From Chloroflexota bacterium (GTDB lineage Bacteria > Chloroflexota > UBA11872), in assembly GCA_022824495.1 (NCBI GenBank), contig JAJDZU010000006.1, forward strand, positions 62,001 to 126,000: a DNA stretch of 64,000 bases, in the 5' to 3' direction. The position numbers and the translations under genes are program-made. Within the stretch, counting starts at the first letter, position 1. Every line of letters begins with the position of its first letter. The notes under the pieces are model-generated. The model searched no databases and had not been told where the DNA came from. It saw only the letters and a program-made list of their open reading frames with translations. Below, one piece after another: positions 1 through 64,000 of this stretch.

Positions 1-732
1 CTGGCCGACGGCAACGAGGACCTCCTGTACTACGACGAGAACGCGAGCCGGATGACTATTTTCGACGACGGCGCCCATCGCGGGCACGAATTCGTCGTCA
101 ACGCCATCTGGCAGGAGGGCATCTCCAACAAGCTTGAAGATTCCAAGATGCTTTCCGGCGAATTCAGCGACCCGTTCTCCGCCGGCAAGATGGGGGTGGC
201 GAACTTCGGGAGTGCCGGAAATTTCGTGGTCCGCATTGCCGGGCGCTTCGACTGGGGCATCAACGTTCAGCCCGAGGGTCCGCGGGGTGAGGCGCCGGTC
301 CATACCTCACAGCAGCCGCACCTGGTAACGAACGCCGCCGAGTCCAACGGTGTGCTTGAGCAAACCGTGGACATGCTGGTGTTCTTTGCTGGGCCCGAAG
401 TCCAGGAACGGGCGGCCATCGATCGCGGGTTCATTCCGGTCAACTTCCAGGTGCACGCCGGCCCCTCAATGAAGGCCGCGCCCCCGCAGGGGCACGAGCA
501 CATCACCCGCATCCTGACCAGTCGCGACGATCACCAGCACTGGCAGTCGGCGCACCCGAGCTGGTGGGAGTGGTTCGATGGATGGCGCGGCGGCGCCGAC
601 CGGTCGTTCATCGGCGAAGCCTCGCCGGAGGAAGGCCGCGAGGCGATCATGGCAGCCTCGAACACCATCCTCGAGAACCAGCACGACGCCTGGGTCGACT
701 ACAAGAACTGGGCAAGCACCCTGTCCAGCTAA
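1..732 (+). CDS. Extracellular solute-binding protein, C-terminal part (5' end outside window)
   Basis: The reading frame is open from base 1 and ends at TAA 730-732, so about 243 C-terminal residues are present and the start lies upstream. It aligns along its whole length with the C-terminal half of the next gene (shared patterns include DPFSAGKM, FAGPEVQ, IDRG, HPSWWEW and FIGE..PEEG). It is therefore a paralogous periplasmic substrate-binding lipoprotein of an ABC sugar-type importer (SBP family 1 fold, inferred). The two genes sit in tandem. No permease or ATPase subunit follows, so transporter partners must lie upstream of the window or elsewhere. A strong hairpin follows the stop codon. 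Confidence 0.8.
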   Translation: MADGNEDLLYYDENASRMTIFDDGAHRGHEFVVNAIWQEGISNKLEDSKMLSGEFSDPFSAGKMGVANFGSAGNFVVRIAGRFDWGINVQPEGPRGEAPVHTSQQPHLVTNAAESNGVLEQTVDMLVFFAGPEVQERAAIDRGFIPVNFQVHAGPSMKAAPPQGHEHITRILTSRDDHQHWQSAHPSWWEWFDGWRGGADRSFIGEASPEEGREAIMAASNTILENQHDAWVDYKNWASTLSS

Positions 733-761
733 GTTCGCGCGCTCACGGCGCACGGAAAACC

Positions 762-791
762 ACCGGCCGATGCCTCCGGGCATCGGCCGGT
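762..791 (+). terminator. Perfect hairpin, likely transcription terminator
   Basis: A 13-bp perfect stem (762-774 with 779-791) closes on a TCCG tetraloop, 30 bases after the stop of the first solute-binding protein gene. There is no long T tract, only TGCATT, so termination is likely but the hairpin might instead stabilise the mRNA end. Confidence 0.6.
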
Positions 792-921
792 TGCATTGCC
801 AAGGGCTCGCCTGCATGACTCACATCCGGATTGATATTCCGCTATCGATACGAGAACCTGACCGAGGGTCGTTGCAGGGGTTCGCACCAGGCTTGGCGCC
901 GGGCACGGCCAGCCAGCAGTC

Positions 922-950
922 TTGACCCATACCCGTACGCTAGTTAGGCT
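922..950 (+). promoter_or_regulatory. Sigma-70-type promoter for the second solute-binding protein gene
   Basis: TTGACC (922-927) and TAGGCT (945-950) are separated by exactly 17 bases, a near-consensus housekeeping promoter. Predicted transcription starts near 957, giving a leader of about 100 bases to the ATG at 1060. TAGGCT or TAGGAT recurs before other genes in the window (37067, 37822, 50804), suggesting a preferred -10 in this organism. Confidence 0.6.
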
Positions 951-1059
951 TCGGCACTTTCCCGCCCTTGAAGTGGGGAGGCTTGCGAACCGTATCGGCG
1001 AGATACGGGTGACGGCCTCCAGGCACGTGGGGCAGCCTGCAAGGGAGGCATGGCGGAAT

Positions 1060-2739
1060 ATGGTTACCCGAAGGCAAATGCTTCGCATGGGCGGCACCGC
1101 CGCCCTTGGGATTTCCGGCGCGGTAGCGCTGGCGGCCTGCGGCGAGACGCAAGTCGTCACCAAGGAAGTCCCCGTCGAGAAGGTCGTCGTTAAAGAGGTT
1201 CCGGTCGAGAAGATCGTTACGCAGCAAGTCGAAAGGGTCGTAACGCAGGAAGTCGAACGGGTCGTCCGCCAGGAGGTCCCGGTCGAGAGGGTCGTCGAGG
1301 TCGAGAAGGTCGTCGAGAAGGTCGTAACCCAGGAAGTCGAAAAGGTCGTCGAGGTCGAGAAGGTCGTCGAAGTCGAGAAGATCGTCGAGGTCGAGGCGAT
1401 GGCGCAGCGACCGAGCGCGGTCATCCGGCTGGCCAACGACCACTCGTCAGGCGCTCGCGGTGCGGCCATGAGTTGGGCGTTGGACAAGTTCCACGCGCAG
1501 TTCCCGCACATCGTTATCAAGTTCGAGCCGCAAGACCACCTGTACGTGGACTCGTTCTCGATCCACATCGCCGCCGGCACGCAGGCCGAGCTTGCGCTGC
1601 TGGACGGCGGATTCTTCAACACCTGGGTGCACCGCGGCGGCTTCGCCCGCATCGACGGCGCGCTGAGCAAGCACCCCGATTGGGACCCGACCAAGTGGTA
1701 CGCCCCGCCGGACGAAATGACCGTTGGTCAGTTCGACGACGACCGGGTGTCCCGCCCGGCCCCGCACACCACGGGTTACGGCGGAGTCGCCCAGTTTGGG
1801 ATGCCCTACCAGGGCAACATCAATGGGAAAATCTTCAACTTCACGCTGCTGGAGGAGATGGGCATCCCAATGCCGGTGGAGGGCTCGTTCCACCTGGAGC
1901 GCGAGGCCTGGGACCTGTACATGCAAGCCTCAGACCCGGAGGCAGGCACTTGGGGTCTGCGGATGGCGTCCAATGCCTGGATCGTCTGGGGCAGTTGGGC
2001 GCGCGCCTTGCAGAACAGCGGGAATCACATGTACCGCGCCCCCGACCAGTTGCACTGGGACATCTTCAACGACGGTGGTGACCGGGGCTTCGCCTACGCG
2101 GTCAACAGCGTGCAGACGGACGCCGTGGCGCCGCCGTTCGACCAGCTCCAGCAGATCGCCGGGGAATTCGGCGACCCGTTCTCGGCCGGAAAGATGGCCA
2201 CCTACTGGACCGGCGGTGGCGTTGGCGGGACCATCCCGCGCATCAAGGACCGCTTCTCCTGGGGTCTTGGACCCATCGAGGAGGGCGACCGCGGTGGCGC
2301 CCCGCACCACTTCACCAACCAGGGCCAGTACTGCACGGCCACGGCCGAGCGGAACGGTCTGGTGGAAGAGTGCACCGAGACCTTGCTGTACTTCGCGGGT
2401 CCCGATGTCCAGGGCCGCATCGCGATCGACCGCGGCTCGCTGCCCATGCTCAAGACGGTGATCGAGTCCGACGAGTTCAAGGCCGGGCCGCCCGAGAACC
2501 ACGGGTACTACAAGACCTGGATGGACAAGACGGACCACCACCATTGGCAGAACGGCCACCCCAACTGGTGGGAGTGGTACGAGTCCTTCCGTGCGGCCGA
2601 CTCGCCCTTCATCGGCGACATGTCGATCGAAGAGGGAATGCAGCACATCATCAACACCTCCGACCGTGTTCTCGAGAACACCAGGGCGGAGTACGACGAG
2701 TGGAAGGCCTGGATCGACGCGCTGCCGCCGTCGGCCTAA
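1060..2739 (+). CDS. ABC-type sugar solute-binding lipoprotein with Tat signal and Val/Glu repeat linker
   Basis: A 559-residue exported binding protein, inferred to capture a sugar-like substrate for an ABC importer. The N-terminus has a twin arginine (R4-R5), a hydrophobic stretch and a lipobox ending at Cys27 (ALAAC), so it is probably a Tat-exported lipoprotein. Residues about 31-115 are a low-complexity chain of VEKVV, EVPVEK and QEVERVV units, typical of Chloroflexota binding proteins and probably a stalk from the membrane. The rest is a family 1 SBP-like domain, paralogous to the partial gene upstream. I chose ATG 1060 because the twin-arginine signal starts there; the frame extends to a TTG at 922 that lies inside a promoter. 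A purine-rich AAGGGAGG lies about 11 bases before the ATG. Confidence 0.85.
   Translation: MVTRRQMLRMGGTAALGISGAVALAACGETQVVTKEVPVEKVVVKEVPVEKIVTQQVERVVTQEVERVVRQEVPVERVVEVEKVVEKVVTQEVEKVVEVEKVVEVEKIVEVEAMAQRPSAVIRLANDHSSGARGAAMSWALDKFHAQFPHIVIKFEPQDHLYVDSFSIHIAAGTQAELALLDGGFFNTWVHRGGFARIDGALSKHPDWDPTKWYAPPDEMTVGQFDDDRVSRPAPHTTGYGGVAQFGMPYQGNINGKIFNFTLLEEMGIPMPVEGSFHLEREAWDLYMQASDPEAGTWGLRMASNAWIVWGSWARALQNSGNHMYRAPDQLHWDIFNDGGDRGFAYAVNSVQTDAVAPPFDQLQQIAGEFGDPFSAGKMATYWTGGGVGGTIPRIKDRFSWGLGPIEEGDRGGAPHHFTNQGQYCTATAERNGLVEECTETLLYFAGPDVQGRIAIDRGSLPMLKTVIESDEFKAGPPENHGYYKTWMDKTDHHHWQNGHPNWWEWYESFRAADSPFIGDMSIEEGMQHIINTSDRVLENTRAEYDEWKAWIDALPPSA
1147..1401 (+). repeat. Degenerate short tandem repeats coding for the Val/Glu/Lys linker
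   Basis: Reiterated GTCGAGAAGGTCGT-like units, mostly 12-15 bases, run inside the solute-binding protein gene and encode VEKVV-type repeats. Units are in phase with the reading frame and vary by multiples of three bases, as expected for a protein stalk subject to slippage. Confidence 0.75.
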
Positions 2740-2770
2740 GCACCAGACGCTCGTCCGATTTAGCGGGCGA

Positions 2771-2807
2771 GAGACCGTCGGCCCGGCACACGCCGGGCCG
2801 ACGGCTC
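2771..2807 (+). terminator. Strong hairpin, likely terminator
   Basis: A perfect 13-bp GC-rich stem (2775-2787 with 2792-2804) with an ACAC loop, flanked by GAG/CTC and followed by GTTT. It lies 35 bases after the solute-binding protein stop codon and fits an intrinsic terminator with a short T run. Confidence 0.65.
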
Positions 2808-2948
2808 GTTTAAGGCCGAAACTCCGGCGCCACGGGCCGGTGGTCTAACGCCGCGCTGCGATAGGCTCCGATGGCCGACGCCATCCGCGGCGAGTCTCGC
2901 CGGTTGCCGGCCGCAGCGCCTCGGAAGGCCCTGAGGGAGCAGACCGGC

Positions 2949-4046
2949 ATGAGCTTCAAAGTCGGGATCATTGGGCATACGGGGCATGGCAACTATGGGC
3001 ACTACCTCGACATGGCGTTTGTCGGGGTGGAGGGTGCCGACATCGCGGCGCTGGCCGACCCGGACGACGCGGGACGGGCCGAGACGGCCGCAAAAACCGG
3101 CGCGCGCACGGCCTACGCTGACTACCGCGAGATGCTGGACGTCGAGAAGCCCGATATCGCCGTGGTGGCTTCGCGGGAGGTCGGCGATCACCGCGACCTG
3201 GTCATCGACGCCGCGCGGGCGGGCGCCAACGTCTACCTGGAGAAGCCGGTCGCCACCGCGCCCGCGGACGTGGACGCCATGCAAGCCGCCTGCGACGAGT
3301 CGTCCGTCATCTGCGTGGTCGCCCATCCCTGGCGCGGCCATCCGCCGATTCAGCATGTGGCGATTCCCTTGGTCAAGTCGGGACGCATCGGCGAGCCGCG
3401 CCTGGTGCGAGTCTTCGGCAAGGATGGCGAGCACGGCGGCGACGAGATGTTCCTGGACCTGTACCCCCACTTCTTCGACTTCCTGTGGCAACTCTTCGGC
3501 GCCCCGCTGTGGTGCAGCGCCCACCTGACCCAGGACGGCCGCACCTGCGAGCAGTCCGACCTCAGGCCCGGCTGGGAGGGCATGGGGCTGGTGGCCGGCA
3601 ACGGTCTCAAGGCCTATTACTGCTTCGAGGGCGGCGTGGCTGCCGACGTCGAGTCCTACCAGGGTGACGGGGTCTCGGACCCCTACCGCGTCGACATCTA
3701 CGGCACCGAGGGCACGATCTCATTGCCGGGTCCAATGGGGCGCGGTCCCGACATATACCTGCATCCGAAGGCCAACCCGGAACTGATCGATGATGACGGC
3801 TGGGAGGTCGTCCCCGCCGAGCCGCCGCCGGACCGCCACAAGTGGCTGCGGTCACATCGGCGCATGGCTCGCTCGATGATGGACATGCTGGAGGGCAAGC
3901 AGCCGGAGTGGGACCTGGTGCAGTTGCCCAACGCGAAGCTCTACCTGGAAATGGCCATGCTGGCCCACGCCTCCCACATGCAGGGAGCGCGCGTGGGCTT
4001 GCCGCTGCCGGACGGCAAGAACCCCTTCGATCACTGGACGGCGTAG
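2949..4046 (+). CDS. Gfo/Idh/MocA family NAD(P)-dependent oxidoreductase
   Basis: A 365-residue cytoplasmic oxidoreductase. The N-terminus has the beta strand and glycine-rich turn of a Rossmann fold (VGIIGHTGHGNYG, an unusual loop) and the family's YLEKPVA lysine motif near residue 95; the remainder is the alpha/beta substrate domain. Members oxidise sugars, inositols or sugar acids or act on glycosides; the substrate is not predictable here. The start is ATG 2949, preceded by AGGGAG; the frame is open to an ATG at 2871, just below a TAGGCT box (2862-2867), but the fold begins at 2949. It lies between the sugar-binding protein and another Gfo/Idh gene on the same strand. Confidence 0.85.
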   Translation: MSFKVGIIGHTGHGNYGHYLDMAFVGVEGADIAALADPDDAGRAETAAKTGARTAYADYREMLDVEKPDIAVVASREVGDHRDLVIDAARAGANVYLEKPVATAPADVDAMQAACDESSVICVVAHPWRGHPPIQHVAIPLVKSGRIGEPRLVRVFGKDGEHGGDEMFLDLYPHFFDFLWQLFGAPLWCSAHLTQDGRTCEQSDLRPGWEGMGLVAGNGLKAYYCFEGGVAADVESYQGDGVSDPYRVDIYGTEGTISLPGPMGRGPDIYLHPKANPELIDDDGWEVVPAEPPPDRHKWLRSHRRMARSMMDMLEGKQPEWDLVQLPNAKLYLEMAMLAHASHMQGARVGLPLPDGKNPFDHWTA

Positions 4047-4127
4047 TCGCCACGCTCGCTGGAATCCGTACTCGTTCGGCTGGCCAGCCCCTGGATGACG
4101 AGTAGCGCGCTTCCCCGGCGGGCTCGA

Positions 4128-4143
4128 TGTTTCACGTGAAACA
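4128..4143. promoter_or_regulatory. parS site (ParB binding)
   Basis: TGTTTCACGTGAAACA is a 16-base perfect palindrome identical to the canonical bacterial chromosomal parS; the symmetry extends by one base each side (4127-4144). ParB loads here and spreads to organise and segregate the origin region. It lies in the gap between two Gfo/Idh genes. A second identical site is at 50766-50781. Confidence 0.9.
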
Positions 4144-4296
4144 TTCGGGCGCGGCTTCGCCGACCCCACCCCGAGAGTCCAGAGCCTCGGGTTATTTCCA
4201 TGGGCTGCCCGGCATTCTGCGATGATGCCGTTCGAACCGGTCGGCGGCCCGCGCGGCACCCGCCTGGCGCGCTGATCTCTCGCAGGGGGTGGAGAC

Positions 4297-5433
4297 ATGT
4301 CAGCCAGCAATCTCCCGGCGTTTCGCATTGGGGTGGTTGGATGCGGCGGGATCAGTTCCCGCCATGGCCGCGCCGGCCTGGAATCGGAGAAGCTCCAACT
4401 CGTCGCTTGCTGCGACATCCGTGAGTCGGTCGCTCGCGAGTGGGCCGAGACCTACGACTGCGAGGCCTGGTACACCGACTACGAGGAGATGATCCGGGAC
4501 CAGGACCTGGACGGCGTGGTGCTGGCCACCTGGCCCAACCAGCACCGCGAACAGGTGGAGCGCTGCCTCGACGCCGGCGCCCGCAACATCCTCAGCGAGA
4601 AATCACTCACGGCCAACGGGCAGGAAGCGCTGGAACTGGCGCAACTGGTCAAGTCGGCCGGCGCGTACCTGATGGAAGGCTTCATGTACCGCCACCACCC
4701 GTTCGTGGCCGAGTTGGAGCGCCAGGTGGCCGCGGGAAACATCGGCCAGGTCGACTCCGTCAGCGCCAAATTCAGCATCTTCGACTACGAAGAGGAGAGC
4801 GCCGAAGATCCCAACCGCAACTGGCGGCGCGATCCCGAGCGCCTGGGCGGCTCGCCCTGGGATATCACCTGCTACGCCATCAACGCGGTCAACCACTTCG
4901 CCTCGATGGGGGCGGGCGGACGCGGCACCGGCCAGGGATCCAATCCCGACGGAACGCTCGGTTCCGACGCGAAGAGCCTTGTGGCCGCCCGGCCGAGCCG
5001 CGTGTTGTCGGTTGGGAGCATGAGCGAGGTCTACGGCACCCTGAACCGGCAGTTCGGGCTGATCGAATACGACAGCGGCTGCGTGGGCTACGTGGAAGGC
5101 AGCCGCCAGGCGCATCTCAGTGAAGAACTGCACATTGCCGGCAGCGAAGGCCGCCTGGGCATCCGCCGAGCCTGGCGTCCGCAGGTCGAGCCGGTCATCC
5201 AGCACTTCTACGGCAGCGACGAGGTCCGGGAAATCCCGGTCCCCAGGGTCGAGATGTACCGGCGGCAGATGGAGAACTTCGCCGACGTGGCCCAAGGCGT
5301 CGCCGAGCCGGTGATGCCGCTGATCCAGACGGTGGTGAACATGTACACCATCGAGGCGACCGTCACCAGCCAGATGGAAGACCGCCTCGTGGATCTCGAG
5401 CTCCCGGCCAGCCTCTTCGAAAAGTCGACATAG
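4297..5433 (+). CDS. Gfo/Idh/MocA family oxidoreductase
   Basis: A 378-residue oxidoreductase. Residues 9-22 contain the Rossmann signature FRIGVVGCGGIS, and ILSEKSLT near residue 107 is the catalytic-lysine motif, with Ser replacing the usual Pro. The C-terminal domain has the family's GFMYRHHP substrate-loop pattern, common in enzymes acting on sugars or dihydrodiols. Start ATG 4297 has a GGGGGTGGAG ribosome-binding sequence. It is separated from the preceding Gfo/Idh by 250 bases holding parS, so it probably has its own promoter. The two neighbours are only distantly related and likely act on different substrates. Confidence 0.85.
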   Translation: MSASNLPAFRIGVVGCGGISSRHGRAGLESEKLQLVACCDIRESVAREWAETYDCEAWYTDYEEMIRDQDLDGVVLATWPNQHREQVERCLDAGARNILSEKSLTANGQEALELAQLVKSAGAYLMEGFMYRHHPFVAELERQVAAGNIGQVDSVSAKFSIFDYEEESAEDPNRNWRRDPERLGGSPWDITCYAINAVNHFASMGAGGRGTGQGSNPDGTLGSDAKSLVAARPSRVLSVGSMSEVYGTLNRQFGLIEYDSGCVGYVEGSRQAHLSEELHIAGSEGRLGIRRAWRPQVEPVIQHFYGSDEVREIPVPRVEMYRRQMENFADVAQGVAEPVMPLIQTVVNMYTIEATVTSQMEDRLVDLELPASLFEKST

Positions 5434-5509
5434 CAGGCCCGTCCGGCCGTACGACCGCGGGCTCGGCGATTGGCCGCGGTGCGTGCCTGGGTGCCAATAT
5501 GACGCGCCC

Positions 5510-6676
5510 ATGAGCGCACACGTCACAACTGAACGCGAAGCCAGCGAGCTGCTGAGCCGGCTGGTCGCCACGCCCAGCGTGACGCCCGACGTCGAGGGCG
5601 GCACCGGCGAAGCGGCAATGGGCGACCTTGTCGAGGAGTTCGCCCGCTCCATCGGCGCGCAGATCACCCGCCAGGAAGTCTTCCCCGGCCGCGAAAACGT
5701 GATTTGCACGATCGCACCCGACGCGCCCGGCCCGCACCTGATGCTGGAAGCGCACATGGACACCGTGGCGCTGGGGCCGATGACCAACGGCCACGAGCCG
5801 TTCATGGACGACCAGGGCCGGCTGCATGGTCGGGGCTCCTGCGACACCAAGGGCTCGCTGGCGGCCATGCTGCTGGCGCTCCAGTGGGCCGCCGGCGTCT
5901 CCGATCCGGCCGGTCCGCTCACCGTCGCGGCAGCGGTGGACGAGGAAACCGGCAGCGCCGGAGCCAAGGCGCTGCCGCACTCGGGAGTCAAGGTGGATGG
6001 CGCCATCGTCGGGGAGCCGACGAGCCTGGAGGTGGTTCGTTCGCACCGCGGCGGCCGTTACTGGCCCCTGATCACCCACGGCACCGCGGTCCACAGTTCC
6101 ACGCCCGAGCTTGGCGACAATGCCATCCTGCGCATGGCTGACGTCCTGCACGTCCTCCGCGAGGAATACGGCCGGCGCCTGGCCGGTCGCACCCACCCGC
6201 TGGTCGGCAACTCGTCGTTCTCGGTCGGCATCATCAAGGCCGGGACCTCGTTCAACATGGTTCCCGACCGCTGCGAGGCCATCATCGAGCGTCGCCAGAT
6301 CCCCGGCGAGTCGGTCGACGACGTGGAGGCGGAACTCGCGGAGGTCCTGGAGATCGCGCGCCGCCGCCACCCCGACCTGCGCGTGGAGGTGGAGGCGCCG
6401 TTTGTGTTCGGGGACGTGCTGGACACACCGGCCGACGCGCCGATCGTGCAGGTGCTGCGGGATGCCGTGACGGACGTCTGCGGTGAGGCGAACGTGATCG
6501 GCGTGTCCTACGGATCCGACGCCGCCACGCTGGCCGCCGCCGGCATTCCCAGCGTGCTGTGCGGACCGGGCGACATCGCCTACGCGCATAGCGCCGACGA
6601 GTTCGTGCCGATGGCGGAAGTCGTGCAGGCGGCCGAGATCTACGCGCGCGCCTGGAAGCGCTTCGCCGCCGCCTGA
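5510..6676 (+). CDS. M20 family metallopeptidase/deacylase (ArgE/DapE-like)
   Basis: A 388-residue zinc-dependent amidohydrolase. Visible metal and catalytic motifs: EAHMDTV near residue 82 (His and Asp), GRGSCDTKG near 112 (bridging Asp), DEETGSAG near 145 (catalytic Glu-Glu), EPTS, and a C-terminal YAHSADEF His motif. Members remove acyl or amino acid groups from small molecules (N-acetylornithine, succinyl-diaminopimelate, dipeptides). ATG 5510 is preferred to an upstream GTG because the conserved region starts there. The stop overlaps the sulfatase start (TGATG), implying translational coupling and one operon, so it may act on a product of the same catabolic route. Confidence 0.85.
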   Translation: MSAHVTTEREASELLSRLVATPSVTPDVEGGTGEAAMGDLVEEFARSIGAQITRQEVFPGRENVICTIAPDAPGPHLMLEAHMDTVALGPMTNGHEPFMDDQGRLHGRGSCDTKGSLAAMLLALQWAAGVSDPAGPLTVAAAVDEETGSAGAKALPHSGVKVDGAIVGEPTSLEVVRSHRGGRYWPLITHGTAVHSSTPELGDNAILRMADVLHVLREEYGRRLAGRTHPLVGNSSFSVGIIKAGTSFNMVPDRCEAIIERRQIPGESVDDVEAELAEVLEIARRRHPDLRVEVEAPFVFGDVLDTPADAPIVQVLRDAVTDVCGEANVIGVSYGSDAATLAAAGIPSVLCGPGDIAYAHSADEFVPMAEVVQAAEIYARAWKRFAAA

Positions 6677-8121
6677 TGCCGCCCACGGCCGCCGGCGGGC
6701 GTCCGAACATCGTCCTGGTCATCACCGACCAGCAGCGCTACGACACCATTGCCGCGCTCGGGCACCCGCACGTCGACACGCCGAACCTCGACCGGCTGGT
6801 CCGCGAAGGCGTCAGCTTCGACGAGTGCCACGTCACCGCCGCCTCCTGCGTCCCCGCCCGCGCCAGCCTCTTCAACGGGCTCTATCCGCATACGACCGGG
6901 GTACTGCGCAACGGCTGCGAATGGCGGCGGTCCTGGGTCGAGCAGCTGGCGGCCTCGGGCTACCACTGTCTCAATGTCGGCAAGATGCACACCGTCCCCT
7001 TCGAGACGCCGCTGGGCTTCCACGAGCGTTACGTCGTCGAGAACAAGGACCGCTTCCTGGACGGCCGCTACTACTTTGACGAGTGGGACAAGGCGCTGGC
7101 CGCCCGCGGCCTCGTCAAGCAACAGCGCGAGCTGTACCGGCAGCGACCCGACTACCACGAAGCCATGGGCGCCTTCACCTGGGATCTGCCCGCCGACATG
7201 CACAGCGACAACTTCGTGGGCGGCCTGGCGCGCTGGTGGCTGGACACCTACCCCACCACCCGGCCACTGTTCCTTGAAGTCGGCTTCCCCGGCCCGCACC
7301 CGCCCTACGACCCGACGCCCGAGGCGCTGGCGCCGTACCTGGACCGCGACCTGCCCATCCAGCCTGTTTCGCAGGCCGATCTGGACGGCCAGCCCGAAGC
7401 GATGCGCGTCATGCGCGAGCACAACACCGAGGTCGATCACGACTCGGTGGTGCACATCGTCGATCCACCGTTGAAGTCACGGCACCGCCAGCGGGCCCAC
7501 TACCTGGCCAACGTGACCATGATCGACACGCAGATGGGCGAACTGATGGACGCCCTGGAACGCAACGGCTACACCGACGACTGCGTGGTGATCTTCACCT
7601 CCGACCACGGCGATTGCCTGGGCGACCACGGCCACATCCAGAAGTGGACCATGTACGACGCGGTGACGAGGGTGCCCTGCATCGTCTGGTCGCCCAACCG
7701 CTTTGCCGGTGGACGCCGGATCGACGACCTGGTCCAGTGGTTCGACCTGGGCCCGACCATCCTGGAAATGGCCGGCTGCGAGCCGGACTCAAACATGGCA
7801 GCTCACTCACTGCTGCGGGCGCTCGAAGGCGGCATCCCGCCACACCGCGACTACGTCTTCACCGAACAGGGCCGCGACGACGGCAACGGCCTGCACGTGG
7901 ACCTGGTGACGGCGGTGCGCAGCCGCACCTGGAAGCTGGTTCACTTCCTCGGCGAGGAGGAGGGGCAACTCTTTGACCTGCAGAACGACCCGCAGGAAGA
8001 GCACAACCTGTGGGATGACCCCGCGGCGGCGCAGATCCGCAGCGAGATGCTGGATGTTCTGCGCGACTGGCGCCTAGCCAGTGGCGTGGCCACGGCTAAC
8101 TGGGCCAATGGCGCACGATAG
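6676..8121 (+). CDS. Sulfatase, Cys-type formylglycine (arylsulfatase/choline-sulfatase-like)
   Basis: A 481-residue type I sulfatase of the alkaline phosphatase superfamily. NIVLVITDQQR (11-21) gives the first metal Asp, and C58-V-P-A-R62 is the CxPxR signature whose Cys is oxidised to formylglycine. TSDHGDCLGDHG near residue 310 carries the other metal ligands. The C-terminus has the usual LFDLQNDPQEEHNL motif. It hydrolyses sulfate esters, probably of sulfated glycans or small organics. No signal peptide is visible, suggesting cytoplasmic action. The start overlaps the M20 peptidase stop by one base. No formylglycine-generating enzyme gene is seen in this window. Confidence 0.9.
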   Translation: MPPTAAGGRPNIVLVITDQQRYDTIAALGHPHVDTPNLDRLVREGVSFDECHVTAASCVPARASLFNGLYPHTTGVLRNGCEWRRSWVEQLAASGYHCLNVGKMHTVPFETPLGFHERYVVENKDRFLDGRYYFDEWDKALAARGLVKQQRELYRQRPDYHEAMGAFTWDLPADMHSDNFVGGLARWWLDTYPTTRPLFLEVGFPGPHPPYDPTPEALAPYLDRDLPIQPVSQADLDGQPEAMRVMREHNTEVDHDSVVHIVDPPLKSRHRQRAHYLANVTMIDTQMGELMDALERNGYTDDCVVIFTSDHGDCLGDHGHIQKWTMYDAVTRVPCIVWSPNRFAGGRRIDDLVQWFDLGPTILEMAGCEPDSNMAAHSLLRALEGGIPPHRDYVFTEQGRDDGNGLHVDLVTAVRSRTWKLVHFLGEEEGQLFDLQNDPQEEHNLWDDPAAAQIRSEMLDVLRDWRLASGVATANWANGAR

Positions 8122-8135
8122 TCGCTAGAGAAACC

Positions 8136-8171
8136 GAGAGGGGTGCCGGGAGCTAACCCGACACCCCTCTC
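8136..8171 (+). terminator. Hairpin after the sulfatase, likely terminator
   Basis: A 10-bp stem (8136-8145 with 8162-8171), one C/A mismatch, then four further pairs and an AGCTAA loop. It begins 14 bases after the sulfatase stop. No clear T tract follows, and it could serve both strands, because the next gene converges on it. Confidence 0.6.
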
Positions 8172-8279
8172 GAAACCTCAGACTTACCTTGACTTTGCCT
8201 TAGCCAAACTTACCTTTTCTCACCTGAATCGAGCGTACGACTCCGAAAACGCCCGGTCAATCCCGCGGCATCTGCAACG

Positions 8280-8843
8280 CTAGTTGCCCTCCTGAAATCG
8301 CTCGCGCTGATCGATGGCCTGAAGTAGCTGATTAAACAGAGCCAGCCCCTCGCGAGCGAGCAAGATGACTTGACCGAACCTCTCGGGAATCGCCATCTCG
8401 GCCAATCGCGACTTGATGTGATCGACGCGTTCCTGGTCTTCCGGGCCCAGGAACTCGGAGAGATCGTCGATATCGTCCGCTAAGTGTGTCGCTGTGTTGA
8501 GGGTCTGGGCGTGAATGCGCCGCAGCGCGCGGTGTCGATAGTGATCGACTCGCAACTGGACGGCCCCAAGCCGAAACACCATTCCGCCATACCCGTCTTC
8601 GAGCATGTATGACTCGAACTCCGCAAGCACTTGCTGGAAATGTATGAGTGTCCGGCGAGAGTCAAACCATGCGGCTCGAAAGCGGTCGCGATGAGTTCGC
8701 TCCTGAAACTGGCGTGTCCTGCGGGTCTCAAGGAACGCGGCGCCGCCCGCCACCACGCCCATGATTCCTAGCGCGATCGCAAAGGGATCGGGGTCAATCA
8801 GCTCCTCGTCGTTGGCGAGGAGATCTGTCGGTTCCTGACGCAT
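8280..8843 (-). CDS. Hypothetical protein with one N-terminal membrane segment
   Basis: A 187-residue protein I do not recognise. After an acidic N-terminus, residues about 20-40 (FAIALGIMGVVAGGAAF) form a probable membrane helix, followed by an Arg-rich helical cytoplasmic-type region and a long acidic-basic helical tail. The frame is open to 8987, but that would overlap the divergent GNAT gene; ATG 8843 leaves a 115-base divergent gap. No Shine-Dalgarno sequence is visible for it, so the start is uncertain. It converges on the sulfatase. Confidence 0.6.
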   Translation of the reverse strand: MRQEPTDLLANDEELIDPDPFAIALGIMGVVAGGAAFLETRRTRQFQERTHRDRFRAAWFDSRRTLIHFQQVLAEFESYMLEDGYGGMVFRLGAVQLRVDHYRHRALRRIHAQTLNTATHLADDIDDLSEFLGPEDQERVDHIKSRLAEMAIPERFGQVILLAREGLALFNQLLQAIDQRERFQEGN

Positions 8844-8958
8844 GAAGTGGGCGGATCCTGTGAAGTCGGATGCCAGGCACGCTACAACGCGCGTCCCCCG
8901 TTCGACGGTAGGAATGGCTACGAATAGGCTCAGGGAGCCCTGAGTCCACGGGACCCCG

Positions 8959-9456
8959 ATGCAATCGCCCGACCTGCCCATCACCATCCGCGGCTACGAG
9001 CGCCGCGACAACGCCCGCATCCGCGAGCTGACCCTGGAAGGGTTCGACGGCGTCAGCATCGACCAGAACGCCGACCGCCTGCTGGGCCTGGACACGGAGC
9101 CGCTGTGGGAGACGCGCAAGTGGGCGGGGGTGAAAGCCGAGTTGGAAGCCTCGCCGTCCGACCACTTCGTGGCCGTGCTGGACGGCGAGGTCATCGGCTA
9201 CATCACGACCAGTCCGCAGCCGGACGCCGGCATTGGGCAGATTCCCAACATGGCCGTGGACGCGAGATACCGGCGGCGCGGCGTGGCCTCGCGTCTTATC
9301 GAGCACGCACTGGAGTACCTGCGCGCCCGCGGCATGCGCGTGGCCAAGATCGAGACGCTGGTGCAGAACGCCCAGGGCCAGAGCCTGTACCCGCGGTTCG
9401 GCTTCCGGGAAGTCGCGCGACAGATCCACTACGTGCGCCGACTGGACGACGCCTGA
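8959..9456 (+). CDS. GNAT family N-acetyltransferase
   Basis: A 165-residue single-domain acetyltransferase. The acetyl-CoA pyrophosphate-binding motif A is visible as MAVDARYRRRGVAS (the Q/RxxGxG/A type) at about residues 97-110, followed by a helix and the YPRFGF motif B, as in ribosomal-protein or small-molecule acetyltransferases of the RimI type. The acceptor substrate is unknown. It is transcribed away from the preceding hypothetical gene and converges on the dehydrogenase at 9472, with 15 bases between the stops. Confidence 0.8.
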   Translation: MQSPDLPITIRGYERRDNARIRELTLEGFDGVSIDQNADRLLGLDTEPLWETRKWAGVKAELEASPSDHFVAVLDGEVIGYITTSPQPDAGIGQIPNMAVDARYRRRGVASRLIEHALEYLRARGMRVAKIETLVQNAQGQSLYPRFGFREVARQIHYVRRLDDA

Positions 9457-9471
9457 GCCAAGACTCGGCGG

Positions 9472-10479
9472 CTAGCGCCAGTCGAAGAGGCAGCCCACGA
9501 GCGACGGTTCGAAGTCGAACAGCAGGTCGTAGATCTCCTTGAAGTCACCGCCCTTGACCCGGTGGGTGATCAACGGGTCCAGGGTGATCCGGCCCGCCAC
9601 GGCCAGCCGCAACGCGACCGCGATGTCGCGACGCGGCGACCAGTGCACCGCCAGCGCGTTGAGAAACGGGTTGTCGCCCGCGTCGGGCTGACGGATCGAG
9701 TCGTGCGCGCCGATGATCGTCAGGCCCTTCTTATGCACGTCGCGGTAGAAGTTCACCTGCTCGGTCGATCCGCGGGTGCTGCCCAGGATCACCACCCGCG
9801 CCAGGTGGCCGGCCAGGATGAAGGCGTCGTTGATCGGCGCCGGGAAGCCGGTGGACTCGATCACCACCTGCGGGCCGCCCGTGTGGCCTTCGGCCAGGGC
9901 GGCGCGTGCGTCCTCACAGGTCGGGTCCATGGACTCGAGCCACGGCACGGCTTCGGCCATTTCGCGCCGTGAGGGATCCAGGTCGGCCACCAGCACGCGC
10001 CCCGCGCCCGCCACGTAGGCGAACTGCGCGGCCAGTTGCCCGATCAGACCGCCGCCGATGACCAGCACCGTCTCGCCCATTTCGACCCGCGCCTTGCGCA
10101 CCGCCTGCATGCTGATCCGCAGCATGGTGTGAAAGGCGGCCTCCTGGTCCGGCACGTCGTCGTCGACCAGGAACACGTCGCGCATGGGGGCCAGGTCGGC
10201 CGTGGCGTGCCGGCCGCGGGTCAGCACGCGCGTACCCGGCGCCAGGTCCACGCCCGCGCCCGCGGCGACAACCTCGCCCACCGCGCTATAACCCACGTTG
10301 CGCGGCCAGATCTGGGAGGGCGTGTTGGGCAGCGCCAGCAGCGAGGCCCGCTCGGTGCCGGGCGACATGGCAGTGACGTGATGGCGCACCAGCACTTCGC
10401 CGGGGCCCGGATCGCCCAACTCAATCGTCTCCATCTGAATCGTCTCGACCGAGTGACTGACCAGGACTTGCGCTTGCAT
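9472..10479 (-). CDS. Medium-chain (MDR) zinc-type alcohol/polyol dehydrogenase-like protein
   Basis: A 335-residue MDR-superfamily oxidoreductase. It has a GroES-like N-terminal domain (HHVTAMSPGTE, VGYSAVGEVVAAG) and a Rossmann NAD(P) domain with GGGLIGQLAAQ near residue 140, then DLDPSRRE for cofactor ribose binding. The catalytic-zinc cysteine and the structural four-Cys zinc site of classical alcohol dehydrogenases are not evident, resembling the non-classical threonine-dehydrogenase-like or bacteriochlorophyllide-dehydrogenase-like branch. The start at ATG 10479 was chosen because the conserved domain begins there; an in-frame extension to 10638 would run into the divergent gene. It shares a 99-base divergent region with the racemase-type gene at 10579 and may be co-regulated with it. 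Confidence 0.8.
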   Translation of the reverse strand: MQAQVLVSHSVETIQMETIELGDPGPGEVLVRHHVTAMSPGTERASLLALPNTPSQIWPRNVGYSAVGEVVAAGAGVDLAPGTRVLTRGRHATADLAPMRDVFLVDDDVPDQEAAFHTMLRISMQAVRKARVEMGETVLVIGGGLIGQLAAQFAYVAGAGRVLVADLDPSRREMAEAVPWLESMDPTCEDARAALAEGHTGGPQVVIESTGFPAPINDAFILAGHLARVVILGSTRGSTEQVNFYRDVHKKGLTIIGAHDSIRQPDAGDNPFLNALAVHWSPRRDIAVALRLAVAGRITLDPLITHRVKGGDFKEIYDLLFDFEPSLVGCLFDWR

Positions 10480-10578
10480 GCGACCGGCCGCCTTGGGCTG
10501 CCATCCGAGCACCGGCAGCCTGCCACAGCCGCTCGGGGCGCGTACGATGCAGGCTCCCGGCGCGTACCTGGAGCATTC

Positions 10579-11721
10579 ATGCAGATCACCAAAGTCGAAC
10601 CGCTGTTCCTGGACCAATACCTGCTGGTGCAGGTGCACACTGACAACGGGCTGGTGGGCCTGGGCGAGTCAGGCTCCTGGGGCTTCCTGGAAGCCTCCGC
10701 CGCCGCCATCGAGAAGATGGGCCGCTATCTCATTGGCGAGGACCCGCTGCGGATCGAACACCACTGGCAGTACATGTACCGCTGGAGCCACTTCCGCGGC
10801 GCGGCGGTGATGGGGGCGCTCAGCGCCATCGACATCGCGCTCTGGGACATCGCCGGCAAGTACTTCGAAGTGCCTGTGTACCAGCTGCTCGGCGGGCACG
10901 TGCGCGACCGCTGCCGGGTCTACTACCACGTTCTCGGCGACACCCGCGAGGCCCTGGTGCAGGGCGTTGCCAACGCGCGAAAAGAGGGCTATACCGCCGT
11001 CGGCCACCTCTCGCCCTTCCTGGACGAAGAACGCGACGTCATCTACTTCAAGACCCACGTCGACAAGATCGAGGACGCCACCGAGGCCGTGCGCCTCTAC
11101 CGCGAGGCCGCCGGCAACGACGTGGACCTGTGCGTCGAAATCCACCGCCGCATGACCCCAACCGAGGCCGTACAGCTGGGACGCGCCATCGAGAAGTACA
11201 CCCCCTACTTCTTCGAGGACCCGGTCACGCCGGACAACCTGGACGAGATGGCCTACGTGGCCTCGAAGATCAACATCCCCATCGCCACCGGCGAGCGCTT
11301 CAGCTCGATCTGGGAGTTCGACATGTGCCTGCGCCGCGACGCGGTCCAGTACGTACGGCCCGACGTCTGCATGGTGGGCGGCATCACCGGCAGCAAGAAG
11401 GTGGCCGCGCTGGCCGAGGCGCGGCACGTGGGCGTGGTGCCGCACAACCCGCTCAGCCCGGTCAGCACCGCCGCCTGCCTGCAGGTGGCCGCCGCGGTGC
11501 CCAATTTCGCGCTGCAGGAGCTGCCGCTCGGCGAAACCGTGCCCCCCAAGAGCGCCATGGTCGAGGGCATCCACCCGCACGACGGCGAGGGCTACATCCG
11601 CCTGACCGACCGCCCGGGCATCGGCGTCACCCTCAAACCCGACGCCGCCCAGAACGCCCCCTACAAGGCACGCGAGATTCACACGCGGCTAGGGGCCGAT
11701 GGGGCGGTGGTGGATCAGTAG
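10579..11721 (+). CDS. Mandelate racemase/muconate lactonizing enzyme family (sugar-acid dehydratase-like)
   Basis: A 380-residue enolase-superfamily enzyme, probably a mannonate/galactonate-type sugar-acid dehydratase. Metal ligands are visible in VEIHRR, FFEDPVT and ATGERF; PHNPLSPV holds the C-terminal catalytic-site His. The VEIH motif puts a His two residues after the first ligand, as in ManD-like enzymes. The lid domain is N-terminal (MQITKVEP to about residue 115). The start ATG 10579 marks the family N-terminus, with TGGAG upstream; the frame continues far upstream only because of high GC. Divergent from the MDR dehydrogenase, with which it may form a sugar-acid pathway. Confidence 0.88.
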   Translation: MQITKVEPLFLDQYLLVQVHTDNGLVGLGESGSWGFLEASAAAIEKMGRYLIGEDPLRIEHHWQYMYRWSHFRGAAVMGALSAIDIALWDIAGKYFEVPVYQLLGGHVRDRCRVYYHVLGDTREALVQGVANARKEGYTAVGHLSPFLDEERDVIYFKTHVDKIEDATEAVRLYREAAGNDVDLCVEIHRRMTPTEAVQLGRAIEKYTPYFFEDPVTPDNLDEMAYVASKINIPIATGERFSSIWEFDMCLRRDAVQYVRPDVCMVGGITGSKKVAALAEARHVGVVPHNPLSPVSTAACLQVAAAVPNFALQELPLGETVPPKSAMVEGIHPHDGEGYIRLTDRPGIGVTLKPDAAQNAPYKAREIHTRLGADGAVVDQ

Positions 11722-11932
11722 GTTGGCTGCCGACGTCTAACCCGTCTGCTTATTGATTTCGGTCAGGAGCTGCGGGGACTCGGCCCTGGCGCCCGGCGGG
11801 CAGCTGGGTTCACCTCGTGCGCCTAGGGCAAATCACTGTGGAGATGGATGGCGCTCTCTGCAAGTCCGACGATGCTAATCTTGAGCCAAGAGTTAAGGGT
11901 GTCCGGGCGGGCCCAGTCGAGGAGCCTGGACC

Positions 11933-12301
11933 ATGTCCGCAACGACGATTGACGCTCGCATTACGCGGCTTGAGCAGCGCGCTCATTCGGACGACGACAC
12001 GATGAACAGCGTCCTGCATATCCTGGAACGCATGGATCAGCGCCTCGCGATGCTCGAATCGAGGGTCGCAGCGCTCGAATCAAACGTCGAAACGCTCGCA
12101 TCTAGCGTCGAAACGCTCGTATCTAGCGTCGCAACGCTCGCATCTAGCGTTGCAGCGCTCGAATCAAGGGTTGCGACGCTCGAATCAAGGGTTGCAACGC
12201 TCGAATCAGGGGTTGCAACGCTCACGGCAGACATGGTCACCGTCAAGGCCACAACCGCTGACACCAACAAGCGTATACGGGTGCGCGGGTTCAGCCAGTA
12301 A
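11933..12301 (+). CDS. Small heptad-repeat coiled-coil protein
   Basis: A 122-residue soluble protein whose residues about 38-98 are perfect seven-residue repeats of the type VATLESR, a classical left-handed coiled coil encoded by 21-base DNA repeats. The N-terminus (ARITRLEQRAHSDDD) is also helical. No membrane segment is visible, unlike the other coiled-coil protein at 14607. The ATG at 11933 follows GAGGAG. The function is unknown; it could be an oligomerising scaffold or a decayed DUF1640-like protein that lost its C-terminal anchor. Flanking genes give no functional hint. Confidence 0.6.
   Translation: MSATTIDARITRLEQRAHSDDDTMNSVLHILERMDQRLAMLESRVAALESNVETLASSVETLVSSVATLASSVAALESRVATLESRVATLESGVATLTADMVTVKATTADTNKRIRVRGFSQ
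12050..12222 (+). repeat. 21-base tandem repeats encoding heptads
   Basis: About eight imperfect copies of a 21-base unit resembling GGGTTGCAACGCTCGAATCA. Each unit encodes one seven-residue heptad of the coiled coil. Near-identity of adjacent copies, including silent positions, points to recent expansion. Confidence 0.8.
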
Positions 12302-12333
12302 CGGCCATACCGGCTCGCGGCGTTTCGGCGACC

Positions 12334-13278
12334 CTATCCGGCTACCTGTCCCGCCTGCGCCTCCAACTCCGCCACCCGTTCCAGGGCTTCGGCCCAGACG
12401 TCGGCCGGGATGGCTGAGGTAGCTTCGCGGACGTTGGTTTCCATCTCGTAGGCCGAGGCCGCGCCGGTCAGGACCACGTCGATGTCGTCATTGGCCAGCA
12501 CGAAGCGCATGTTGAGGTGGCGCAGGTCCACCTGGCGCTCGCGGCACCAGGCGTACCAGTCGCGGGCGGCCTGGATGTCATCGGGCGGGTAGAGGTCGGT
12601 CAGGTTGGGCCGGACCTTGAGGGCGATCATCGGGTCGCCGTGCGCCAGCAGCCCCTGCAACTGCGGCGAGCCCAGGATCACGCCCACGCCGTTGGCCTTG
12701 GCGTGCCGGATCAGCGGCGCTGCCGTCTGGCGCACCAGGCTGTAGTCGGCGTAGGTCAGGATTGCGTCCACCCGGCCGGCGTCGATGGCCTGGCGGTGAA
12801 AGTCCAGGTCGCGCACGCCGAGGCCGATGGCTTCCAGGCGGCCTTCGTCGCGCAGGGCCTCCAGCGTGTCGAAGCCGTCGCCCGATGCCATTACCGGCTC
12901 CATCGTGGGCGGGTCGTGGATCAGCACCAGGTCAAGCTTCTCGCGACCCAGCAGCCGCGAACTGTCGTCCATCGACCAGCGCAGGTCCTCCGCCGTGTAG
13001 CTGAATTGCCGGCTGGGATGGGAGCCGACCTTGGTGGAGATCAGCAGCTCCGGCAAGTCCATGCCCTCCATGGCCTTGCCCAGGTTCTCCTGGCTGTTGC
13101 CGTAGAGCGGCGAGGTATCCAGGCAGCGCACCCCCAGGTCGTACATGCGCTGCAGCGTGGCGCGCACCTCGGGCACAGTAATGCCGTGCACCATCCCGCC
13201 CATGTGCGCCGCCCCCAGGGCCAGACGGGTCGGGTACAGGTTGGTTTGACCCAGGCGGCGTCGTTCCAGGGCGCTCAT
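12334..13278 (-). CDS. Aldo/keto reductase
   Basis: A 314-residue TIM-barrel NADPH-dependent oxidoreductase. The catalytic tetrad is visible: DTSPLYGNSQ (Asp and Tyr, near residues 50-56), STKVG (Lys, near 80) and LVLIHDPP (His, near 115). It resembles L-fucose/galactose dehydrogenase-type reductases. ATG 13278 is the natural start, five bases after the upstream Gfo/Idh stop, so the two enzymes are co-transcribed and probably work on the same sugar-derived substrate, one as dehydrogenase and the other as an aldehyde or ketone reductase or lactone-forming dehydrogenase. Confidence 0.85.
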   Translation of the reverse strand: MSALERRRLGQTNLYPTRLALGAAHMGGMVHGITVPEVRATLQRMYDLGVRCLDTSPLYGNSQENLGKAMEGMDLPELLISTKVGSHPSRQFSYTAEDLRWSMDDSSRLLGREKLDLVLIHDPPTMEPVMASGDGFDTLEALRDEGRLEAIGLGVRDLDFHRQAIDAGRVDAILTYADYSLVRQTAAPLIRHAKANGVGVILGSPQLQGLLAHGDPMIALKVRPNLTDLYPPDDIQAARDWYAWCRERQVDLRHLNMRFVLANDDIDVVLTGAASAYEMETNVREATSAIPADVWAEALERVAELEAQAGQVAG

Positions 13279-13282
13279 TGGG

Positions 13283-14332
13283 CTACACCCAGCCGTGCTG
13301 AATCTGGACCGGCTCGCCCGCGGCTTGCGAATTCCAACTCTCGCCCGAATCCAGCAGGACTTCGCTGCGGGAGAGTTCCGAGGTCTCCGCGGCCAGCAGG
13401 ATCTCCTGGATGTGGCGGCCGTACTCTCCCGGCACCGGGCTCTCGATGTCCTGCTCGATGGCCTCGGCAAAGCGTCCCCACTCCAGCCGCATGTTCTGGG
13501 GCCAGTAGTCGTACTCCACTTCGTCCCAGGAGTTGTTCTTGCCGATCCAGAGGCCCCGGCCCGAGGCGCTGTGCGCGAACTTCAGGCTGCCGTTGGCGCA
13601 GATGACGTGCGTGTCGTGGATCGGCCCGCCGTCGGCGAAGCCCACCGACACCGCCACCCCGGCCAGCCCGTTCTTGTAGCGGATAAAGGCCGTGGCCGAG
13701 TCGTCGCCGGCCTGGTAGTGCGCCCGCGTTCCGATCGATGCCGACACCGAGGAGGCCTGTGAACCCATGAACCAGGTAACCCGGTCCACCACGTGCACGC
13801 CGTTGCTCAGCCACATGCCCCCGCCGTGGTAGCGGCTGCGGTACTGCGGCCGCCGGCTGGCGTGATTCCAGTTCTTGGACATGTAGCTCACGATGGTGAT
13901 CAGCGGCCCCAGTTCGCCTGAATCCAGGATCTCCTTCGCCTTGATGTTCACCGGCAGGAAGTGGTTGGTCAGGCCCACCATCAGTTTCACGCCGTTGGCT
14001 TGGGCGGCCGCGATCATCTCGTCGCACTGCTCCAGCGTCAGCGCCATCGGCTTCTCCACCAGCACGTGCTTGCCGGCGTTCAGCGCATCCACGCTCAGCC
14101 GGTGGTGCAGGTGATGACCCAGCACCACGCCCACGGCGTCGATGTCGGGATCTTCCAGCAGTTCCGTGTGCGACGCGTAGCCCCTGGCGACGTCGTAGGT
14201 GTCCATGTACTCGGCGCGCGTCGACTCGATCAGGTCGGCGCAGGCCACGATCTCCACGTCGTCCAGCTCGGCAATGCCCTGGGCGTGAGAACGGGCGATG
14301 CCGCCCAGGCCGATCATTCCAACTCGCAACAT
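13283..14332 (-). CDS. Gfo/Idh/MocA family oxidoreductase
   Basis: A 349-residue sugar-type oxidoreductase. MLRVGMIGLGGIARSH at the N-terminus is a full GxGxxA/S Rossmann motif, and VLVEKPMAL near residue 95 carries the catalytic lysine. GGGMWLSNGVHVVDR matches the His/Asp substrate-site helix of the family. It is first in a two-gene operon with the aldo/keto reductase (5-base spacing). No promoter stands out, but the upstream 270 bases are non-coding and shared divergently with the coiled-coil gene at 14607. Confidence 0.87.
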   Translation of the reverse strand: MLRVGMIGLGGIARSHAQGIAELDDVEIVACADLIESTRAEYMDTYDVARGYASHTELLEDPDIDAVGVVLGHHLHHRLSVDALNAGKHVLVEKPMALTLEQCDEMIAAAQANGVKLMVGLTNHFLPVNIKAKEILDSGELGPLITIVSYMSKNWNHASRRPQYRSRYHGGGMWLSNGVHVVDRVTWFMGSQASSVSASIGTRAHYQAGDDSATAFIRYKNGLAGVAVSVGFADGGPIHDTHVICANGSLKFAHSASGRGLWIGKNNSWDEVEYDYWPQNMRLEWGRFAEAIEQDIESPVPGEYGRHIQEILLAAETSELSRSEVLLDSGESWNSQAAGEPVQIQHGWV

Positions 14333-14606
14333 CTTGGCGGGTACCTCGGCAAGCTGCCATGCGGACCGTGCCAGCCACGGGCATGGGCGTCAATTCCGAA
14401 TGCTGGCGATATCCCTTAGCGCTCCGGCAACCGGCCCCAAAAGGCGACGGACCCTCCACAACTACGACTATCATCTGAATGCGCGTCAAGCGGCCCAGCC
14501 GTACCAAGGGTGGGACGCGCTTGGTACCGATGCGGTCACGACCCGGAATGCGAGTCCGGCCGCCGAGATTCCGGGTGATCGCCCGGCGCACAAAGGAATC
14601 AGGGAC

Positions 14607-15098
14607 GTGACGGTTGACGCGCACCCAATCACACAGGATGAGTTGCGACTCGAATTGGGCCGGACACAGGACGAATTCCGTGCTGAGGAGAGCCGGACGC
14701 GGGCTGAGTTCCGGGCCGAACTCAGCCGGACTCGCGAGGACTTTCTGGCCGGGCTGACCCAGACACGGGAAGAGATTCGAAGTGTCAGGGATGAGTTCCG
14801 CGCCGAATTGAGCCAAACGCGCGAAGAACTCCGCGCCGAGATGACCCAGACGCGCGAAGAACTCCGCGCCGAGATGATCCAGACGCGGGAAGAACTCCGG
14901 TCCGAGATGAGCCAGACGCGGGATGACTTCCGGGTCGAAATGAACCTGCTACGCACCGAGATTGTGACCCATTACGCCACCAAGGCGGACCTGCACTCGC
15001 TTGAGTCGCGCCTTATCAGGTGGATGATCGGCCTGATGATCGGCTCGGTGGGTACCGCGGTCGCGATTGCCGTAGCCGCCGATCGGCTGTGGAGTTGA
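14607..15098 (+). CDS. DUF1640-like coiled-coil protein with C-terminal membrane anchor
   Basis: A 163-residue protein made almost entirely of 11-residue repeats of the type QTREELRAEM plus one residue, which predict an extended (hendecad) coiled coil. It is followed by THYATKADLHSLESRL and a C-terminal membrane helix (WMIGLMIGSVGTAVAIAV). That ending is typical of bacterial DUF1640/CCDC90-like proteins. GTG 14607 is chosen because AAAGGA lies 9 bases upstream; the frame stays open further upstream but that part is not protein-like. Function unknown, probably a membrane-anchored oligomeric coiled coil. The Asp/Glu/Arg-rich surface is strongly charged. Confidence 0.65.
   Translation: MTVDAHPITQDELRLELGRTQDEFRAEESRTRAEFRAELSRTREDFLAGLTQTREEIRSVRDEFRAELSQTREELRAEMTQTREELRAEMIQTREELRSEMSQTRDDFRVEMNLLRTEIVTHYATKADLHSLESRLIRWMIGLMIGSVGTAVAIAVAADRLWS
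14800..14945 (+). repeat. 33-base tandem repeats encoding hendecads
   Basis: At least four adjacent 33-base units (core GACGCGCGAAGAACTCCG) encode successive 11-residue repeats in the DUF1640-like gene. Two central units are almost identical in DNA. Confidence 0.75.
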
Positions 15099-15202
15099 GG
15101 CCTCGCCAGGCGCGGCGGCATTGCGCGTCGGTCTAGCGGCCAGGGAATCGCGTACTCGCACATGTCGGCCGACCTAAAGTCCGCCGCTCAGGTGAATCGG
15201 GG

Positions 15203-15208
15203 TACTAT
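15203..15208 (+). promoter_or_regulatory. Candidate -10 element before the twin lipoprotein genes
   Basis: TACTAT lies about 27 bases before the GTG chosen as start of the first small lipoprotein; transcription would begin near 15215. The -35 is weak. The overlap of this element with an in-frame TTG at 15208 argues against that TTG as start. Confidence 0.35.
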
Positions 15209-15234
15209 TGACGACTGGCCGGTGGACTCAATCC

Positions 15235-15459
15235 GTGATCTCCAGGCGTCGCGTTATTCGCCTTGTGCCCGTGGTGCTGGGCGCTCTCGGTACGGGAGCC
15301 CTCGCTGCGTGCGAAGGCTCTGATGCCGATGCGCCGGGGCGTTACAGCTTCCCCAGGGTTGGTGATGGGCACCAGTACTACATTTCCGAGGAAGAGCGCG
15401 CCAAGCTGCAAGCGCAGGCCGCCGCTGGCTACACTCCGACTCCCCAAACCGGTAGCTAA
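15235..15459 (+). CDS. Small Tat-type lipoprotein, paralog 1
   Basis: A 74-residue exported lipoprotein of unknown function. It starts with twin arginines (SRRRVIRL), a hydrophobic segment and the lipobox ALAAC, leaving a mature peptide of under 50 residues. It is clearly paralogous to the next gene: both share DAPG-Y-FP, then Y(I/M)S-EER-KL and QA in the same order. I selected GTG 15235, which lines up with the start of the paralog; TTG 15208 would add nine residues but overlaps a -10 box. I know of no named family for this pair. Confidence 0.7.
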   Translation: MISRRRVIRLVPVVLGALGTGALAACEGSDADAPGRYSFPRVGDGHQYYISEEERAKLQAQAAAGYTPTPQTGS

Positions 15460-15477
15460 CGAGCCAAAGTCAGTCCA

Positions 15478-15714
15478 ATGACGTCACGTCGGAACATCCT
15501 GAGATTCGCGCCCGTTGCCCTGCTCGGGCTGACGGCCCTGGGCGCCTGCGGCAGCCAGGTTGACGCCCCCGGCGGCTACGCCTTCCCCAAGCAGCGCCCC
15601 AGCAGCGACGACTACATGAGCCCGGAAGAACGCGAAAAGCTCCGCCAGCAAGCCCTTGCCGACAGGGCCGAACGCGAAAGCCAGCAGGCAACCCCCGCCA
15701 GCGGAGGCAGCTAG
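15478..15714 (+). CDS. Small Tat-type lipoprotein, paralog 2
   Basis: A 78-residue lipoprotein with MTSRRN twin-arginine start, a hydrophobic core and the lipobox LGAC near residue 24. The mature part contains DAPGGYAFPK, DDYMSPEEREKL and a polar Gln/Ala-rich tail. It follows its paralog after 18 bases and is probably co-transcribed. The conserved EERxKLxxQA helix suggests interaction with a partner or surface. No catalytic motif is apparent and the function is unknown. Confidence 0.72.
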   Translation: MTSRRNILRFAPVALLGLTALGACGSQVDAPGGYAFPKQRPSSDDYMSPEEREKLRQQALADRAERESQQATPASGGS

Positions 15715-15773
15715 CCTCGTTGGCTTGCGCACGCCGCTTGTGGTGGCGGCGTCTCTGTTCTGAGGACTGACTA

Positions 15774-16544
15774 ATGGGTGTCCTGGATCAATTCAGCCTG
15801 GCCGGCAGAACCGCCTTGGTGACGGGCGGAGGAACCGGGATTGGCAAGGCGCTGGCGATTGGGTTTGCGGAGGCCGGCGCGGACGTGGCCGTTTGTGGGC
15901 GCACGCAGGAAACGCTGGACAGCACCGCTGCCGCGATTGAAGCCGCGGGGCAACGCGCCCTGGCGCTGACGGCTGACGTGACCAAGGTGGACGAAGTCAA
16001 CGATCTGGTCGACCGGATCGTGGAGGCCTGGGGCCGGCTGGATATCGCCTGCAACAACGCCGGGGTGAACAACTGGGTGGACGCCGCCGGGATGTCGGAA
16101 GAGGACTGGGACTGGATTCACGACACCAACGTCAAGGGCGCGTTTCTCTGCTCGCAGGCCGAGGCCCGCGTGATGATTGCGGCGGGGCGCGGCTCGATCA
16201 TCAACCTGGCGTCCATTTCCGCCCGCATCACCAACCGCCCGCAGCCGCAGTCGCACTACAACTCGTCCAAGGCCGCCCTGGTGCAGCTCTCCAAGTCCAT
16301 GGCCGCCGAGTGGGCGCCGCACGGCGTGCGGGTCAACTCGCTGAGTCCCGGCTACACCCGCACCGAGATGGCCGACGCCCCCCGCACTCGCGAAGCCCAG
16401 CCGATCTGGAACCGCGACACCCCCCTGGGCCGCATGGCCGAGGTGGAGGAACTGCAAGGGGCCGCCGTCTTCCTGGCCTCCGACGCCGCCTCCTACGTCA
16501 CCGGCCACGACCTGATCGTGGACGGCGGATTCACCGTCTGGTAG
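15774..16544 (+). CDS. Short-chain dehydrogenase/reductase (SDR)
   Basis: A 256-residue classical SDR. Motifs: TGGGTGIGKA (cofactor, residues 17-26), NNAG near residue 90, catalytic Ser in NLASIS and Y-N-S-S-K near 160-164, then VRVNSLSPGYTRTEM. The C-terminus has the standard GHDLIVDGG. It probably oxidises or reduces a sugar or polyol such as gluconate, sorbitol or glucose. ATG 15774 follows TGAGGA. It stands alone on this strand and converges with DUF418, 16 bases apart. Confidence 0.88.
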   Translation: MGVLDQFSLAGRTALVTGGGTGIGKALAIGFAEAGADVAVCGRTQETLDSTAAAIEAAGQRALALTADVTKVDEVNDLVDRIVEAWGRLDIACNNAGVNNWVDAAGMSEEDWDWIHDTNVKGAFLCSQAEARVMIAAGRGSIINLASISARITNRPQPQSHYNSSKAALVQLSKSMAAEWAPHGVRVNSLSPGYTRTEMADAPRTREAQPIWNRDTPLGRMAEVEELQGAAVFLASDAASYVTGHDLIVDGGFTVW

Positions 16545-16560
16545 ATCCGCGTCCGCGGCG

Positions 16561-17715
16561 TCAGGCGCGGCGCAGGGGCTGACCTCGCCGGTAGGTCGCT
16601 GCGCGCCAGAGCCACTCGGCCGGGCCGAAGCAGTACCGCTGCATCCAGGCCTGCGACCACCACAGCTGCAAGGCCCAGACGGCCAGGACAAAGAGCAGGA
16701 GGCCGGCCCGGTTCACGGAGAGATCGCTCAGCAGTAGCGTGAGAGTGAGCACGCCCAGCACAGTCTGAGACAGGTAGTTGGTCAGGGCCATGCGGCCGAC
16801 GGCGCGGAAGCGCTGTTTGAGGGCGCTGTCCAGGCCTCGGTTCCAGAGAACGATCAGGCTCATATAGCCGAGCGAGGCGGGAATCGTGCCAAGCGTGTTG
16901 GGAAGCTGTCCGATGAACGCCACGTCCCTGGAGTAGTCGCCCAACGCGGTGATCAGGACGCCTATCGAGGCGAGCGGCAGGCCGATGGCGATGCCAGCGC
17001 CGGCCGTCAGACGGTAGATCCTGGCCGACAAGGCCCCTTGCATGAAGCCCAGGCGGTAGAGCCCGGCGCCCATCAGGATCATGCCCAGGCCGCGCAGGAA
17101 ATAGCCCAGGAGCGAGAGTCCCAGCACGGCGCCGTTGAGTCCGGCGAAGTCGGCCTCGTCTCCCCGGGAGGGCGTCCAAAGACCGCTGAGCGCGACGTCG
17201 GTGGCGTTGGTGACGGCTTGATTCACCAGCAGCACGGGGACGGAAAACAGGAAGACGCTCACGCCGATCCCGATCAGCCAGGGGCCCGAGAGTTTCCGCA
17301 GGGCGATGAGGAACAGGGCCGATACGGCGTAGACGATCAGGACGTCGCCTTCCCACAGCAGGGTGTGGAGGATGCCGATGCCGAGCAGCAGGGCATTTCG
17401 CCAGATATTCAGCAGGACGGGGCGACCGCCTTTGGCCTCCGCTCGTTCGATGAACAGCAGGATCCCAGCGCCAAAGAGCAGCGAGAAAATGCCCATGAAC
17501 TTCTGGTCGACGAAGATCTCGCCGCCAATGCCCACGACCCAGTCCAGCCAGGACTCCGAACCGCCGGCGCTCAGGTTGAGGTAGGGCACGCGTCCGAAGC
17601 CGAAGTGCACGACGTTCATCAGCAGGATCCCCAGCACGGCCACGCCGCGAATCAGGTCCAGACTCGTAATCCGAGCCGACTCCGCGACAGGCGCGGCGCT
17701 TCGTTCCGGTTTCAT
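16561..17715 (-). CDS. DUF418 family multi-pass membrane protein
   Basis: A 384-residue integral membrane protein with about 8-10 hydrophobic helices. The opening RITSLDLIRGVAVLGILLMN and FSLLFGAG, together with the C-terminal tryptophan-rich region (LWWSQAW, FCFGP-like, EWLWR), are typical of the DUF418/YeiB family of acyltransferase-3-like membrane proteins. The biochemical role of the family is poorly known; a surface-polymer or small-molecule acyl modification is possible. It starts at ATG 17715. It follows a DUF5069 gene on the same strand with a 45-base gap containing reiterated TACTG. Confidence 0.8.
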   Translation of the reverse strand: MKPERSAAPVAESARITSLDLIRGVAVLGILLMNVVHFGFGRVPYLNLSAGGSESWLDWVVGIGGEIFVDQKFMGIFSLLFGAGILLFIERAEAKGGRPVLLNIWRNALLLGIGILHTLLWEGDVLIVYAVSALFLIALRKLSGPWLIGIGVSVFLFSVPVLLVNQAVTNATDVALSGLWTPSRGDEADFAGLNGAVLGLSLLGYFLRGLGMILMGAGLYRLGFMQGALSARIYRLTAGAGIAIGLPLASIGVLITALGDYSRDVAFIGQLPNTLGTIPASLGYMSLIVLWNRGLDSALKQRFRAVGRMALTNYLSQTVLGVLTLTLLLSDLSVNRAGLLLFVLAVWALQLWWSQAWMQRYCFGPAEWLWRAATYRRGQPLRRA

Positions 17716-17746
17716 GGCCTAAGAAGCCCTCCCCGCCAGCCAATAG

Positions 17747-17768
17747 CTACTGACTACTGTCTACTGTC
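17747..17768. repeat. Short reiterated CTACTGA/CTACTGT sequence
   Basis: Three successive near-copies of a seven-base CTACTGN unit span the gap between DUF418 and the end of the DUF5069 gene, overlapping its stop codon. It is likely a simple slippage repeat. Confidence 0.5.
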
Positions 17769-18201
17769 GGCCTCCCAGGGGGACGTCGCGGCCTTCGTCG
17801 AGGTCCAGGCGGTCGAACTGGCGGGTGACGTCGGTGCGGTGGGACTGGCCGATGTCGGCCATGAACTGCCAGAAGCGTTCGCGGGCCGCGTCGTCGTCGG
17901 GCGTTCTGACCATCATCTCGCGGTTGAAGGCCATGATCTCGGTGGCCGACCGCGGCCGCATTCGCGCCTTGACCCAGGCCCAGACCTCCTCATCGCTCTC
18001 GCGCGCGGCCACGGCGTCCACGAAGTCCTGCGGCTCGATCCCCAGGAACTCCAGCAGCATCCCGGAAAAGAACGTGCGCGAAATGTAGTCCCCCAGCTGA
18101 CCGGCAATCTCGGCCCGCACCTTGTCGATCGCCCGCGGCAAAAACACGATCCCATGCATCGACTCATACGGACTCCGCGGTACCCCATTCACAAGATCCA
18201 T
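17761..18201 (-). CDS. DUF5069 domain-containing protein
   Basis: A 146-residue soluble protein. GVPRSPYESMHGIVFLPR and IDKVRAEIAGQLGDYIS match the conserved N-terminal part of DUF5069. The centre has FLGIEPQDFVDAVAA, and the tail is acidic. Function unknown; members are small, cytoplasmic and often stand alone. ATG 18201 has a clear GGAGGGA site upstream (on the minus strand, about 18208-18214); the longer open frame to 18351 is dismissed for that reason. Its stop lies 45 bases before the DUF418 start on the same strand. Confidence 0.78.
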   Translation of the reverse strand: MDLVNGVPRSPYESMHGIVFLPRAIDKVRAEIAGQLGDYISRTFFSGMLLEFLGIEPQDFVDAVAARESDEEVWAWVKARMRPRSATEIMAFNREMMVRTPDDDAARERFWQFMADIGQSHRTDVTRQFDRLDLDEGRDVPLGGRQ

Positions 18202-18739
18202 CGCGTAACTCCCTCCAGCGGCGACCTTTGGATCATGCACCCGGGCAGCACCCAGGGTCGGCGGCCACCTCTCGACAGGGTAACGAGGGATGAGCCCGGA
18301 TGGGCCGGCGCCCACCGAGCCCGGCACGCGCCAAACCGCGCTCAAGGTCACTCAGCCGTGGATCGCTTGCCGCTCGAGGTGTTCGAGACGCTCGCCTGCG
18401 GCGATTGAAGCATCGGCGGCCGTGAACTCGAAACCAGCGACCCCTAGTCCTTCAGATCATTGGCGGCCTCGACGCACTCCTTCAATTCATCCACTCCGGC
18501 GAATGCCAGCAGGAGAGCCTCTAGGAATTCTCATCAGCGATCGCTTCCACGTCGTTGATACGTACGTCGCGTCTCTCCTTTCCGCGTCACAAACAAAGCT
18601 AATGCGGTTGACAATCACTCTTCACCAAGATTTCGAGACCATGGCGCAACATCACTCCCCGCGATAATACCTATCGCATCTGCCAAAGACCCGTTTACAC
18701 ATCACACAGCCGCGTTAATCAATCTACTATACCGAGACT
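18202..18739. other. Gene-poor interval between DUF5069 and the lower-GC island
   Basis: These 538 bases hold no convincing intact gene. GC content falls visibly from left to right, marking the edge of the accessory island. A 125-codon plus-strand frame at 18290-18667 has no family resemblance or ribosome-binding site. On the minus strand a short protein-like fragment at 18444-18530 looks like a decayed gene end. Confidence 0.5.
18444..18530 (-). pseudogene. Possible gene remnant (frameshifted)
   Basis: On the minus strand a short frame reads EFLEALLLAFAGVDELKE... and ends AANDLKD, then TAG. It is preceded by two stops, but the adjacent frame upstream reads DVRINDVEAIADEN, as if one helical protein had been split by a single-base shift near 18528. 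No start codon with a ribosome site is seen. The parent family is not recognised. Confidence 0.25.
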
Positions 18740-19888
18740 TCACCTACTACTAATAAACCGTCCATCACTCACTAATCTCTCCAATGACAAAAACTTTACT
18801 TCGCGCTGTGGTCTTTGCGAAATGTAATCAGGGAAGTCATGTAACACAATCAGCAGCGAGTACACTAACGGCCGCAGTGGTGAAGGTGACAAAGAAAGGA
18901 ACTGCCGACCTTTCTCTTCAGCCTCCCACCAATACCGCGTTTCTTCCAGCGGATTATCACCCAAATGATCCAACAGCCTCTCTACCGAACGACAAAAGTC
19001 CCATGTTTGCTCGACCGTGCTACGCATCACCTTCAAATACCTTGCGCCAATCCTCCGCCGAAGTGGCAATGGGTATCTTCTAAACAGAGCACGTAGATTG
19101 TGACTCCTACTAAAGCTCCTATCTATGTCGTCAAGTCCATACTTCAATAGCAATTCTATGAAATATAGTCCTATGATTCGCTGTCCAATCTGAAACCCCG
19201 CATTTCGCGGGTCAGCCGATTCATGTGGGGATTTCACACTAAAGTAATGAAGAATCCCTCCCAACCAGTGCTTTTCGAGCTTGATGTGCTTGTTCTCTCT
19301 ATTCGAATTGGGACGGCGCTTAGACTCGCTTCGATGTGATCGATCCTCTAGTGACTGCTCGAGAGACCTGAACTTCGTATGGAAGCGCTGCTCGTTGCAA
19401 GCACGCTCTGGATAATCGTGCAGGGCAACAAACAGCGCATAAACTAAACGACGAAGCGATCCGTACCCAAAAATGATAGAAATACCATATCGTCGTTTTC
19501 GCTCCCAGAAGTATCGAGTGTCGGTAAAAGGATCATGGCCCAAATATTCCAGATACGAGCTCACAGAACTCTCAAAGTCCCAGGCTTCGGCCGTCTCTTG
19601 GGTCAATATCTCTGTATACTTGGACTCTGCAGCTAGTCGGTTATTCCTTGGCAAATCTGCGAAGAGTTCACTCAAGGAATGGATTCGTCCATAGCATAGG
19701 TTCGCGTTACGCAATGCGTGCTTTAGTAGCATCTCAATCAGGTACAATCCTATGATGTGCTGTCCAATCTCATATCCGATCCTTATGCTGTCATCTGATT
19801 TTCGAGGATCGTTGAAATTGAAGTAATCCAGTATTCCTTCAAGCCATATAACTTGTGGCATCGTAGTCTCTCTTACCTCGTCTGGCAT
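18740..19888 (-). CDS. Protein with two HEPN-like repeats, partner of the methyltransferase
   Basis: A 382-residue helical protein made of two homologous halves (about 15-180 and 208-372). Each has W-L-(E/G)-GIL-YF, IGQ-IIGLY-IE-LLK, a (S/H)-(H)-(S/N)-L--LF loop, (A/Q)-WDF--SV, a Y/L--LG--P---TRY-WE segment and PLVY-L---LHD-P. The E-LLK helix followed by H-N/S-L--LF resembles HEPN domains, which are often RNases in toxin or defence systems, but a strict Rx4-6H motif is not certain. The gene abuts the methyltransferase stop (TAG then ATG) and has lower GC than its surroundings, so it is probably a laterally acquired partner. An internal ATG at 19861 is an alternative start. Confidence 0.65.
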   Translation of the reverse strand: MPDEVRETTMPQVIWLEGILDYFNFNDPRKSDDSIRIGYEIGQHIIGLYLIEMLLKHALRNANLCYGRIHSLSELFADLPRNNRLAAESKYTEILTQETAEAWDFESSVSSYLEYLGHDPFTDTRYFWERKRRYGISIIFGYGSLRRLVYALFVALHDYPERACNEQRFHTKFRSLEQSLEDRSHRSESKRRPNSNRENKHIKLEKHWLGGILHYFSVKSPHESADPRNAGFQIGQRIIGLYFIELLLKYGLDDIDRSFSRSHNLRALFRRYPLPLRRRIGARYLKVMRSTVEQTWDFCRSVERLLDHLGDNPLEETRYWWEAEEKGRQFLSLSPSPLRPLVYSLLIVLHDFPDYISQRPQREVKFLSLERLVSDGRFISSR

Positions 19889-22792
19889 CTAGAAAACCAA
19901 CTCAGCATTCGACGGTCGCCGTTTCCCACCATGAACTGACGGCTCCGCACACCACTTCGCCGCCAACCGACGGACCGCCCGATAGACACCCTCATCGAAC
20001 CCCAGGAGGTCACAGAGCACGTACCGGTCGAGCAGCGCACGGCTGGGATCCGCGTCAGCCAGGTAGGCGGGTTTCAATTCCTTGTCGCGAAACTCCTCGA
20101 AGACTCTCTCGGCGCTGCTGAGTTGCCCGTCATTCAATTCGCGGAAGTCCAGTACCGGCAGCGATTCGGCGGAGCGAATGGTCATGTTGGCCTTGCTGGA
20201 CTGCTGGCGCGTGGCGTGCCACCACCAGCTCAACAGACCCAGGGTGGAATTGCCCCAAACGGCAAAGGCGTAGTCCAGCCGCTGGTCACTGAAGTTCACG
20301 TTCGGCCAGACCCGGCCGCCAATAGTCTCCCGTTCCGTAAGAGCTACGGCCAGCGCCTGCGACCCAAACGTAAAGTCGAGGTTCAGGTGGGTGCGGCCAG
20401 CCGTAGCCCAGATTTCGGCGGCTTTGGCCTCCATACCTACTCGAACCACGAGTTGGGAGTCCGGCTCACACACCAGCTGTGTTTCCTGGCGCGCGTCGTG
20501 GTTCCAAAGAGCGGGGTACGTGGCCGTAGGGTCCGCCGCAGTCTTGTCGAATGGTCCACGGGGTCGCGGCCCGGTTATGTCCCGATGAACGTACCCAAGC
20601 TCACCCACAACACCCAGCGGTGCCATGTTCAGATCAAGCGGCTCGGGCTGACCCGGCAGCCATAGCTGCGAATGCGCCAACGTATAGGCCGTCTGCGCCA
20701 GCGAATAGTCGGCCAGGCGCACCCCGCCCCAGGCTAGGCCGTTGTGCATCACCGGAGCGGTCAGCACGCCGCCTACCTGTTCGTCGCCGATCGTCAGTCG
20801 TGTTCCCCCGTACGGCCCGTCCTCGAGCGTTCGGACATCCGCGCCGTTGACGAGGGCGCCGGCCAACGCGGCGGCCTGGGCGAATCCCTGCGGTCGACGC
20901 GCCAGCGACGTGAAGTGCACCCGCGCTGCCGGCGGCTCGCTTTCACACCGTTTACGCGCAATCACCAGGCACTCCGCCATGCCGGTGTCCGACGAAAACG
21001 CCATGTCGCGATTGTTGGCCGCAATGCTGAGCACGGACACGTCGGCGTAATCGCGCGCCAGCATGTGCCGGAAGTTCTGCCACGACAGCCCACCCGCCGC
21101 TGACAAGGGCAGCACCAGCGCCAGCACGCCGCCGGGCTTCAGCTTCCCGTGCCCCAGCGCCGCAAACGCCGAGGCGATCCCCGCGTTGCCGTGATACGCC
21201 GTGCCCCGTCCCCTCGCATTCAGCCGCTTACCCATCGCGCTCATGTCGTCCTTCGAGGCATCGAACGCGGCAAACGCAGGATTCACCACACTTGCCCGCG
21301 CCCCTTCGTGATTCGTGGCGCGGGTGAAGGGTGGATTCATAATCGCAAGGTCAAAGCCTTGGTCGGGTACTTCGACAACGAGCTGCGTAGCCGTCTCCTC
21401 GCCAACGCTGCCGGTGCGCTTGGCGGGGTCGCTGGTGTTGAACAGCGTCAGGGTCTGCGAATCCTGCAACAACTCCAGCGAGCCGATCGCCACAGTTCCA
21501 TCGTCCTGCCGCCCATACGCCAGCGTATAGAGACGCGAGTTCTCAAATTGGCCGCCGGGTTGCATACCGGCGAGGGTGGACCCGGTGATGTGAATGGCCG
21601 AGGGCATCACGTCGCAGCCGTACAGCACCTCTTCCATCATCGTGGAATGCAAGGCCGCGGCGTCGCCGCCGGTTCGCTCATGACGGGCCGCAATCTGCTC
21701 GTACACGGCAGACAGCAACGCCCCGGTGCCGCAGGCAAAATCGCCGACCCGCAACTTGCCGATAGCTTCGGCATCGGACCAGTCCACGCCCTCCATCTTG
21801 GCCACTGCCAGCCGCGCCAGCAGCGCCGCCGAGGCGGGCAGCGTGTAGAACGTGGCCAGGTACTTCCGGTCCGCGATCAGCCGCTGAAACACCCGGCCGG
21901 TCAGGTCGTGCGCGTTGTCGATGCCTGTGGACTTCACGTCCTGAGCGGTTACCCGCAACTCCCGTAAGAGCCGGGCCGCGTCGTGTGACGGAAGCAGACC
22001 GATGATGTCCCTGGCAACGGCAAAGATCGGCCAGTAGTTGATCGCCAGGATTTCCTTCCAGGCCGTCAGAACTTCTCGCCTCGGATTCAGCGTGTCCTCA
22101 CCACACACTCCGTCCAGCGACTTGACGGTCGCGTGCACGCCCGCCAGCCGGTCGTGAAAGATCAACGCGTTGGCGATCATGGCACCCGCCATGCGCCAGG
22201 TCTGCCGCACGTTGGTCATGCCCAGTAGGCCGGCAATCTCCAGGGCGATGAAGGGCCGGAGCTCCGCGACCTCCTCGATGACCTTCTCGGCGATGTCGAT
22301 GCCCTCTTCCAGGACCTGCGCCGCCTGATCCACCGCGTGCTGCGGCACCGACACCAGCCGCACCAGATCCGCCAGGTCCTCAACCGACCCGTCAAGCCAC
22401 CCTGACGTCGGAAACCGGTCTGGTTCTTCGCCACCGTTAGTGAACACGCCGTAGGACAAGCGCGCGTCGGCCAGTTCCGACTCCAGGTCCTCGGCGTCCG
22501 GAATCGATGCTGGATACCGCAACGCAATAGCCGCCTCGATTGGACGACCGTCAGCCGTGGTTCGCAAACCCAGCCGCTCGCGAGCCTCGGCTTCCACGTT
22601 GGCCGCCGGCGCGAATTCGGCCTCGATCACCACCGGCGCCCGGCCGCTAGCCGTGATCAGAACATCAGGCCGCAGCCCCGGATGCCCGGCAATCGCCTGC
22701 GTGTTCTCCGTCCGCACCTGGCACGTCGGCAACATTCCCTGCAGCAGGGATCCCAGCGCATTGTTCGCGCTCGGCTCAGTCTGACGGGGCAT
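19889..22792 (-). CDS. Large N6-adenine DNA methyltransferase, restriction/defence type
   Basis: A 967-residue class I methyltransferase. DFACGTGALLSAVY near residue 350 is SAM motif I, and NPPF near 480 is the catalytic N6-adenine motif IV. The N-terminus (RPDVLI..., VVIEAEF near residue 58) resembles a PD-(D/E)xK-like module in which Lys is replaced by Glu. The C-terminal 300 residues look like a target-recognition region (YPALWNHD, QSSKANMTIRSAESLPVLDF). This layout matches type IIG or BREX/Pgl-like single-chain methyltransferases. The start overlaps a short open frame (TGATG), and the stop directly touches the HEPN-like gene, giving an operon. No HsdR/HsdS or phosphatase/ATPase BREX partners are present. 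Confidence 0.82.
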   Translation of the reverse strand: MPRQTEPSANNALGSLLQGMLPTCQVRTENTQAIAGHPGLRPDVLITASGRAPVVIEAEFAPAANVEAEARERLGLRTTADGRPIEAAIALRYPASIPDAEDLESELADARLSYGVFTNGGEEPDRFPTSGWLDGSVEDLADLVRLVSVPQHAVDQAAQVLEEGIDIAEKVIEEVAELRPFIALEIAGLLGMTNVRQTWRMAGAMIANALIFHDRLAGVHATVKSLDGVCGEDTLNPRREVLTAWKEILAINYWPIFAVARDIIGLLPSHDAARLLRELRVTAQDVKSTGIDNAHDLTGRVFQRLIADRKYLATFYTLPASAALLARLAVAKMEGVDWSDAEAIGKLRVGDFACGTGALLSAVYEQIAARHERTGGDAAALHSTMMEEVLYGCDVMPSAIHITGSTLAGMQPGGQFENSRLYTLAYGRQDDGTVAIGSLELLQDSQTLTLFNTSDPAKRTGSVGEETATQLVVEVPDQGFDLAIMNPPFTRATNHEGARASVVNPAFAAFDASKDDMSAMGKRLNARGRGTAYHGNAGIASAFAALGHGKLKPGGVLALVLPLSAAGGLSWQNFRHMLARDYADVSVLSIAANNRDMAFSSDTGMAECLVIARKRCESEPPAARVHFTSLARRPQGFAQAAALAGALVNGADVRTLEDGPYGGTRLTIGDEQVGGVLTAPVMHNGLAWGGVRLADYSLAQTAYTLAHSQLWLPGQPEPLDLNMAPLGVVGELGYVHRDITGPRPRGPFDKTAADPTATYPALWNHDARQETQLVCEPDSQLVVRVGMEAKAAEIWATAGRTHLNLDFTFGSQALAVALTERETIGGRVWPNVNFSDQRLDYAFAVWGNSTLGLLSWWWHATRQQSSKANMTIRSAESLPVLDFRELNDGQLSSAERVFEEFRDKELKPAYLADADPSRALLDRYVLCDLLGFDEGVYRAVRRLAAKWCAEPSVHGGKRRPSNAELVF

Positions 22793-23001
22793 CAGAGGCC
22801 CTTAGCAGCGCCGTGCGGATTCACGTCCATGTCCGGTTTTCGTTCGGTTTGCAGCGAATAATAGCCCAAAACGAGCATCAGGGATTCAACATCCGACCCG
22901 TTTCCGCCAGCGCATCCATCACTCCCAAGCAAATCGCGTGAATCTCTTTCACCGTCATCGGCCAGGCCGACCTGGGCAAAGACCTTGACGCCGAACTTCA
23001 T
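22792..23001 (-). CDS. Possible small gene upstream of the methyltransferase
   Basis: A 69-codon frame (start MKFGVKVFAQVGL) whose stop overlaps the methyltransferase ATG as TGATG, which would allow coupled translation. The protein resembles nothing I know, and its start is only 18 bases from the divergent VapB start, leaving no room for two promoters. It may simply be the methyltransferase leader. Confidence 0.22.
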   Translation of the reverse strand: MKFGVKVFAQVGLADDGERDSRDLLGSDGCAGGNGSDVESLMLVLGYYSLQTERKPDMDVNPHGAAKGL

Positions 23002-23019
23002 TGACGCTGTGATGTCTCC

Positions 23020-23292
23020 ATGCGAATCACTCTCACTATCGACGACGACCTCGCCGATGCTCTTCAGCGGCGGGCGAAGCGGCTTGGTGTTCCGTTCGAT
23101 CAGGTCGTCAACGAGACGCTGCGCCGCGGCCTGGCGGCGCAGGAGGCCGAGGACCGGCCGCGGTGTCGTGTCCGGCCGTTTCGCAGCGGCTTTCGTCCCG
23201 GGATTGACCCGCTGAAGCTCAACCAGCTCAACGACGAGTTGGAAGTCCAGGACTTCCTGGAGAAACACCCCGACTGGCCGTCCCGGACCTGA
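23020..23292 (+). CDS. VapB-type ribbon-helix-helix antitoxin, orphan
   Basis: A 90-residue protein opening with MRITLTIDDDLADALQRRA and VPFDQVVNETLRRGL, the ribbon-helix-helix DNA-binding module of VapB-family antitoxins. The tail (PFRSGFRPGIDPLKLNQL) is the typical toxin-binding part, which ends LEVQDFLEKHPDW. No PIN-domain VapC toxin follows; the next gene is a HIT protein 162 bases on. It is therefore an orphan antitoxin, or a relic of a VapBC module, on the edge of the methyltransferase island. Confidence 0.75.
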   Translation: MRITLTIDDDLADALQRRAKRLGVPFDQVVNETLRRGLAAQEAEDRPRCRVRPFRSGFRPGIDPLKLNQLNDELEVQDFLEKHPDWPSRT

Positions 23293-23454
23293 ACGTGCCC
23301 GCCCGCGCCTGAATGCCCGGCGCGCCCGGAAACACCCCGGCAGGCGCTGGACTTGGCCGAACGGTGGTTCCGCGCGTCCAGCAGGATCAAGGACGACGCA
23401 CCTGTCCCGGTTTCGTCACCGCCTCTCACCGACGCGGGTCCGTACGATTCGGGG

Positions 23455-24039
23455 ATGAGCTATTTCGAGCTGCCGGAGCCTCGGCGGGAGCGGTGTCCGT
23501 TTTGCGACCACGTTGCCGGTCGCGAAACGGAAGGGGGCGTTGGTTGCGCGGTGGTGCTGGAAACTGATTTGACGCTGACGTTTGTGGAGCCAAGGCGTAA
23601 GCACCCGGGGCGGCTGCTGGTTATCAGCAAGCGGCACGCGCCGACGCTGCTTGACCTCACGGACGAAGAGGCGGCGGCGATCATGCGGGACACGCGGCGC
23701 GCGGCGCTGGCGGTGACCAGGGCCTTCAAGCCGGACGGCCTGACCATCTACCAGAACAATGGCGTCGGGGCGGGCCACGAGATTCCGCACGTTCACATGC
23801 ACGTCGTCCCGCGCTATCAGGATGACGGAGGGGTGAATGCCGACAAGGGACCGGTCATGGCTCATGAGAGACCTTTGGGTAGTCCTTCGTTGGGTGCGCG
23901 GAAGACCCTCACCCCAGCCCTCTCCCACGGGGAGAGGGAGGAAGAGCGGCGGCGCGTCGGAGGTGAGGAGCGTTCTGCAGTGATTCCCTACGAGGAGCGG
24001 GCTGAGGTGGCGGCTCGGATCAGGGGCTTTATCAAGTAG
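23455..24039 (+). CDS. HIT family protein carrying an inserted interspersed repeat
   Basis: A 194-residue histidine-triad nucleotide hydrolase/transferase. The triad is HVHMHVV near residues 116-122, preceded by CPFC near residue 14 and GRLLVISKRH. It acts on AMP-linked or dinucleoside substrates in the cytoplasm. The region after VPRYQDDG normally runs straight into the last helix; here about 35 residues are inserted, including LTPALSHGERE, the translation of a widespread inverted-repeat element (23906-23941). The frame is preserved and the C-terminal helix PYEERAEVAARI follows. ATG 23455 has GGGG only nearby. The insertion lies far from the active site and may be tolerated. Confidence 0.82.
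   Translation: MSYFELPEPRRERCPFCDHVAGRETEGGVGCAVVLETDLTLTFVEPRRKHPGRLLVISKRHAPTLLDLTDEEAAAIMRDTRRAALAVTRAFKPDGLTIYQNNGVGAGHEIPHVHMHVVPRYQDDGGVNADKGPVMAHERPLGSPSLGARKTLTPALSHGEREEERRRVGGEERSAVIPYEERAEVAARIRGFIK
23900..23942 (+). repeat. Interspersed inverted-repeat element inside HIT gene
   Basis: GGAAGACCCTCACC followed by CTCTCCCACGGGGAGAGGGA, a 7-8-bp stem with a short loop, reads LTPALSHGERE in the HIT frame, a known translation product of dispersed repeats in high-GC genomes. A related element follows at 25690-25850, sharing GCGCGGAAGA..CCTCA. Confidence 0.75.
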
Positions 24040-24094
24040 GGGCCGCCGGCTGGCACCATGACGCGTGTTGTCCGCTCTCGTGCCAGGCGCTGCC

Positions 24095-25246
24095 ATGAAG
24101 ATTGCCGACATCCAGTTCTATTCGTTCAACCCGGGCCGTCGGAACCTGGAGGTGGTGCGGGTCGAATCGGACAACGGCTATTACGGCTGGGGCGAGGTGG
24201 GCCTGACCTCGCGGAACCTGGCGGTGGGCGGGGCCATTGCGCACTTTCGGGATTTCCTGATCGGCCAGGATCCGCGGCGCATCGGGCGCATCTGGCAGGA
24301 GACGTACCGCAGCCAGTACTTCGAAGGCGGACGGGTGCTGACCTCGGCCATGGCGGCCATCGACATTGCGCTGCACGACCTGGTGGCCAAGAGCCTGGGG
24401 GTGCCCGTCTACCAGTTGCTGGGCGGCAAGCAGCGGGACTTCGTGCCGTGTTTCGTCACCACGAACGCACGCAACCAGGACGACCTGGTCGAGGAGGTGA
24501 AGGGCCTGGTGGCGGACGGCTGGGAGTGCATCCGCACGCTGGTGTGGGGCCTGTGGGAGACCGAGGGGCAGGTCTTTTCGCCGCGCGAGTCGGTGGCCAT
24601 TACCGCCGAGTGGCACACGGCGGTGCGCGAGGCGGTGGGGCCGGGTCCCGTGATCGGGCCGGACTATCACCACCGGCTGAGCGTGGCCGAAGCGGCCTCC
24701 TACTGCCAGCGCATGCCGCCGGGGACCATCGACTTCCTGGAAGAGCCGATCCGCGACGAGACGCCGGCGGCCTACGCCACGCTGCGTTCCATGACCGACG
24801 TGCCCTTCGCGATCGGCGAGGAGTTCTCCAGCAAGTGGCAGTTCGCGCCCTACATCGAGCAGGGCCTGACCAACTTCGCCCGCCTGGACGTTTGCAACGT
24901 CGGCGGCTTTACCGAGGCGATGAAGGTGGCGGGCTGGTGCGAGACGCACTACATCGACCTGATGCCGCATAACCCGCTGGGGCCGGTCTGCACGGCGGCC
25001 AGCGTGCACCTGGGCGCGGCGGTGCCGAACTGGGCCTGGCTGGAGGACCGGACGGTTGACCTGGGCCGGCTGTATTCCGACGAGATCTTCCCCGTCCAAC
25101 CCAAGCTGGATGGCACCTGGTACCCGGTGCCGGACGGCCCGGGCCTGGGCGTGGAGATCGACCTGGACGTGATCAAGGAGATTCCCTCCCGCCAAACCGA
25201 AACCCCGCACACGGTTCGACCGGATGGGTCGGTGACGAACTTTTGA
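24095..25246 (+). CDS. Enolase-superfamily sugar-acid dehydratase-like protein, paralog A
   Basis: A 383-residue MR/MLE-type enzyme. Metal ligands: GPDYHHRLS near residue 190 (Asp, with His as acid/base), FLEEPIRD near 217 (Glu) and AIGEEFSS near 243 (Glu); MPHNPLGPV near 290 gives the catalytic His. It probably dehydrates a sugar acid. Paralog B (26191) is very similar along most of the protein, but the loop near residues 141-160 differs (VWGLWETEGQV versus a different sequence), probably in the substrate site. ATG 24095 is the family start. Upstream 45 bases are also duplicated in B. Confidence 0.87.
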   Translation: MKIADIQFYSFNPGRRNLEVVRVESDNGYYGWGEVGLTSRNLAVGGAIAHFRDFLIGQDPRRIGRIWQETYRSQYFEGGRVLTSAMAAIDIALHDLVAKSLGVPVYQLLGGKQRDFVPCFVTTNARNQDDLVEEVKGLVADGWECIRTLVWGLWETEGQVFSPRESVAITAEWHTAVREAVGPGPVIGPDYHHRLSVAEAASYCQRMPPGTIDFLEEPIRDETPAAYATLRSMTDVPFAIGEEFSSKWQFAPYIEQGLTNFARLDVCNVGGFTEAMKVAGWCETHYIDLMPHNPLGPVCTAASVHLGAAVPNWAWLEDRTVDLGRLYSDEIFPVQPKLDGTWYPVPDGPGLGVEIDLDVIKEIPSRQTETPHTVRPDGSVTNF

Positions 25247-25409
25247 GGGTGGTGGGCGCGAGGAATAGGCCTCTCCGCGGCTATATGAACCTCAGAGAGA
25301 GGACGAATGGCGCGGCGTGGAGTCGATTGAGTCCGTAGGCGCTTAGCGGGGTGGGGGATCGGACGATCCCACGGCGTTCGTGGTGATGACGAGTTCGTGA
25401 ATCCTCGCG

Positions 25410-25559
25410 CTAATCACCGGCCGCCGAGCGATCACGTTCGAGCCATCCCTCGAGGCGGGCCACGCGCTCGCCGAGGCTCCGCACATCACGCCAGAGGGCA
25501 AGAACAAGCGCGGCCAAGACGCCGCCAACAACCACGTCGCTAATGATGCTGGCGTCCAT
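25410..25559 (-). CDS. Small single-pass membrane protein with amphipathic helix
   Basis: A 49-residue protein missed by simple length cut-offs. Residues 4-24 form a membrane helix (ISDVVVGGVLAALVLALW), followed by RDVRSLGERVARLEGWLE, a short amphipathic or coiled-coil helix. ATG 25559 has an excellent GGAGGAA site 7 bases upstream, which shows that it is expressed and rules out the longer frame from 25646. Similar small membrane/coiled-coil proteins exist in many bacteria without known function. Confidence 0.65.
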   Translation of the reverse strand: MDASIISDVVVGGVLAALVLALWRDVRSLGERVARLEGWLERDRSAAGD

Positions 25560-25919
25560 GGGCGGTTCCTCCGTGACGGGGTTTCCAGTACCCCGCCGAT
25601 CAGGTGGTATCAAGTCAACGGTCAGCGAACACCCGCCCAGTTGCATTGTAGCCGGTGGCGTTCGGGTTAGAACGTTACGTAAACCAGGAGTGGGCGCGCG
25701 GAAGAACCCTCATCCGAAGGCGAGGAGTGAGCGAAGAGAAGTGAGAAGTGAGATCGGACGGGACCCTGAGGGTGGAATGGGGGTGGTTGCCCGGAAGCCC
25801 CCTCACCTCCTTCTGGCGAAGTCGCCAGAATTCTCCTCTCCCCTTGGAGAGGGGAAAGATCGGCGGCGCTTTCGAGGACGCGGGGCGTTTGGCAATGGTC
25901 TCCTTGGGGACCGACAGAC
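25560..25919. other. Repeat-rich intergenic region
   Basis: These 360 bases between the small membrane protein and DUF2283 contain no recognisable gene. They hold dispersed-repeat material at 25690-25860: GGCGCGCGGAAGAACCCTCA, then GAAGTGAGAAGTGAGA direct repeats, and two hairpins, at about 25816-25835 (TTCTGGCGA/TCGCCAGAA) and 25837-25856 (CCTCTCC/GGAGAGG). Confidence 0.6.
25690..25860. repeat. Interspersed inverted-repeat element, second copy
   Basis: It shares GCGCGGAAGA(A)CCCTCA with the element in the HIT gene and ends in CTCTCCCCTTGGAGAGGGG. It includes two hairpins. These features suggest a mobile, MITE-like or REP-like sequence; no transposase is in the window. Confidence 0.55.
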
Positions 25920-26117
25920 GTGAAGGTGAGCTATGACCCCGGGACGGACACGGTGGTCATCAGGCTGCGCGAGTCCGAGATTGTGGAGAGTGACGAGGTT
26001 CGGCCGGGGGTGATCGCGGACTTTGATTCAGCCGGTGAGGTGGTGCGCTTTGAGGTGCTTGAGGCGTCGCGCGTCGTTGAGAATCCGCGCGAGATGCGGT
26101 TCGTGATCGCCGAGTAG
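25920..26117 (+). CDS. DUF2283 domain-containing protein
   Basis: A 65-residue protein. MKVSYDPGTDTVVIRLRE, GVIADFDSAGEVVRFEVLEAS matches the small all-beta DUF2283 family. The role is unknown; genes of this family often occur near toxin-antitoxin-type or DUF4258 genes, but no partner is visible here. GTG 25920 fits the family N-terminus (MK..YD). It sits directly before enolase paralog B. Confidence 0.78.
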   Translation: MKVSYDPGTDTVVIRLRESEIVESDEVRPGVIADFDSAGEVVRFEVLEASRVVENPREMRFVIAE

Positions 26118-26146
26118 TAACTCGGGCTCCGAGTCGCGGCGTTGGC

Positions 26147-26180
26147 TGGCACCATGAGGCGTGCCGTTCGCTCCCGAGGC
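26147..26180 (+). promoter_or_regulatory. Upstream element shared by the two enolase-superfamily paralogs
   Basis: GGCTGGCACCATGAGGCGTG at 26147 matches GGCTGGCACCATGACGCGTG at 24049 almost exactly, with the same distance (about 44 bases) to the ATG. The gene at 5510 has a loosely similar GGTGCCAATATGACGCG. It could be a promoter or an operator duplicated with the gene. Confidence 0.4.
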
Positions 26181-26190
26181 AGGCGCCGTT

Positions 26191-27345
26191 ATGAAGATCG
26201 CCGACATCCAGTTTCATGCCTTCAACCCGGGCTTTCGCAACGTGCAGACCGTGCGGATCGAGTCCGACAACGGTTACTACGGCTGGGGCGAGGCCGGCCT
26301 GAGCACCCGCGACCTGGCGGTGGGCGGAGCGGTGTCGCATTTCCGCGACTTCCTGATCGGCCAGGACCCGCGCCAGATCGGGCGCATCTGGCAGGAGGTC
26401 TATCGCAGCCAGTACTTCGAGGGCGGGCGCGTGCTGACCTCGGCGATGTCGGCCATAGACATCGCCCTGCACGACCTGGTGGCCAAGAGCCTGGGCGTGC
26501 CGGTCTACCAGCTGTTGGGCGGCAAGCAGCGGGACTTCGTGCCCTGCTTCGTGACCACGCGGTCCAACGACCTGGACGAGCTGATCGCGGAGGTGAAGGG
26601 GCTGGTGGCGGATGGCTGGGAGTGCATCCGGACCTCCATGTACGGTCCGGGGATCAGCGACGGCAGCAACCGCTTTGAGCCGCGCGAGTCGGTGGCCGTG
26701 ACCGCCGAGTGGCACACGGCGCTGCGCGAGGCCGTGGGGCCAGGACCGGTGCTGGGCCCCGACTACCACCACCGCCTGAGCGTGGCCGAGGCGGCCTCGT
26801 ACTGCCAGCGCATGCCGCCGGGCACTATCGATTTCCTGGAAGAGCCGATTCGCGACGAGAGCCCGAACGCCTACGCCACGCTGCGCACGATGACCGACGT
26901 GCCCTTCGCGATCGGCGAGGAGTTTTCGAGCAAGTGGCAGTTCGCGCCGTATATCGAGCAGGGCCTGACGAACTTTGCGCGGGTGGACATCTGCAATGTG
27001 GGCGGGTTCACGGAGGCCATGAAGGTGGCGGGCTGGTGCGAGGTCCATTACATCGACCTGATGCCGCACAACCCGCTGGGCCCGGTCTGCACGGCGGCCA
27101 GCGTGCACATGGGCGCGGCGGTACCGAACTGGGCCTGGCTGGAGGACCGCGGACCGGACCTCGGACGGCTCTACTCGGACGAGCTATTCCCGGTCCAGCA
27201 CAAGCTGGACGGCGTCTGGTACCCCGTGCCCGACACGCCGGGTCTTGGCGTGGAGATTGACCTGGATATTGTGAAGGAACTCCCGGTCAGCCACTGGGAG
27301 GCCCCGCACCTGACGCGGCCGGACGGGTCGGTGACGAACTGGTAG
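26191..27345 (+). CDS. Enolase-superfamily sugar-acid dehydratase-like protein, paralog B
   Basis: A 384-residue near-duplicate of paralog A, with the same metal ligands (PDYHHRLS, LEEPIRD, GEEFSS) and MPHNPLGPV. The loop near residues 141-160 differs (YGPGISDGSNRFE), suggesting a different substrate acid. The upstream region with GGCTGGCACCATGA is shared with paralog A, so the two arose by tandem duplication including regulatory DNA, now separated by DUF2283 and the repeat region. The ATG at 26191 is the family start. It is followed after 45 bases by the ABC exporter pair. Confidence 0.88.
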   Translation: MKIADIQFHAFNPGFRNVQTVRIESDNGYYGWGEAGLSTRDLAVGGAVSHFRDFLIGQDPRQIGRIWQEVYRSQYFEGGRVLTSAMSAIDIALHDLVAKSLGVPVYQLLGGKQRDFVPCFVTTRSNDLDELIAEVKGLVADGWECIRTSMYGPGISDGSNRFEPRESVAVTAEWHTALREAVGPGPVLGPDYHHRLSVAEAASYCQRMPPGTIDFLEEPIRDESPNAYATLRTMTDVPFAIGEEFSSKWQFAPYIEQGLTNFARVDICNVGGFTEAMKVAGWCEVHYIDLMPHNPLGPVCTAASVHMGAAVPNWAWLEDRGPDLGRLYSDELFPVQHKLDGVWYPVPDTPGLGVEIDLDIVKELPVSHWEAPHLTRPDGSVTNW

Positions 27346-27390
27346 CGGGGGACTGACGATGGTGTTCTGCGCGTCCGCGTCGCTCGCGAC

Positions 27391-29136
27391 ATGACGCGCA
27401 GGATCCCGGCCGGGGCTCGCCTGCTTGCGGGCTACATGGTCAAGCGCTGGCGGATGTACGCGCTGCTGTGGGCGATCTCCACGGCCGGCGTGGCTGTGCA
27501 GACGGTGACTCCGTTCATGGTCCGCGCCCTGCTGGACGACGCGCTGCCGGCCCGCGAAATCGGGCTTGTCGTGGTCCTGGTGCTGGCCATCGGCTGCGCG
27601 TACGGCTTCCATCGTTTCACCGTCATCGCCAACCGGATTGGCCGCGAGCGCGGGCTGGTGCGCACCAACCAGGACCTGCGCACGGACATCTTCGCCCGAA
27701 TGATTCGCCGCGACGGGCGCTTCTTCGACCGGCAGACCAGCGGAGAACTGACCGATCGGCTAATTCGAGATACGCAGGCGGCGAGTCACTGGGCTCAGCA
27801 CCTGGTCATGAAGGGGTTCCTGGGAACGATCGAGCTCGCCGGTCCCCTGATCGCGGCGTTCATCCTGAACTGGCGAATGGCGGCGGCGATGCTGGCGCTG
27901 GCACCGGTCCTGCTGCTGATCCGGCGCTTCATCACGCCGCGCGAGCAGGCCGCGCTGCAAACCGAACGCCAGCTCTCGGGGGACGTTCGCTCGTTCGCGC
28001 AGGAAGCCATCGCGGGCCGTCGCTTCATCCGGGCGTCCCACACCCATGCCAGCGCCCAGGCTCGCTTGCGCGAACTCAATCAGCGGCTGCTGACCGAGGG
28101 CTCGTACCGCGTCACCACGCTGGCCAACTACCAGGACAACATGTGGATGACGGCTCGCGGCCTGGGCCTGCTGCTGGTGTTTGCGGTGGGCATCGCCGAA
28201 ACCGCCAGCGGCCGCACCACGCCGGGCACGCTGGCCGCCTTTGTGCTGGCAGCCATGCTCTTCTACTCCGCGCTGGGCTTCATGCTGGACTTCTACACGA
28301 TGCTGCACCGGCTGCTGGCGCCCTGGCGGCGGATCGCGCCGCTGCTGGACAACCCGCCGGATGCGGCGGCGGGTCGCCAGCCGGTCCGCTCAGGCGCTCC
28401 GGATGTGTCCTTCAGCAACGTCTCATTCGCCTACACCGACGACCGCGAGGCGCCGCTGCGCGACGTGAGCTTTGAGGCGGCGCCCGGCGAGTTCCTGGCC
28501 GTGGTCGGGCCTACGGGGTCAGGTAAGACCACGGTGGCGGACCTGCTGATGCGCTTCTACACGCCGCGGTCGGGCTCGGTGACCCTGAACGGCGTGGACG
28601 TGTCGGAGTTGTCCGCGCACGAGCTTCGACGCGTGGTTGGCATCGTCCCGCAGGACACCGCCCTGTTGAACGAGAGCATCCGCGAGAACCTGCAGATCGC
28701 CGCGCCGGAGGCGGACGAGGTTGAGCTGAGCGAGGCGATGCGCGCCGCCGAGCTTCACGAGTTTGCAGCCTCGCTGCCGGACAGCTACGACACGGTGATA
28801 GGCGATCGCGGGGTTCGGCTCAGCGGCGGGCAGCGTCAGCGCCTGGCGATCGCCCGCGTGCTGCTGCAAGACCCTCCGCTGCTGATCCTGGATGAAGCGA
28901 CGTCCTCGCTGGACAGCCTGACCGAGCGGCGCATCCAGGCCGCGCTGGATCGGGCCAGCGAGGGGCGCACGGTCATCGCGATCGCCCACCGGCTGGCGAC
29001 CATCATCAACGCCGACCGGGTTTTGGTGCTGGACGGCGGACGCATTGTCGACCAGGGCACGGTGACCGAACTCAGGGAGCGGGACGGCTTGTTCCGGGCG
29101 ATGTACGACACGCAGTTCGCGGCGGCGGAGGCCTAG
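27391..29136 (+). CDS. ABC exporter subunit 1 (membrane domain fused to ATPase)
   Basis: A 581-residue half transporter. The N-terminal 300 residues contain six hydrophobic helices of a type I exporter. The ATPase domain has GPTGSGKTT (Walker A, near residue 372), LSGGQRQRLAIAR (signature, near 475) and LLILDEATSSLD (Walker B with catalytic Glu, near 495), and a switch His in AIAHRLAT. It starts at ATG 27391. The stop precedes the second subunit's GTG by one base, so the two are cotranscribed and probably form a heterodimer for lipid, drug or peptide export. Confidence 0.88.
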   Translation: MTRRIPAGARLLAGYMVKRWRMYALLWAISTAGVAVQTVTPFMVRALLDDALPAREIGLVVVLVLAIGCAYGFHRFTVIANRIGRERGLVRTNQDLRTDIFARMIRRDGRFFDRQTSGELTDRLIRDTQAASHWAQHLVMKGFLGTIELAGPLIAAFILNWRMAAAMLALAPVLLLIRRFITPREQAALQTERQLSGDVRSFAQEAIAGRRFIRASHTHASAQARLRELNQRLLTEGSYRVTTLANYQDNMWMTARGLGLLLVFAVGIAETASGRTTPGTLAAFVLAAMLFYSALGFMLDFYTMLHRLLAPWRRIAPLLDNPPDAAAGRQPVRSGAPDVSFSNVSFAYTDDREAPLRDVSFEAAPGEFLAVVGPTGSGKTTVADLLMRFYTPRSGSVTLNGVDVSELSAHELRRVVGIVPQDTALLNESIRENLQIAAPEADEVELSEAMRAAELHEFAASLPDSYDTVIGDRGVRLSGGQRQRLAIARVLLQDPPLLILDEATSSLDSLTERRIQAALDRASEGRTVIAIAHRLATIINADRVLVLDGGRIVDQGTVTELRERDGLFRAMYDTQFAAAEA

Positions 29137-29137
29137 C

Positions 29138-30922
29138 GTGCCGGCCGGGAAGCCCGAGGACCAGGCCGGCGATGGCGGCTGGCGCGAACTGCGACAGGTG
29201 CTGGCCGTCGCGCCGCCGAAGCGCTCGACGATTGCCGTCACCGCACTCCTCGCCTCGCTGACCATCGCGTTTGCGGTGGCCGGCGCCCTGGCCCTGCGCG
29301 AACTCGTGAACGAGGGCGTCTACGCAGGATTCCCGGACGCGCTCGGGGTGCTGATCCTGACCGCGGCTGGCCCGACGCTATCAGTCGGCACCGGCTGGGT
29401 GCTGGCTGCCCGCGCGGAACGGCTTGGCTTTCGAGCCAGCGCGCGGCTGACGGAGCGGGTCTTCGCCCATGTGCAGCGTGTGCGGATGGACGTATTGGAC
29501 GGCATGCGTTCCGGCGAACTGACCGCGCGGGTGATCGACGATCCGACTGAACTGGCCTGGCAAGCTCGCTGGGGCGCGGGGGCCGGCCTCTTCGCTCTGG
29601 CCTTCGGACTGGCCACGGTCATCACCACCGCCATCATCAACTGGCGTCTGCTGGGGCTCGTCGTCGTCGTGACGCCGCTCTTCTTCGTGCTCACCCGACG
29701 GTTCGGTTATGGGCTGCGCCGCCTGGCCGCGTACGACCGATTGGTCTCGCAATCCGACCTGGCGGCGTTCGCGCAGGAACGACTGGGCGCGTCCCGCCTG
29801 GTGCAGGCGAGCCGGGCCGAGGACCGCGAGACGAGCCGGTTCTCAGATCTGGCCGAGCGGCTGAGCCGCGACCACCTGCGCGAGTTCCTGGCCGGCCGCA
29901 CGTCCGGCGACGTCGGCATCGCGCTCGCCTGGTTGACGGCGCCGATCCTGATATTCGGCCTGGGCAGCATCGAGTATCTCAACGGACGGCTGACGACGGG
30001 TGACATTGCCGCGCTGATCAGCGTGCTCATGGCCCTGGTCAAGATCACAATGACGGCCACCGTCTATTGGTTTGAACTGGCGCCAATCTTTGCGGCGGCA
30101 CGCCGGCTCAACGAAACCCTGAGCCTTCCAACCGAGGATGACTCCGTGTCCGCGCACCACGACCTGGCGCATCCGCCCGCGCTGGCGTTCAGCGGCGTCG
30201 CGTTCCGCCATCGTTCGACCGACGTGCAACCGCTGGCGGACTTCAGTCTTATTGCGGAGGCCGGACAGGTCACCGCGCTGGTCGGCGAGAGCGGCTCCGA
30301 CAAGTCGACCGCGGCGGAGCTGATTGCGCGGTTCTTTGATGTCGACCAGGGGCAGATTGAGCTCGACGGCCGCCCGATCCAGTCGCTGAGCCGCTATCAA
30401 GTCCGCCGGTCAATGGCGTTGGTTGCGCAGGATCCCATCTTCTTCAGCGCGAACATTCGCGACAACCTGACGTTCGGGCTGGCGGACGTGGACGACCGCG
30501 ACCTTGAGCGCGCGTGCCGGATCGCACGGATTCACGACTTCATCCTGTCGCTGCCCGAGGGCTACGACACGGAGATTGGAGAGCGCGCCTCGCACCTGTC
30601 GGGCGGCGAGCGCCAGCGCCTGGCAATCGCCCGCGCACTTCTCACCAATCCCGACGTCCTGATTCTCGACGAGGCGACGTCCGCCCTCGACTCGGTGACC
30701 GAGCGCGAGGTCTACGACGGTGTGCTGGCCGATTCGACGAGTCGGACGGTGCTGGTCATCGCCCACCGCCTATCCACTGTGCGCAACGCCGACCGCATTT
30801 TTGTACTCGAAGATGGGCGCGTAGCCGAAACCGGGACGCACGACCAACTGATGGCAGCCGACGGCCCGTACCAACGTCTCTACGCCGCCCAGGCGTCGCC
30901 AACAGGGGCCCAGGGCCGCTGA
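29138..30922 (+). CDS. ABC exporter subunit 2 with altered Walker A
   Basis: A 594-residue partner of subunit 1 with the same six-helix plus ATPase architecture. The Walker A reads GESGSDKST: the glycine before the Lys of GxxxxGK(S/T) is Asp, a one-base change from GGC to GAC. LSGGERQRLAIAR, LILDEATSALD and IAHRLST are intact. Heterodimeric exporters often have one weakened site, but it is usually at the catalytic Glu; loss of the Walker A glycine could impair nucleotide binding here or be a sequencing error. The start GTG 29138 follows the upstream stop by one base. Confidence 0.87.
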   Translation: MPAGKPEDQAGDGGWRELRQVLAVAPPKRSTIAVTALLASLTIAFAVAGALALRELVNEGVYAGFPDALGVLILTAAGPTLSVGTGWVLAARAERLGFRASARLTERVFAHVQRVRMDVLDGMRSGELTARVIDDPTELAWQARWGAGAGLFALAFGLATVITTAIINWRLLGLVVVVTPLFFVLTRRFGYGLRRLAAYDRLVSQSDLAAFAQERLGASRLVQASRAEDRETSRFSDLAERLSRDHLREFLAGRTSGDVGIALAWLTAPILIFGLGSIEYLNGRLTTGDIAALISVLMALVKITMTATVYWFELAPIFAAARRLNETLSLPTEDDSVSAHHDLAHPPALAFSGVAFRHRSTDVQPLADFSLIAEAGQVTALVGESGSDKSTAAELIARFFDVDQGQIELDGRPIQSLSRYQVRRSMALVAQDPIFFSANIRDNLTFGLADVDDRDLERACRIARIHDFILSLPEGYDTEIGERASHLSGGERQRLAIARALLTNPDVLILDEATSALDSVTEREVYDGVLADSTSRTVLVIAHRLSTVRNADRIFVLEDGRVAETGTHDQLMAADGPYQRLYAAQASPTGAQGR

Positions 30923-30930
30923 GAAAGCCC

Positions 30931-31968
30931 TCAGGCAGGTCTTGGCGCGGGGGCGGCCATGAGGTGGGGGCCGTTGGTGGCGGAGGACTGGCGGGCGAGG
31001 TCGTAGACGCCGTCCTGGAGTTCGAGGACGCGGACGGCCTGGCGCAGGGGGATTGGCGGCGGGTCGCCGCTTTCCAGCGCTTCGATGGAGCGGCCCATGA
31101 TGCTGGCCATCATGTCGGAGCGCGGCGTCTCATCGTAGACCTTGACGCCCTGGCTGGTATGCACCTGCACCTGGCCAACGAGCTCGGCGGTGTACTGGCC
31201 GAGGATGATCGCGTTGGTGCCCACGGCGCGGATGACGTACTCGCCCGAATGGTCGCCCAGCGGGTAGGCGTAGCTGCATTCCACGAGGCCGGTGCTGCCG
31301 TCGGCGGCGCGAAACAGGCCGGCGGCGTAGTCCTCGAACGGGCGCTGGAACATGGCGTTGGAAATTACGCCGGCCACGGCCTGCACCGGCTGACCGCCCA
31401 TGGCGTCCAGCATGATGTCGATGCCGTGCTGGCACTCCACCGCCCAGCAACCGCCGCCCGAGATGGAAGGGTCGTTGTGCCAGGCGGAGGGCATGTTGTC
31501 GTAGCGGGCGGGCGTTGAGGTGCTGAGGCGGCTGTGGAAGTGGGCCAGGTCGCCGAGCGTGCCGTCGGCGATCGATTGGCCGATGACTTCGAACACCTTG
31601 AGTTCGCGCGTGGGCAGGGTGAGCGCACCCCAAACACCCGCAGCCTCGGCGGCCTCAACGGCCGGTCGCAACCGGTCGGCGCAGTCCGCCCAGGGCTTGT
31701 CGAACAGGGAGGGCACGCCGGCATCCACGCATGCCTGCAGGTAGTCAGGGGCCAGGGTGTGGCGGCCGGATACCAGCGCGACGTCGGGGTTCACGGCCTC
31801 CAGGCACTCGGCGGCGGTATCGAAGACTGGGCAGCCGAAGGTCTCCGCCATGGTCGTCCGTTCGGACTCCAGCGGGTCGAACGCGCCGACAATCTCATGC
31901 CCAAGCTGGACGGCGGTGCGGCCCATCCCGAACCCGTGATGACTGTAGGAAAGGACGACGGCGCGCAT
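30931..31968 (-). CDS. Gfo/Idh/MocA-like oxidoreductase
   Basis: A 345-residue protein. The N-terminus (MRAVVLSYSHHGFGMGR) lacks the classical GxGxxG, unlike other family members here, but SLFDKPWAD near residue 93 is the family's lysine motif and GGGCWAVECQHGIDI is the His-containing substrate helix. It may be a non-canonical oxidoreductase of a sugar-like compound or a cofactor-poor member. It converges with the ABC exporter pair (8 bases). The start ATG 31968 is supported by the fold start. No neighbouring gene suggests a substrate. Confidence 0.8.
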   Translation of the reverse strand: MRAVVLSYSHHGFGMGRTAVQLGHEIVGAFDPLESERTTMAETFGCPVFDTAAECLEAVNPDVALVSGRHTLAPDYLQACVDAGVPSLFDKPWADCADRLRPAVEAAEAAGVWGALTLPTRELKVFEVIGQSIADGTLGDLAHFHSRLSTSTPARYDNMPSAWHNDPSISGGGCWAVECQHGIDIMLDAMGGQPVQAVAGVISNAMFQRPFEDYAAGLFRAADGSTGLVECSYAYPLGDHSGEYVIRAVGTNAIILGQYTAELVGQVQVHTSQGVKVYDETPRSDMMASIMGRSIEALESGDPPPIPLRQAVRVLELQDGVYDLARQSSATNGPHLMAAPAPRPA

Positions 31969-32074
31969 GCGGGGGACTCCGGTGCGATGGTCGGCGGGTG
32001 AGTGTACGGGTCGGTGGGCCTGCGTTCAGACGGTCGCGGGGGGATTGTTTCCGCATACGCAAGGCTGAGGCCGG

Positions 32075-32080
32075 TATAGT
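32075..32080 (+). promoter_or_regulatory. Candidate -10 box of the NYN leader
   Basis: TATAGT in GGCCGGTATAGTGAACGC lies 80 bases before the truncated NYN ATG. Transcription would start near 32087, just before two hairpins. The -35 hexamer is not evident. Confidence 0.4.
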
Positions 32081-32086
32081 GAACGC

Positions 32087-32150
32087 AATTCCCCCAGCTG
32101 TTTCTGACGGCTGGGATGGGGCCACCTCCGGGTGGCCCCTGAAATTTTAA
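32087..32150 (+). ncRNA. Structured leader or short RNA before the NYN remnant
   Basis: Two hairpins follow the -10 box. The first has a stem CCCAGC/GCTGGG (32093-32098 with 32110-32115). The second is a perfect 9-bp stem GGGGCCACC/GGTGGCCCC (32118-32126 with 32131-32139) with a TCCG loop, followed by TGAAATTTT, an intrinsic-terminator shape. The layout suggests an attenuator-like leader or a short RNA of about 60 bases. Confidence 0.4.
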
Positions 32151-32154
32151 CGGC

Positions 32155-32325
32155 ATGGGCCTGCGAACCAACGTCTACGTGGACGGGTTCAACCTCTACT
32201 ACGGTGCGCTGCGTAAGACGCCGTATCGCTGGCTGGACCTGCGAGAGCTTTGCCAGCCCGTTTTGGGACCTGGCCACGAGTTGGAGCGGCCCTGCCCCTC
32301 TACGGCTGAAGTCAAGCCGGCATAA
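32155..32325 (+). pseudogene. NYN domain nuclease, C-terminally truncated
   Basis: A 56-codon frame starts MGLRTNVYVDGFNLYYGAL and RKTPYRWLDLRELCQPVL, which are the first strand and helix of NYN (PIN-like) ribonucleases of the LabA/YacP-like group; the Asp in VDGFN is the first acidic catalytic residue. Family proteins are 150-250 residues; here the frame ends after a non-homologous short tail at TAA 32323-32325, so the remaining acidic residues are lost and activity is unlikely. It converges with the NucS-like gene 18 bases on, as if a rearrangement had removed the 3' part. It was too short to be found by length-based ORF listing. Confidence 0.72.
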
Positions 32326-32343
32326 CGAACGCGTTAACCGACG

Positions 32344-33327
32344 CTAGTCCGGCAGTCTGAAATGCTCTGTCAGGAAGCGCTCAATCTGATCGAGCCGGTC
32401 GTTGAGATCATCGCCGGCTAGGTAGGCGCCGTCTTCGTAGCAACCAAGCGAGTCGACAGCCTCTTCCTCTTCTATATGCGAAAACCACTCAGCAAACCGC
32501 CCTGGACCCACCCAGATACCCAGCTCGCCGCCGTTCGCACCGGCGCGCGGCCCCGCGTACATCAGGAAACGGGTGCGGTTTGCCGGTGGCGCAATTCTCA
32601 CTGACGCTCGTTGCGGCTGTACCGGCAGGCCCGCCCGCTCCGACATCTCGACAAAGCGATCGAACTGCTCGCGCACGCCCGCTTCGCTCGCCATGTCACG
32701 GATTGCATCAACGGTCAACCGGCGTCTTGGGGCGCGCGGCATGGCCGGTTCGTCCACCACCTCGCGAACCAGCAACCTTGGGCCATCCTTCAACTCGAAC
32801 ACCTCGAAGCTGACAACACTAATCGGGACGCCGAAGCGTGCAAGGAAGTCATTCATGCGTTCCAGTCCAGCGTGGATTCCGGCGCCGACGAGCAGCACGG
32901 CGATCTCCCGCTCCTCCGCGTCGCCGGCCAGTTGCTGCTTCACTCTCAATGACAACGATTCCGCATCACCGAACTTGCCGAGCCCGGCCTTGAGCTTCTC
33001 GTAGATCTCATCCACGTCGAGCCGGGCAAGCGACGCGGCGTAGTAGAGCGCCTGTCCGAGCGCGCCGGAATCTAGCCGCCCGGGCTTGATCTCGATCACG
33101 ACCCAGCGATCCTGCGAGTCAATAGCCAACAGATCGAGCCGTCCGTCATCGATCGTCACCTGACGGCCGACCAGGGTGTACCCCTCCCCGATCAGCGACA
33201 CATCGTTGGCGATCCAGTCCTCGAGATGTTGCTCGAGTTTGATGTGGGAAGGCTCGAGTCTCTTTGGAGGCGGTGCGTCTCCCTCGCCGTATTGCGCGTC
33301 AAAGCTCCAAGCGGCCAATTTCGTCAT
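32344..33327 (-). CDS. PD-(D/E)xK nuclease-like protein (NucS/DUF91-related)
   Basis: A 327-residue protein. LEDWIANDVSLIGEGYTLVGRQ, then RLDLLAID (Asp65) and WVVIEIKPG (Glu79, Lys81) and LGQALYY form the active site of NucS/EndoMS-like restriction-fold nucleases. The first ~100 residues are the nuclease core; the C-terminus is an uncharacterised helical domain. It probably acts on DNA as a mismatch/branched-structure nuclease or as a defence protein. GGGAGAGA precedes ATG 33327. A relative sits at 53557 (similar GGPLDLLGVD and FELK motifs), giving two such genes in the window. Confidence 0.75.
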   Translation of the reverse strand: MTKLAAWSFDAQYGEGDAPPPKRLEPSHIKLEQHLEDWIANDVSLIGEGYTLVGRQVTIDDGRLDLLAIDSQDRWVVIEIKPGRLDSGALGQALYYAASLARLDVDEIYEKLKAGLGKFGDAESLSLRVKQQLAGDAEEREIAVLLVGAGIHAGLERMNDFLARFGVPISVVSFEVFELKDGPRLLVREVVDEPAMPRAPRRRLTVDAIRDMASEAGVREQFDRFVEMSERAGLPVQPQRASVRIAPPANRTRFLMYAGPRAGANGGELGIWVGPGRFAEWFSHIEEEEAVDSLGCYEDGAYLAGDDLNDRLDQIERFLTEHFRLPD

Positions 33328-33430
33328 TGTTCTCTCCCGGACTGTCGAAGCGCTTGCGGGTCTCGTTGACGATGTGAATCCGTGCCGTGAACCGCCGGAG
33401 TGGGACTGGACTTAGGGCGCGGGGCCTATC

Positions 33431-34708
33431 TCAGGCCGACTCTTCGGCCTGCTCCTGTTGAACCTCGGCGTTGCCGGGCTGGGTGACCAGGATGGGGGCG
33501 CTGTTGGAGTCGACGGTGTCGCGCGTGACGACCACCTTTTTTACGCCGGTCTTGGAAGGCAGCGTGAACATGGTGTCCATGAGGAGGTCTTCCAGGGTTG
33601 TGCGCAGGCCGCGGGCGCCGGTGTTGGTTTCCTGGGAGCGGCGCGCGATGGCTTCCAGGCCGTCCTCGGTAATCTCAAGTTCCACGCCGTCCATTTCGAA
33701 CAGCTTCTGGAACTGGCGCAGCAACGCGTTCTTGGGTTCGCAGATGATTCGGACCAGCGCCTCGACGTCCAGTTCATCCAACGCGGCAACCACCGGCAGG
33801 CGGCCGACGAACTCGGGGATCAGCCCGTACTTCAGCAAGTCGTCTGAAGCGACTTCGTGCATCACGCTCTCGGCCTTTTCGTCCTGCGAGCGCTTGCCGA
33901 AGCCCACGCCGGCCGCGTGGCCGATGCGCCGCGAGATGATGCGATCCAGGCCTTCGAACGCGCCGCCGCAGATGAACAGGATGTCGCGGGTGTCCATCTG
34001 GATGAAGTCCTGGTGCGGGTGCTTGCGTCCGCCCTGCGGCGGCACGTTGACCTGGGCGCCCTCGATGATCTTCAGGAGTGCCTGTTGTACGCCTTCACCC
34101 GAGACGTCGCGCGTGATCGAGGGGTTGTCGGCCTTGCGCGAGACCTTGTCGATCTCGTCGATAAAGATGATGCCGGTCTGGGCGCGCGGGACGTTGAAGT
34201 CGGCGGCCTGCAACAGGCGCAGCAGGATGTTCTCCACGTCCTCGCCCACGTAGCCGGCCTCGGTGAGAGCGGTGGCGTCGGCGATACAGAACGGCACGTT
34301 GAGAATGCGCGCCAGGGTGCGGGCGATTTCGCTCTTGCCCACGCCCGTCGGTCCCAGCAGCAGGATGTTGCTCTTGTGCAACTCAAACTCGTCGTCCGAG
34401 GCGCCGGCCGCCACCCGCTTGTAGTGGTTGTAGACGGCGACCGAGACGACCTTCTTGGCGCGGTCCTGCCCGATTATGTAGTCGCTAAGCAGCTCGAACA
34501 GGCGTTCGGGCGTGGGGATGCGCCCGGCCATTGCGCGTGGGCTGGGGGCCTGCGTCTGCTCCTCGTCAATGATGTCGCGGCAGAGGTTGACGCATTCATT
34601 GCAGATGTAGACGCCGGCCGAGCCTGAGATCAGGCGGCGGACCTGGTCCTGTGTCTTGCCGCAGAACGAGCAGCGATAGCTCGCGCGGTTCGAGCGACTA
34701 CGCGCCAT
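33431..34708 (-). CDS. clpX: ATP-dependent Clp protease ATP-binding subunit ClpX
   Basis: A 425-residue AAA+ unfoldase that delivers substrates to ClpP in the cytoplasm. The zinc-binding N-terminal domain has C13-x2-C16 and C36-x2-C39. The AAA+ core shows GPTGVGKSE (Walker A, near residue 117) and IIFIDEIDK (Walker B, near 183), [10 protein letters not shown] (pore-loop region) and GRLPVVA. Length agrees with the family (about 420). It lies last in tig-clpP-clpX, 54 bases after clpP. ATG 34708 is the natural start before the zinc domain; an upstream in-frame start at 34726 is possible. Confidence 0.95.
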
Positions 34709-34762
34709 ATCGGCTCCGAGGGACAAAGGTCCCGGCAGGGTACCGAGGTCGGGCCATGCCGC

Positions 34763-35389
34763 CTAGTCCGAGCCGTTGCTGTCCTGGCCCACGCTCGCCG
34801 AGCGCGGGGTCACGATCTGGTCGATCAGCCCGTACTCCCTGGCCTCTTCGGCCGTCAGGTAGAAGTCCCGGTCCGAATCCGCATGGATGCGATCTTTCGG
34901 CTGACCGGTGGCGTCCACGAAGATTTGTTCGATCCGGTCGCGGACCTTGCCGATCTCACGGGCTCGAATCTGCAAGTCGGCGGCCTGCACGAAGCCCTCG
35001 AACCCCTGCGACGGCTGGTGCAGCAGCACCGTGCTGTGCGGCAGCGCGGACCGCTTGCCGCTCGTGCCCCCGGCCAGGATCACGCTGCCCATGCTGGCGG
35101 CCAGCCCCACGCAGGTCGTGGCCACGTCGTTTGGCACGTACTGCATCGTGTCGAAGATGGCCAGCCCGGCGCTCACGCTGCCGCCGGGAGAGTTGATGTA
35201 CATATTGATATCGGCTTCGGCGTCCTCGCTGGTCAGCAGCAACAACTGCGCGATGACCGTATTGGCCACGGCGTCGTCGATGGGCGTGCCCAGGAAGATG
35301 ATCCGGTCGCGCAACAGGCGCGAATAGATATCCATCCCGCGTTCGCCGCGGTCGGTCTGTTCGATTACGTAGGGGACCAGAATGCCCAT
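34763..35389 (-). CDS. clpP: ATP-dependent Clp protease proteolytic subunit ClpP
   Basis: A 208-residue serine protease. The catalytic triad is Ser99 (GLAASMGS), His124 (LLHQPSQG) and Asp173 (DSDRDFY), two residues later than in E. coli numbering. MGILVPYVIEQTDRGERGMDIYSRLL is the usual N-terminus with the handle region YINSPGGSVSAG. It forms a barrel with ClpX. It is the middle gene of tig-clpP-clpX, with 27 bases to tig. Confidence 0.96.
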   Translation of the reverse strand: MGILVPYVIEQTDRGERGMDIYSRLLRDRIIFLGTPIDDAVANTVIAQLLLLTSEDAEADINMYINSPGGSVSAGLAIFDTMQYVPNDVATTCVGLAASMGSVILAGGTSGKRSALPHSTVLLHQPSQGFEGFVQAADLQIRAREIGKVRDRIEQIFVDATGQPKDRIHADSDRDFYLTAEEAREYGLIDQIVTPRSASVGQDSNGSD

Positions 35390-35416
35390 GCGAAAGTCCT
35401 TTCCCGTCCGGCGACG

Positions 35417-36802
35417 CTAGGCCTGCGCGGACTCGGCGTCATCCTCCGGCTCTGCCGCGGCCGCCAGTTCGGGCGGGGGCTCGGGATGGTGATGGTCGTG
35501 GTCGTGCAGCGAGGCGGCGCCGTCGGTTACCGCGTCTACGAGCGCTCGCAGGGCCTTTCGAGTACGAACGCTGGTTGCCACGTGCTGGCCCGCCTCGTCG
35601 CGCATGAGGTTGGTACGGATGATGTTGCGGCGTTCCTGCGGGTAGTACTCGGCCACGCGGTCGACCTCGGCCTGCATTTCGTCAGCCTCGGCCGTGAGTT
35701 CGTGCGCGTCCGCGTAGGCGTCCAGGGCCAGGGCGCGGTGAATGCGGTTGAGCGCTTCGGTGCGCGCTTCTTCTTCCCACTCGTCGCGCGTCTGCTCGCG
35801 CATGGCGAGATAGGTGTCAACCGGAACCCCGCGCTGCACCAGGGCGTCGGTACGCTCGCGAAGCACCCCCTCACGTTCCCGCTCGATCAGCACGTCGGCG
35901 ACCTCGAACGTGGCGCGCTGCACCAGGGCTTGCACCGCCTGCTCTTCGAGGTCGTGCTGGGCTTCGTTCGTCTTGCGCTCGTGAAGGGCGCCGGTAATGC
36001 GCTCGCGCAGGGCGTCCACGCTCTCAAAGGGGCCGACGCTGCGGGCGAACTCGTCGTCCAGGTCCGGCAACTGCCGCTCGCTGACGCCGTCCACCTGGAT
36101 CTCGAACCTCACGTCCTTGCCGCGCAGCGCCTCGTTGGGGTCGTTCGGCGGTATCTGGGCGTCGTACGACACCTGGTCACCGGCCACCGCGCCGGTCACG
36201 GCGCCGTCGAATCCCACGGGAAAGCCGTTGTTGCCCACCAGCACGTTATAGGCCTGTGGATCCTCGGGCTCGAGCCCCTCGCCCACGATCTGAATCCGCG
36301 TCTGCACCATGTCCTCGGCAACCGCGGGACGCTCCACCGGCTCCCAGGCGGCCTGCGTCGTGCGCAACTGCTCGATTTCGGCCTCGATCTCGTCCTCCGA
36401 GACCTCGTCGACCGATACCTCAATCGACACGTCGTCCATGTCGCCCAGCTCGACGGTGGGAGCCACGGCGACTTCGGCCGAGAAAAGGAAGGGCGCGTCC
36501 AGCGAGGGCAGTTCCGGCACATCCAGTTCCGGCTGGTCGATCGGGTTCACGCCCGTCTCGTCCAGGGCCGAGGTGTAGGCCCGCGGCACCACGGCCTCCA
36601 GCAGGTCCTGCATCACGGTGCCCACGCCGGCGGCGTTCTCGACCAGGCGGCGCGGCGCCTTGCCGGGGCGGAAGCCGGGGATCTTGATGCGGCGTCCTAC
36701 CCGCTGAATCGCCCGTCCGTATTCCTTCTGCAAGTCCTCGGGCGGCACTTCGACCGCGAGCCGAACGCGGCTGCCGTCTAGCTTCTCAGCGGTCGCGGGC
36801 AT
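35417..36802 (-). CDS. tig: Trigger factor, ribosome-associated chaperone
   Basis: A 461-residue chaperone that binds nascent chains at the ribosome exit. It contains the ribosome-binding signature GFRPGKAPR near residue 45, a middle FKBP-like prolyl isomerase domain (EDMVQTRIQ..., FPVGFDGAV near 195) and a long helical C-terminal domain. The C-terminal tail HDHDHHHPEPPPELA is His-rich and acidic, unusual for the family and possibly metal-binding. ATG 36802 has AGAGGA upstream. It is the first gene of tig-clpP-clpX. Confidence 0.93.
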   Translation of the reverse strand: MPATAEKLDGSRVRLAVEVPPEDLQKEYGRAIQRVGRRIKIPGFRPGKAPRRLVENAAGVGTVMQDLLEAVVPRAYTSALDETGVNPIDQPELDVPELPSLDAPFLFSAEVAVAPTVELGDMDDVSIEVSVDEVSEDEIEAEIEQLRTTQAAWEPVERPAVAEDMVQTRIQIVGEGLEPEDPQAYNVLVGNNGFPVGFDGAVTGAVAGDQVSYDAQIPPNDPNEALRGKDVRFEIQVDGVSERQLPDLDDEFARSVGPFESVDALRERITGALHERKTNEAQHDLEEQAVQALVQRATFEVADVLIEREREGVLRERTDALVQRGVPVDTYLAMREQTRDEWEEEARTEALNRIHRALALDAYADAHELTAEADEMQAEVDRVAEYYPQERRNIIRTNLMRDEAGQHVATSVRTRKALRALVDAVTDGAASLHDHDHHHPEPPPELAAAAEPEDDAESAQA

Positions 36803-36845
36803 ACCAGTCCTCTGGGCGAAATCCACCGGCCGGTCGCGGGGCGGG

Positions 36846-36930
36846 TGGGGAAGGAGAGACTCGAACTCTCACGGAGAAAATCTCCACGTGATCCTAAGTC
36901 ACGCTCGTCTACCAGTTCCGACACTTCCCC
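36846..36930 (-). tRNA. tRNA-Leu (anticodon UAG)
   Basis: On the minus strand the sequence folds as a complete 85-base class II tRNA: acceptor GGGGAAG/CTTCCCC, D arm with GGTAGA, anticodon stem CGTGA/TCACG around the loop CTTAGGA (anticodon TAG at positions 34-36), long variable arm GGAGATTTTCTCC, and a T arm GAGAG-TTCGAGT-CTCTC. The discriminator is A and 3' CCA is not encoded. It sits just upstream of tig. Confidence 0.95.
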
Positions 36931-37066
36931 CTGGAGTGCTCATTCGGGCAGAACGGACAGACAACCGCCCGCGCGAGCGCGGGCGCCACGCAAGTATATG
37001 GCGATCATCCGGTAAGACCGGTCCATTCTGACGCGCCTGACGCTTTAGCAGTGTCCCGCAACGGGC

Positions 37067-37072
37067 TAGGAT
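37067..37072 (+). promoter_or_regulatory. Candidate -10 element of the superoxide dismutase gene
   Basis: TAGGAT in ACGGGCTAGGATTGATTC lies 63 bases before the ATG; the -35 (TTTAGC, 17 bases upstream) is weak. The same ten bases, GGCTAGGATT, recur before the SIMPL gene. Confidence 0.4.
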
Positions 37073-37134
37073 TGATTCGAGCCCTCGACCCGCCGGATCG
37101 CCGGCGGCGCCGACGCTAGCAAAGGACCTGCAAC

Positions 37135-37740
<606 letters not shown>

Positions 37741-37756
37741 ACCAACCGTAACCATA

Positions 37757-37796
37757 CGAGGAGCCGGCGGCTCACCTTCGGGCCGCCGGCTCCTCG
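37757..37796 (+). terminator. Strong hairpin after superoxide dismutase
   Basis: A perfect 15-bp GC-rich stem (37757-37771 with 37782-37796) and a 10-base loop, 16 bases after the stop codon. No T tract follows (GCGCGAAC), so termination efficiency is uncertain. Confidence 0.7.
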
Positions 37797-37821
37797 CGCG
37801 AACGGTCTAGGTCAGACCGGC

Positions 37822-37827
37822 TAGGAT
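37822..37827 (+). promoter_or_regulatory. -10 box with leaderless start for the SIMPL gene
   Basis: TAGGAT is followed by TGACGA and then ATG 37834, so transcription would begin at or within a base or two of the start codon, a leaderless mRNA. The inverted repeat GGTC..GACC (37805-37819) overlaps the upstream region. Confidence 0.5.
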
Positions 37828-37833
37828 TGACGA

Positions 37834-38673
37834 ATGTTTGCTCTCTACCGGCGCGCCCCCTGGCAGGCGCAACTGCTGACGATCTTTGCGATCGTCGCGG
37901 TCCTGATCATCATTGGCTTCCTGGCCCTGCGGCAGTTCCAGGCCGGCGACCCGAACGTCTCCGTGGAACCAAGCTCGGTCGACGTGGGCGGCGCCGCGAC
38001 GCTGATCCCGCCAGGCGAGCGACCCTTCGGTCTGCACGTCATCGGCGAGGGCGAGGTCGTGGTTCCACCCGACCGGGCGATTGTCACGCTGGGCGTCGAG
38101 GCCTCGGCCGAGACGGCCGCTCAAGCGGCTGACCAGGCCAGCTCGATAGCCGAGAAACTGATCGAAGCCATTCGCGGCGTGAGCTCTAATGAGCGAGAAG
38201 TCCTGATCCAGACGACCGGACTGAGCCTGTCGCCGGTCTTTCCGCCCGCCGCGCCCGAACAGCGCACCGTGTCGGCCGACCCCGTCGGCTATCGGTCAGC
38301 GAACACCGTCACCGTGACCATCGACAAGATCGAACTGACATCGCGGGTGCTGGACGCGTCGTTGAGCGCCGGCGCCAACAGCGTGCGCTCGATCAGCTTT
38401 ACGCTGCAGGACGACGGCCCGGCCAAGGCCGAAGCCCTGCGCCTGGCCACGCTGGACGCCGCCGACAAGGCGCGCGCGGTGGCCGACGCCCTGCGCGGCA
38501 GCGTGCGTGGCGTGATCTCGTTGCAGGAAGACAGCATTTACGTACCGGTGGCGCGCAGCGAGTTCGCCGTGGCACGGCCGATGGCAGCCGCGCCCGCCGC
38601 GGCCGCGGTCCCGGTGGAAGCCGGCGAATTGCGAATCCGGGCCACCGTGCGCGCCAACTTCGCCTACGAATAG
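37834..38673 (+). CDS. SIMPL domain (DUF541) exported protein
   Basis: A 279-residue protein with one N-terminal membrane helix (residues about 12-33: AQLLTIFAIVAVLIIIGFLAL) and a periplasm-side or extracellular SIMPL domain: GEGEVVVPPDRAIVTLGVE, then ATLDAADKARAVADAL. Bacterial SIMPL proteins, such as E. coli YggE, are associated with reduced oxidative damage, consistent with a position after superoxide dismutase, though it has its own TAGGAT promoter and a terminator between them. The mRNA appears leaderless. Exact function unknown. Confidence 0.8.
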   Translation: MFALYRRAPWQAQLLTIFAIVAVLIIIGFLALRQFQAGDPNVSVEPSSVDVGGAATLIPPGERPFGLHVIGEGEVVVPPDRAIVTLGVEASAETAAQAADQASSIAEKLIEAIRGVSSNEREVLIQTTGLSLSPVFPPAAPEQRTVSADPVGYRSANTVTVTIDKIELTSRVLDASLSAGANSVRSISFTLQDDGPAKAEALRLATLDAADKARAVADALRGSVRGVISLQEDSIYVPVARSEFAVARPMAAAPAAAAVPVEAGELRIRATVRANFAYE

Positions 38674-38708
38674 ACGAAGACCGGAGAGCGTTTGGCCGAA
38701 CGCGTCCT

Positions 38709-39740
38709 CTAGCCCAGGTCGGCGGGACGCACCGGCGCCCCGGTGCGCGCGGATTCCTCGATAGCCAGCGTGGCTTGCAGGGTCAGCACCGCGTCGGCGT
38801 AGGTCGAACGAATGTCGGAGGCATCGCCGGTCTGCACCGCCCGCACGAACGCCTCGTCCAGCAGGTACTTGGCGTCGGCGCTGTTCGTGAATTCGCGGAC
38901 CTCGCCCGGCAGTGCGATCCGGCCGCCGTCGTGCCACACCCACATCGACAGGTCGCGCGCCACGATGGTGACGCCGTGGTCCCACCGTTCGCCCGGCACA
39001 TCGTTCAGGCCGCAGGTGTTCAGCAGCGTGCCGACGGCCCCGTTGGCGAACTGGAACGTGGCCGCCGAGACGTCAGCGATGTCCAGGTTCGGCGCGTCAG
39101 TCATCAATCTTGTCGCGGCGGCGGTGTGGATGCTCTCGATTTCGCCCACCAGGTAGCGCTGAAGGTCCACGATGTGGGTCGCCTGCTCCACCACCTGCCC
39201 GCCCGACTGCGCCTGCACCCGCCACCAGGCCGTTCGGGGCATGCCGCCCAGGTAGGTGCCGATGGCCATGCCCACCGTTCGGTCCGCCAGCAATTCGCGG
39301 GCGGTGTCGGCCGCCTGGCTGTAGCGCGTCTGGTAGCCGACCGCCGTGATCAGGCCACGCTTGGCGATGGCCTGTTCGATCCCGCGCACGGTCGGCATGT
39401 CCAGACCAACCGGCTTCTGCACCAGCATCGGGACGCCGGCCTCAATGCACTGGTATTCGACCTCGCCATGCGCGAACGGCGGCAGCGAAATGAACACCGC
39501 GTCAGGTGCAACGGCCGCCAGCATCCGACCGGCGTCATCAAAGGACTCAATGGTGGGCGGCTCGACCGGCGGCGACGTCCTGGCGGCGGCCAGGCGCAGC
39601 GTGTCCGGTATCCGTGCGAGATCAATGTCCGCCAGCGCGACTACGTCGGCTTCCGGCATGCGCCACAGGTTGGCCAGGTGCATGGAGGCGATACCGCCCA
39701 CACCGATCATGGCAACGCGTACGGGGGATGGCTCAGGCAT
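38709..39740 (-). CDS. Gfo/Idh/MocA family oxidoreductase
   Basis: A 343-residue sugar-type oxidoreductase. VRVAMIGVGGIASMHLAN is a complete Rossmann motif, MLVQKPVGLD near residue 98 has the catalytic lysine, and GGQVVEQATHIVDL is the substrate His helix. It converges with the SIMPL gene, 35 bases apart, and its start at ATG 39740 faces the potassium-transporter genes with about 250 bases between. No linked catabolic gene suggests the substrate. It is the fifth member of the family in this window. Confidence 0.86.
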   Translation of the reverse strand: MPEPSPVRVAMIGVGGIASMHLANLWRMPEADVVALADIDLARIPDTLRLAAARTSPPVEPPTIESFDDAGRMLAAVAPDAVFISLPPFAHGEVEYQCIEAGVPMLVQKPVGLDMPTVRGIEQAIAKRGLITAVGYQTRYSQAADTARELLADRTVGMAIGTYLGGMPRTAWWRVQAQSGGQVVEQATHIVDLQRYLVGEIESIHTAAATRLMTDAPNLDIADVSAATFQFANGAVGTLLNTCGLNDVPGERWDHGVTIVARDLSMWVWHDGGRIALPGEVREFTNSADAKYLLDEAFVRAVQTGDASDIRSTYADAVLTLQATLAIEESARTGAPVRPADLG

Positions 39741-39988
39741 ACGGCTTCGGATCCGGAGACGGCCGCCGAAGCCTAGGGGCCACTCAGCCGCGGCGTCAAC
39801 GCGCGTCTACACTGCCCGGCTGTGATGTGGCGCCGGTTGACGCAACTGGATCGCGCCGGGGCTCGCTCAGGGGTTGGGCGAGGACGGGCTGGAGACGTCT
39901 GATGCCGCCGGGACCGCGCCGCCACCATGGTGCACCTCCTCCGTTAGGCGCTGGCGACCGCGTGGTTCGCGTACCGCGGCGGGTGGCC

Positions 39989-41350
39989 ATGAGCCTGGAG
40001 GTGGACCCCACCCTGGCGCGCCGCGGTCCCTTCCGCCCGGGCCTCATCCTCATCGTCGCCTTCGCCAGCCTGATTTTCCTGGGCACCGTGCTGCTGGCGC
40101 TGCCACTGTCGCTGGCCGACGGCCAGGAACCGGATCTGCTGGTGGCGCTGTTCACCGCAACTTCGGCTGTGTGCGTCACCGGGTTGACGGTCGTCTCGAC
40201 CCACGACCACTGGTCGCTGTTCGGGCAGATCGTGATCCTGGGGCTGATCCAGGTCGGCGCTTTGGGTTTCATCGTGGGCGCCATTGTGATCTTCTCGCTG
40301 GCCGGCCGGCGCACGTCAACCCGCGAGCGCCTGATGTTCGGCCAGCACATCGGTCGCGGCGAACCCGGCGGCCTGAAGGGGCTGTTCTGGCGCATCGCCA
40401 TCTTCACGCTGTTCCTGCAAGGCGCGGGCGCGGTGCTGCTGTTTCTCCGGGTGCGCGGCGATTCGTCGGTGGACAATCCGCACTGGTGGTCGATCTTTCA
40501 CGCCGTCTCCGCCTTTACCAACGCGGGATTCGACATCGAACCCGGCTCCGACAGCTTTGCGCGCCTGGTCGACGACCCGACGACGGTGGGCATCCTGGCG
40601 GCGCTGGCGATTATTGGCGCCATCGGGTTCATGGTGATATTCGACGTCCTACGCCGGCGGCTGTGGCGGCGGTTGGGGCTCGAGTCCCGCATCGTGCTGA
40701 CGGCCATGCCGGCCCTCCTGATCGCGGGATTCCTGCTGCTGCTGGTGCTTTCGCCGGATTTCGGCGGCGCGGTGCCGGCGGACGACCTTGGCCTGCGGTC
40801 GAACGCCGCGCTCAATCACGCGGTCTGGCGCACGACCGGCTTCTCGACCATCGATATGGGCCGTCTCCACACCGACACGCTGATCGTCCTGATCGTCCTG
40901 ATGTTCATCGGCGGCGCCTCGGCCGCGGTCACCGGCGGGATCACCGTCAATACCTTCAGCGTGCTCTTCATCGCGATGGTGTCGCACATTCGCGGTCGCC
41001 GGTACCCGGAGGCCTTTGGCCGGCGCATCGCCCAGCATTCGGTCATGCGCGCGCTGGCGGTCTTTGGACTGTCCGGCGTCGCGGTGCTCCTGGCTACCGT
41101 GCTCATGTCCATCGCCGAGCGCGGCTCCGAAACGGTGCTGTCGAACCTGTTGTTCGAGGCCGTCAGCGCATTTGCCGTCGTCGGCTATTCCACCGGCATC
41201 ACGGCCGATCTGACCGTGGCCTCTAAACTCGTGCTGATCGGAACCATGTTCGTCGGCCGCCTGGGCGCCCTGACGCTTGCCCAGGCGCTCGTCACGCGCG
41301 AGCATCAACCGCTGGTCCGCTATCCGGAGGAGGCCATCAAGGTTGGTTAG
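39989..41350 (+). CDS. ktrB: Potassium uptake channel subunit KtrB/TrkH
   Basis: A 453-residue membrane protein of the Trk/Ktr/HKT superfamily. Four pore-loop repeats carry the filter glycines: SAVCVTGLTV, SAFTNAGFDI, WRTTGFSTID and SAFAVVGYSTGI. FMVIFDVLRRR follows the typical intracellular break. It probably conducts K+ with Na+ or H+ coupling. ATG 39989 opens the conserved part; the frame runs upstream through GC-rich DNA without protein features. The RCK subunit follows after 15 bases, and length fits KtrB rather than TrkH (about 485). Confidence 0.9.
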   Translation: MSLEVDPTLARRGPFRPGLILIVAFASLIFLGTVLLALPLSLADGQEPDLLVALFTATSAVCVTGLTVVSTHDHWSLFGQIVILGLIQVGALGFIVGAIVIFSLAGRRTSTRERLMFGQHIGRGEPGGLKGLFWRIAIFTLFLQGAGAVLLFLRVRGDSSVDNPHWWSIFHAVSAFTNAGFDIEPGSDSFARLVDDPTTVGILAALAIIGAIGFMVIFDVLRRRLWRRLGLESRIVLTAMPALLIAGFLLLLVLSPDFGGAVPADDLGLRSNAALNHAVWRTTGFSTIDMGRLHTDTLIVLIVLMFIGGASAAVTGGITVNTFSVLFIAMVSHIRGRRYPEAFGRRIAQHSVMRALAVFGLSGVAVLLATVLMSIAERGSETVLSNLLFEAVSAFAVVGYSTGITADLTVASKLVLIGTMFVGRLGALTLAQALVTREHQPLVRYPEEAIKVG

Positions 41351-41365
41351 CCGCCGACCGCGCCC

Positions 41366-42010
41366 ATGCAGATCCTGGTAACCGGACTCGGCCGGTTTGG
41401 AAGCAGCCTGGCCCACACCCTGGCGGAGACCGGGCACGAGGTCGTTGTGCTCGATACGTCCGAGCAGGCCGTCCAGATGGCCACTGACGTCGTGGACCAG
41501 GCCGTGGTGGGTGACGCCACCAACGAGGCGGTGCTCCGCGAAATTGGCGCTACGGATGTCGATCTCGCCATCGTGGCCATGGCCGAAGTGGAGGCCAGCG
41601 TCCTGATCACCACGCACCTGAAGAACCTGGGTGTGCCGCGAGTCTTCGCCAAGGCCTCCAGCGAGGTGCACCGCCTGATCCTGGAACGCGTGGGCGCGGA
41701 CCGCGTGGTGTTTCCCGAGCGCGATATGGCGCTGCGGCTGGCCCAGAGCGTTTCCACGCCCGGCATGCTGGACTACCTGGAACTGCTGCCGCACCTCGGC
41801 ATCACCGAGATCGACGGCACGCCATTTGCGGGCCAGTCGCTGGCCAACCTGAACCTGGCCGCCCGGTTTGGCGTGAACGTGCTGGTGATCAAGCGCGGCA
41901 ACGAGCTGATCGTCACCCCCGGCCTGTCCGAGCGCGTGATCGAGGGCGACATGCTGATCGTGGTCGGACGCGACAGCCGCATCGCCGAACTGCAGACCGC
42001 CGCCGGCTGA
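41366..42010 (+). CDS. ktrA: Potassium uptake regulatory subunit KtrA (RCK domains)
   Basis: A 214-residue cytoplasmic RCK protein that gates KtrB. MQILVTGLGRFGSSLA opens the RCK_N Rossmann fold with GxGxxG for nucleotide (NAD/ATP/ADP), and VLDTSEQ contains the acidic ribose-binding residue. Residues about 130-205 form the RCK_C domain (LVIKRGNELIVTPG). Single RCK_N plus RCK_C and 214 residues correspond to KtrA, not to the doubled TrkA. It is probably cotranscribed with ktrB. Confidence 0.9.
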   Translation: MQILVTGLGRFGSSLAHTLAETGHEVVVLDTSEQAVQMATDVVDQAVVGDATNEAVLREIGATDVDLAIVAMAEVEASVLITTHLKNLGVPRVFAKASSEVHRLILERVGADRVVFPERDMALRLAQSVSTPGMLDYLELLPHLGITEIDGTPFAGQSLANLNLAARFGVNVLVIKRGNELIVTPGLSERVIEGDMLIVVGRDSRIAELQTAAG

Positions 42011-42212
42011 GACGGCCGGGTTGCGCCGACCCGTTCACGGCCTGTGGATGCGCTGTGGACCAGTGCGGATGACGTGTGGGTAGACGCCCGCGGTGACCGC
42101 CGTCTCCGCGTCCACCGGCCGATCCACTCGAATGAACCGAGCCCGGAACCTGGATTCTGTCAATCCGTGACGATACCGTACGTCAGACGAACGAGTTATC
42201 CATATCGAGCAA

Positions 42213-42269
42213 TTGACACGCTAGATAGGGGATGTCAACATTCTCCTCCACCTACATGTAGTATGTAGG
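42213..42269 (+). promoter_or_regulatory. Promoter/operator region with two inverted repeats
   Basis: TTGACA (42213-42218) is repeated in inverse as TGTCAA at 42233-42238 (14-base spacer) and resembles a -35, with CAACAT as a poor -10 at 17 bases. CCTACAT-GTAGT-ATGTAGG (42251-42269) is a perfect 7-bp inverted repeat. They lie 26-80 bases upstream of the small gene before nrdJ and may bind a regulator. The second repeat does not match the NrdR box consensus well. Confidence 0.4.
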
Positions 42270-42339
42270 CCCATTAGTCGCCTTAGCCGCCGGTTTGCTG
42301 ACCTTTGCGACTAGCGGCGGTGGGGTGGGGCGAACCGGA

Positions 42340-42696
42340 ATGGGAGATGTAGCGGTGATCAGACTGCTCGGCGAACTGCACCGCACGCGCGACGGGCGGC
42401 AATTCGCCATAGATTTCGCGCAAGTCATCCCATCCACCGGCGCGTACGACCTGGTGCTCTTCGGTCTGCGGCATGCGGAAACGGAGTTTTCGATGGGTGT
42501 GGCCTTCCCCCAGGACTCGGCGAGCACCTGGGGCGCCCACGAAGCGCTGGTCAGAGAAGGCCTGGGACAGATTCGTACCGAACTTGAGCGTGGTAATACT
42601 GAGGATGGATCTCTGGTTGAGATCCCTTCCGCCACGTGGGGAGGGTGGCGACCGAGTTACAGGTTCTCGGTTCCATCAAAGACGCGCTATGCCTAG
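42340..42696 (+). CDS. Small hypothetical protein overlapping nrdJ
   Basis: A 118-residue protein from ATG 42340 (GDVAVIRLLGELHRTRDG...); a TTG at 42295 would add 15 residues. Its stop lies 8 bases inside nrdJ, so the two are likely coupled. The alternating hydrophobic beta-strand-like pattern (AYDLVLFGLRHA, EFSMGVAF) suggests a small beta-rich domain. I do not recognise the family. Position suggests a role linked with ribonucleotide reductase, but this is only inferred. Confidence 0.5.
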   Translation: MGDVAVIRLLGELHRTRDGRQFAIDFAQVIPSTGAYDLVLFGLRHAETEFSMGVAFPQDSASTWGAHEALVREGLGQIRTELERGNTEDGSLVEIPSATWGGWRPSYRFSVPSKTRYA

Positions 42697-45298
42697 CGGA
42701 GGCACAACGTATCCGGACCTTTCCGACAACGCGCTGGCCGTGCTGCGCAAGCGCTATTTCCTGAAGGACCGCATCGACCACCCCATCGAAGACACGAACG
42801 AGTTCTTCGACCGAGTCGTGCGCGGCGTGGTGGACGTGGAACGCGAGCGCGGTTGGGTGGACGCAGAGGGCCACGCCGAGATCGTGGACTCGATGTACGA
42901 CCTGCTGCGCGGGCTGCGCTTCGTGCCCAACAGCCCCTGCCTGATGAACGCCGGCAAGCCGCAGGGCTACGCGCAGATGGCGGCCTGCTTTGTGCTGCCC
43001 ATCGACGACGACCTGCTGAGCATCAAGACCACCGACATGCACGCGGCCATCATTCACCAGAGCGGCGGCGGCACCGGGTTCAACTTTTCACGTATCCGTC
43101 CGCGCGGCGACTTCGTGCGTAGCTCTGGCGGCGTGGCCAGCGGCCCGATCAGCTTCATGTCGATGATCGATTACTCCTGCGGCGAGATTAAGCAGGGCGG
43201 CACCCGCCGCGGCGCCAACATGGGCATCCTCAACGTCGATCACCCGGACATCCTCGACTTCATCGAATGCAAGACCGAGGACGGGCGCATCGCCAACTTC
43301 AACATCTCCGTCGGCATCACCGACGCCTTCATGCAGGCCGTGCGGGACGACACCGACTACGACCTGGTGAACCCGCGCACCCAAGAGGTCACGAAGCGCC
43401 TGCGCGCCCGCGACGTCTGGGAGCGCCTGGTCGACGGCGCCTGGCTGAACGGCGAACCGGGCATGATTTTCCTGGACCGCCTGGAACGCACGAACCCGAC
43501 GCCGGACGTGGCGCTGCAGGACACCACCAATCCCTGCGGCGAGCAGCCGCTGCTGCCGTACGAGGCCTGCGTGCTCGGCAGCCTGAATCTCAACTGGCAC
43601 CTCACCGACGACCGCACGCGCATCGACTGGAAGGCGCTGCGGCGTGACGTGCACCTGTCCGTGCGCTTCCTGGACGACATGGTCGAAGCCTCCAATTTCC
43701 CGTTGGAGGAAATCGACGCCATCGTCAAGCACGGCAACCGCCGGGTTGGGCTGGGCGTGATGGGCTGGGCCGACGTGCTGTTCCACCTGGGCCTGCCGTA
43801 CGACAGCCCCGAGGCCGAGGCGCTGGCCAGCGACGTGATGCAGTTCATCAACGACGAAGGCCGTCGCGCCTCCGAGGAACTGGCGGCCGCGCGCGGCGCG
43901 TTCCCCAACTTCATCAACTCGGCCTGGGACCGAAAGGGCCACGGCGAGCGGCGCAACGCCACCGTCACCACCATCGCGCCCACCGGCACGATCAGCATGA
44001 TCGCCGACGCCTCCAGCGGCATTGAACCGCTCTTTGCGCTGATCTTCTGGAAGAACGTGATGCGCGACAGCGACGACAACGCCGCCACCACGCTGCGCTA
44101 TGTGAACCCGATTTTCGAGACCTACGCGCGGCGCCGAGGATTCTTCAGCGAAGAGCTGGTGGACGCCATCGAGTCCAACCACGGCAGCCTGCGGATCACC
44201 GACGAGACGCCGGATGAAGCTCGACAGGTGCTGGAGGGCGTGCCCGAGTCGGCCCGCCGCATCTTCGTGACCGCCCACGACGTCTCGCCCGAATGGCACA
44301 TCCGCATCCAGAGCGCCTTCCAGGCGCACACCGAGAACGCGGTGTCCAAGACGATCAACTTCCCGCACGAAGCCACGCGCGAGGACGTGGAGCGCGGCTA
44401 CTGGCGGGCCTACGAACTGGGCTGCAAGGGCGTGACCGTCTACCGCGACGGCAGCCGCGACTACCAGGTGCTGACGACCAGCGACTCCGGCGACAAGACG
44501 CGCCGTGACGAGACCGACGAGCCGCAGGCCGCCGAGGCCACGGCGCCCGCTGAAGAGGTTCCCGCGCCTGTGGCGGCTACCCCGGTCAACGGCCACAGCA
44601 ACGGCCATGCGCCCAAGCTGACGCCGACGCCGGCAGCGAACGGCGCCTCGGACGAGCACGCCGACCGCACGCCGCTGCCGATCGTGGCCGCGGTCGAGCG
44701 CGAGCGGCCCGACCAGATTCACGGCACCACGACTCGTATCCGCACGGGCTGCGGTCCGCTGTTCGTCACGATCAACGACGACGAGCGCGGGCTCCCGTTC
44801 GAGACCTTCGCCACCCTGGGCAAGGCCGGCGGCTGCGCCGCGGCGCAAACCGAGGCCATCGGCCGGCTGGCATCGCTGGCGCTGCGCTCGGGCGTGCCGG
44901 TCGCAGAGGTGCAAAAGACCCTGCGGGGGATCACCTGCCACCGGCCCGCCGGGTTCGGCCCCGAACGCGTGCTCTCCTGCGGCGACGGCATCGCCCAGGC
45001 GATGGCCAAGCAGATCGACGTCGAGAACGGTGACTTCGTCCCCATGGTGGACCTGCAGGGCGAGGGCACGTATACGTCCGATCCGGCCGACCAGCCGGCC
45101 GCGACGGTCGCGACGGCGCCTCCCCAGAGCGCGCCGACCTTCGGTAGCGGTTCAGCGCCGGCAGCCGAGACCTACGTTGAGGCCGCCGCGCGCGACCAGG
45201 GCTTCGTGGGCGCCTGCCCGTCCTGCGGCGGCAGCCAGCTCCACTACGCCGAAGGCTGCATGAAGTGCGTCTCCTGCGGCTACAGCGACTGCGGCTAA
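42689..45298 (+). CDS. nrdJ: Adenosylcobalamin-dependent (class II) ribonucleoside-diphosphate reductase
   Basis: An 869-residue enzyme that makes deoxyribonucleotides with vitamin B12. The ACFVL Cys (near 98), NPCGEQPLL (near 281-289, radical Cys and Glu) and [10 protein letters not shown] are catalytic motifs of class II enzymes. A Pro/Ala-rich linker (about 600-690) leads to a TSCPD domain ([15 protein letters not shown]...), and the C-terminus has CPSCGG...CMKCVSCG, a zinc/thioredoxin-like redox tail. ATG 42689 overlaps the preceding small gene. Length matches NrdJ with TSCPD. Oxygen-independent activity suits variable oxygen. Confidence 0.93.
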
Positions 45299-45359
45299 GC
45301 CCTAGTCTGCCGACATCGACTGGCCGGCTTGGCTACCGAGTGCCTGTGAGAAAGAGGCG

Positions 45360-46493
45360 CTAGGAACCGGCAGCCCTTGTTGCAGTTGAGCCTGACCTTC
45401 GCTCGTCAATAAGCAGGCGCAGGCTCGCTTCGCTCCAGTAGAGATCGCCGACGATCGCGCCTCGATCCAGCAGTACGGACATCGTGGCGCGGTCGCCGTG
45501 ATGGGCTGCCGTTTCAAGCGGTGTGTTGTCGAGATTGTCCTTGGCCTCGATGTCGGCGCCGAGGTCCAAGAGCACCTGGACTAGAGCTGCATTGCCCTTA
45601 CCCGCGGCGCTGTGTAGCGGGGTATCGCCCAGACCGTCGTAGGCGCCAATGTCGGCGCCATATTCCACCAACATCCGGACAGCTTCCGAATTGCCCTCGT
45701 CTACAGCTATATGCAGCGGCGAATCGCCGAAGTCGCCTCTAGCCTCAAAATCCGCGCCGTGCTCCAGCAGCACAGCAACGACGGCTGAATCGCCACCCTC
45801 GATCGCATTGTGCAGCGGGGTATCGCCGAAGCCGTCCCTCGACTCAATATCGGCGCCCATGTCCAGCAGAGCTTTGAACATGGCTATCCTGGTCTCACGT
45901 ACTGCCGTATGCAGCGGTGAACGACCCAAGTCGTCCTTCGCCTCGATATCGGCACCGTGCTCTAGCAAGGCTTCAGCCATGGCTTGGTCGCCATTCTCGA
46001 CCGCCTCGTGCAGCGGAGTGTCTCCGAATTCATCCTTGGACTGGATGTCGGCACCGTACTTAAGCAATGTCGCGACGACGGCTACCTCGTTTTCGAACGA
46101 TGCGGCCAAATGCAGCGGTGTGTTGCCGAAGTCGTCCCTGGCCTCTAAGTCCGCACCGTAGGCCAAAAGAGCTGCGACCACGGCTGGATCCCAATTCAAC
46201 GCCGCCGCCAGATGCAGCGGCGTCCAGCCGTCTTCATCCGTCGCCCCGATGTCGAATCCGCAGTCCATAGACGCATGGACAAGGGGCACAGTCGCATAGG
46301 CCCAGAACTCTGGTGTCGTCCAGGCCTCCCGAATTTCGCCGAGTGACTCCGGCAGGACAGGGCACGCCGCCGGTGTGCGCGACTGCGCTGGCTCTGAGGC
46401 GCCGCCGCACGCGGCCAGCCCTATGGCAACGAAGATGAGCAGCCCGAGCCACACCGCCGGTTGAACGGCGCCCGGCCTAGTTCCCCGCTGCAT
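45360..46493 (-). CDS. Ankyrin-repeat lipoprotein A
   Basis: A 377-residue exported protein. A signal peptide ends in lipobox GLAAC (near residue 27), followed by a short module with two cysteines (ACPVLPE... and MDCGFDIGA) containing PEFWAYAT, then about eight ankyrin repeats (G-TPLHLAA-...-ALL--GADIEA). Ankyrin repeats bind proteins. Outer surface-anchored ankyrin lipoproteins are unusual in free-living bacteria and known in host- or sponge-associated ones. It begins at ATG 46493, overlapping paralog B by 17 bases, so the pair is cotranscribed (B first). Confidence 0.82.
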   Translation of the reverse strand: MQRGTRPGAVQPAVWLGLLIFVAIGLAACGGASEPAQSRTPAACPVLPESLGEIREAWTTPEFWAYATVPLVHASMDCGFDIGATDEDGWTPLHLAAALNWDPAVVAALLAYGADLEARDDFGNTPLHLAASFENEVAVVATLLKYGADIQSKDEFGDTPLHEAVENGDQAMAEALLEHGADIEAKDDLGRSPLHTAVRETRIAMFKALLDMGADIESRDGFGDTPLHNAIEGGDSAVVAVLLEHGADFEARGDFGDSPLHIAVDEGNSEAVRMLVEYGADIGAYDGLGDTPLHSAAGKGNAALVQVLLDLGADIEAKDNLDNTPLETAAHHGDRATMSVLLDRGAIVGDLYWSEASLRLLIDERRSGSTATRAAGS

Positions 46494-47880
46494 GGTCCCG
46501 CAGCACGCGAGCGGTGGCTGCGTTGTTGGCAGCAATCGCAAGATCAAGCGGCGTGTCGCCGTTGTTGTCTTTGGCCTCGAGATTCGCGCCATGTTCCAGG
46601 AGAAGCGTGACGACGGCCGTGCTCCCAATTTCGGCCGCCACATGTAAGGGTGTTAAACCGTCGTCGGTCTGCGATTCCAGTTTGGCGCCGGCGTCCAGCA
46701 AGAGCTTCGAGAAAACGGGATCCTCCAGCTCAGCCGCACCATGCAAGGGTGTCAAGCCACCTTCGGTCTGGGCCTCGAGGTTTGCGCCGCGCTCGATCAG
46801 CAGTTTGATCAGTCTTGGATCGGCATCAAACACAAGCGCTGTATGCAGAGGTGTGAACTGGCCGGCTGTTTGAGCCTCCAGATTCGCACCGCGATCCAGC
46901 AGCGCGGCGACTACGGCCGTTTCGTTATTGAACGTCACACCCCAATGAAGAGGGGTTATACCGTCGGCGGCTTGCGCTTCCATGTCGATGCCGAGATCCA
47001 GCAGGGCCTCGACCATGGCGGGCTTCGGGTGAAAGCCTGCTGCCCAGTGCTGTGCCGTGAACCCGTGATCACTGCGCGCCTCCAGGTCGGCCCCCAAGCG
47101 ATGCAGTACCGCCACCATGATCGGCAACTCGCCTGCGGCCGCCGCTAACAGTAGCGGGGTCAAGCTGCGATCGTCCCGAGCTTCCAGGTCAGCACCGCGC
47201 TCCACCAGCAAGGAAAGTGAATCTGGCTGGCCCCCATAGAGCGCCGCTGTGTGCAGCGGTGTCCAGTCACCAGAACTCCGCGCGTTCGGGTCAGCTCCGT
47301 GGTCAATGAGGATCGCCAGCACTCTCGGTTCAGGATTGCTAAGCGCTGCCACATGGAGAGGAGTCAATCCGGGTCTCGACTTTGAGTTGACGTTGGCACC
47401 GAACTCGAGCAGGGCGTCAACGACGGCCGGCTCGGTGCTGAATCCGGCCGCGTGATGCAACGGGGTCAGGCCTCTACTGTCCGTTGCGCTGACGCTTGCG
47501 CCGCAGTCCAACGCGGCTTGCACGTCGGCAAGCGTCGCTTCGACCCAGAACTCCTTGCTCAGCCAGCGGGCCTCGTCCACTGGCTCGGCACACGATCCGG
47601 CCGTGGACTCCTGACGTGCCGGGGGCTCAGGGGTTGCGGGTGCCGCCGTCGATGGAGTTGCTGTGGCTTCGCGGCGCGGCTCAGGGGTTGAAACTGTTGA
47701 AGTCGAGGGTGTGGCCGGCGCCGCCGCTTGCGCTGGCGTGGCCGCTGCGATTGCCGTCTGAGCGGGCGCCGGCTCCGGCACCGACGTGCCGTCACAGGCG
47801 GCCAGCGCGAATGTCAACAGGGCCGGCAGCAGCAGTCGCCAGGACGCCGCGCGAAGCCTCGTCTGTCGCAGTCCTGGCAT
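46477..47880 (-). CDS. Ankyrin-repeat lipoprotein B
   Basis: A 467-residue exported lipoprotein with the lipobox ALAAC near residue 28, a long Ala/Thr/Pro-rich linker (about 35-95), and the same two-cysteine module as lipoprotein A (SCAEPVDE, KEFWVEAT, LDCGASVSA), then about nine ankyrin repeats with nearly constant G-TPLH--A. The linker probably spans the cell envelope. The Cys pair may form a disulfide. ATG 47880 is the start before the signal; the frame extends further without signal-like features. Confidence 0.82.
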   Translation of the reverse strand: MPGLRQTRLRAASWRLLLPALLTFALAACDGTSVPEPAPAQTAIAAATPAQAAAPATPSTSTVSTPEPRREATATPSTAAPATPEPPARQESTAGSCAEPVDEARWLSKEFWVEATLADVQAALDCGASVSATDSRGLTPLHHAAGFSTEPAVVDALLEFGANVNSKSRPGLTPLHVAALSNPEPRVLAILIDHGADPNARSSGDWTPLHTAALYGGQPDSLSLLVERGADLEARDDRSLTPLLLAAAAGELPIMVAVLHRLGADLEARSDHGFTAQHWAAGFHPKPAMVEALLDLGIDMEAQAADGITPLHWGVTFNNETAVVAALLDRGANLEAQTAGQFTPLHTALVFDADPRLIKLLIERGANLEAQTEGGLTPLHGAAELEDPVFSKLLLDAGAKLESQTDDGLTPLHVAAEIGSTAVVTLLLEHGANLEAKDNNGDTPLDLAIAANNAATARVLRDHAAGN

Positions 47881-48006
47881 TCCCACTCGTCGGCCGATCG
47901 TCGACTCTCGCTGCGTGGCAAGCAGTCTAGGGTGAGCGAGTCCTATAGCCGCGCGGCAGTCGGTGTCTTCAGTGCGTGGCACACGAGCCGCGGGACAGAT
48001 TGCCGC

Positions 48007-48819
48007 CTACAGCCCCTCGGCCAGCCAGGCGATGAAGTCGCGGCGGGGGGCGGGGTGTTTGAGGAGTTGGATGCCGTGGCCGGGGGTGTCGTAGATGGAG
48101 ACCTGGCGGGGTTCGGCGGTGCGGCTGTAGAGGGCTTGCGACTGGAGGGATTCTTCGCGGTTTGACTGGAAGAGCACGCCGCGGGGCTGGAAGTTGGGGA
48201 TGTTCTCGCCCATCAGCAGGCGACCGGGTTCGAAGCGTCCGCTGACGGCCACCACCCGTCGAACCTGGGGCACCACGGCGGATGCGATCCAGGCCGTGTT
48301 GGCCCCCACACTGGCGCCGCCGACGCCGATGTGCTCCGGGTCGATGTCGCCGTGGGCCGTGAGCCAGGCGACGGCGGCGGCCACGTCGGTCGGCCAGTCG
48401 TCCAGCGTGTTGGCCCTGTCCGTCTCGAAGTCGTAGCCGCCGTCGGCGCGGACGCGGCGCACGCTCTCGCCGTGGGCGCGCGCGTCCGGCGCCAGGACCG
48501 CCAGGCCGGCGGCCAACAGATGCGGCGTCATCTCGTCCCACTGGGCGCGCGTGCCCTGGTACTGATGCATCAGCACGGCCGCGGGCCAGGGCGGCGCTAT
48601 GTCGGGTGGCGTGAAGGTGGCGACGACCTGGATGCCGTCAGCGGTGCGGTAGGTGACGTTGCCGCGATCGGCGTCGGCGAACGGCAGCGGCGGCGGGGCC
48701 GGCGGGTCGGCGCAGGCGGCCAGGGCGCCGGCGCCCAGCGCCAGGCCAGCGGCCAGCACGGTTCGGCGCCTCAGGGGACGTCGCAGGTTGGGTTGGTGGC
48801 GGTGATCATCTCCTTGCAT
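48007..48819 (-). CDS. Exported alpha/beta hydrolase (dienelactone hydrolase-like)
   Basis: A 270-residue lipoprotein hydrolase. The N-terminus is a Tat-type signal (PLRRRTVLAAGLALGAGALAAC) with lipobox Cys near 37. The alpha/beta hydrolase core shows VLMHQYQGTRAQWDEM, nucleophile elbow GGASVGAN (Ser near 164) and a histidine in DTPGHGIQLL near 242. Likely hydrolyses an ester or lactone outside the membrane. It starts at ATG 48819; longer frames upstream lack signal-like features. Confidence 0.82.
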   Translation of the reverse strand: MQGDDHRHQPNLRRPLRRRTVLAAGLALGAGALAACADPPAPPPLPFADADRGNVTYRTADGIQVVATFTPPDIAPPWPAAVLMHQYQGTRAQWDEMTPHLLAAGLAVLAPDARAHGESVRRVRADGGYDFETDRANTLDDWPTDVAAAVAWLTAHGDIDPEHIGVGGASVGANTAWIASAVVPQVRRVVAVSGRFEPGRLLMGENIPNFQPRGVLFQSNREESLQSQALYSRTAEPRQVSIYDTPGHGIQLLKHPAPRRDFIAWLAEGL

Positions 48820-48907
48820 CGTAAGCGCCGCCGCGGACCGGGACACGAAAAGCCCGAGGTGACGTACGGTGCGGCTGGAGATTGGCGGCCGGAAACGGAG
48901 GGATGGC

Positions 48908-49810
48908 ATGCGGCTGGCGTTGTCTGGGCTGCTGTTTGACCACGTGCCCGCTGCCGAGTTCGCCGCCGCGGCGCGGGAGATCGGATACGCCAGCGTGGAG
49001 CTCCGCGGCACGCGTCACCAGTTGCCGCCCGATGCGGATGCCGCGCGGCTTGATCTGCTCAGGGAACTCTTCGAGGGGCTGGAGATCGCGAACATCGCCT
49101 CGCACGCCGGCAACTTTGCGCTGCTCGACGAGGCCGACGCGCTGGCCGCGCGCGAGACGGCGCACCGATTTCTGACGTGGGCCGCCGTGCTGGGGGCTCG
49201 CAGCGTGCGGGTCTGGCCGGGCTGGGTGGCGGCGCCGGAAGCGGAGCCGGAACACTGGGAGCGAGCGGCGCGTCACCTGCGCTGGTGCGCCGACGCGGCA
49301 GCTGACCTGGGCGTGATGGTGGCGATCGAGATGCACCACGGCTCGCTGGCCGAATCGGCGGAGGGCGCCAGCCGGCTGCTGGACGAGGTGGATCGACCTT
49401 CCGTAGGCCTGATTCTCGATCCGGCCAACCTGATGCAGACGCCGACGCCGTTCGGGCCGCGCTGCGTGGGGGCGGTGTGGGACCGGCTGCTGCACGTGCA
49501 CGTCAAGGATCACTCCATCGTCGGCTCCACCGAGTTGGGCGCCTACCCGTATCGCCTCTACCTCGAGCACATCGGCTCCTGGATCGAGCGCATGGAGCCG
49601 CCGCGCCGCCGGCTGGGTCCCGGCTGGTTTGCCAAGCGGGCGCTGGGCGAAGGCCACGTGCCCTGGCCGTCGATCCTGGCGGAGTTGAAGCGGCGCGGAT
49701 ATAGCGGACACCTGATCGTGGAGTCGGAAGTCGGGCCCGGCGTGCCCACGGGGCGTACGCTGGCCGAGCGTGAGTTCGAGACGCTGAGCCGCTGGATCGA
49801 GGCACTGTGA
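48908..49810 (+). CDS. Sugar phosphate isomerase/epimerase (AP endonuclease 2-type TIM barrel)
   Basis: A 300-residue xylose-isomerase-like TIM barrel. MRLALSGLLFDHVPAAEFAAAAREIGYASVELR opens the barrel; EMHHG near residue 140 and GLILDPAN near 172 with HVHVKDHS near 200 carry metal/catalytic His, Asp and Glu residues. Family members isomerise or epimerise sugars, inositol derivatives or hydroxypyruvate. It overlaps the next gene's GTG by four bases (GTGA), so it is in one operon with the double acetyltransferase. Confidence 0.83.
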   Translation: MRLALSGLLFDHVPAAEFAAAAREIGYASVELRGTRHQLPPDADAARLDLLRELFEGLEIANIASHAGNFALLDEADALAARETAHRFLTWAAVLGARSVRVWPGWVAAPEAEPEHWERAARHLRWCADAAADLGVMVAIEMHHGSLAESAEGASRLLDEVDRPSVGLILDPANLMQTPTPFGPRCVGAVWDRLLHVHVKDHSIVGSTELGAYPYRLYLEHIGSWIERMEPPRRRLGPGWFAKRALGEGHVPWPSILAELKRRGYSGHLIVESEVGPGVPTGRTLAEREFETLSRWIEAL

Positions 49811-50751
49811 CGGACCTGGAGATGCGGCCGCTGCGGGCCGCAGATCTGGCCGAGGCGGCGGCGTTGTGCCGGCGAGAGATCGCCTATCTGCCGTTCTCGG
49901 AGGCCATTCTCAAGGACCGCATCCTCGACGACCCCGATTTCGACCCCGAGTTGAATCCGACGATCTGGCAAGGCGACCGCCTGGTCGGCCTGGCCTGCGG
50001 GGCGCCGCCGAGCGAGGAGTTGCAGACGGCCGGCGGCGTGAAGCTGTTTGCGGTTGCGAGCGATTTGCGCCGCCAGGGCATCGCGACCCGGATGTTCGAT
50101 CACATCGAGGACCGGCTGGCCGGCCTGGGGGCCGGCGAGTCGGTGGCGATCATCGCCGGCAACAACCGCTTCATGCAGGGCCTGGACCTGCGCTATACCG
50201 AAGCGCTCTGCTTCCTGGAGGCGCGGGGCTATGAGCGCGCCGGCGACGGCATGGACATGGACGTGGACCTGCGCAGCACGCCGCTGGACACCGCCGAGAC
50301 AGAAGAGGAGCTAGAGCGAGACCACGGCCTGCGGGTGCGGCGGGTGACGATGGACGACTTCCAGAAGGCGTGGGACTACGTGGCGCGCGAGTTCGAGTAC
50401 CCGAGCGCCCTGGCCACGGCCCCGGTCGGGCGGCGCTGGGCCTACCTGGCAACTTCCGGCCTGAAGCTGGACCCGCCCACGCTGTGGATGGCCGAGAAGG
50501 ACGGCGAGTTCTGCGGCTTCGCGGTGACCGACGTGGCCGCGCCGGAACGCCTGGGCCCGATGGGCGTCTCGCCGGAAGTCCGCCAGCTAGGGGTGGGCAC
50601 GGTCCTGCTCAAGCGGGCGCTTTCCGACCTGCGCGTGAGGGGCGTGGACATCGGGGTGATCTACGGCGCAGGCCCGTACGCCTTCTACGCCCGAACCGTG
50701 AACGCAACCATCAACGCCGTGTTCTGGCGCCTGCGCAAGCCGCTGCCCTAG
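49807..50751 (+). CDS. Tandem GNAT acetyltransferase
   Basis: A 314-residue protein with two GNAT folds. The first has FAVASDLRRQGIATRMF near residue 80, and the second VSPEVRQLGVGTVLL near 258; both are motif A acetyl-CoA-binding signatures. Two-domain GNATs include mycothiol synthase- and Eis-like enzymes. The start is GTG 49807 overlapping the isomerase stop. Substrate unknown, likely a small amine linked to the isomerase pathway. Confidence 0.8.
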   Translation: MTDLEMRPLRAADLAEAAALCRREIAYLPFSEAILKDRILDDPDFDPELNPTIWQGDRLVGLACGAPPSEELQTAGGVKLFAVASDLRRQGIATRMFDHIEDRLAGLGAGESVAIIAGNNRFMQGLDLRYTEALCFLEARGYERAGDGMDMDVDLRSTPLDTAETEEELERDHGLRVRRVTMDDFQKAWDYVAREFEYPSALATAPVGRRWAYLATSGLKLDPPTLWMAEKDGEFCGFAVTDVAAPERLGPMGVSPEVRQLGVGTVLLKRALSDLRVRGVDIGVIYGAGPYAFYARTVNATINAVFWRLRKPLP

Positions 50752-50765
50752 TCACCCTTCCGCAA

Positions 50766-50781
50766 TGTTTCACGTGAAACA
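50766..50781. promoter_or_regulatory. parS site (ParB binding), second copy
   Basis: TGTTTCACGTGAAACA, identical to the site at 4128; the palindrome extends to 22 bases (50763-50784). It lies directly before a likely promoter (TTGGGC at 50782-50787, TAGGCT at 50804-50809, 16-base spacer) of the aminotransferase gene, so ParB binding could affect transcription. Confidence 0.9.
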
Positions 50782-50809
50782 TTGGGCGCCAGACAGCCGG
50801 TGCTAGGCT
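50782..50809 (+). promoter_or_regulatory. Promoter for the class IV aminotransferase
   Basis: TTGGGC and TAGGCT with a 16-base spacer; transcription would start near 50816, 28 bases before ATG 50844. It abuts parS. Confidence 0.45.
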
Positions 50810-50843
50810 CCCTCGCGCGAGTCGCCGGTAGGGATTTCTTGAT

Positions 50844-51767
50844 ATGAGCGCGAGCGCCTGGGCTTATTCGAACGGTGAGATCGTCCCGCTGGAAGAGGCC
50901 CGCTACTGGCCGAACGACCTGGCGATCATCTACGGCGAGATCGTCTACGAGGCCACGCGCACGTTCGGCGGGCAGCCCTTCAAGCTGAAGGAGCACATCG
51001 ACCGGCTCTATCGGTCACTGGACTACTGCCGGCTGGATCCGGGCCTGACAGCCGAGGAGCTGACCGAGGTCACGCTGGAGGTCGTGGAGCGCAACCAGCC
51101 GGACCTGCCGGACGGCAGCGACACCTGGATCTTCCACAACATCACCCGCGGCTCGCACCCGCAGTTCCCGGGCGTGGGACGCGGCGACGCCGGGCCGTCG
51201 GTGCTGGTGTGGACGCACGAGCTGGGCTTTAAGTACTGGTACCGCGCCTACGAGGAAGGCGCGCACTGCGTGACGCCCTCGATCCGCCAGGTCAACATCT
51301 CCACGCAGGACCCGCGGATGAAGACGCGCAGCCGCATGTTCCTGGCGCTGGCGGAACAGGAAGTCAACGCCCTGGCCCCCGGCGCCTTCACGCTGCTGCT
51401 TGATACCGAGGGCCGCATTGCCGAGGCCACCGGTGCGAACTTCATGGTGGTCTCCGACGGCGCCATCCTGACCCCGCGCACCGGCACGGGGCTGGCCGGC
51501 GTTAGCCTCTCCACCGTCCGCGACCTGAGCCTGGACCTTGGCGTGGAGGTCCGCGAAGCCGACCTGACCCTCTACGACGTCTTCACCGCCGACGAGGCGT
51601 TCCTCAGCAGCACCCCCTACTGCCTGCTACCCGTCACCCGCGTCAACGGCACCCAGGTCGGCACCGGCCACCCCGGCGACCTCTTCGCACGCCTGATTGA
51701 CGCGTGGAGCGAAACGGTGGGCGTGAACATCATTGAGCAGGCGCGGAGGATTGGCGAGACGAACTGA
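50844..51767 (+). CDS. Class IV pyridoxal-phosphate aminotransferase (branched-chain type)
   Basis: A 307-residue fold-type IV enzyme. The PLP lysine lies in DPRMKTRSR near residue 155, and IAEATGANF near 196 holds the conserved Glu/Asn; GLAGVSLSTV follows. It resembles branched-chain aminotransferase or D-amino acid transaminase/aminodeoxychorismate lyase relatives, which cannot be separated by sight. ATG 50844 has AGGGA upstream. It is separate from the upstream acetyltransferase by 92 bases with parS and promoter. Confidence 0.83.
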   Translation: MSASAWAYSNGEIVPLEEARYWPNDLAIIYGEIVYEATRTFGGQPFKLKEHIDRLYRSLDYCRLDPGLTAEELTEVTLEVVERNQPDLPDGSDTWIFHNITRGSHPQFPGVGRGDAGPSVLVWTHELGFKYWYRAYEEGAHCVTPSIRQVNISTQDPRMKTRSRMFLALAEQEVNALAPGAFTLLLDTEGRIAEATGANFMVVSDGAILTPRTGTGLAGVSLSTVRDLSLDLGVEVREADLTLYDVFTADEAFLSSTPYCLLPVTRVNGTQVGTGHPGDLFARLIDAWSETVGVNIIEQARRIGETN

Positions 51768-52017
51768 AGACACCTGCAAAAAGCACTTATACAGCCGGGG
51801 TTCAAAGGTTGTGCACAGTCCGAAACGAGAAAAACGCCGATGCCAAACTTGCATGCGATAGACGCCGACTCGATCCACTAAGTCTTTTAACACTTCAACA
51901 CTGCTAGCCTGACTCTTCACGATCGCTGCTCGACGCAGCGAAGAACAAAAGGTACTATTGTTGGATCCGCGTAGCCACCGCCTAACTAGGACATTATCGC
52001 TGGACTTGGAGCCTTGA
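51768..52017. other. Transition to AT-richer accessory DNA
   Basis: These 250 bases drop in GC content compared with the surrounding genes. I see no gene, tRNA or strong hairpin here. Confidence 0.4.
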
Positions 52018-52281
52018 ATGAGCATGACTTATAGTCGCAAGACTATCAAAGATCTGACAGATTTGAGGGAAACCATAAGCAGTATAAATGAGACTTTAAA
52101 CAAGGATCAGCTTGAGCCGGACGATATAAAATCTATCGGGAGATATATAAACTCCGCTCTCTCCAGCATATATAGTAATTTGGCCCTTCTCGATCGCCGG
52201 TCGGCTGAAGCGTATGCTAGATCCAAAGGCATGTCACTTGAATACGAGGACGATGACATCTCATCAACGAGCCACGGTTGA
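52018..52281 (+). CDS. Small AT-rich hypothetical helical protein
   Basis: An 87-residue protein with markedly lower GC and different codon use than its neighbours (TATAGTCGC, ATAAAT, AGTATA), hinting at lateral acquisition. It is predicted helical (RKTIKDLTDLRETISSINETL) with an acidic end (EYEDDDISS). GGAG lies 6 bases before ATG 52018. I do not recognise it. It could be a phage-, plasmid- or defence-related small protein. Confidence 0.5.
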   Translation: MSMTYSRKTIKDLTDLRETISSINETLNKDQLEPDDIKSIGRYINSALSSIYSNLALLDRRSAEAYARSKGMSLEYEDDDISSTSHG

Positions 52282-52647
52282 GACTGATGTGGTCATGGAT
52301 GCACTTACGGAACATACTGGATATTATTGCGAATGACAAATGTTTGCACTTCGGAGTTCTATTAGGATTATTAGTCGAGATCACATACTATCATAGATGA
52401 GCTGTAATCTAGCTTTTAGATACGGTTCTCAGAAGGGGACGCCTGGCTTGCCAAGCGTCATTTAGCAACGATGCTTTGACTTGTCACGCTGGGCTGCAAC
52501 TCGCTGTCGGATGTCAGCGTGCGTCAGAAAGGCGCTAGGTTTCAGTTAACCTCGTCAGCGCCCGCCGAACCAGGACTACTGCGGGGATAACGCGACGGCC
52601 AAAGCCTGCTATTGGCCGCTCTATTGGCGAAGGTGCCTTACTCAGGC
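52282..52647. other. AT-richer intergenic stretch
   Basis: These 366 bases hold no open frame with family resemblance. Base composition remains lower in GC than the core. A weak inverted repeat is seen near 52435-52465 (GACGCCTGGCTTGCCAAGCGTC), which could terminate the small gene upstream. Otherwise nothing is supported. Confidence 0.45.
52441..52461 (+). terminator. Hairpin 160 bases after the small gene
   Basis: GCCTGGCTTGCCAAGCG region: GACGC and GCGTC flank GGCTTG/CAAGC pairs, giving an imperfect 10-bp hairpin. No T tract. Weakly supported. Confidence 0.3.
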
Positions 52648-53382
52648 TCACTCAAAGTACCACTCGCAGACTAGGCTGTTTCCATCCTGGTCTGTTTCGG
52701 ATGGGACGTGGCCTGCTAGAAAACCCTGACCAACTGAGAATCGGTACGGAACGCCAGCTTGGTGAGCCGCCTCGCAGGAAGGGTATCGCTGGCTTGGTGG
52801 AACGTAGCTTCTGACACTAGTAGTGTATTTTGTCTGGTCTCCGATGCGCTCAAAATAGATGGCCCATTTTGATTCTGGATGCGCTTCAACGACCAAGTTG
52901 GTTGTACCGAGAGCGGTAGTTATGTCGACCTCTCCGGTGGTAATGTTCCTGGTCCGGTCGTGTTGTAGGTGCTCTACAGCATGGCCATAGGGCACGACGT
53001 AGAACAGTACAGCTACCCTGGACAGGGTCGGTCCGTCGTGTGAGACGACTGTTCGGTACTTACCAGTTGGCAGATCGAGCGACTGCGTGGAGTCACCTTG
53101 GCCCATTTTCATCGCTGACGGGTTGTCGAGAGCCCAGGAGAAAGCGCCTCGAACATCCTGCAGATGATCTCGTCGGCAGGTGACTTCGGCGCTATACTGG
53201 TCATTGAAGGCTCGCTGGTAGATACCGACGGCACCGGAGCCTAGCGAAGAGGCTTCGACCATGTCGTTCATCTCAAGGCAGGTTTCAGGCCAGCCTCCCT
53301 TGAAATATCCGAGTGCAGATCCAGCCATCAAGCCCGCAGTGATAACGGCGGCTGCGCAAGCTGCTGATAGTCGTTTATTCAC
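52648..53382 (-). CDS. Secreted protein with Excalibur-like calcium-binding tail
   Basis: A 244-residue protein with a Sec signal peptide (MNKRLSAACAAAVITAGLMAGSALG). The main domain is not recognised. The C-terminus has YPSCEAAHQAGVPYRFS followed by DQDGNSLVCEW, which matches the Excalibur motif (DxDxDGxxCE), often found at the end of surface-attached secreted proteins. GTG 53382 is the start and overlaps the upstream stop as GTGA, with GGAG before it. It is therefore the third gene of a nuclease operon. Confidence 0.65.
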   Translation of the reverse strand: MNKRLSAACAAAVITAGLMAGSALGYFKGGWPETCLEMNDMVEASSLGSGAVGIYQRAFNDQYSAEVTCRRDHLQDVRGAFSWALDNPSAMKMGQGDSTQSLDLPTGKYRTVVSHDGPTLSRVAVLFYVVPYGHAVEHLQHDRTRNITTGEVDITTALGTTNLVVEAHPESKWAIYFERIGDQTKYTTSVRSYVPPSQRYPSCEAAHQAGVPYRFSVGQGFLAGHVPSETDQDGNSLVCEWYFE

Positions 53383-53564
53383 GGCAACTCCTTTGGAATA
53401 CGATGCTCCAGAATTCGGATATCCACTTCGAATTCCGTAGAGAAATCTGGAAGGGTTTCCATGCTCATATGAGGCGATGTATTAGAAGCATGGACGCCGC
53501 AGCACTCGCTGTCAGAGAAGGCGGCCGAGAGTAGCAGGCCGAGCTCTTCATTGAGTTCATCCAT
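53379..53564 (-). CDS. Small 61-residue linker gene
   Basis: A 61-residue acidic protein (MDELNEELGLLLSAAFSD, then SECCGVHAS). It overlaps the nuclease stop by 8 bases and the Excalibur start by 4. Both overlaps suggest real coupled translation. It is not recognised and may be an antitoxin-, immunity- or adaptor-like product. Confidence 0.5.
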   Translation of the reverse strand: MDELNEELGLLLSAAFSDSECCGVHASNTSPHMSMETLPDFSTEFEVDIRILEHRIPKELP

Positions 53565-54585
53565 TCTTCCAAGCTTCGTACACCGCCGTTGTCAGCGCGA
53601 ACAGGCGGTCCTTGTGTTGCTCCCACTCTTCGGCGGTGAACAGGAACTTAAGCTCGGTTCCGGGGTCTTCCAACGGGTCTCGATCTCTCGGGTATGTCTC
53701 ATATCGGATTTCCTGTATGGGCTGCCGAAACTCGTCCAGGCACAAGGCCTTGGTGCTCGGGAAGAAGACTATAGTCACGCCTCCCTTCCATGGATCAGTG
53801 CGTGCATATCTATTTCTCTGCAGTCTGATACTCAATCCAATGGATGTCGGGCTTTTGCTGAGCCCGGGCCAGTTCGCCTCGAACATCTCCTCGACGGCGC
53901 TGAAGGTCTTGGACATGCCGGAATTCTCTATTTTTTCCTTTAGCTTTGCTCTCTTCTCCTCCATGTTCGGGTATCGCCTTCGCCGGCGCGGAGCGGGATC
54001 TTCGTCGGCTTGTACTTCGACCTGACGGGCAAGCAGCGTCTTGCCGTCGTAGGCAAAGCCGTGGAACGTGAGCAGCGAAATGTCCATGCTGGTGTTGGCG
54101 GCGAGGAATCTCACCATCCGCTCCGTCCTTTCGTCGGCTCCCAGGCCGATCAGGAACAGGCGCAGCGGCCTAAGGGAGTCGAGACCCCGGCCGTCGGTGT
54201 TTTCGCCGTACCACTCCTCGAAGTCTTCGATGGTCTCGATGCCACCCATACCTGAGTTGGTGGCGATGTGTTCGGCCAATGCCACGTCGGTCCTGGCGTC
54301 CAGGTCGGAGGCGTAGTCGATGATCTGCGCAACGGCGTCCCTCGACAGCGTCCCGCGCTTCAACTCGAACACGACCAGCCGACCGTCCTCATCCACCCCG
54401 AGCAGATCGAGCGGCCCGCCGTCGGTGGGCGTCTGCCGGCCGACGAGCCTCAATCCCGGAATCAGCAGGTCGGGGTTCCTGACGAGCGTCTCCTCCAGCA
54501 AGGATTCCGTGTCGGTCTGGTCCTTCGACGCCAGGGGCGTGACCTTCGAGTCGCCATCGAGCGCCCAGATCTTTACTTCATCCAT
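53557..54585 (-). CDS. PD-(D/E)xK nuclease-like protein (NucS-related)
   Basis: A 342-residue protein. LVGRQTPTDGGPLDLLGVD (Asp60) and RLVVFELKRG (Glu74, Lys76) followed by AQIIDYASDL are the catalytic core of NucS-like/DUF91 restriction-fold nucleases. The second half has a basic linker RRRRRY, a helix EKRAKLKEK and a beta-rich end. It is related to the gene at 32344. It is the first gene of a three-gene overlapping cluster. Its role may be DNA repair or defence. Confidence 0.75.
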   Translation of the reverse strand: MDEVKIWALDGDSKVTPLASKDQTDTESLLEETLVRNPDLLIPGLRLVGRQTPTDGGPLDLLGVDEDGRLVVFELKRGTLSRDAVAQIIDYASDLDARTDVALAEHIATNSGMGGIETIEDFEEWYGENTDGRGLDSLRPLRLFLIGLGADERTERMVRFLAANTSMDISLLTFHGFAYDGKTLLARQVEVQADEDPAPRRRRRYPNMEEKRAKLKEKIENSGMSKTFSAVEEMFEANWPGLSKSPTSIGLSIRLQRNRYARTDPWKGGVTIVFFPSTKALCLDEFRQPIQEIRYETYPRDRDPLEDPGTELKFLFTAEEWEQHKDRLFALTTAVYEAWKNG

Positions 54586-54812
54586 TGGAGACCTTTGCGT
54601 AATTCGATTCGGATCAGGAGGTCCGGCGCCTGGATTCCCGATTTCGAGGGAGTGACGGAGGTTAACGCAACGGTCTCACCAGGGAGCACCAGCCCCGCCG
54701 CCCGATCGATTCGGGAAGACTTCTGGAAAGAACCGCAGTGGCCGTCGAGTCGATTCACGGCGCGGAGTCTTTCAAAAGCGGGCCGCGCACGTTCCTTGAT
54801 GCGACTTGAGAA

Positions 54813-55880
54813 CTATCGCGCCAGCGGCAGGAGTTTGATGCAGACGGGGTTGGGGATGTTGGTGACCTGGCCGGTGGGGTGGAGGTGGCCGGATTGGGGG
54901 TGGATGCGGAAGGTGACGATGGTGCTGGTGTCCTGGTTGGCGGCGAGGAGCCAGGTACCGGAGGGGTCGATGGCGAAGTTGCGGGGGGTTTGGCCCTGGG
55001 TGGATTCGTGGCCGAGGCTGGTGAGGCGGCCGGTGGCCTGGTCGACGGCGAACATGGCGATGCTGTCGTGGCCGCGGTTGGAGCCGTAGACGAATTTGCC
55101 CGAGGGCGCGACGTGGATGTCGGCGCAGGTGGTTTCGCCGTCGAAGCCGTCGGGCAGGGTGCTGACGGTCTCGATTTCGCCGAACACGCCAAGGTCCGCG
55201 TAGTAGCGGAGGACGGTGATCGAGGACGCCAGTTCGTTGATGAGGTAGGCGAACCGGCCGTTGGGGTGGATGTCGAAGTGCCGCGGTCCGGCGCCGGCCG
55301 GGGTGCGGACCCAGGGGACGTGGTGCGGCGCCAGCGTGCCGTTGTCCAGGTCGAGGTCGTAGACGAGGAGCTTGTCGATGCCAAGATCGGGGGCGAAGGC
55401 GCGGTCGTTGGCGGCGTCAAGAATGATCGAGTGGGCGTGGGGCCCGGTCTGCCGCACGGGGTGGATGCCGGATCCCTGGTGCTGAACGAAGCCGGACAGC
55501 GGGGCCAGGCTGCCGTCCGCCTGGATCGGCAACATGGCCACGCTGCCGCTGCCGTAGTTGGCGAGCAGCGCGTAGGCCTCAGTGGGGTCCACGCTGATGT
55601 GGCAGGGGACCTGGCCGCCGGTGAGCTGCTCGTTCAGGTAGGTCAGCGCGCCGGTGGCGGGATCGATGGCGTAGGCCTTGATGACGCCGTGCGTCTCCTC
55701 GCCGACGGCATAGAGATACCGGCCTGACGGCGAGACCTCCACCCACGACGGATTGGAAATGCCGCCGATTACGCTCAGTCGCTCCAGCGCGCCGGTACCC
55801 GCATCAAACCGATAGGTGTAGATGCCTTCGCTGGCGCCGGTGGTGTAAGTGCCGATGAAGGCGAAATAGTGGGTAGTCAT
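54813..55880 (-). CDS. Lactonase family seven-bladed beta-propeller (6-phosphogluconolactonase-like)
   Basis: A 355-residue propeller. HYFAFIGTYT at the start and repeated G(R/K)(Y/F)(L/A)Y-V patterns, with GPHAHSIILDAANDRAF, DLGIDKL, GPRHFDIHPNGRF and IHVAPSGKFVYGSNRGHDSI, match the lactonase 10/YbhE family. It hydrolyses sugar lactones such as 6-phosphogluconolactone, fitting the sugar-acid theme. It has no signal peptide. ATG 55880 lacks a strong ribosome site. It is alone on the strand. Confidence 0.85.
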   Translation of the reverse strand: MTTHYFAFIGTYTTGASEGIYTYRFDAGTGALERLSVIGGISNPSWVEVSPSGRYLYAVGEETHGVIKAYAIDPATGALTYLNEQLTGGQVPCHISVDPTEAYALLANYGSGSVAMLPIQADGSLAPLSGFVQHQGSGIHPVRQTGPHAHSIILDAANDRAFAPDLGIDKLLVYDLDLDNGTLAPHHVPWVRTPAGAGPRHFDIHPNGRFAYLINELASSITVLRYYADLGVFGEIETVSTLPDGFDGETTCADIHVAPSGKFVYGSNRGHDSIAMFAVDQATGRLTSLGHESTQGQTPRNFAIDPSGTWLLAANQDTSTIVTFRIHPQSGHLHPTGQVTNIPNPVCIKLLPLAR

Positions 55881-56017
55881 GGGATGTATCGCTTTGAAGG
55901 TTCCGGCCTCCGCATTGGAAGCAACCTGAAGCAGATTGTCAAACGTGGGCTTCGAGCCATCGCATGCCGATGCGCGCTTCCGGCGAGGTGCGTGAACTGT
56001 GACTGGATAGCCATGAT

Positions 56018-56632
56018 TCAGGATGCCGCCTGAATGGCGGCCGTGATCCGATCCCAGAAATAGGCGAACGACGCGGAGTGGTGCTTTGCCCGGTCGGGGT
56101 TGAATGCTCGCGCGACAGCGCGGGCGAGTTCAATCTTGCCGCCGCCTGGATATCCCACCCGCCCAGATTCTCGCCACAGGCGGCGGAGCCTAGTTTCAGC
56201 GTTGCCGGACCCGGTCTCCGGCGGTGCCGAGTATTCGACGTTTGGTATGAGTCGCCGGATGGCTTCTTCATCGGCGAGATACCAGGACTCCAGTTTGACC
56301 ACCGCCACGCAGATCACGACGTCGCGCTGGCCGATTGGCGCACGCGCCGCAGTGACGGTTTCCCTGTCGAAGGCCTCAACCGTTGCGGTCACGCACGGGT
56401 CTGAATCGCGGTCGACCAAGATGATCGACAGCGGGTAGTGAAGACTTCGAAAGCCATCAATCAGACTGGCTGCTTGGCGCTCAAGCTGAGTCCGACCCCT
56501 GACGGCGCGGACATTGAACAGCACACCTTGAAATTCACGGTGCAGAAGTGTTCGGAGAAATGCCTGGTCTGAAGGCCCCTCAACACCGACGCCTATCGTC
56601 AGGGAGTGCCTCCCAAGGCCCCTTGCTCCCAC
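56018..56632 (-). CDS. DUF4276 TOPRIM-like protein, partner of the ATPase
   Basis: A 204-residue protein. VGVEGPSDQAFLRTLL (Glu18) and IILVDRDSDP (Asp74, Asp76) are the Glu and DxD of a TOPRIM nuclease-type active site, as in DUF4276. It begins at GTG 56632 inside the end of the ATPase gene (34-base overlap), so the two are coupled. ATPase plus TOPRIM pairs constitute split OLD-like/PARIS-like phage defence systems, in which the TOPRIM partner is the effector. Function here is inferred. Confidence 0.75.
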   Translation of the reverse strand: MGARGLGRHSLTIGVGVEGPSDQAFLRTLLHREFQGVLFNVRAVRGRTQLERQAASLIDGFRSLHYPLSIILVDRDSDPCVTATVEAFDRETVTAARAPIGQRDVVICVAVVKLESWYLADEEAIRRLIPNVEYSAPPETGSGNAETRLRRLWRESGRVGYPGGGKIELARAVARAFNPDRAKHHSASFAYFWDRITAAIQAAS

Positions 56633-57804
56633 AACTCACCGAGCGAGAACGACCGGCGAAATGGCTCGATGTCTGGCACGGAGGATGCTCGGACCAACTG
56701 CGTAGATCCGTTCACTCTGTCGCACAGGAAGACTTCGTTGGGCGAGGCTTCGTCAAGGAAATCCGGGTTGTGGGTGGTCACGAACACTTGCGCGCCCTCG
56801 TCCGCGCAGTAGCGAAGATGTTCCGCGATCTCGGGAATGATATGCGGATGCAGCCCGTTTTCCGGCTCCTCAATCGCGATCAAGTCTCCAGGAGTGACGT
56901 CCAATGTAATCGTGAGCAAGGTCAGCAAGCGCACGGTTCCATCGGAGACTGAGCTTGGAATCAACCCGCCGATGATTTCGTCTTCTTCGACTTGAAAAGC
57001 CCACTTGTCGCCAACGGGTACCGGCCGGATATGCTTGAAGCCTGGAACCATGGCGCGCAGCGCACGTTGCACGGCTGCAAACACCTCTCCATCACGTCGC
57101 TGTTCCAGACGCTTCAGCGCAACTCCCAAGCGCTGACCCGAACGGCCCAATTCGACTCCCGGTGTCGCACGAAAGGCTTGTCGTGCGGAGTCGGCATTGA
57201 TATTGAAGAATCTCCAATTCGACATTCTTGACTTCATTATCACCGGCGGTAAATTATAAGTCGCGTTTACTGTTAGACGAGCTGAATCCTGCTCTGGAAT
57301 GAACATTTCCAGAATATCATAGTCCCGCCCCGGTAGCACATCATGAATCCTTACTTTACGACCATGTCTATATAAACCGTATTCACTAGTTCGACCGTTA
57401 GGATCTCTTATCTTGGCCGTAAAAACCTCCGATTCAATCGATGGATAATTATCGTCAGAGCCGAAGCCAAGAGCTATTTTGTAGTCGTAAGACTCCATCT
57501 GATATCCTGGGACTTCATAGGCTTCAAGGTCTTCTGGGGTTGTGTCTTTAACTCCGATTCTTAGAGACTTAGATTTGACCTTCTGATTGGAGATTTTACT
57601 TCGAATCTCGAGACTGCCGTCGAATGAATCGACGGCAGTCTCGACGTCATACTTGACAGCGAGCTGAAGGAATTCGAGCGCGGCAAGGAAGTTTGATTTG
57701 CCGGAGGCGTTAGGACCGACGAAGAAGGTCAGCGGGGTGACCTCGACCTTGGTCGCGGGCGAACCGAAGCTCTTGAAGCCCTCGATTTCTATGTGCGTGA
57801 GCAT
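56599..57804 (-). CDS. AAA/ABC-type ATPase of the OLD/RecF-like group
   Basis: A 401-residue ATPase. MLTHIEIEGFKSF opening and GPNASGKSN (Walker A, residues 30-38), a signature-like SVSDGTVRLL near 285, Walker B LIAIEEPENGLHP near 310 and TTHNPDFLDEA (switch His) are typical of AAA_21/OLD-family ATPases (SMC/ABC-like). The middle (about 57230-57660) is lower in GC than its ends. It is cotranscribed with the TOPRIM gene. It probably senses DNA or phage products and controls the nuclease partner. Confidence 0.85.
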   Translation of the reverse strand: MLTHIEIEGFKSFGSPATKVEVTPLTFFVGPNASGKSNFLAALEFLQLAVKYDVETAVDSFDGSLEIRSKISNQKVKSKSLRIGVKDTTPEDLEAYEVPGYQMESYDYKIALGFGSDDNYPSIESEVFTAKIRDPNGRTSEYGLYRHGRKVRIHDVLPGRDYDILEMFIPEQDSARLTVNATYNLPPVIMKSRMSNWRFFNINADSARQAFRATPGVELGRSGQRLGVALKRLEQRRDGEVFAAVQRALRAMVPGFKHIRPVPVGDKWAFQVEEDEIIGGLIPSSVSDGTVRLLTLLTITLDVTPGDLIAIEEPENGLHPHIIPEIAEHLRYCADEGAQVFVTTHNPDFLDEASPNEVFLCDRVNGSTQLVRASSVPDIEPFRRSFSLGELWEQGALGGTP

Positions 57805-57933
57805 CGGTATCCCGCCGTGTCGCTACCAAAGCCGTGCAGGTCGGGCAAGCGCTTCAACCACACAATCCTACGCGACCCGGCACCGCGGGTACGGTACCGG
57901 TCGCAGCTTCTAGGACTGAACGCGACTTCCTTG

Positions 57934-59532
<1,599 letters not shown>

Positions 59533-59667
59533 GTCGGTCGTGTGGCTCCCTTGGTCGGTGTCGACAGTGCGGCGCGCGGCTAGAGCGGGCCGGGATGTTT
59601 GGGTCGGTGCGGTATCGCCTCTTTTGGGCGGCCCTATCTTATTCGACCGGACCCGCCTGTGGGGAAA

Positions 59668-60606
59668 TCAGACGTAGCGTTCGCCTTCACGACCGGCGGG
59701 GCGGCGGCCGGCGGTGGCCCGGCGGGCGGCTTCGATCGACTTGCCGCCGGCCTGCAGGGCGCGGTCGTAATCGCCCACGCGGAATGCCTCCAGGTGCTCG
59801 TTCCAGGACTCGTCAGGTGTCTTGCCGGGTGAATCGGCCGAGGCCAGGTAGGCGCGCCAGTACACGACCATGTCGTCCAGGGTGACCTGTTGCGCGACGC
59901 ACTGGCGGTGCTTGCGGCGCTCGACGGGGTCGTCCAGCGCCACGAGGCGACGGGCGGCATCGGCGATGCGGCCGATCAGGGTCTCGGCGTAGTGCCGGCC
60001 TTTTTCGCGGCTGGCGTGGGTGCGCGGGTCGTCGCCGCCGACGCCTTCGGGCCACTGGTCGGGGGCCGGATCGAGGGCGGCCAGGTCCACGGTGTCGGAT
60101 TCGAGATACATCATGATCGAGGTCTCGATGGCGGCCGCGTGGTCCATCGGCTTTTCGAAGTCGCTGAGCAGGTGGGCGTCGACAGCGGCGAGGACCAGGA
60201 GGTCGGACTGCCGCATGGCGTTCAGCGCGGCGCGGCGATAGGCCAGGTAGTCCTCGCTGCCGCCGTGGCCGCCCAGCCAGATGACGACCTTGACGCCGTT
60301 GCGGGCCAGATAGTCGAGGATGGTCTGGGTGTTGGACTGAATCAGGTCGGGGGCGACGGGCATGCCCAGCGGCCACGGGACCTCCCAGGCGCCGAGAAAG
60401 ACGGTGGGATAGACCAGCCCGCCAGTGCGTTCGACGGCGCGGCGGCAGATGGCCTCGGACTTGACGGCGTCCAGGCCCACCGAGTTCTGACGGCCGTGCC
60501 ATTCCAGGGGTCCGGACGGCACGTAGACGCAGGGGAACTCGGCGAGGGCATCCCAGATCTGCTGGGGTCGGCAGCGTTCCCAGCGTCGTTCGACGGGCGG
60601 CTCCAT
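59668..60606 (-). CDS. Creatininase family amidohydrolase
   Basis: A 312-residue metal-dependent hydrolase. PLEWHGRQNSVGLDA (Glu, His and Asp) near residue 35, LGGHGG near 113 and AAAIETS near 158 (Glu) are the metal-binding motifs of the creatininase superfamily (MftE/ArfB/creatininase). Substrate is unknown. The epimerase stop overlaps the GTG at 60612 by two bases; ATG 60606 is equally possible, and I use it. Coupled with the epimerase, likely the same pathway. Confidence 0.83.
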   Translation of the reverse strand: MEPPVERRWERCRPQQIWDALAEFPCVYVPSGPLEWHGRQNSVGLDAVKSEAICRRAVERTGGLVYPTVFLGAWEVPWPLGMPVAPDLIQSNTQTILDYLARNGVKVVIWLGGHGGSEDYLAYRRAALNAMRQSDLLVLAAVDAHLLSDFEKPMDHAAAIETSIMMYLESDTVDLAALDPAPDQWPEGVGGDDPRTHASREKGRHYAETLIGRIADAARRLVALDDPVERRKHRQCVAQQVTLDDMVVYWRAYLASADSPGKTPDESWNEHLEAFRVGDYDRALQAGGKSIEAARRATAGRRPAGREGERYV

Positions 60607-60608
60607 GC

Positions 60609-61475
60609 TCACGGCGCCCGGCCGACGCGTCCGATGACGCCCTTGGACGTGAGGTTTTCGTGCACCTCGCGGGCCCAGGAGACCTCCGAGTCATCCTCCG
60701 GCGCGTAGCCGATGACGCGGCGGGCGTTCTCGAGGCCCCAGAACGAGCGGGTGTTGTCGGAGATGCCGTAGAAGACCTGCCAGGGGACGCCCCACTCGTT
60801 GTCGATGTTCTCGGTCTCAATCGACCTGACGAAGAGTTGGGTGAGGTCGCGCGGGCTGATGTAGGCGCCCAGGTTGCGGCGGACGGAATAGCCCTGGATG
60901 TCGCCCGCCAGCTCGGTGGGATCGAGCTGGCGGGGGGCGCCGATGCGGATGTGGACATTTTGGAGCTTGCGGCCGAGCGTGCCGGTGGCGAAGACGAAGC
61001 CCAAGTGCTCGTAGGACTCCTTGGCCCAGCCGTAGTAGTTGTCGGAGAGCGGGCGGATGTCGTTGGTGGCTTGCAGCATGTCCATCTCGCGGCTGCGCAG
61101 CAGGTGTTCGTAGAAGTCGGCGGCGTGGTTGGAGCTGGCCATCACGACGCGGCGGACGTTTTCCTCCAGCGACAGCCGGAAGACGTTGTAGGCCATGCGG
61201 ATGTTGTCCATCTCGCCGTCGAAGTGCTCTCGCACGTCCTCGGTGCGGCGAATGAAGGCCAGGTGGATGACCGCGTCGCAGCCGGTGAAGAGCGGGCGGA
61301 GGGTCTCGCGGTCGTCCAACATGCTGCGGACCTGGACGCCGGGGACTTCCTGTCCGTTGCGGTCGGTGGTGGTGACGTCGATCAGGGTGCAGTCGTAGCG
61401 TTCGCGGAGGGTGGGCAGCATTTGGGCCGCCACGTAGCCGGCGGCGCCGGTGACGAGAACCTTGGGGCGGGCCAT
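60609..61475 (-). CDS. NAD-dependent epimerase/dehydratase (extended SDR)
   Basis: A 288-residue enzyme. MARPKVLVTGAAGYVAAQM shows the GxxGxxA/G cofactor motif; DNYYGWAKESYEH near 142 contains the YxxxK active site, and MASSNHAAD the Ser/Thr. It probably acts on a nucleotide sugar or uronate (uronate dehydrogenase-like fold). ATG 61475 precedes the fold; a frame to 61511 adds only 12 residues. It leads an operon with the creatininase-family gene. Confidence 0.85.
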   Translation of the reverse strand: MARPKVLVTGAAGYVAAQMLPTLRERYDCTLIDVTTTDRNGQEVPGVQVRSMLDDRETLRPLFTGCDAVIHLAFIRRTEDVREHFDGEMDNIRMAYNVFRLSLEENVRRVVMASSNHAADFYEHLLRSREMDMLQATNDIRPLSDNYYGWAKESYEHLGFVFATGTLGRKLQNVHIRIGAPRQLDPTELAGDIQGYSVRRNLGAYISPRDLTQLFVRSIETENIDNEWGVPWQVFYGISDNTRSFWGLENARRVIGYAPEDDSEVSWAREVHENLTSKGVIGRVGRAP

Positions 61476-61810
61476 GGGGTTCACCTTGAAGCTGGTGCCG
61501 CATCGTAGCAACGGCGAGAGCGGGGCGGAGTTCGGGCTTGACGTTCGCTTTTTGTACGGTACATTGAATTGACCGTGTGAGGAAGGTTCCGGCGGCGCGG
61601 CAACCCCCTACAACCCGTTCGCCAGGGATTCGTCGCCGCGGATGGCTGAGAGCCGGACGCGCTGTTGAGGGCCGTGGGCATCCCCCTGCCGCCACGGCCG
61701 GCGGCGAAGGTTGGCGGCCGTTCCTCCGACGCGCCGTCGGAGCCTCCTCCGCGCGGTTTCCCATGAGCACGCGCGGCGTGTGACGCCGCTCCGAGGAGAC
61801 AGCCCCGCTG
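61476..61810. other. Divergent intergenic region with promoter
   Basis: These 335 bases separate the epimerase and DUF72 genes. TTGACG (61538-61543), a 16-base spacer and TACATT (61560-61565) make a plausible plus-strand promoter. It lies in an imperfect palindrome around TGTACGGTACA. A CTCCGAC/GTCGGAG hairpin is near 61735-61753, about 58 bases before the DUF72 start. No gene is supported. Confidence 0.5.
61538..61565 (+). promoter_or_regulatory. Promoter with possible palindromic operator
   Basis: TTGACG-16-TACATT, with the near-symmetric TGTACGGTACA overlapping the -10, 246 bases before DUF72. Symmetry suggests a repressor or activator site. Confidence 0.4.
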
Positions 61811-62644
61811 ATGTCCAAGCCTGGCGCCGGTCGCGTTTGGGTTGGTACGGCCAACTGGTCGGACCACACGGGGTTCTATCCGCGGGGGACGAAGGCGGGG
61901 GAGCGGTTGGCGTACTACGCGTCGCGGCTGCGGGTGGTGGAAGTGAACGCCAGCTTCTATCGGCGTATCGATCCCGGCGTCTATGCGCAGTGGGCGAAGC
62001 AGACGCCGGACGCGTTCAGGTTCCTGGTCAAGGCGCATCGGGCGGTGGCGAACCGGCCGCGAGATTCGGGGTTGGCGGCCAAGTACATCAAGAACCAGTA
62101 CGACGGCGTGCAGCCGCTGCGGGAGGCGGGGAAGTTTGGCGGGTTCCTGGTGCAGTTGGGCGCGAACGTGCGACCCAAGAAGGCAACGTACGAGCACCTG
62201 GCCGCCCTGCGGGATGGATTGGGTGACGACCCGGTTGCAATTGAATTCCGGCACACGAGCTGGCTGGAGGGTGAACGTCGCGTCGAGACGTCGGAGCGGC
62301 TGCGGGCGCTTGGCCTGGCCATGGTGATTTCCGACGAGCCTCGCGCGGCGACCGCCGGGCTGCCAGAACCCGTGCGAGAACTGACGGCGCCAAACATTGC
62401 CTATTACCGCTTCATGGGACGCGACGATGCCGGCGAGGTCTCGGCTCGCGAGCGACGGGCGCTGCGGGCGGAGCACGTCTACACGGACGCCGAGATCGGT
62501 GAACTCGCGGACCTGGTTATGGCGCGGCATGGGCCGGAGACGGCCAGCTACGTGATCTTCTACAACAAGAAGGGTCCGAACCGGGTGGAGGCGGCGATGC
62601 GGATGGCCGCGGAGCTAGGGCGGCGGGGTAGCTCGGCCAGCTAG
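61811..62644 (+). CDS. DUF72 family protein (YecE-like)
   Basis: A 277-residue TIM-barrel-like protein. RVWVGTANWSDHTGFYP, VVEVNASFYR and YYRFMGRD, then YVIFYNKKGPNRVEAA are the conserved DUF72/YecE motifs. No enzymatic activity is established; the family is sometimes placed near DNA repair and uracil-related metabolism. ATG 61811 has AGGAGAC upstream. It overlaps the 3' end of the glycosyltransferase gene by four bases (convergent). Confidence 0.86.
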   Translation: MSKPGAGRVWVGTANWSDHTGFYPRGTKAGERLAYYASRLRVVEVNASFYRRIDPGVYAQWAKQTPDAFRFLVKAHRAVANRPRDSGLAAKYIKNQYDGVQPLREAGKFGGFLVQLGANVRPKKATYEHLAALRDGLGDDPVAIEFRHTSWLEGERRVETSERLRALGLAMVISDEPRAATAGLPEPVRELTAPNIAYYRFMGRDDAGEVSARERRALRAEHVYTDAEIGELADLVMARHGPETASYVIFYNKKGPNRVEAAMRMAAELGRRGSSAS

Positions 62645-63789
62645 CGACTGGTTGCGGCTGGCGACTGGGCGACTTCTCGCAGGACGTCGAGAAGCCGTTC
62701 GGCAGCGTGGCGCCAGGTGAACTTCTGAGCGCGTATTCGGCCGCGAGCCACAAGCTCGGCGCGGCGCTCGGTCTGGGTAACGACTCGTTCGATGGCTGAG
62801 GCGATGGCCCGCATGTCGGTCGGGTCGACCAGATCGGCGGCTCCGCCGGAGACTTCGGGCAGGGAGGTCGTGGTGGAGGCGATGACGGGGCAGCCGAGGG
62901 CCATGGCCTCCAGCGGCGGGTGGCCGAAGGTCTCGGCGAGGGAGACGTAGACCAGGGCGTCGGCCTGCTGGTACAGGGGGCCGATGCGATCGTGGGGGAC
63001 CGGGCCGAGGAGCTTCACGGCGTCGCCTACGCCTAGTTCCCCGGCCATGCGCCGCAGGTCGGCGGCGGTGAGATCGGCGTCGGCGCCGGCGATTTGCAGT
63101 TCGTGCGGAATCGCGTTGCGTCGGCGGAGCGAGGCGAAGGCTTGCAAGAGGCGCGGATAGTTCTTGTGGCCGTAGAGGGTGGAGACGGCGAGGAGGTAGG
63201 GGCGTTGGGTTCGGCGCGCAGGCGGCGGCTTGTCGAGCGCCTCGGCGATGTGCGGGGCAAGGCCGTGGGGGATGACGCGGAGGCGGGAAGGATCCAGGTC
63301 CAGCAAGCGGATCGCATCGTCGGCAGAGGCTGAGGATCCGGCGACGACGCGGTCGGCAGCGAGCAGCGCGCGACGGATCGCGGACTGCAAGTAGCGCCGT
63401 CGCAGCCAACCGAACTGTTGCGCGTGGGTGAAGCCCTGCAGGGAACGGAGCATGACGACGCGGGGTCGAGGACCTGCGACGGGCGCTACGTTGACGGTAT
63501 GCAGGGTGACGTCCGGACGGGTGCGACGGAGGGCGTGGGCGTAGGCGGTGTGCTGGTAGAGGATTCGGATGGGGCGAGTGCGGACGGCGGCGCGTTGCGG
63601 ATGGATCACGACGTTGGGGCGACCGGCGAGTTCGTCGAGGAAAGCGAAGGCCGGGCAGAAGACGTGCAAGGTTGAGCGAGGCGCCAAGTCCGCCAGCGCG
63701 GCGATGAGGTTGACGGTGGTGTGGCGCAGAGGGCCGGCGCCGGGCAGCAAGCCGGAGCCGGCGGCAACGGCGTCCACCGCAACTCGCAT
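62641..63789 (-). CDS. Glycosyltransferase family 4
   Basis: A 382-residue GT-B enzyme. GAGPLRHTTVNLIAAL opens the acceptor domain; the C-terminal donor domain has AVSTLYGHKNYPRLLQAF, ADALVYVSLAETFGHPPLEAMALGCPVIAS (the E-x7-E-type GT4 motif) and EVSGGAADLVDP. It transfers a nucleotide-activated sugar, likely to a surface polysaccharide or lipid. ATG 63789 is used as start; the frame extends 8 residues more. Convergent overlap of four bases with DUF72. Confidence 0.86.
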   Translation of the reverse strand: MRVAVDAVAAGSGLLPGAGPLRHTTVNLIAALADLAPRSTLHVFCPAFAFLDELAGRPNVVIHPQRAAVRTRPIRILYQHTAYAHALRRTRPDVTLHTVNVAPVAGPRPRVVMLRSLQGFTHAQQFGWLRRRYLQSAIRRALLAADRVVAGSSASADDAIRLLDLDPSRLRVIPHGLAPHIAEALDKPPPARRTQRPYLLAVSTLYGHKNYPRLLQAFASLRRRNAIPHELQIAGADADLTAADLRRMAGELGVGDAVKLLGPVPHDRIGPLYQQADALVYVSLAETFGHPPLEAMALGCPVIASTTTSLPEVSGGAADLVDPTDMRAIASAIERVVTQTERRAELVARGRIRAQKFTWRHAAERLLDVLREVAQSPAATSR

Positions 63790-63875
63790 GTCTAGCGACC
63801 GGACGGAGCCCATGGCTTCGCCCCCGCCCGTGCCTTGCGGCTGTCGGCGGGCGCCACGGCCGGGGTGCCGCGGCG

Positions 63876-64000
63876 CTACAAGCCGAGCAGCTTGCGGTAG
63901 CCCTGGATCGTGAAGTCGGGCGAGTCGGCGTAGGCCTTGCGCCGGGTTTCGTCGGCGATGACCTCGCGGGCGGCGTCGGCCACCTCGCCGGCGATTTCCG
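63876..64000 (-). CDS. Partial gene, C-terminal end only
   Basis: On the minus strand an open frame runs to the window edge and stops at TAG 63876-63878. The last 41 residues (VADAAREVIADETRR, then YRKLLGL) look like a genuine protein end. The rest is outside the window and the family cannot be decided. Confidence 0.55.
   Translation of the reverse strand, partial: EIAGEVADAAREVIADETRRKAYADSPDFTIQGYRKLLGL

Follow-up and report, generated by a model that had tools for sequence, protein, structure and literature searches.

Type IIL/IIG enzymes such as MmeI are single-chain restriction-modification (RM) enzymes, and embedded defences were reportedly described by Payne et al. in 2024. Toxins linked to RM systems, as excerpted from the literature, include PrrC with PrrI, HEPN, SIR2 and REase genes in RM operons, and DarTG2 inside a type I RM system (PMC3506569, PMC3710099, PMC12255303), and the replacement of one toxin by another at RM and CRISPR-Cas loci is also described in an excerpt (PMC3506569). 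Known defence hotspots, according to the extracts of PMC9122126, have phage or satellite genes as their conserved neighbours and comprise loci of about 1–5 kb. In the extracts of the literature that our search returned, we found no description of the enzyme family or of the 3' slot reported below.

The window analysed here, a 64,000-nt stretch of a contig from a Chloroflexota bacterium, contains a gene for a 967-aa N6-adenine methyltransferase (19889–22792, minus strand), recognized as an open reading frame (ORF) with a Pfam Eco57I match, and a gene for a 382-aa orphan protein (18740–19888, minus strand). The TAG of the former is followed directly by the ATG of the latter, with zero spacing, and the GC content of the second gene is lower (0.46 vs 0.65). 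An alternative in-frame ATG lies 27 nt downstream of the first ATG of the 382-aa gene and may be the real start. The two abutting ORFs and the difference in GC content, described in an earlier note, were confirmed; the note's reading of the pair as a methyltransferase with a HEPN-type effector in a defence operon is partly supported. We prefer, with a probability of roughly 0.6, to regard the pair as an allele of a defence unit built from modules: a restriction-type enzyme, which anchors it, and a second-line effector that can be exchanged. The unit is best read as a variation on known defence hotspots and RM-linked toxins. The enzyme probably marks DNA and perhaps cuts it, and the genes in the neighbouring slot are probably virus-blocking.

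No curated model exists for the family of this methyltransferase, which has at least 315 confirmed relatives in the species-genome collection. Its match to Pfam Eco57I (8.7e-6) scores 26.4 bits vs a cut-off of 25.3. The motifs DFACGTG and NPPF, as previously noticed, are present, and the residues D351, C354–G357 and N486–P488, which belong to the N6-adenine methyltransferase motifs DxxCGTG and NPPF/Y, are conserved in 99 of 99 family members, conservation being counted at the 99 of 103 loci with proteins >850 aa. The structure model matches the folds of CamA (best), M.BseCI, LlaGI, DrdV and PglX, and aligns with DrdV (7lo5) across residues 1–923 when searched as a whole enzyme rather than with the N-terminus separately; a viral fold library searched with the model returned mostly generic methyltransferases. 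PADLOC gave weak IIG matches only. Two named systems were considered and rejected: for BREX PglX, NF033455 scores 10.8 bits vs 900, and for both PglX and MADS MAD2 the window protein has no NCBIfam match at E 0.001. Elsewhere in the family, NF033452 is matched by 3 of 21 members (best 2.2e-6) and the MAD2 model by 1 of 21 (9.4e-5). Nor did a BREX or MADS set of several genes come to notice around the window enzyme.

The N-terminal domain (residues 1–150; 22343–22792, minus strand) is nuclease-type as judged by its motif and predicted element order. The catalytic-type pattern D-x13-E-x-E is conserved in 98 of 99 members; D43 and E57 are invariant (99/99), and E59 is replaced once (98/99) by K, giving E-x-K. 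The predicted order is helix, three strands, helix, strand, with block pLDDT values of 78–90. A Pfam search of this domain of the window enzyme yielded no match, and a PDB sequence search of the N-terminus nothing convincing; the hits, among them designed armadillo repeats, came from unrelated chains at E 0.012 or worse and were taken as noise. Since the pattern is accompanied by a restriction-nuclease-like element order, the enzyme may be a single-chain RM enzyme, as suggested by its sequence and model. The claim that no nuclease is present is therefore unsupported, as the methyltransferase itself may carry one at its N-terminus, where sequence searches were negative. Like the Type IIL/IIG enzyme DrdV, the window enzyme is modelled as comprising, in one chain, an extra N-terminal domain, a helical part, an N6-adenine methyltransferase and a C-terminal part; unlike Type IIL/IIG enzymes, it has E-x-E where E-x-K is usual, and its N-terminus has no sequence match to a nuclease family.

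The second half of the gene contains a variable region (about residues 483–886; 20135–21346, minus strand) that is presumed to serve target recognition. Nucleotide identity to the relatives L032 and L033 drops there from 70–90% to 58–65% and returns to 77–78% in the last twelfth of the gene. This conserved 3' end (19892–20134, minus strand), a possible recombination arm, is 77–91% identical in the nine pairs compared.

At the window's own site, the enzyme is found in 3 of 11 genomes, other genes in 2, and the site is empty in 6; the count leaves out G023 and G273, in which the flank matches are 70–71%. The pair is thus a unit that is missing from relatives. No integrase stood out at the site. 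The sequence below the left-edge zone of the island (18317–18503) is shared with relatives, the shared flank ending at 18317 in L032, at 18503 in L033, at 18319–18499 in L163, L166, L167 and L168, and at 18201–18215 in L164, L165, L169 and L170. On the other side, the shared flank resumes in a right-edge zone at 22949–23002 in L163, L166, L167 and L168, and farther out, at 23440–24045, in L164, L165, L169 and L170. The same-locus relatives that have the same enzyme carry a reverse-transcriptase or a SIR2-like gene as the occupant, both on the opposite strand, so that the notion of a fixed two-gene system is not supported. Without the enzyme, L167 holds a gene matching PDC-S28 (4.2e-258), and L166 a HATPase gene (1.1e-6) with no PADLOC match at 1e-5. 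L166 also has a gene that, read by eye, looks like a metallophosphatase.

These data bear on another possibility, namely a solitary methyltransferase that serves house-keeping or epigenetic functions, as CamA does, beside a slot that is a mere safe insertion site. We consider this rather improbable: the near-invariant D/E/E in an extra N-terminal domain, the variable second half of the enzyme and the fact that relatives lack the unit as a whole all fit a defence enzyme better.

The 382-aa protein is built, as the earlier note stated, of two homologous halves: the alignment of the halves defines a first repeat (19343–19846, minus strand) and a second repeat (18764–19267, minus strand) that share 63 identical residues over 168 aligned positions (z = 62 vs 500 shuffles), and the patterns E-LLK and H-x-L-x-x-LF were found in either half. 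The HEPN identity attached to these patterns fared less well. The match to PF05168 (HEPN; E = 0.0083, 16.7 bits) is below the Pfam gathering cut-off of 22, and the halves searched singly gave no match at E 0.5. An R-x4-6-H motif is not common to the halves when aligned by eye, R-x5-H occurring in the second half only; because some HEPN families are described, in an excerpt, as having no R or H (PMC3710099), this lowers the HEPN claim without overturning it. The predicted structure is all-helical, but its pLDDT of 39.7 is too low for the model to be of use. When profiles, each of two sequences, were compared with those of the HEPN occupants of L077 and L082, the result was negative. Protein and repeat-profile searches of 400 genomes of the phylum recovered only the protein itself; a search of 50 enzyme-carrying genomes, run without a positive control, returned no homologs, and none were found in plasmids, phages and viral contigs. 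We therefore rejected HEPN as a proven identity, given the sub-cut-off match, the negative halves and profile comparison, and the low pLDDT; it is a possible one. No family can be assigned to this occupant with confidence, and its putative effector role is deduced from its position.

That position was surveyed across the family by GC content at 95 loci (38 of subfamily A and 57 of subfamily B), with the downstream side measurable in 35 and 49 and the upstream side in 33 and 48, respectively; L063, L065, L066, L106, L113 and L114 were left out as duplicates of G-genome loci. The loci are not independent, several being alleles of one site, and are nearly all from metagenome bins. Low-GC DNA lies 3' of the enzyme gene in 15 of 35 subfamily-A loci, the other 20 having no such signal, and 5' of it in none of 33. 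Subfamily B, which is more distant, has an asymmetry (10/49 downstream vs 4/48 upstream) that is not significant. Of the 15 low-GC subfamily-A loci, 12 have an occupant with a match to a family of defence or toxin-antitoxin genes, including RT-Mrr, SIR2, AbiTii, TIR, ThsB, CAP12, ApeA and OLD, among others; these searches covered downstream occupants picked by eye, and the upstream side entered the survey through its GC content. The L077 occupant is a clear PF05168 HEPN match (3.2e-17). The proposal that a modification enzyme adjoins a probable defence effector is accordingly upheld by family members that carry, at the equivalent position, defence genes with good matches. There are about sixteen occupant types. 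Occupants were labelled by hand at 34 of the 38 subfamily-A loci; here the SIR2 genes of L033 and L038 were assigned to separate types, and the entry for L040 and L091 is 'none', though without downstream sequence. Besides the window protein, occupants that gave no family above the cut-off in these searches include the 350-aa protein of L035, the 569-aa gene of L038, those of L067, L049 and L087, and a membrane-like protein of L044.

At five orthologous loci, the enzyme and flank are kept in relatives and the occupants differ; at a sixth, one genome has no occupant. Similarity between alleles ends within about 35 nt of the enzyme stop codon, and breakpoints lie there at six loci. Inspection by eye of the sequence 3' of the stop codon at 25 loci revealed no conserved terminal motif. 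Defence genes thus turn over at a fixed site that conserved genes flank, as at known hotspots, with which the unit shares small loci and a high turnover of RT, SIR2, TIR, HEPN and REase genes beside conserved genes; unlike there, the anchor too is probably a defence enzyme. As with RM-linked toxins, probable suicide-type genes stand beside an immune enzyme and one is replaced by another; the differences are a single-gene anchor with the slot on its 3' side, and the occurrence among close relatives of allelic swaps and an empty allele, the breakpoints lying near the stop codon.

Plain clustering in a defence island, with independent genes side by side at insertion-tolerant sites, would accommodate the presence of other genes without the enzyme at the window site (L166 and L167), the reverse-transcriptase relatives found elsewhere without the enzyme, and the non-significant asymmetry of subfamily B. 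It predicts neighbours on both sides, however, whereas the subfamily-A signal is one-sided and breakpoints recur near the stop codon; we regard it as unlikely. A direct coupling, in which the intact enzyme restrains the occupant and acts as a common sensor, so that phage inhibition of the enzyme frees the occupant as a block of PrrI frees PrrC, has a precedent in that pair, as described in excerpts (PMC3506569, PMC3710099). The occupant's place 3' of the enzyme with breakpoints near the stop codon, and the zero or short spacing of co-directional occupants (the window, L036, L037, L042 and L077), agree with it. Nevertheless, 5 of 18 subfamily-A occupants (L032, L033, L035, L038 and L079) face against the enzyme gene, one enzyme would have to restrain each of the occupant types, and of the 8 relatives of the reverse transcriptase found in 350 genomes, 6 lack such an enzyme in the surrounding 1.5 kb, which makes this coupling quite unlikely.

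In the modular unit that we favour, the anchor would begin with a PD-(D/E)xK-type domain bearing E-x-E, followed by a linker of helices, the N6-adenine methyltransferase and a variable part for target recognition, and the slot right behind its stop codon would receive one, sometimes two, low-GC genes for abortive-infection-type effectors. The occupant is exchanged with the enzyme and flanks retained; homologous recombination would bring this about, with the conserved 3' end of the enzyme gene as one arm and the flank on the far side of the slot as the other. As a first line, the enzyme would methylate host DNA and attack unmarked phage DNA; as a second, the independently encoded occupant, here the duplicated helical protein, would halt the infected cell. 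It is quite unlikely that the enzyme is instead a universal socket that senses phage infection or its own inhibition and, using either its activity or its conserved C-terminus, controls any plugged-in effector; if it were, effectors would be exchangeable without loss of the trigger. Natural pairs with the same enzyme and a swapped effector in close relatives offer a direct test of the coupling between restriction and cell suicide, and inspection of the gene 3' of the methyltransferase provides a rule for finding unknown defence genes. The enzyme stop in L174 is at L174:8936. At L079, the family-matched gene is the second ORF past the stop codon, the first being an ORF of 101 aa.

The methyltransferase gene of the window (967 aa; 19889–22792, minus strand) ends in a TAG that directly abuts the ATG of a 382-aa protein gene (18740–19888, minus strand), and the genome carrying the pair comprises 3.37 Mb in 25 contigs. 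A further in-frame ATG lies 27 nt inward and may be the true start of the smaller protein. GC is 0.65 in the methyltransferase gene and 0.46 in its neighbor, whose product is internally duplicated, with 63 of 168 aligned residues identical between the halves (score z of 62 against 500 shuffles). Because the ORF junction, the GC contrast and the internal duplication were all found, the earlier note was right in describing a methyltransferase abutted by a lower-GC protein made of two homologous halves. It had also called this protein HEPN-like, of which a weak HEPN-like helix pair stood: PF05168 matched residues 50–95 (E = 0.0083), but at 16.7 bits, below the cut-off of 22, and an R-x4-6-H motif was present in the second half only, as judged by eye from an alignment of the halves. 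When searched singly, the halves gave no Pfam match; a two-row profile of them retrieved one PDB chain (E = 0.78), regarded as noise. A single-sequence structure model was all-helical, but at a pLDDT of 39.7. No homologs were found in 400 genomes of the phylum, in 50 other enzyme-carrying genomes, or in plasmids, phages or viral contigs. We regard this protein as a helical orphan bearing a putative HEPN-like helix pair.

The gene following the enzyme in its relatives (the occupant of this slot) was of many different kinds, and 31 occupant proteins formed 26 groups (blastp; grouped by hand from pairs). In subfamily A, whose members share at least 55% identity with the window enzyme, the occupants encoded a reverse transcriptase (4.8e-18; PADLOC RT clade XI, 5.1e-129) with Mrr_cat (4.4e-7) at locus L032, SIR2 (L033, PADLOC 1.4e-6), AbiTii (L036, 3.1e-38), TIR_2 (L037, 8.3e-14), SIR2_2 (L038, 9.4e-11), ApeA_NTD1 (L039, 1.8e-33; a SIR2-like gene comes next), AAA_15/OLD (L041, 2.3e-23), CAP12 TIR (L042, 3.3e-27), AAA_15 (L064, 1.2e-19), a TIR effector (L068, PADLOC 3.3e-10), SocA/Panacea (L079, 1.8e-17) and ThsB TIR (L083, 5.5e-20). 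These 12 are the loci with a defense or toxin–antitoxin family match (E < 1e-5) among 15 low-GC subfamily-A loci; of the other three, the window occupant matched weakly and L035 and L067 gave no match. Family searches likewise returned nothing for the occupant of L049, the 569-aa gene of L038 and the 1467-aa gene of L087. An RT-TIR gene (PADLOC 4.4e-123) follows the enzyme at L174, and DUF5131 with a PDC-M41A relative at L178. The L077 occupant is HEPN (3.2e-17), and that of L082 is a 79% relative; profile comparison of the 382-aa protein with these two found nothing. Their enzymes (L077:7980–11617 and L082:7983–11617; 1076 aa) are C-terminally about 100 residues longer than that of the window, and the enzyme genes overlap the 135–136-aa HEPN genes by 4 nt. 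After the more distant enzymes of subfamily B we found SDH_protease (L100, 1.6e-16), PDDEXK_4 (L109, 1.4e-15), FRG (L122, 4.4e-23) and KAP_NTPase (L142, 5.8e-33). A membrane-like protein family with a GC of 0.49 also directly follows subfamily-B enzymes (L043:10597–11877, L044:10609–11676 and L048:3481–4584; 32–36% identity among themselves); the L044 occupant matched no family above the cut-off, its sole sub-threshold match being 0.012.

A 1-kb flank was called low-GC when it lay at least 0.08 below the GC of the enzyme gene. In subfamily A, the first kilobase was low in GC downstream at 15 of 35 loci and upstream at none of 33 (Fisher p = 1e-5), and paired tests gave p = 9e-4 against the upstream side (n = 30) and p = 2e-6 against the far flank (n = 33), p values to be read with the non-independence of loci, some of which represent different alleles at a shared site. 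Elsewhere in the flanks of 37 subfamily-A loci, 29 of 589 1-kb windows were as low. At three more subfamily-A loci (L077, L082 and L087), the GC of the occupant is close to that of the host or slightly below it. In subfamily B the counts were 10 of 49 after the gene and 4 of 48 before it, and the paired test was non-significant. When 16 occupant types, assigned by hand, were mapped onto a tree of the conserved enzyme part (34 tips), 16 changes were needed.

Six groups of loci allowed allelic comparison. The window site (group 1), flanked by a DUF5069 gene on one side and a VapB-like ORF on the other, was readable in 11 of 13 genomes of the genus. Enzyme and occupant are present in the window, in G308 (RT-Mrr) and in G069 (SIR2); G101 instead carries genes for a 783-aa HATPase protein and a 474-aa protein, a metallophosphatase by eye (L166:2671–6380), and G085 an 845-aa helicase gene (L167:2479–5016; PDC-S28, 4.2e-258). 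Six genomes lack the island (G189, G229, G181, G125, G165 and G280), with 79–536 bp separating the shared flanks; three of them (G181, G125 and G165) also lack the flank past the VapB-like ORF. Similarity stops 20–33 nt before the window enzyme's stop. Flanks are 86–95% identical and the enzyme about 75%, mostly because its second half falls to 58–65% before recovering at the 3′ end; this half, the presumed recognition part, may be exchanged too. The VapB-like antitoxin ORF (90 aa, by eye; 23020–23292, plus strand) lies at the island's right edge; no partner toxin was noticed adjoining it, and related DNA is present in the island-less loci L163 and L168. Two similar tandem genes, enolase-superfamily by eye (24065–25246 and 26161–27345, plus strand), have matching DNA adjoining the site in relatives as well.

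Elsewhere, L036 and L037 (group 2) are 88.6% identical until 6 nt beyond the stop, where AbiTii and TIR alternate, followed by a repeat-rich stretch and a 92.3% flank. L038, L039, L041 and L042 (group 3) share an enzyme, then carry four occupant sets, two of them with a common SIR2-like gene (37% identity), and then one AAA ATPase gene; L041 and L042 are 91.7% identical up to the stop exactly. This ATPase gene (L042:12981–14093, with equivalents in the other three; PDC-M38A, 4.9e-80 for L042) is of host-like GC and was seen in one genus. L064 and L068 (group 4) are 92.9% identical until 13 nt beyond the stop and unrelated thereafter, the L064 sequence stopping short of the far flank. L047 and L049 (group 5) are 91.0% identical to the stop; one then has 33 bp and the other roughly 1.2 kb that includes a gene for a 297-aa protein, before identity resumes at 88.8%. 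In L174 and L178 (group 6), similarity stops 3–6 nt before the enzyme stop, past which RT-TIR faces DUF5131 and its partner. Since the enzyme diverges about as the compared flanks do in groups 2–5, and somewhat more in group 6 (78–82% versus 86–93%), enzyme and flanks appear to stay in place and the occupant to be the part that changes, as judged from sequence comparison.

We favor, with a probability of roughly 60%, the reading that the gene pair is one allele of a modular defense unit with a methyltransferase anchor and an exchangeable 3′ occupant. The enzyme would mark self DNA and, if its E-x-E domain is active, cut foreign DNA as a first line, and the occupant would halt the infected cell as a second. 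The identity profile suggests that occupant exchange would proceed through homologous recombination, with the conserved 3′ end of the enzyme gene and the distal flank as its putative arms. By analogy with PrrC–PrrI, treated in passages of PMC3506569 and PMC3710099, a guard mechanism possibly links enzyme and occupant; however, occupants of L032, L033, L035, L038 and L079 are oriented opposite to the enzyme, and of eight reverse-transcriptase relatives recovered from 350 genomes, six lack such an enzyme within 1.5 kb. The occupant thus need not depend on the enzyme. The remaining two relatives do have it: L181 (the query) and L184. In the same test, the L038 SIR2 gene had relatives in just two genomes (G033 and G213), both with the enzyme, a result that favors neither dependence nor independence. 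Because the query accounts for one of the two reverse transcriptases linked to the enzyme, and group 3 alleles are partly related, we hold the modular-unit reading slightly lower, and slightly raise the rather unlikely alternative that enzyme and neighbor are independent genes clustered side by side in a defense island.

Passages of earlier reports describe toxins beside restriction–modification genes and their replacement (PMC3506569, PMC3710099), defense genes embedded within type I restriction–modification loci (PMC12255303), and small hotspots in P2/P4-like elements whose defense genes can be exchanged (PMC9122126). Unlike these, the present loci have a one-gene, restriction-type anchor, a one-sided slot and allelic swaps at the stop codon, a combination that was not found in the literature searched. 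They thus represent a new variant rather than a new kind of exchangeable defense locus.

Tandem methyltransferase pairs occur at L071:8001–13979 (65% and 60% identity to the window protein) and L088:8001–14016 (61% and 31%). The window has a second GC dip (0.52–0.59) at 51000–54600, which includes a gene for a 342-aa protein, a DUF91/NucS-like nuclease by eye (53557–54585, minus strand). The ORF at 14298–15098 (plus strand) encodes a coiled-coil protein in which a short motif recurs (sub-threshold CCDC90-like match, 3.6e-5), and ORFs resembling it by eye are located past the slot at L036 and L037.
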